In this document: positions 1 through 6,980 of the stretch, one piece after another
How the letters are laid out: the number at the start of each line of letters is the position of its first letter
How positions within the stretch are numbered: the first letter of the stretch is position 1
Assembly (NCBI GenBank): GCA_002404055.1
Contig: DHIZ01000416.1
Coordinates: 1-6,980, forward strand
From: Chloroflexi bacterium UBA4733
Lineage (GTDB): Bacteria > Chloroflexota > UBA4733
Reading direction: 5' to 3'
DNA length: 6,980 nt
Position numbers and translations under genes: made by a program
Notes under the pieces: generated by a model
Databases searched by the model: none
What the model saw: only the letters and a program-made list of their open reading frames with translations
What the model was told of the DNA's origin: nothing

Positions 1-1
1 G

Positions 2-23
2 CCCTTACGGCCGTAATTTGACA
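2..23. repeat. 22-bp inverted repeat, left copy (partner 3898-3919)
   Basis: Bases 2-23 are a perfect reverse complement of 3898-3919. The core TTACGGCCGTAA is itself palindromic. The match ends sharply after TTTGACA: beyond it one side reads ATCAAGG and the other GGCGGC. The partner copy directly abuts and overlaps by one base the left terminal repeat of the ISL3 element. I infer that a related element end, in opposite orientation, may lie just left of this window, so 24-3897 would be bracketed by two inverted element ends. The TTGACA at 18-23 also resembles a -35 box, with TGCGAT at 41-46 as a weak -10. Confidence 0.75.
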
Positions 24-98
24 ATCAAGGAGGGCATTCTTGCGATCACTGTCCGTGTCGGTACACTGCTAGCACAGAAGTTCTAGCTTGGTAAGGCA

Positions 99-422
99 GT
101 GGACAGGGCGACCGAGTCGATGCTCCTGGCCCGTGGGCACCTGGCGTCGTTCGCCGAGAGTATCCGGCAGGGCAGCTATCGTGAGCCTGACGAGGCCAGC
201 CACGAGGCGCACGGCCGGGTGTTGACGTGGCTGGCGACCCACCCGCTGAGTGATGTTGCGTTTGAGCGGCTGCTGCTGGCGCGCATCGACGGCGTGGCGC
301 CGGAGGCGGTACGGGTAGTATGCCGGCAGTTGCAGGCCAGTTGGCAGGATGCGGCGATCCGGCGCTGGTGGGTTGCGCGGGGGTTGGCGGTGGTGGAGCT
401 GCCGGAGTGGCCGGCGTGGTGA
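99..422 (+). CDS. Hypothetical protein, 107 aa
   Basis: I do not recognise the family. The protein is soluble and helix-prone, rich in Leu, Ala, Arg and Trp (seven Trp). It has no signal peptide, membrane segment or metal motif, and ends in a Trp/Pro-rich tail (LPEWPAW). Codon use is strongly GC-biased at the third position, as in a genuine gene, which makes this strand the coding one here. GTG at 99 is the first possible start after the in-frame TAG at 84. Only a weak ribosome site (TAAGG) precedes it, and ATG at 120 is the alternative. It stands alone, is followed by a good terminator hairpin at 449-482, and converges on the zinc-ribbon gene. Existence is likely; function is unknown. Confidence 0.6.
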   Translation: MDRATESMLLARGHLASFAESIRQGSYREPDEASHEAHGRVLTWLATHPLSDVAFERLLLARIDGVAPEAVRVVCRQLQASWQDAAIRRWWVARGLAVVELPEWPAW

Positions 423-448
423 CGAGGCATATGTCCTGACGAATAAAG

Positions 449-482
449 AGGCCCCGGTAGGGTTGCTCTGCCAGGGCCTTTT
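449..482. terminator. Bidirectional intrinsic terminator between convergent genes
   Basis: The outer stem AGGCCC (449-454) pairs with GGGCCT (474-479). After one mismatched base on each side, the inner stem GGTAG (456-460) pairs with CTGCC (468-472) around a 7-nt loop. TTT follows on the plus strand. On the minus strand the stem is followed by CTTTATT. It lies 26 bases after the stop of the 99-422 gene and 13 bases beyond the stop of the minus-strand gene at 495, so it can serve both. Confidence 0.7.
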
Positions 483-494
483 GGTGTCTCTGTA

Positions 495-716
495 CTACTG
501 CGGGATCTTCCCCCAGGTCCAGCGGTGGCGCTGCCACCGCTCGCAGCCATCGGGGACCAGATGCGGCGGTGGGGGGATGTGGTACGCGACCAGGGCGTGC
601 CGCTCGCAGTAGTAGCGCTGGCAGCCGTAGCACGAGACGGCATCGTCGGGGAGGAGGCCGGCGCCGCAGTGGGCGCAGACGAGCGGGATGCCGGACTCGT
701 CGAGGGTGATCAGCAT
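495..716 (-). CDS. Small zinc-ribbon / cross-brace protein, 73 aa
   Basis: The metal-ligand pattern is clear: C14-x2-C17, C29-x2-C32, then C37-x2-H40. This is a treble-clef or cross-brace arrangement that could bind one or two zinc ions. The tail is Trp/His/Pro-rich (ERWQRHRWTW) and may contact nucleic acid or protein. There is no transmembrane segment, so it is probably cytoplasmic. The ATG at 716 has no visible Shine-Dalgarno sequence. The well-primed start at 804 lies 88 bases upstream in another frame, so this may be the 3' part of a longer gene with a frameshift, or be translated by coupling. It ends 13 bases before the shared terminator at 449-482. The family is not identified; the zinc-binding call is inferred from ligand spacing. 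Confidence 0.6.
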   Translation of the reverse strand: MLITLDESGIPLVCAHCGAGLLPDDAVSCYGCQRYYCERHALVAYHIPPPPHLVPDGCERWQRHRWTWGKIPQ

Positions 717-804
717 ACCAACAGTTTCGCCGCTTCCCGTTCTTGAGAGTGATGAAGGCCCGGAAAACCAGCCGGTAGCCCGGCCGCTCTTCGCACTTGT
801 CCAT
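699..804 (-). CDS. Start of a small conserved-looking ORF, 3' end unresolved
   Basis: ATG at 804 is preceded by GGAGG four bases upstream, the best ribosome site in the window. The first 30 or so residues (MDKCEERPGYR, then FRAFITLKNGKR) look like a compact beta-rich small protein with a natural composition. Further on the frame stays open to position 46, but it becomes Pro/Arg-rich shadow sequence antisense to the 99-422 gene, so only the first part is credible. Likely explanations are a frameshift near 720-735 that joins it to the zinc-ribbon frame at 495-716, or a decayed gene. The end coordinate is approximate. Function unknown. Confidence 0.35.
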
Positions 805-822
805 CACACCTCCTTTCGGAGG
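805..822 (-). promoter_or_regulatory. Hairpin sequestering a Shine-Dalgarno sequence
   Basis: On the minus strand CCTCC (822-818), loop GAAA (817-814) and GGAGG (813-809) form a 5-bp GC-rich stem closed by a GNRA tetraloop. The 3' arm is exactly the ribosome-binding site for ATG 804. Such a fold would hide the site and could act as a simple thermosensor or translational control. A purine-rich Shine-Dalgarno sequence facing a pyrimidine tract can also arise by chance. Confidence 0.4.
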
Positions 823-884
823 AGAATTGGTGATTACCCACATCTCGGTGTGCAGAGCGGGCGAGGCTCCGTCTGACGTTGTAC

Positions 885-1290
885 CGTGGACGTGTTGAGA
901 CAGACCAAGGAGAGCGGGGGCGGAGCAGCTGCCGGACGAGTGGCTGCGGCGGGTGCTGGTCGCCCACGACCCCGAAGCGTATCCTCGTCCACCTCGACTT
1001 CTTGGAAGAGTTGATCGCCCAGTTGCAGGAGAGATCGATCACTTGCACCCGCCGGTGGAAGAGGCCGTGACACTGCTCCAGACCATCCCCGGCGTCGGCC
1101 CGGTGGCCGCTCAAGCCATCGTCGTCGCGCCGACGCCCGAAGGACGGCCGTGCGCGGACATGGCGCGGTCCCCTTCTGAGAAGCATTTGGCCTCCTGGGC
1201 CGGTGTCTGACCGGGCAACTATCAGAGCGGCGGGAAACGCCTACCCACCCGCTCACCCACGCCACCCACCAACCAAACGGCGCGCCCGAT
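885..1290 (+). pseudogene. Decayed IS110-family transposase, C-terminal remnant
   Basis: Fragments of the IS110/IS116/IS902 C-terminal domain can be read in order but in different frames. HLDFLEELIAQLQ lies at 990-1028. EIDHLHPPVEEAVTLLQTIP then leads into the helix-hairpin-helix signature PGVGPVAAQAI (about 1085-1120). EKHLASWAGV ends at 1207, an in-frame TGA sits at 1208-1210, and PGNYQSGGKR continues in the same frame at 1211-1240. In intact relatives the stop position is normally Cys (WAGVCPGN), so TGA replaces a cysteine codon. At least one frameshift lies near 1025-1045, and the stretch 1120-1165 is garbled. The N-terminal DEDD catalytic domain is absent. The element is dead; family assignment rests on the motifs. 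Confidence 0.75.
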
Positions 1291-1414
1291 CGGCGGGGGA
1301 TTTTCTTAGGAATCACCAGCTCGACGTGGTGAGGTGATGAGTATCCATGAAAAGTGGCATTGTTCCTCGTTACTGCGAGGCCACGCGCTTGGGCAGCAAA
1401 CGCGACTCGTACCG
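1291..1414. other. Intergenic spacer, no gene seen
   Basis: This stretch separates the IS110 remnant from the stop codon of the DUF2182 gene. The only structure is a short palindrome, TCACCA...TGGTGA (about 1314-1333), and a 5-bp stem CCTCG/CGAGG at 1365-1380. Neither has a T-run, so I see no clear terminator for the minus-strand operon. Confidence 0.4.
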
Positions 1415-2179
1415 CTACAGCATGATCGGCAGGGCGGCCGGTACTACGATCACGAAAAGCCCGTACCCCATCAGCAGCACAGCTGCCACCTGGCTGACGC
1501 GCACCCCCACCGGCCAGATCTTTTCAGCGAAGATCAGCAGCGTCAACAGCGCCATGGCCGCGAGGTTCATGATCCCCAGCGGAAATAGGATGACGAACAG
1601 CATCCAGCAACAGCCAAGGCAAGAGGCACCGTGCTCGATCCCCATGCGCAGCGCACCCACGTACCCGTCGCGCCAGGACTGCATCACGAAGGAGAGGGGT
1701 GAGCGACACACCGTCAGGCAGGCTCGTTTGAGCGGCGACAGTTGATACGCCCCGGCGAGCAGCAGCGTTGCTCCACCAAAGCGCGCTGCGTTGGCCATGA
1801 GCCAGGGGGAAGACTCGGCCGCTGCCTGTGCCAGCATTGCTGCCACGTACGCAGCCGCGCCAAACACCGTCCAGACGACAAGGTAGGCGCCCACGAACAC
1901 CCAGGTTGGCACGAACGAGCGTCTTGATACCCGCCGCGCCGAGCCAACCCGCGCAAACATCAGGATCATGGGAGCAGCACTGGGAAACATCATCGCGACC
2001 ATCATCGCGATCCAGACGCCCAAGAAGAGGGGGGCGCCCATGCCCATGGTCAGCCCCCGCATGTCGACCATCTTCGCCTGGACGGTGAGGAGCACCCATG
2101 CACCGGCGGCCAGGAGGAACAAGGCCGTCAGAATCACGACCTGTTCTCGCCGCAGCCTGGAGCTTGATGTGGTGTGCAT
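1415..2179 (-). CDS. DUF2182 polytopic membrane protein (predicted metal-binding)
   Basis: The protein is 254 aa with about six or seven hydrophobic segments (roughly residues 14-34, 49-75, 91-117, 134-147, 190-218, 228-250). It shows family hallmarks: the Met-rich MMVAMMFPSAAP (59-70), YQLSPLKRACL (145-155) with C154 and C158, then CLGCCW (187-192) followed by GIMNL and AEK at 218-220. This is the DUF2182 family, annotated as a predicted metal-binding integral membrane protein. Met, Cys and His in and near the membrane suggest soft-metal handling, but no reaction is proven. ATG at 2179 is chosen because GGAG lies seven bases upstream; GTG at 2197 would add six residues. It follows the DUF1326 gene by 33 bases, so the two are probably co-transcribed. 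The two families are often neighbours. Confidence 0.9.
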   Translation of the reverse strand: MHTTSSSRLRREQVVILTALFLLAAGAWVLLTVQAKMVDMRGLTMGMGAPLFLGVWIAMMVAMMFPSAAPMILMFARVGSARRVSRRSFVPTWVFVGAYLVVWTVFGAAAYVAAMLAQAAAESSPWLMANAARFGGATLLLAGAYQLSPLKRACLTVCRSPLSFVMQSWRDGYVGALRMGIEHGASCLGCCWMLFVILFPLGIMNLAAMALLTLLIFAEKIWPVGVRVSQVAAVLLMGYGLFVIVVPAALPIML

Positions 2180-2212
2180 CCTGGCTCTCCGGGTCACCGC
2201 AGATGGGCGGTC

Positions 2213-2836
2213 CTAGTTGCCCCAGTCGAAGTCGTAGCGAATCCAACTCGTATTCTGGTACTGCAATTCGATACCTTCGGCTTCGACCTTGAAGGTTCCC
2301 TGTCCGCATTGTCCGCGCTTCCAGATGAAGCCGGTTTCCAGTTCAATATCGACGTTGTTGTCCTCACCGGAAATGGGATTCTTTAGCGTGTCGCCCGTGG
2401 CCTGCCCAACACCAGGCATGGTCAGGGTACTGTGTCGTCCGGCATCGTGAATCTTCACTTCGGAGCGGACGACGCCGGCGACCTGGAAGGTCGTCCCCAA
2501 AATCTCCCAGGGCATCCCACCGAGCTGGCCGGTAAAGATCTGCGCGAGGACGCCGAGTTGCTGGTCTGTCACTGCCGGTGGCACGACAAACACGGCCTTG
2601 CCGTTGCCATTATGGATTGCCTTCGGCCAGTCGAGGATCGCGGCCACCGTAATACCCGACAGGTCGACGTCACCGCAGCGACCAGCCTGGATCGCGTTGC
2701 CGACAACCGCCTTGCAACTTCCGTCCGACGACGACGGGAATCCTGCGAAGTTGCATGTGCAGCCTGGATTGCAGTTACAGAATTCATAGCCCACGCCCTT
2801 GAGACTCCACTTGGTCTTGGTGTCAGTAGCGGCCAC
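2213..2836 (-). CDS. DUF1326 domain protein, 207 aa, cysteine-rich
   Basis: The N-terminus carries the family signature: after WSLKGVGYEF comes a cysteine cluster C20-x-C22-x3-C26-x-C28, then C41 and C54. The middle holds a beta-rich core (AVFVVPPAVTDQQLGVLAQI, then FTGQLGGMPWE) and the C-terminus GFIWKRGQCGQGTF. Length is typical for DUF1326. No signal peptide is visible, so it is probably cytoplasmic. The cysteine cluster suggests metal or thiol chemistry, but the biochemical role is not established to my knowledge. GTG at 2836 is supported by a strong AGGAG ribosome site seven bases upstream. It is the first gene of an operon with the DUF2182 membrane protein, which suggests a soluble/membrane pair acting on the same metal or small molecule. 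Confidence 0.9.
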   Translation of the reverse strand: MAATDTKTKWSLKGVGYEFCNCNPGCTCNFAGFPSSSDGSCKAVVGNAIQAGRCGDVDLSGITVAAILDWPKAIHNGNGKAVFVVPPAVTDQQLGVLAQIFTGQLGGMPWEILGTTFQVAGVVRSEVKIHDAGRHSTLTMPGVGQATGDTLKNPISGEDNNVDIELETGFIWKRGQCGQGTFKVEAEGIELQYQNTSWIRYDFDWGN

Positions 2837-2899
2837 TGTCCTTCTCCTCGGTTACGAGTCGCAGGCCCCAGCCGCGACTCCGTCACAAACTACGCAGTC

Positions 2900-2928
2900 A
2901 CCATACCAGGAAGGCGTCGAGGAATCAA
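2900..2928 (-). promoter_or_regulatory. Candidate sigma-70-type promoter of the DUF1326-DUF2182 operon
   Basis: Read on the minus strand, TTGATT (2928-2923) and TATGGT (2905-2900) are separated by exactly 17 bases. Transcription would start near 2893 and leave a leader of about 57 nt before GTG 2836. Placement and spacing are good, but each box matches consensus only partly. Confidence 0.4.
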
Positions 2929-2981
2929 GTGGGCGTTCTTTGGTGTTGCATCCAAAATACTGCCCGCGGACATAACACGGG

Positions 2982-3011
2982 TAGTACGGATGGGCGGTCC
3001 CATCCGTACTA
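2982..3011. promoter_or_regulatory. Perfect 13-bp inverted repeat with 4-nt loop (terminator stem or operator)
   Basis: TAGTACGGATGGG (2982-2994) is exactly inverted at 2999-3011 around the loop CGGT. It sits 14 bases beyond the stop of the minus-strand gene at 3025 and about 55 bases upstream of the candidate -35 box of the DUF1326 operon. As RNA it is a very stable hairpin, which suits a terminator for the upstream gene, but no T-run follows on either strand. As DNA it could be an operator for a dimeric regulator. Confidence 0.55.
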
Positions 3012-3024
3012 ACTGCTGTTCCAA

Positions 3025-3420
3025 TTATGTTGCGCTGCTGCGGCAATGCAGGCCGGACCGGCTCGCTTCGCGTCCTGAGCGGCCGGACTTGTGTACTGTG
3101 GTTGGGAGCACTGGGGTGGTTGGGGGGCGCGCCTGGATCCAGCCGCGACCGTGGGCGAGGATCAGGCGGCGCCAGGTGGGCTGGGCGAGGTGGGCGAGGT
3201 CGGCGCAGACGGGGTAGGGGATTGTGGCGCCGTCTTCGATGGCGGCGGTGATCGTCTCGAGCCATTCGGCCAGGCGGGCGCTGGGGGGGATCGCCCGGTC
3301 GTAGATGGTCTGGCTGCCTCGCCATTCGCCACGGGCGTGCGCCTGGTCGCGCAGGGCGGCGGCGAAGTTGTTCAGGGTCATGGTGTGGTCGGGTCGTTGG
3401 TGCGGCTGGGTGGCACTCAT
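3025..3420 (-). CDS. Hypothetical protein, 131 aa
   Basis: Family not recognised. The first 90 residues look like a folded helical domain (TLNNFAAALRDQAHARGEW, then RLAEWLETITAAIEDGA and ADLAHLAQPTWRRLILAHG). The tail after about residue 95 is low-complexity, rich in Thr, Arg and Ser, and may be a decayed end. ATG at 3420 has GAGG seven bases upstream and overlaps the TGA of the preceding frame (ATGA), typical of translational coupling. ATG at 3378 (MTLNN) is an alternative start. Such small paired genes are common in phage- or plasmid-derived segments, but nothing here proves that origin. Confidence 0.55.
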   Translation of the reverse strand: MSATQPHQRPDHTMTLNNFAAALRDQAHARGEWRGSQTIYDRAIPPSARLAEWLETITAAIEDGATIPYPVCADLAHLAQPTWRRLILAHGRGWIQARPPTTPVLPTTVHKSGRSGREASRSGLHCRSSAT

Positions 3421-3539
3421 GAGACTGCCTCGCCCCGTCGCACCAATTCGGCGCGCGCGGTCACGATGCAGCGTTCAATTTCGGTGCGCCATTCCGCGCT
3501 GAGCGGGATTCGGGGACGGGGCTGGGCCAGTTCCTTCGC
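3417..3539 (-). pseudogene. 3' fragment of a gene truncated at a mobile-element boundary
   Basis: Read on the minus strand, a coding-like stretch (KELAQPRPRIPLSAEW, then IERCIVTARAELVRRGEAVS) runs from the E1 boundary to a TGA at 3417-3419. That TGA overlaps the ATG of the 3025-3420 gene. Its natural start is missing: E1 interrupts it, and with E1 removed a TGA lies nine bases beyond the duplicated site. The 5' part was probably lost when the ISL3 region arrived. The frame stays open back to about 3752 inside E1, but without an ATG or GTG start in that part. Confidence 0.4.
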
Positions 3540-3888
3540 TGTGCTTTGAAGACGTTCTTTGCGGCGAATTGCAATCGAGTCTTGCAGCAAGGAATCGTCG
3601 TCACCAGAGGGAGGCTCGCCGCTGGCCAGTGGGAGGCAGGGCCAAAATTGCAGCTTAGGATTGCGGTCGGGAACGAATTGGGCGGTTGCCGTTGCGGTGA
3701 GGAATCTCGTGCTGCAGCGAAGCCTCTCCTGGGGGCACTGGCATTCCGATCGTCATCCGTTGTCCCATCCCGAACGGACCAACGTGGCCTCTGGGAAACC
3801 CCGCGCCCCCGAGTTTGAAGGTCAAGTCTGCAGCCAGGAATTTGAAGCTCAATCCTGCAGTCTCTGCAAACCCTAACTTCAAAGCACA
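3540..3888 (-). mobile_element. TGTG element E1 (non-autonomous, 349 bp)
   Basis: It is bounded by TGTGCTTTGAAG (3540-3551) and its exact inverse (3877-3888), and flanked by the 5-bp duplication TTCGC (3535-3539 and 3889-3893). Read on the minus strand from 3888, its private word CTGCAG lies at offsets 28, 55 and 171 and CTGCAA at 235. At the far end CTGCAA lies 47 from the terminus and CCGCAA 24 from it, with another CCGCAA near 222. The left end has a hairpin TGCAG-AGA-CTGCA and aligns without gaps to E2 and E3 over about 50 bases. No transposase is encoded. TG...CA ends and 5-bp duplications are typical of Mu/Tn7-type DDE transposition. Its left end faces the ISL3 left terminal repeat 30 bp away. 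Confidence 0.85.
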
Positions 3889-3897
3889 TTCGCCGCC

Positions 3898-3919
3898 TGT
3901 CAAATTACGGCCGTAAGGG
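3898..3919. repeat. 22-bp inverted repeat, right copy (partner 2-23)
   Basis: Perfect inverse of bases 2-23, placed directly outside the perfect terminal repeat of the ISL3 element. Related sequence with the core GCCGTGAA is found just outside the right ISL3 repeat (5759-5772) and outside the right MITE repeat (6298-6311). These outer blocks may belong to the element ends, which would place the real ends 16-22 bp further out than the perfect repeats. Confidence 0.6.
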
Positions 3920-5758
3920 GGTTCTCCGGCACTTTTGGTGCGCGGGTTGAAGCGGTAGGCTGATCTTCCAGGGCGGCATTTCCCCTGGGGGAAGGCTGCA
4001 GCGTGGGACTCGGACAACTGCTGTTTGCAGGCATCAGCGGATTGCGGGTTGAACAGGCGTGGCAGGAGGGGCAGACGCTCCATGTTTCGGCTCGGACGAC
4101 TGGGAAGCGCGCCCACTGTCCGAGTTGTGGCTGCCGCTCTCGATGGAGACACAGTTATTATCAGCGGACCATTGCTGACCTGGCATGCGGCGGTCGGGGC
4201 GTCACGGTCTCGCTGCGGGTACGGCGCTTCTGGTGTCGCGTGCGCTGGTGCCGGCAAAAGGTCTTCTGTGAGCGGCTGCCGGATCTGGCAGCCGCCTGGG
4301 AGCGGCGAAGCCGGCGGCTGCGGGAGCGGCTGCGCGCCATCGCCTTCCGGCTGGGCGGTGAAGTCGGTTCCCAACAGGCTGGCGCTGATGGCACACCGGT
4401 GAGTGCCCGCACGCTGCTGCGGCTCCTGCGGGCGACGCCACCGGCGGCGGCGGGCGCGGTTCGGGTGCTGGGGATCGATGACTGGGCGCGCCGCAAGGGG
4501 CACACCTATGGCACGATCCTCGTGGACCTCGAAGCGCACCAGGTCGTCGACCTCTTGCCGGACCGTACGGCGGCCACCGTCGCCACCTGGCTGCAAGCGC
4601 ATCCAGAGGTCGAAGTGATTAGTCGGGACCGCGGCGGGGCCTACGCGGAGGCGGCTCGGCAAGGCGCGCCGCAAGCGACGCAAGTTGCCGATCGCTGGCA
4701 CCTGCTCTGCAATCTGGGCGATGCCCTGGAACGGCTGTTGGTGCGCAAACTCGACAGTTTGCGTTGCGCCGCTGACGCCGTCGCGCCGCAGACGGAGCCG
4801 GTCGCGGCCGCTCTGTCGGCCCCTTTGGGAGCGATGCCGCAAGGCGAGCCACCGCCAGCCAGCCTGCCAGTGGCGCCGACCGACGTGGCGCCAGCGCCCA
4901 CCGCGGCGGAGCAGGAGCGCGCGGCCAGTCGCCAGCGTCGCCTGGCCCGCTATGACGAGGTGACTGCCTTGCAGGCGCAAGGCCTCGGCATCGCCACGAT
5001 CGCCAAGCGGCTGGGCATGGCACGAAGAACCGTGCGCCGCTTCCTGCGCGCCGACAGCTTTCCGGAGCGCGTCCAGCGGACCGGGCAGTCGGGTCGGCTG
5101 GCCTCCTTCGAAGCGTACTTGCAGCAACGGTGGGAGGAGGGCTGCCAGAATGCCTCCCAACTCTTCCGGGAGATCAAGGCCCAGGGCTATCCCGGCTCCG
5201 CCTCCTACGTCGGCCAGGTCCTTGGCGCCTAGCGGACCGAAGCAGCGCCCACGGGGCGACGACGCACGGGCGCCGTGCTCCCACCAGGGGCACAGCTCCG
5301 TGTGCCGCCGCGCTCACGGCGCTCTGACCGGACGCCAAGGCAGGTGCGCTTCCTGCTGCTGCGTCCCGTCGCCGACTTGAACGAGTCGGACCAGGTCTAC
5401 CGCGCCGCCTTGCTGGGCATCTGCCCCGTGGTGCAGACTGCCCAGCGGCTCGTTGCCGAGTTCCAGCGCGTGGTCAAGACGCACGACATCGGCGCGTTAG
5501 CAGCCTGGCTCACGGCTGCTCAGACGAGCGACGTCCCGGAGTTGCAAGGCTTCGCGCTCGGTATCCGTCAAGACCGCGCCGCCGTGGAGGCCGGGATCAC
5601 CGAGCCCTGGAGTCAAGGCCAGACGGAAGGACAGGTCAATCGCTTGAAAGCAATCAAGCGGACCATGTACGGACGGGCCAACTTCGATCTCCTCCGCCTG
5701 CGCGTGCTGCACCCCACCTGACGACGCTCACCCGCGCACCAAAAGTGCCGGAGAACCC
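3919..5758 (+). mobile_element. ISL3-family insertion sequence, 1840 bp
   Basis: A 29-bp perfect terminal inverted repeat (3919-3947 and 5730-5758) begins GGGTTCTCCGGCACTTTTGG; a GG start is usual for ISL3 elements. It encloses one transposase gene that ends eight bases before the right repeat, so the unit is structurally complete. No 8-bp target duplication, the usual mark of this family, is visible immediately outside. This suggests either that the real ends lie further out or that the flanks have been rearranged. The related sequences outside both repeats favour the first explanation. Both flanks carry a TGTG element, E1 on the left and E2 on the right. The transposase carries a nonsense codon, so movement would need help in trans. 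Confidence 0.85.
4003..5721 (+). pseudogene. tnpA: ISL3-family DDE transposase interrupted by an in-frame amber codon
   Basis: One frame of 572 codons runs through 4003-5721 with a single internal TAG at 5230-5232 (codon 410). It has an N-terminal zinc finger (C39, C42, C78, C83), the first catalytic Asp in GIDDWARRKG (D159/D160), and the second at D209 (SRDRGG). A helix-turn-helix insert follows at about 315-357 (GLGIATIAKRLGMARRTVRR). The catalytic Glu is E542 in QGQTEGQVNRLK, after the stop, followed by the family ending MYGRANFDLLRLRVL. The truncated 409-aa product therefore lacks the third catalytic residue. The amber probably replaces TGG (Trp), one base change. GTG 4003 has GAAGG seven bases upstream. 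A 43-codon bridge between the TAG and GTG 5275 is in the same frame, so no frameshift is needed. Readthrough is possible but unproven. Confidence 0.9.
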
Positions 5759-5787
5759 ACTTTCGCCGTGAATCACTGGTGCAGCTT
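5759..5787. other. Spacer between ISL3 right end and E2, with conserved GCCGTGAA block
   Basis: ACTTTCGCCGTGAA (5759-5772) matches CCTTTGGCCGTGAA after the MITE (6298-6311) at 12 of 14 positions, and is related to the inverse of 3905-3918 on the left side of the ISL3 element. The last five bases, AGCTT, are the target duplication of E2. Confidence 0.6.
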
Positions 5788-6103
5788 TGTGCTTTGAAGT
5801 CTTGGTTTGGACTTTGTCCAGCTGCAACCTGCAAATTCCTCCGTCCAACCGTTAGCTGCGGAGCTTGCTCCAGAGGCGTGGTCGAACGCCTCATGCAAGC
5901 GATGCCGTGGTATGGCGACGCTCCTCTGGCAGAATCGCGCTGCGTCGGCGATTCCTCCGTCCAATGCGAAGGGTCAATTCTGTTCCTCCGTCCAAGGCCT
6001 AACCGCAATTCCGGGAACAGCCCGCCAAGCTGCCGCCCCTGCTCCAGAGAATCGGTCCAACCCTAAGCCGCAAGAACTGTCCAATTCGAAACTTCAAAGC
6101 ACA
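5788..6103 (+). mobile_element. TGTG element E2 (non-autonomous, 316 bp)
   Basis: It has exact 12-bp ends TGTGCTTTGAAG and CTTCAAAGCACA, with AGCTT duplicated at 5783-5787 and 6104-6108. The private word GTCCAA occurs at 5843, 5959, 5990, 6055 and 6079, plus GTCCAG at 5816. The complement TTGGAC is at offset 19-24 from both ends. TTCCTCC precedes three copies. Stem-loops include TGGAC-TTT-GTCCA (5808-5820), GAGGCGT/ACGCCTC (5873-5892), GAATCGC/GCGATTC (5932-5954) and CTGTTCC/GGAACAG (5980-6020), the last one enclosing word 4. No coding capacity is credible. It could specify a structured RNA or be a cis-acting mini-transposon. Its left end faces the ISL3 right repeat 29 bp away. Confidence 0.85.
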
Positions 6104-6109
6104 AGCTTC

Positions 6110-6297
6110 GGGTTCTCCGGCACTTTTGATGCTGCCCATTCCTCCGAGATGTCCAGAGGCAGACGAAGTGCCGTTTGGCGTGTCCGCAAACATCAGGTTG
6201 ACCACGGCAGTTCGCTCACCGGTCATCCCCCTTGGACCGCTTGCCATGATATGCACCAAGTGGCTACCACCCCAGCATCAAAAGTGCCGGAGAACCC
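6110..6297. mobile_element. MITE-like element with ISL3-type ends, 188 bp
   Basis: A 25-bp perfect inverted repeat (6110-6134 and 6273-6297) starts with the same GGGTTCTCCGGCACTTTTG as the ISL3 element, then diverges (ATGCTG instead of GTGCGC) in both arms alike. It is therefore not an internal deletion of the neighbouring copy but comes from a related element. The 138-bp interior encodes nothing I recognise and does not resemble the ISL3 interior. No 8-bp duplication is visible. It begins two bases after the E2 end duplication. Likely mobilised in trans by an ISL3-type transposase. Confidence 0.8.
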
Positions 6298-6326
6298 CCT
6301 TTGGCCGTGAAGGCTATGAGCATTAT
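6298..6326. other. Spacer between MITE right end and E3, with conserved GCCGTGAA block
   Basis: CCTTTGGCCGTGAA directly follows the MITE repeat, as ACTTTCGCCGTGAA follows the ISL3 right repeat. The spacer has the same 29-bp length as the one before E2. Its last five bases, ATTAT, are the target duplication of E3. Confidence 0.6.
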
Positions 6327-6653
6327 TGTGCCTTGCAGTCGAGGTTTGCACTGAGTGCAAGAAAAGGCTGCAAATTCCTCAGTGCAATGAGGGGTTGCAC
6401 ATTTTTGTCAGGCGTGACATGAGCGGCTGTCTCTCACCGTGGTCGAGCCTGTACCGCTATTCACGCTCAGGAACGGCCCTCCTTATCCGTTCCTCAGTGC
6501 AATGCACCAGCCCATTTTTGTTCCTCAGTGCAAAGTTCAACTGCAAAAAGCACCGAGCCCGGGGCGACGGTCGCCGAGCACCAGGCGTGGAATGCGGTCT
6601 CCGAGTGCAAACCCAGTTTGCAAAAATGGTGCAAAGTCAGTCTTCAAAGCACA
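6327..6653 (+). mobile_element. TGTG element E3 (non-autonomous, 327 bp)
   Basis: The left end TGTGCCTTGCAG is slightly diverged; the right end CTTCAAAGCACA is exact. ATTAT is duplicated at 6322-6326 and 6654-6658. The private word GTGCAA occurs six times (6355, 6382, 6497, 6528, 6605, 6629), with complement TTGCAC at offset 19-24 from both ends and again at 6395. TTCCTCA precedes three copies. Stems include TTGCAC-TGA-GTGCAA (6346-6360), an 8-bp stem AGGAACGG/CCGTTCCT (6469-6494) placed like the 5932-5954 stem of E2, TTTTTG/CAAAAA around word 4 (6515-6549), and TGCAAAC-CCA-GTTTGCA at word 5. No credible coding sequence. Its left end faces the MITE right repeat. Confidence 0.85.
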
Positions 6654-6658
6654 ATTAT

Positions 6659-6803
6659 GGGGCGTAAAATGACATGGGTGTGTTTCACCTTTGTTGGGGC
6701 AGGTCGGTTGCTTGACGGAAGCGTGTGGCGGCAGAGGTGACAGGCGGTGGGGCCTGTGGCAAGATGCGGGTGTTGCGAACTCACCTTGCGGAAGGAGTCC
6801 CGG
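6659..6803. other. Non-coding leader, possible left end of a further insertion sequence
   Basis: Directly after the E3 target duplication comes GGGGCGTAAAATGACATGGG, which resembles an insertion-sequence end and is placed about 145 bases before a transposase-like gene. Its GGGGCGTAAAATGACA part loosely matches the CGGCCGTAATTTGACA of the 2-23 repeat (12 of 16). The other end lies outside the window, so this cannot be confirmed. No gene is seen here. Confidence 0.3.
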
Positions 6804-6828
6804 ATGCCTGCCACCCCTGGCGAACGTC

Positions 6829-6980
6829 ATGGGTGAGGAGGGGCGCAACGTGACGGCCGACACGATGGAGCGCCGCCTGCTGCGGCAACTGCTGGCGCTG
6901 GGGCGCAGCTTGCTCGCGCTGTTCCTGGCGACCCGCGCGGCGGCGACGGCGCAGCGAGCGCATCGCGACCCCGCAGGCGT
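6829..6980 (+). CDS. Putative transposase N-terminus (ISKra4-like), cut by window end
   Basis: The frame from ATG 6829 gives a start segment, then a helical Leu-rich stretch (ERRLLRQLLALGRSLLALF) followed by LATRAAATAQR. It resembles the N-terminal helix of ISKra4-type transposases (ELERxLxxxLxxLGRxLLxxxL), but the catalytic part lies beyond the window, so the family call is tentative. The best ribosome site (GGAAGGAG) instead precedes ATG 6804, which opens a different frame that stops at 6834 after 10 codons. A small indel between 6804 and 6836 would join MPATPGERHG to the long frame, so this copy may be frameshifted. GTG 6850 is another possible start. Confidence 0.45.
   Translation, partial: MGEEGRNVTADTMERRLLRQLLALGRSLLALFLATRAAATAQRAHRDPAG

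What the first reader, a model, noticed from the sequence alone, without database searches (positions are those of the whole stretch)
3540..6653. Private six-base word repeated at fixed positions and changing in concert between copies
E2 uses GTCCAA, E3 GTGCAA and E1 CTGCAA/CTGCAG (sometimes CCGCAA). Offsets from the left end are 28, 55 and 170-171, then 201-202 (about 222 in E1). From the right end the words start 48 and 24 bases before the last base in E2 and E3 (47 and 24 in E1). The complement is at offset 19-24 from both ends in E2 and E3; in E1 it is TTGCAG on the left and TTGCGG on the right. Three base positions therefore vary together at six or more sites per element while the positions stay fixed. 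This looks like a code: either each copy is read by a recognition protein with its own specificity, or the words pair with a cognate arm in an RNA.
Basis: seen in the sequence. Interest (0 to 1): 0.95.

Follow-up and report, generated by a model that had tools for sequence, protein, structure and literature searches.

The report
Mini-transposons with private transposase code words
Three short DNA inserts, each flanked by a 5-base duplication and bearing inverted ends, share one seven-site layout but mark the sites with their own version of a six-base word (with some wobble in one of them), which is likely the address by which a transposase encoded elsewhere would tell its own element from its neighbours.

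Summary
The words are real and non-random. E1 (3540-3888), E2 (5788-6103) and E3 (6327-6653) have TGTGC...GCACA inverted ends and perfect 5-bp target duplications (TTCGC, AGCTT, ATTAT). With E1 reversed, all three hold the same seven two-part 19-bp sites: private word, 7 bases, second word. Word positions 1 and 3 are uniform at 7 of 7 sites within every element and differ between elements (E1 C.G, E3 G.G, E2 G.C); position 2 varies inside E1, so two bases, not three, change in concert. The second word is not element-specific. DNA between the sites is no more alike than shuffled sequence.

The same 6+6+7+6 anatomy, with a word at offset 19 and another at 42-43, is in the ends of Tn402 (R751), read here. 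RNA pairing is not supported. No cognate transposase and no relative elsewhere was found. Words private to a transposon are usual in this class; a one-base-per-step series in neighbours of nearly fixed geometry is the unusual part.

The parts
3540..3888 (-). E1, 349-bp mini-element, standard orientation is the minus strand; private word CYGCAR
   Evidence: inverted ends TGTGCTTTGAAG, TSD TTCGC on both sides; seven sites
3535..3539 (.). E1 target duplication TTCGC, left copy
3889..3893 (.). E1 target duplication TTCGC, right copy
3864..3882 (+). E1 site a, word CTGCAA, second word CTTCAA (tip)
3842..3860 (-). E1 site b, word CTGCAG, second word CTTCAA
3815..3833 (-). E1 site c, word CTGCAG, second word CTTCAA
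3679..3697 (-). E1 site d, word CCGCAA; second word displaced by one base
3648..3666 (-). E1 site e, word CCGCAA, second word CTGCAA
3569..3587 (-). E1 site f, word CTGCAA, second word TTGCAA
3546..3564 (-). E1 site g, word CCGCAA, second word CTTCAA (tip)
5788..6103 (+). E2, 316-bp mini-element; private word GTCCAA
   Evidence: inverted ends, TSD AGCTT
5783..5787 (.). E2 target duplication AGCTT, left copy
6104..6108 (.). E2 target duplication AGCTT, right copy
5794..5812 (-). E2 site a, word GTCCAA, second word CTTCAA (tip)
5816..5834 (+). E2 site b, word GTCCAG, second word CTGCAA
5843..5861 (+). E2 site c, word GTCCAA, second word CTGCGG
5959..5977 (+). E2 site d, word GTCCAA, second word GGTCAA
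5990..6008 (+). E2 site e, word GTCCAA, second word CCGCAA
6055..6073 (+). E2 site f, word GTCCAA, second word CCGCAA
6079..6097 (+). E2 site g, word GTCCAA, second word CTTCAA (tip)
6327..6653 (+). E3, 327-bp mini-element; private word GTGCAA
   Evidence: inverted ends, TSD ATTAT
6322..6326 (.). E3 target duplication ATTAT, left copy
6654..6658 (.). E3 target duplication ATTAT, right copy
6333..6351 (-). E3 site a, word GTGCAA, second word CTGCAA (tip)
6355..6373 (+). E3 site b, word GTGCAA, second word CTGCAA
6382..6400 (+). E3 site c, word GTGCAA, second word TTGCAC
6497..6515 (+). E3 site d, word GTGCAA, second word GCCCAT (weak)
6528..6546 (+). E3 site e, word GTGCAA, second word CTGCAA
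6605..6623 (+). E3 site f, word GTGCAA, second word TTGCAA
6629..6647 (+). E3 site g, word GTGCAA, second word CTTCAA (tip)

Best explanation
E1, E2 and E3 have the ends and 5-bp target duplications of gene-less mini-transposons, and their repeated words are likely the element-specific half of seven two-part binding sites for transposases of the Tn402/Tn5053 (TniA) kind that would be supplied from elsewhere. Shown: inverted tips TGTGC, target duplications, no room for a transposase gene, and seven sites of the form word - 7 bases - second word, with site a pointing to the left tip and b-g to the right tip. Shown: the tip site at each end has the same 6+6+7+6 = 25-bp plan as Tn402 of R751, with the word at offset 19 and, from the right tip, a second word at 43/43/42 (42 in one end of Tn402). 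Inferred: one DNA-binding domain of the transposase reads the second word, which is alike in all three elements at most sites (weak at d), and the other reads the private word, whose positions 1 and 3 are the address; a transposase pairs only ends that carry its word, cuts at the tips and inserts with a 5-bp stagger. Inferred: each element follows a transposase of a different specificity. The words form a series of single steps, CTGCAA (E1 type, equal to the commonest inner second word of E2 and E3), GTGCAA (E3), GTCCAA (E2), so the specificity probably moved one base at a time; its direction is unknown.
For: Target duplications in 3 of 3. Seven sites at conserved offsets; positions 1 and 3 uniform at 7 of 7 sites in each element, p 5e-5 for positions 1-3; second word not element-specific, p 0.12. 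Six comparisons of inter-site DNA (three pairs, two segments) are no better than shuffles (fraction of shuffles at least as good 0.10-0.91), so the sites are what was kept. Tn402 ends read from R751: TGTCAT-TTTCAG-aagacga-CTGCAC and TGTCGT-TTTCAG-aagacgg-CTGCAC, second word at 42 in one end, inverted word at 50 in the other. The E3 left tip matches Tn402 IRt at 13 of 22 bases after TGT (p < 0.001, uncorrected); the other five tips at 10-11 (p 0.01-0.03). Tn402 TniA shows two N-terminal DNA-binding domain matches, HTH_28 at 26-70 (24.2 bits, just under its cut-off of 25) and HTH_Tnp_Mu_2 (I gamma) at 99-161 (21.4 bits, cut-off 20.5), as a two-part site would need. In a related system base identity in the TnsB sites limits which foreign ends a transposase accepts (PMC10201428, section 13 read).
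Against: Only three elements, all on one contig. No cognate transposase found; the window transposase genes recognised are ISL3 and an IS110 piece. No relative in genome contigs (11 of 11 matches look like chance), in viral contigs or in 398 genomes of one phylum (4 genomes with a match, against 2 for the reversed pattern; none of the 4 with a second end in the 3 kb looked at). E1 is not uniform (CTGCAR at four sites, CCGCAA at three). In 4 of 7 autonomous tni elements the two tips do not bear the identical six-base word, so strict uniformity is not general in the class. Tip likeness to Tn402 is uncorrected over 84 comparisons; other tni tips also reach 10-11, and for the E2 right tip L108 is the better match (11, p 0.007). 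Direct repeats 23 bp apart also fit IS21 (PMC10122671, passages). A 2026 preprint argues that end specificity is weakly encoded in single sites and strongly across all sites, with DNA geometry (PMC13370975, passages); geometry alone would not separate E1-E3.
Confidence: 0.7

Rival explanations
1. The three mini-elements descend independently from three autonomous transposons whose ends already differed; one tolerant transposase, or none, now serves them, and the words are relics with no present meaning.
For: Words that differ between elements are usual in autonomous tni elements. Inter-site DNA is unrelated between E1, E2 and E3.
Against: Relic words would decay site by site; here 7 of 7 sites are intact at positions 1 and 3 in all three, while the DNA between them is randomised. 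Conserved spacing argues for shared descent or shared constraint.
Confidence: 0.2
2. The elements belong to the IS21 (IstA/IstB) branch of the same transposase superfamily.
For: TG...CA ends and direct repeats at the right end 24/24/23 bp apart; IS21 repeats are 23 bp apart (PMC10122671, passages). The 4-8 bp duplication of IS21 is recalled.
Against: IS21 ends hold direct repeats at both ends according to that paper; the left end of E1-E3 has its second site inverted, as in the IRt end of Tn402.
Confidence: 0.12
3. The words are arms of a structured RNA and change together by base-pair compensation.
For: E2 and E3 fold better than shuffles (z -3.1 to -4.8); by sequence, sites a and b could form a short compensated hairpin in all three.
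Against: E1 does not clearly fold better than shuffles (z -1.1, -1.5). Sites b-g have one orientation and cannot pair with each other. No Rfam match over its gathering score. Target duplications are unexplained.
Confidence: 0.04
4. The words are iterons of a small replicon, each set bound by its own initiator protein.
For: Private, repeated, direct-orientation words at fixed spacing.
Against: Inverted tips with 5-bp duplications on a contig with ISL3-type ends and repeats; no initiator family among the 12 window ORFs searched in Pfam.
Confidence: 0.03

Closest known systems
Tn402 / Tn5090 of plasmid R751 and the Tn5053 family (TniA, TniB, TniQ)
   Same: 25-bp inverted ends built as 6+6+7+6, word at offset 19, second word at 42 in one end and an inverted site in the other; 25-bp ends and 5-bp duplications are reported for the family (PMC7765201, passages).
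   Different: E1-E3 have no genes, 316-349 bp instead of about 7.4 kb, other words at the tips (TTGGAC, TTGCAC, TTGCAG/TTGCGG against CTGCAC), seven sites packed into one short element; res-site targeting not shown. No 5-bp duplication was seen at Tn402 in R751 itself.
Tn6606, a tni-less element of the Tn5053 type
   Same: Lacks the tni genes, keeps both ends (except one deleted form), flanked by 5-bp repeats, judged by its authors to have been moved by tni functions in trans (PMC7765201, passages).
   Different: Not compared by sequence here; its site array was not read.
439-bp MITE flanking Tn402-like integrons in Acinetobacter
   Same: Short, gene-less, 25-bp terminal sequences with 18 bp matched, 5-bp duplications (PMC3934969, passages).
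   Different: AT-rich (72%), its ends match no known element according to its author; site array not analysed.
Type I-F3 CRISPR-associated transposons (TnsB site arrays)
   Same: Arrays of transposase sites, constrained spacing, base identity limits cross-mobilisation (PMC10201428, section 13 and passages; PMC13370975, passages).
   Different: Elements with their own genes and RNA-guided targeting; nothing of that kind was recognised in this window.
IS21 family (IstA)
   Same: Multiple repeated sites at each end, spacing near 23 bp (PMC10122671, passages).
   Different: Direct repeats at both ends in IS21; inverted second site at the left end here.

Membership tests
Tn402/Tn5053 (TniA) elements | 25-bp inverted ends starting TGT | tested here: met
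   tips TGTGCT or TGTGCC + 6-7-6 site in 6 of 6 ends
Tn402/Tn5053 (TniA) elements | 5-bp target duplication | tested here: met
   3 of 3 elements
Tn402/Tn5053 (TniA) elements | arrayed two-part 19-bp sites repeating one word | tested here: met
   7 sites per element; same plan read in Tn402
Tn402/Tn5053 (TniA) elements | end sequence close to Tn402 | tested here: inconclusive
   10-13 of 22 bases after TGT against IRt, p < 0.001 to 0.03 uncorrected; some other tni tips reach 10-11
Tn402/Tn5053 (TniA) elements | tniA, tniB, tniQ genes | tested here: not met
   elements are 316-349 bp without such genes; so at most non-autonomous relatives
Tn402/Tn5053 (TniA) elements | insertion at res sites | tested here: inconclusive
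   no resolvase gene recognised among 12 window ORFs (the only resolvase-named match is the HTH_7 domain inside the ISL3 transposase); flanks hold an unidentified TTACGGCCGTAA-like motif
Tn402/Tn5053 (TniA) elements | mobilised by a TniA | not testable with these tools
   needs a cognate gene and an assay
IS21 | direct repeats at both ends | tested here: not met
   left end has its second site inverted to the first
Structured RNA family | conserved fold or Rfam match | tested here: not met
   no Rfam match over its gathering score; E1 not clearly better folded than shuffles

The most novel reading that the evidence does not exclude
The contig holds a natural ladder of transposase specificity: sibling mini-transposons keep one site geometry and one half-site, and change the other half-site by a single base per step (CTGCAA, GTGCAA, GTCCAA) at all seven sites, so that neighbouring, mutually blind TniA systems share one genome. 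End recognition would then rest on a two-base code and not on geometry.
Probability: 0.33. Interest if true: 0.72.

Novelty: new variant of a known kind. Interest (0 to 1): 0.45.

Why it matters
What lets a transposase tell its own ends from those of close relatives is put as an open paradox in PMC13370975 (passages read). E1-E3 are a ready-made test: tips, most of the geometry and one half-site are alike, two bases differ at every site. If each word needs its own transposase, the specificity is a readable base code, and one could see how seven sites and a protein change together. For annotation, the 6-7-6 rule with an offset-19 word gives a way to look for gene-less TniA-type elements.

Tried and rejected
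Searches that led nowhere: end pattern in genome contigs (11 matches, 11 of 11 without a left tip, a word at -49 or a matching duplication before TGTG) and in viral contigs (9, 1 and 14 matches; the 9 and the 14 examined for a left tip without result, the 1 read by eye and judged an unrelated tandem repeat). Eleven genome matches are of the order expected by chance (my estimate, no call: about 30). BLASTN of E1, E2 and E3 against plasmids: short weak matches only, at most 16% of the query. E2 in three genomes and one plasmid: one weak 24-base match. Pattern of the left end in 398 genomes of one phylum: 4 genomes with a match, 2 with the reversed control; no second end within the 3 kb loci; the two identical ones lie in similar flanking sequence and look like a conserved gene. 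One Thermomicrobium plasmid: 4 matches against 14 for the reversed control.

The genome-contig scan was one scan for exact matches to one pattern; relatives with another tip or word would be missed. Chloroflexota, the likely host group by protein names, could not be sampled further, because no genome handle known to be of that phylum was reached. tni genes were sought in other phyla: PF09299 in 3 of 59 genomes, Tn402 TniA in 28 of 299, 0 of 4, 1 of 299 and 1 of 194.

End finding for autonomous tni elements: 26 loci; in 7 I took a pair as possible ends (L044, L076, L077, L078, L079, L080, L099), 4 of them with a 5-bp duplication. One search examined 25 loci, some again; L108 (with duplication) and L111 (20 of 25 bases, no duplication) were added, and L075, L100, L101 and L109 show a single Tn402-type end. 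The remaining loci gave no ends that I trusted. The word table used 7 elements; L079 and L080 were dropped before it because they had no duplication, although Tn402 and L111, which also lack one, were kept (Tn402 as the known reference, L111 for its 20 of 25 match). In that table L099 has no exact extra copy of its own words, 13 of 40 foreign-word cells are not zero, and the two tips differ in their word in L078, L108, L099 and L111 (for these both words were counted). L076 shares the Tn402 word. The E1 words also occur 4 and 3 times in E2 and E3, mostly as their second words.

Rejected: RNA code (six sites in one orientation, E1 not clearly structured), iterons (target duplications), gene conversion between sites (sites lie in unrelated DNA).
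Full report
What is there. Three segments, E1 3540-3888, E2 5788-6103 and E3 6327-6653, begin TGTGC(T/C)TTG(A/C)AG and end CTTCAAAGCACA, and each is flanked by a perfect 5-bp repeat: TTCGC, AGCTT, ATTAT. They are 316-349 bp, too short for a transposase gene. Pfam recognised, among 12 window ORFs, an ISL3 transposase in two pieces, an IS110 fragment, a PpoB2 and a DUF1326 protein. The window is probably a whole metagenome contig: its transposase is listed with a longest contig of 6980 bases, and no genome is held. Host group: of the 120 relatives listed for the PpoB2 protein the nine that bear an organism name are Chloroflexi/Chloroflexota, Ktedonobacteraceae or Dehalococcoidia; the one so named among 120 for the ISL3 protein is of Ktedonobacterales.

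The words. E1 fits E2 and E3 as its reverse complement. In that view there are seven sites, a to g, each reading word - 7 bases - second word. Site a is inverted and its second word lies in the left tip; b-g point right and the second word of g lies in the right tip. Offsets of a, b and c are 19, 28 and 55 in all three; d-e is 31 in all three; f-g 24, 24, 23; g starts 25 from the right end (and sequence). c-d is 116, 115, 136 and e-f 65, 77, 79 (E2, E3, E1). The c-d difference of 20-21 is about two helical turns; the e-f differences of 12 and 14 are not clean turns, so I make nothing of phasing.

The private part. Word by site (a-g): E2 GTCCAA, GTCCAG, then GTCCAA five times; E3 GTGCAA seven times; E1 CTGCAA, CTGCAG, CTGCAG, CCGCAA, CCGCAA, CTGCAA, CCGCAA. 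Positions 1 and 3 are uniform within every element and separate the three. With labels permuted among elements within each site, the mutual information of positions 1-3 is 2.10 against 0.33 expected, p 5e-5, the floor of 20,000 draws; the last three word bases p 0.67, spacer p 0.29, second word p 0.12, upstream 8 bases p 0.03. Single-column p is 0.0015 for positions 1 and 3 and 0.11 for position 2. Word counts exceed shuffles.

What is not conserved. The two long inter-site segments were aligned for the three pairs; scores are no better than shuffles in 6 of 6. So the elements kept tips, most site positions, one half-site and a private half-site while the rest was randomised. That is what one expects of DNA kept for being recognised.

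What it is. Repeated sites, TG tips and short duplications are shared by the MuA/TnsB/TniA/IstA transposases (partly recalled). The best fit that I found is Tn402. Its ends were read from R751: TGTCAT TTTCAG aagacga CTGCAC and TGTCGT TTTCAG aagacgg CTGCAC, the same 6+6+7+6 plan; one end has its second word at 42, the other an inverted word at 50 and a direct one at 88. In E1-E3 the right end has its second word at 42 or 43 and the left end has its second site inverted. The E3 word GTGCAA is one base from the Tn402 word read the same way, GTGCAG. Base matches after TGT, against IRt, are 13 of 22 for the E3 left tip and 10-11 for the other five; suggestive, uncorrected for 84 comparisons, with some other tni tips reaching 10-11. 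Tn402 TniA matches HTH_28 (just under its cut-off) and the Mu I-gamma domain in its N-terminal part, so two reading heads for two half-sites is plausible; which head reads which half is inferred.

Are private words normal? In 7 autonomous tni elements with ends, a word of the tip sites recurs at further sites in 6 of 7 (mean 2.1 extra copies in the first 200 bp of both ends) against 0.48 for foreign words over 40 cells, of which 13 are not zero. In 4 of the 7 the two tips differ in the word by one base or more. Two of the seven share the Tn402 word; the others have TGCGAA, GTGAGA, GTGTGC, TTTCAR or an AGAG word. So a word that differs from element to element is the ordinary state of this class, while strict uniformity as in E2 and E3 is not always met. 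In VchCAST base identity in the TnsB sites limits which foreign ends are accepted (PMC10201428, section 13).

What is unusual. The three elements sit within 3.1 kb, share tips, most spacings and the second half-site, and differ by a one-base path: E1 C.G, E3 G.G, E2 G.C. The E1 word CTGCAA is also a common second word in E2 and E3. Each step is fixed at all seven sites. In the seven literature searches made (listings) and in the passages or section read of six papers I saw no such series; most subscription papers are not held, and the Tn5090/Tn402 site-array paper that I recalled is not.

Limits. Three elements on one contig; no cognate transposase; no relative found. The identification with the TniA branch rests on anatomy and moderate sequence likeness, and IS21 remains possible. 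The claim of several specificities in one genome is inferred.

Noticed in passing
3889-3918, 5759-5787, 6298-6326: All three elements lie 29-30 bp from an ISL3-type end (30, 29, 29 bases), with a TTACGGCCGTAA-like motif between; E2 lies 6 bp from another such end on its other side. A shared target or site preference is possible; not explained.
   Followed up: partly
4003-5721: ISL3 transposase is split: one frame ends at a TAG at 5230-5232 and the rest of the domain is in ORF 5275-5721; the close relatives P0002-P0007 are single proteins of 565-576 aa.
   Followed up: partly
6110-6297: 188-bp segment with the same inverted ends as the ISL3 element: probably a second, unrelated mini-element.
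   Followed up: no
2-23 and 3898-3919: Perfect 22-bp inverted repeat CCCTTACGGCCGTAATTTGACA bounding 3.9 kb with the PpoB2 and DUF1326 genes; by eye, a diverged form stands right of E3.
   Followed up: no
5843-6008, 6382-6546: Sites c, d and e carry TTCCTC just upstream of the word in E2 and E3, with the base before the word also differing between them (C in E2, A in E3); sites a, b, f and g lack it there.
   Followed up: partly
953-1210: Fragment of an IS110-type transposase (PF02371).
   Followed up: no
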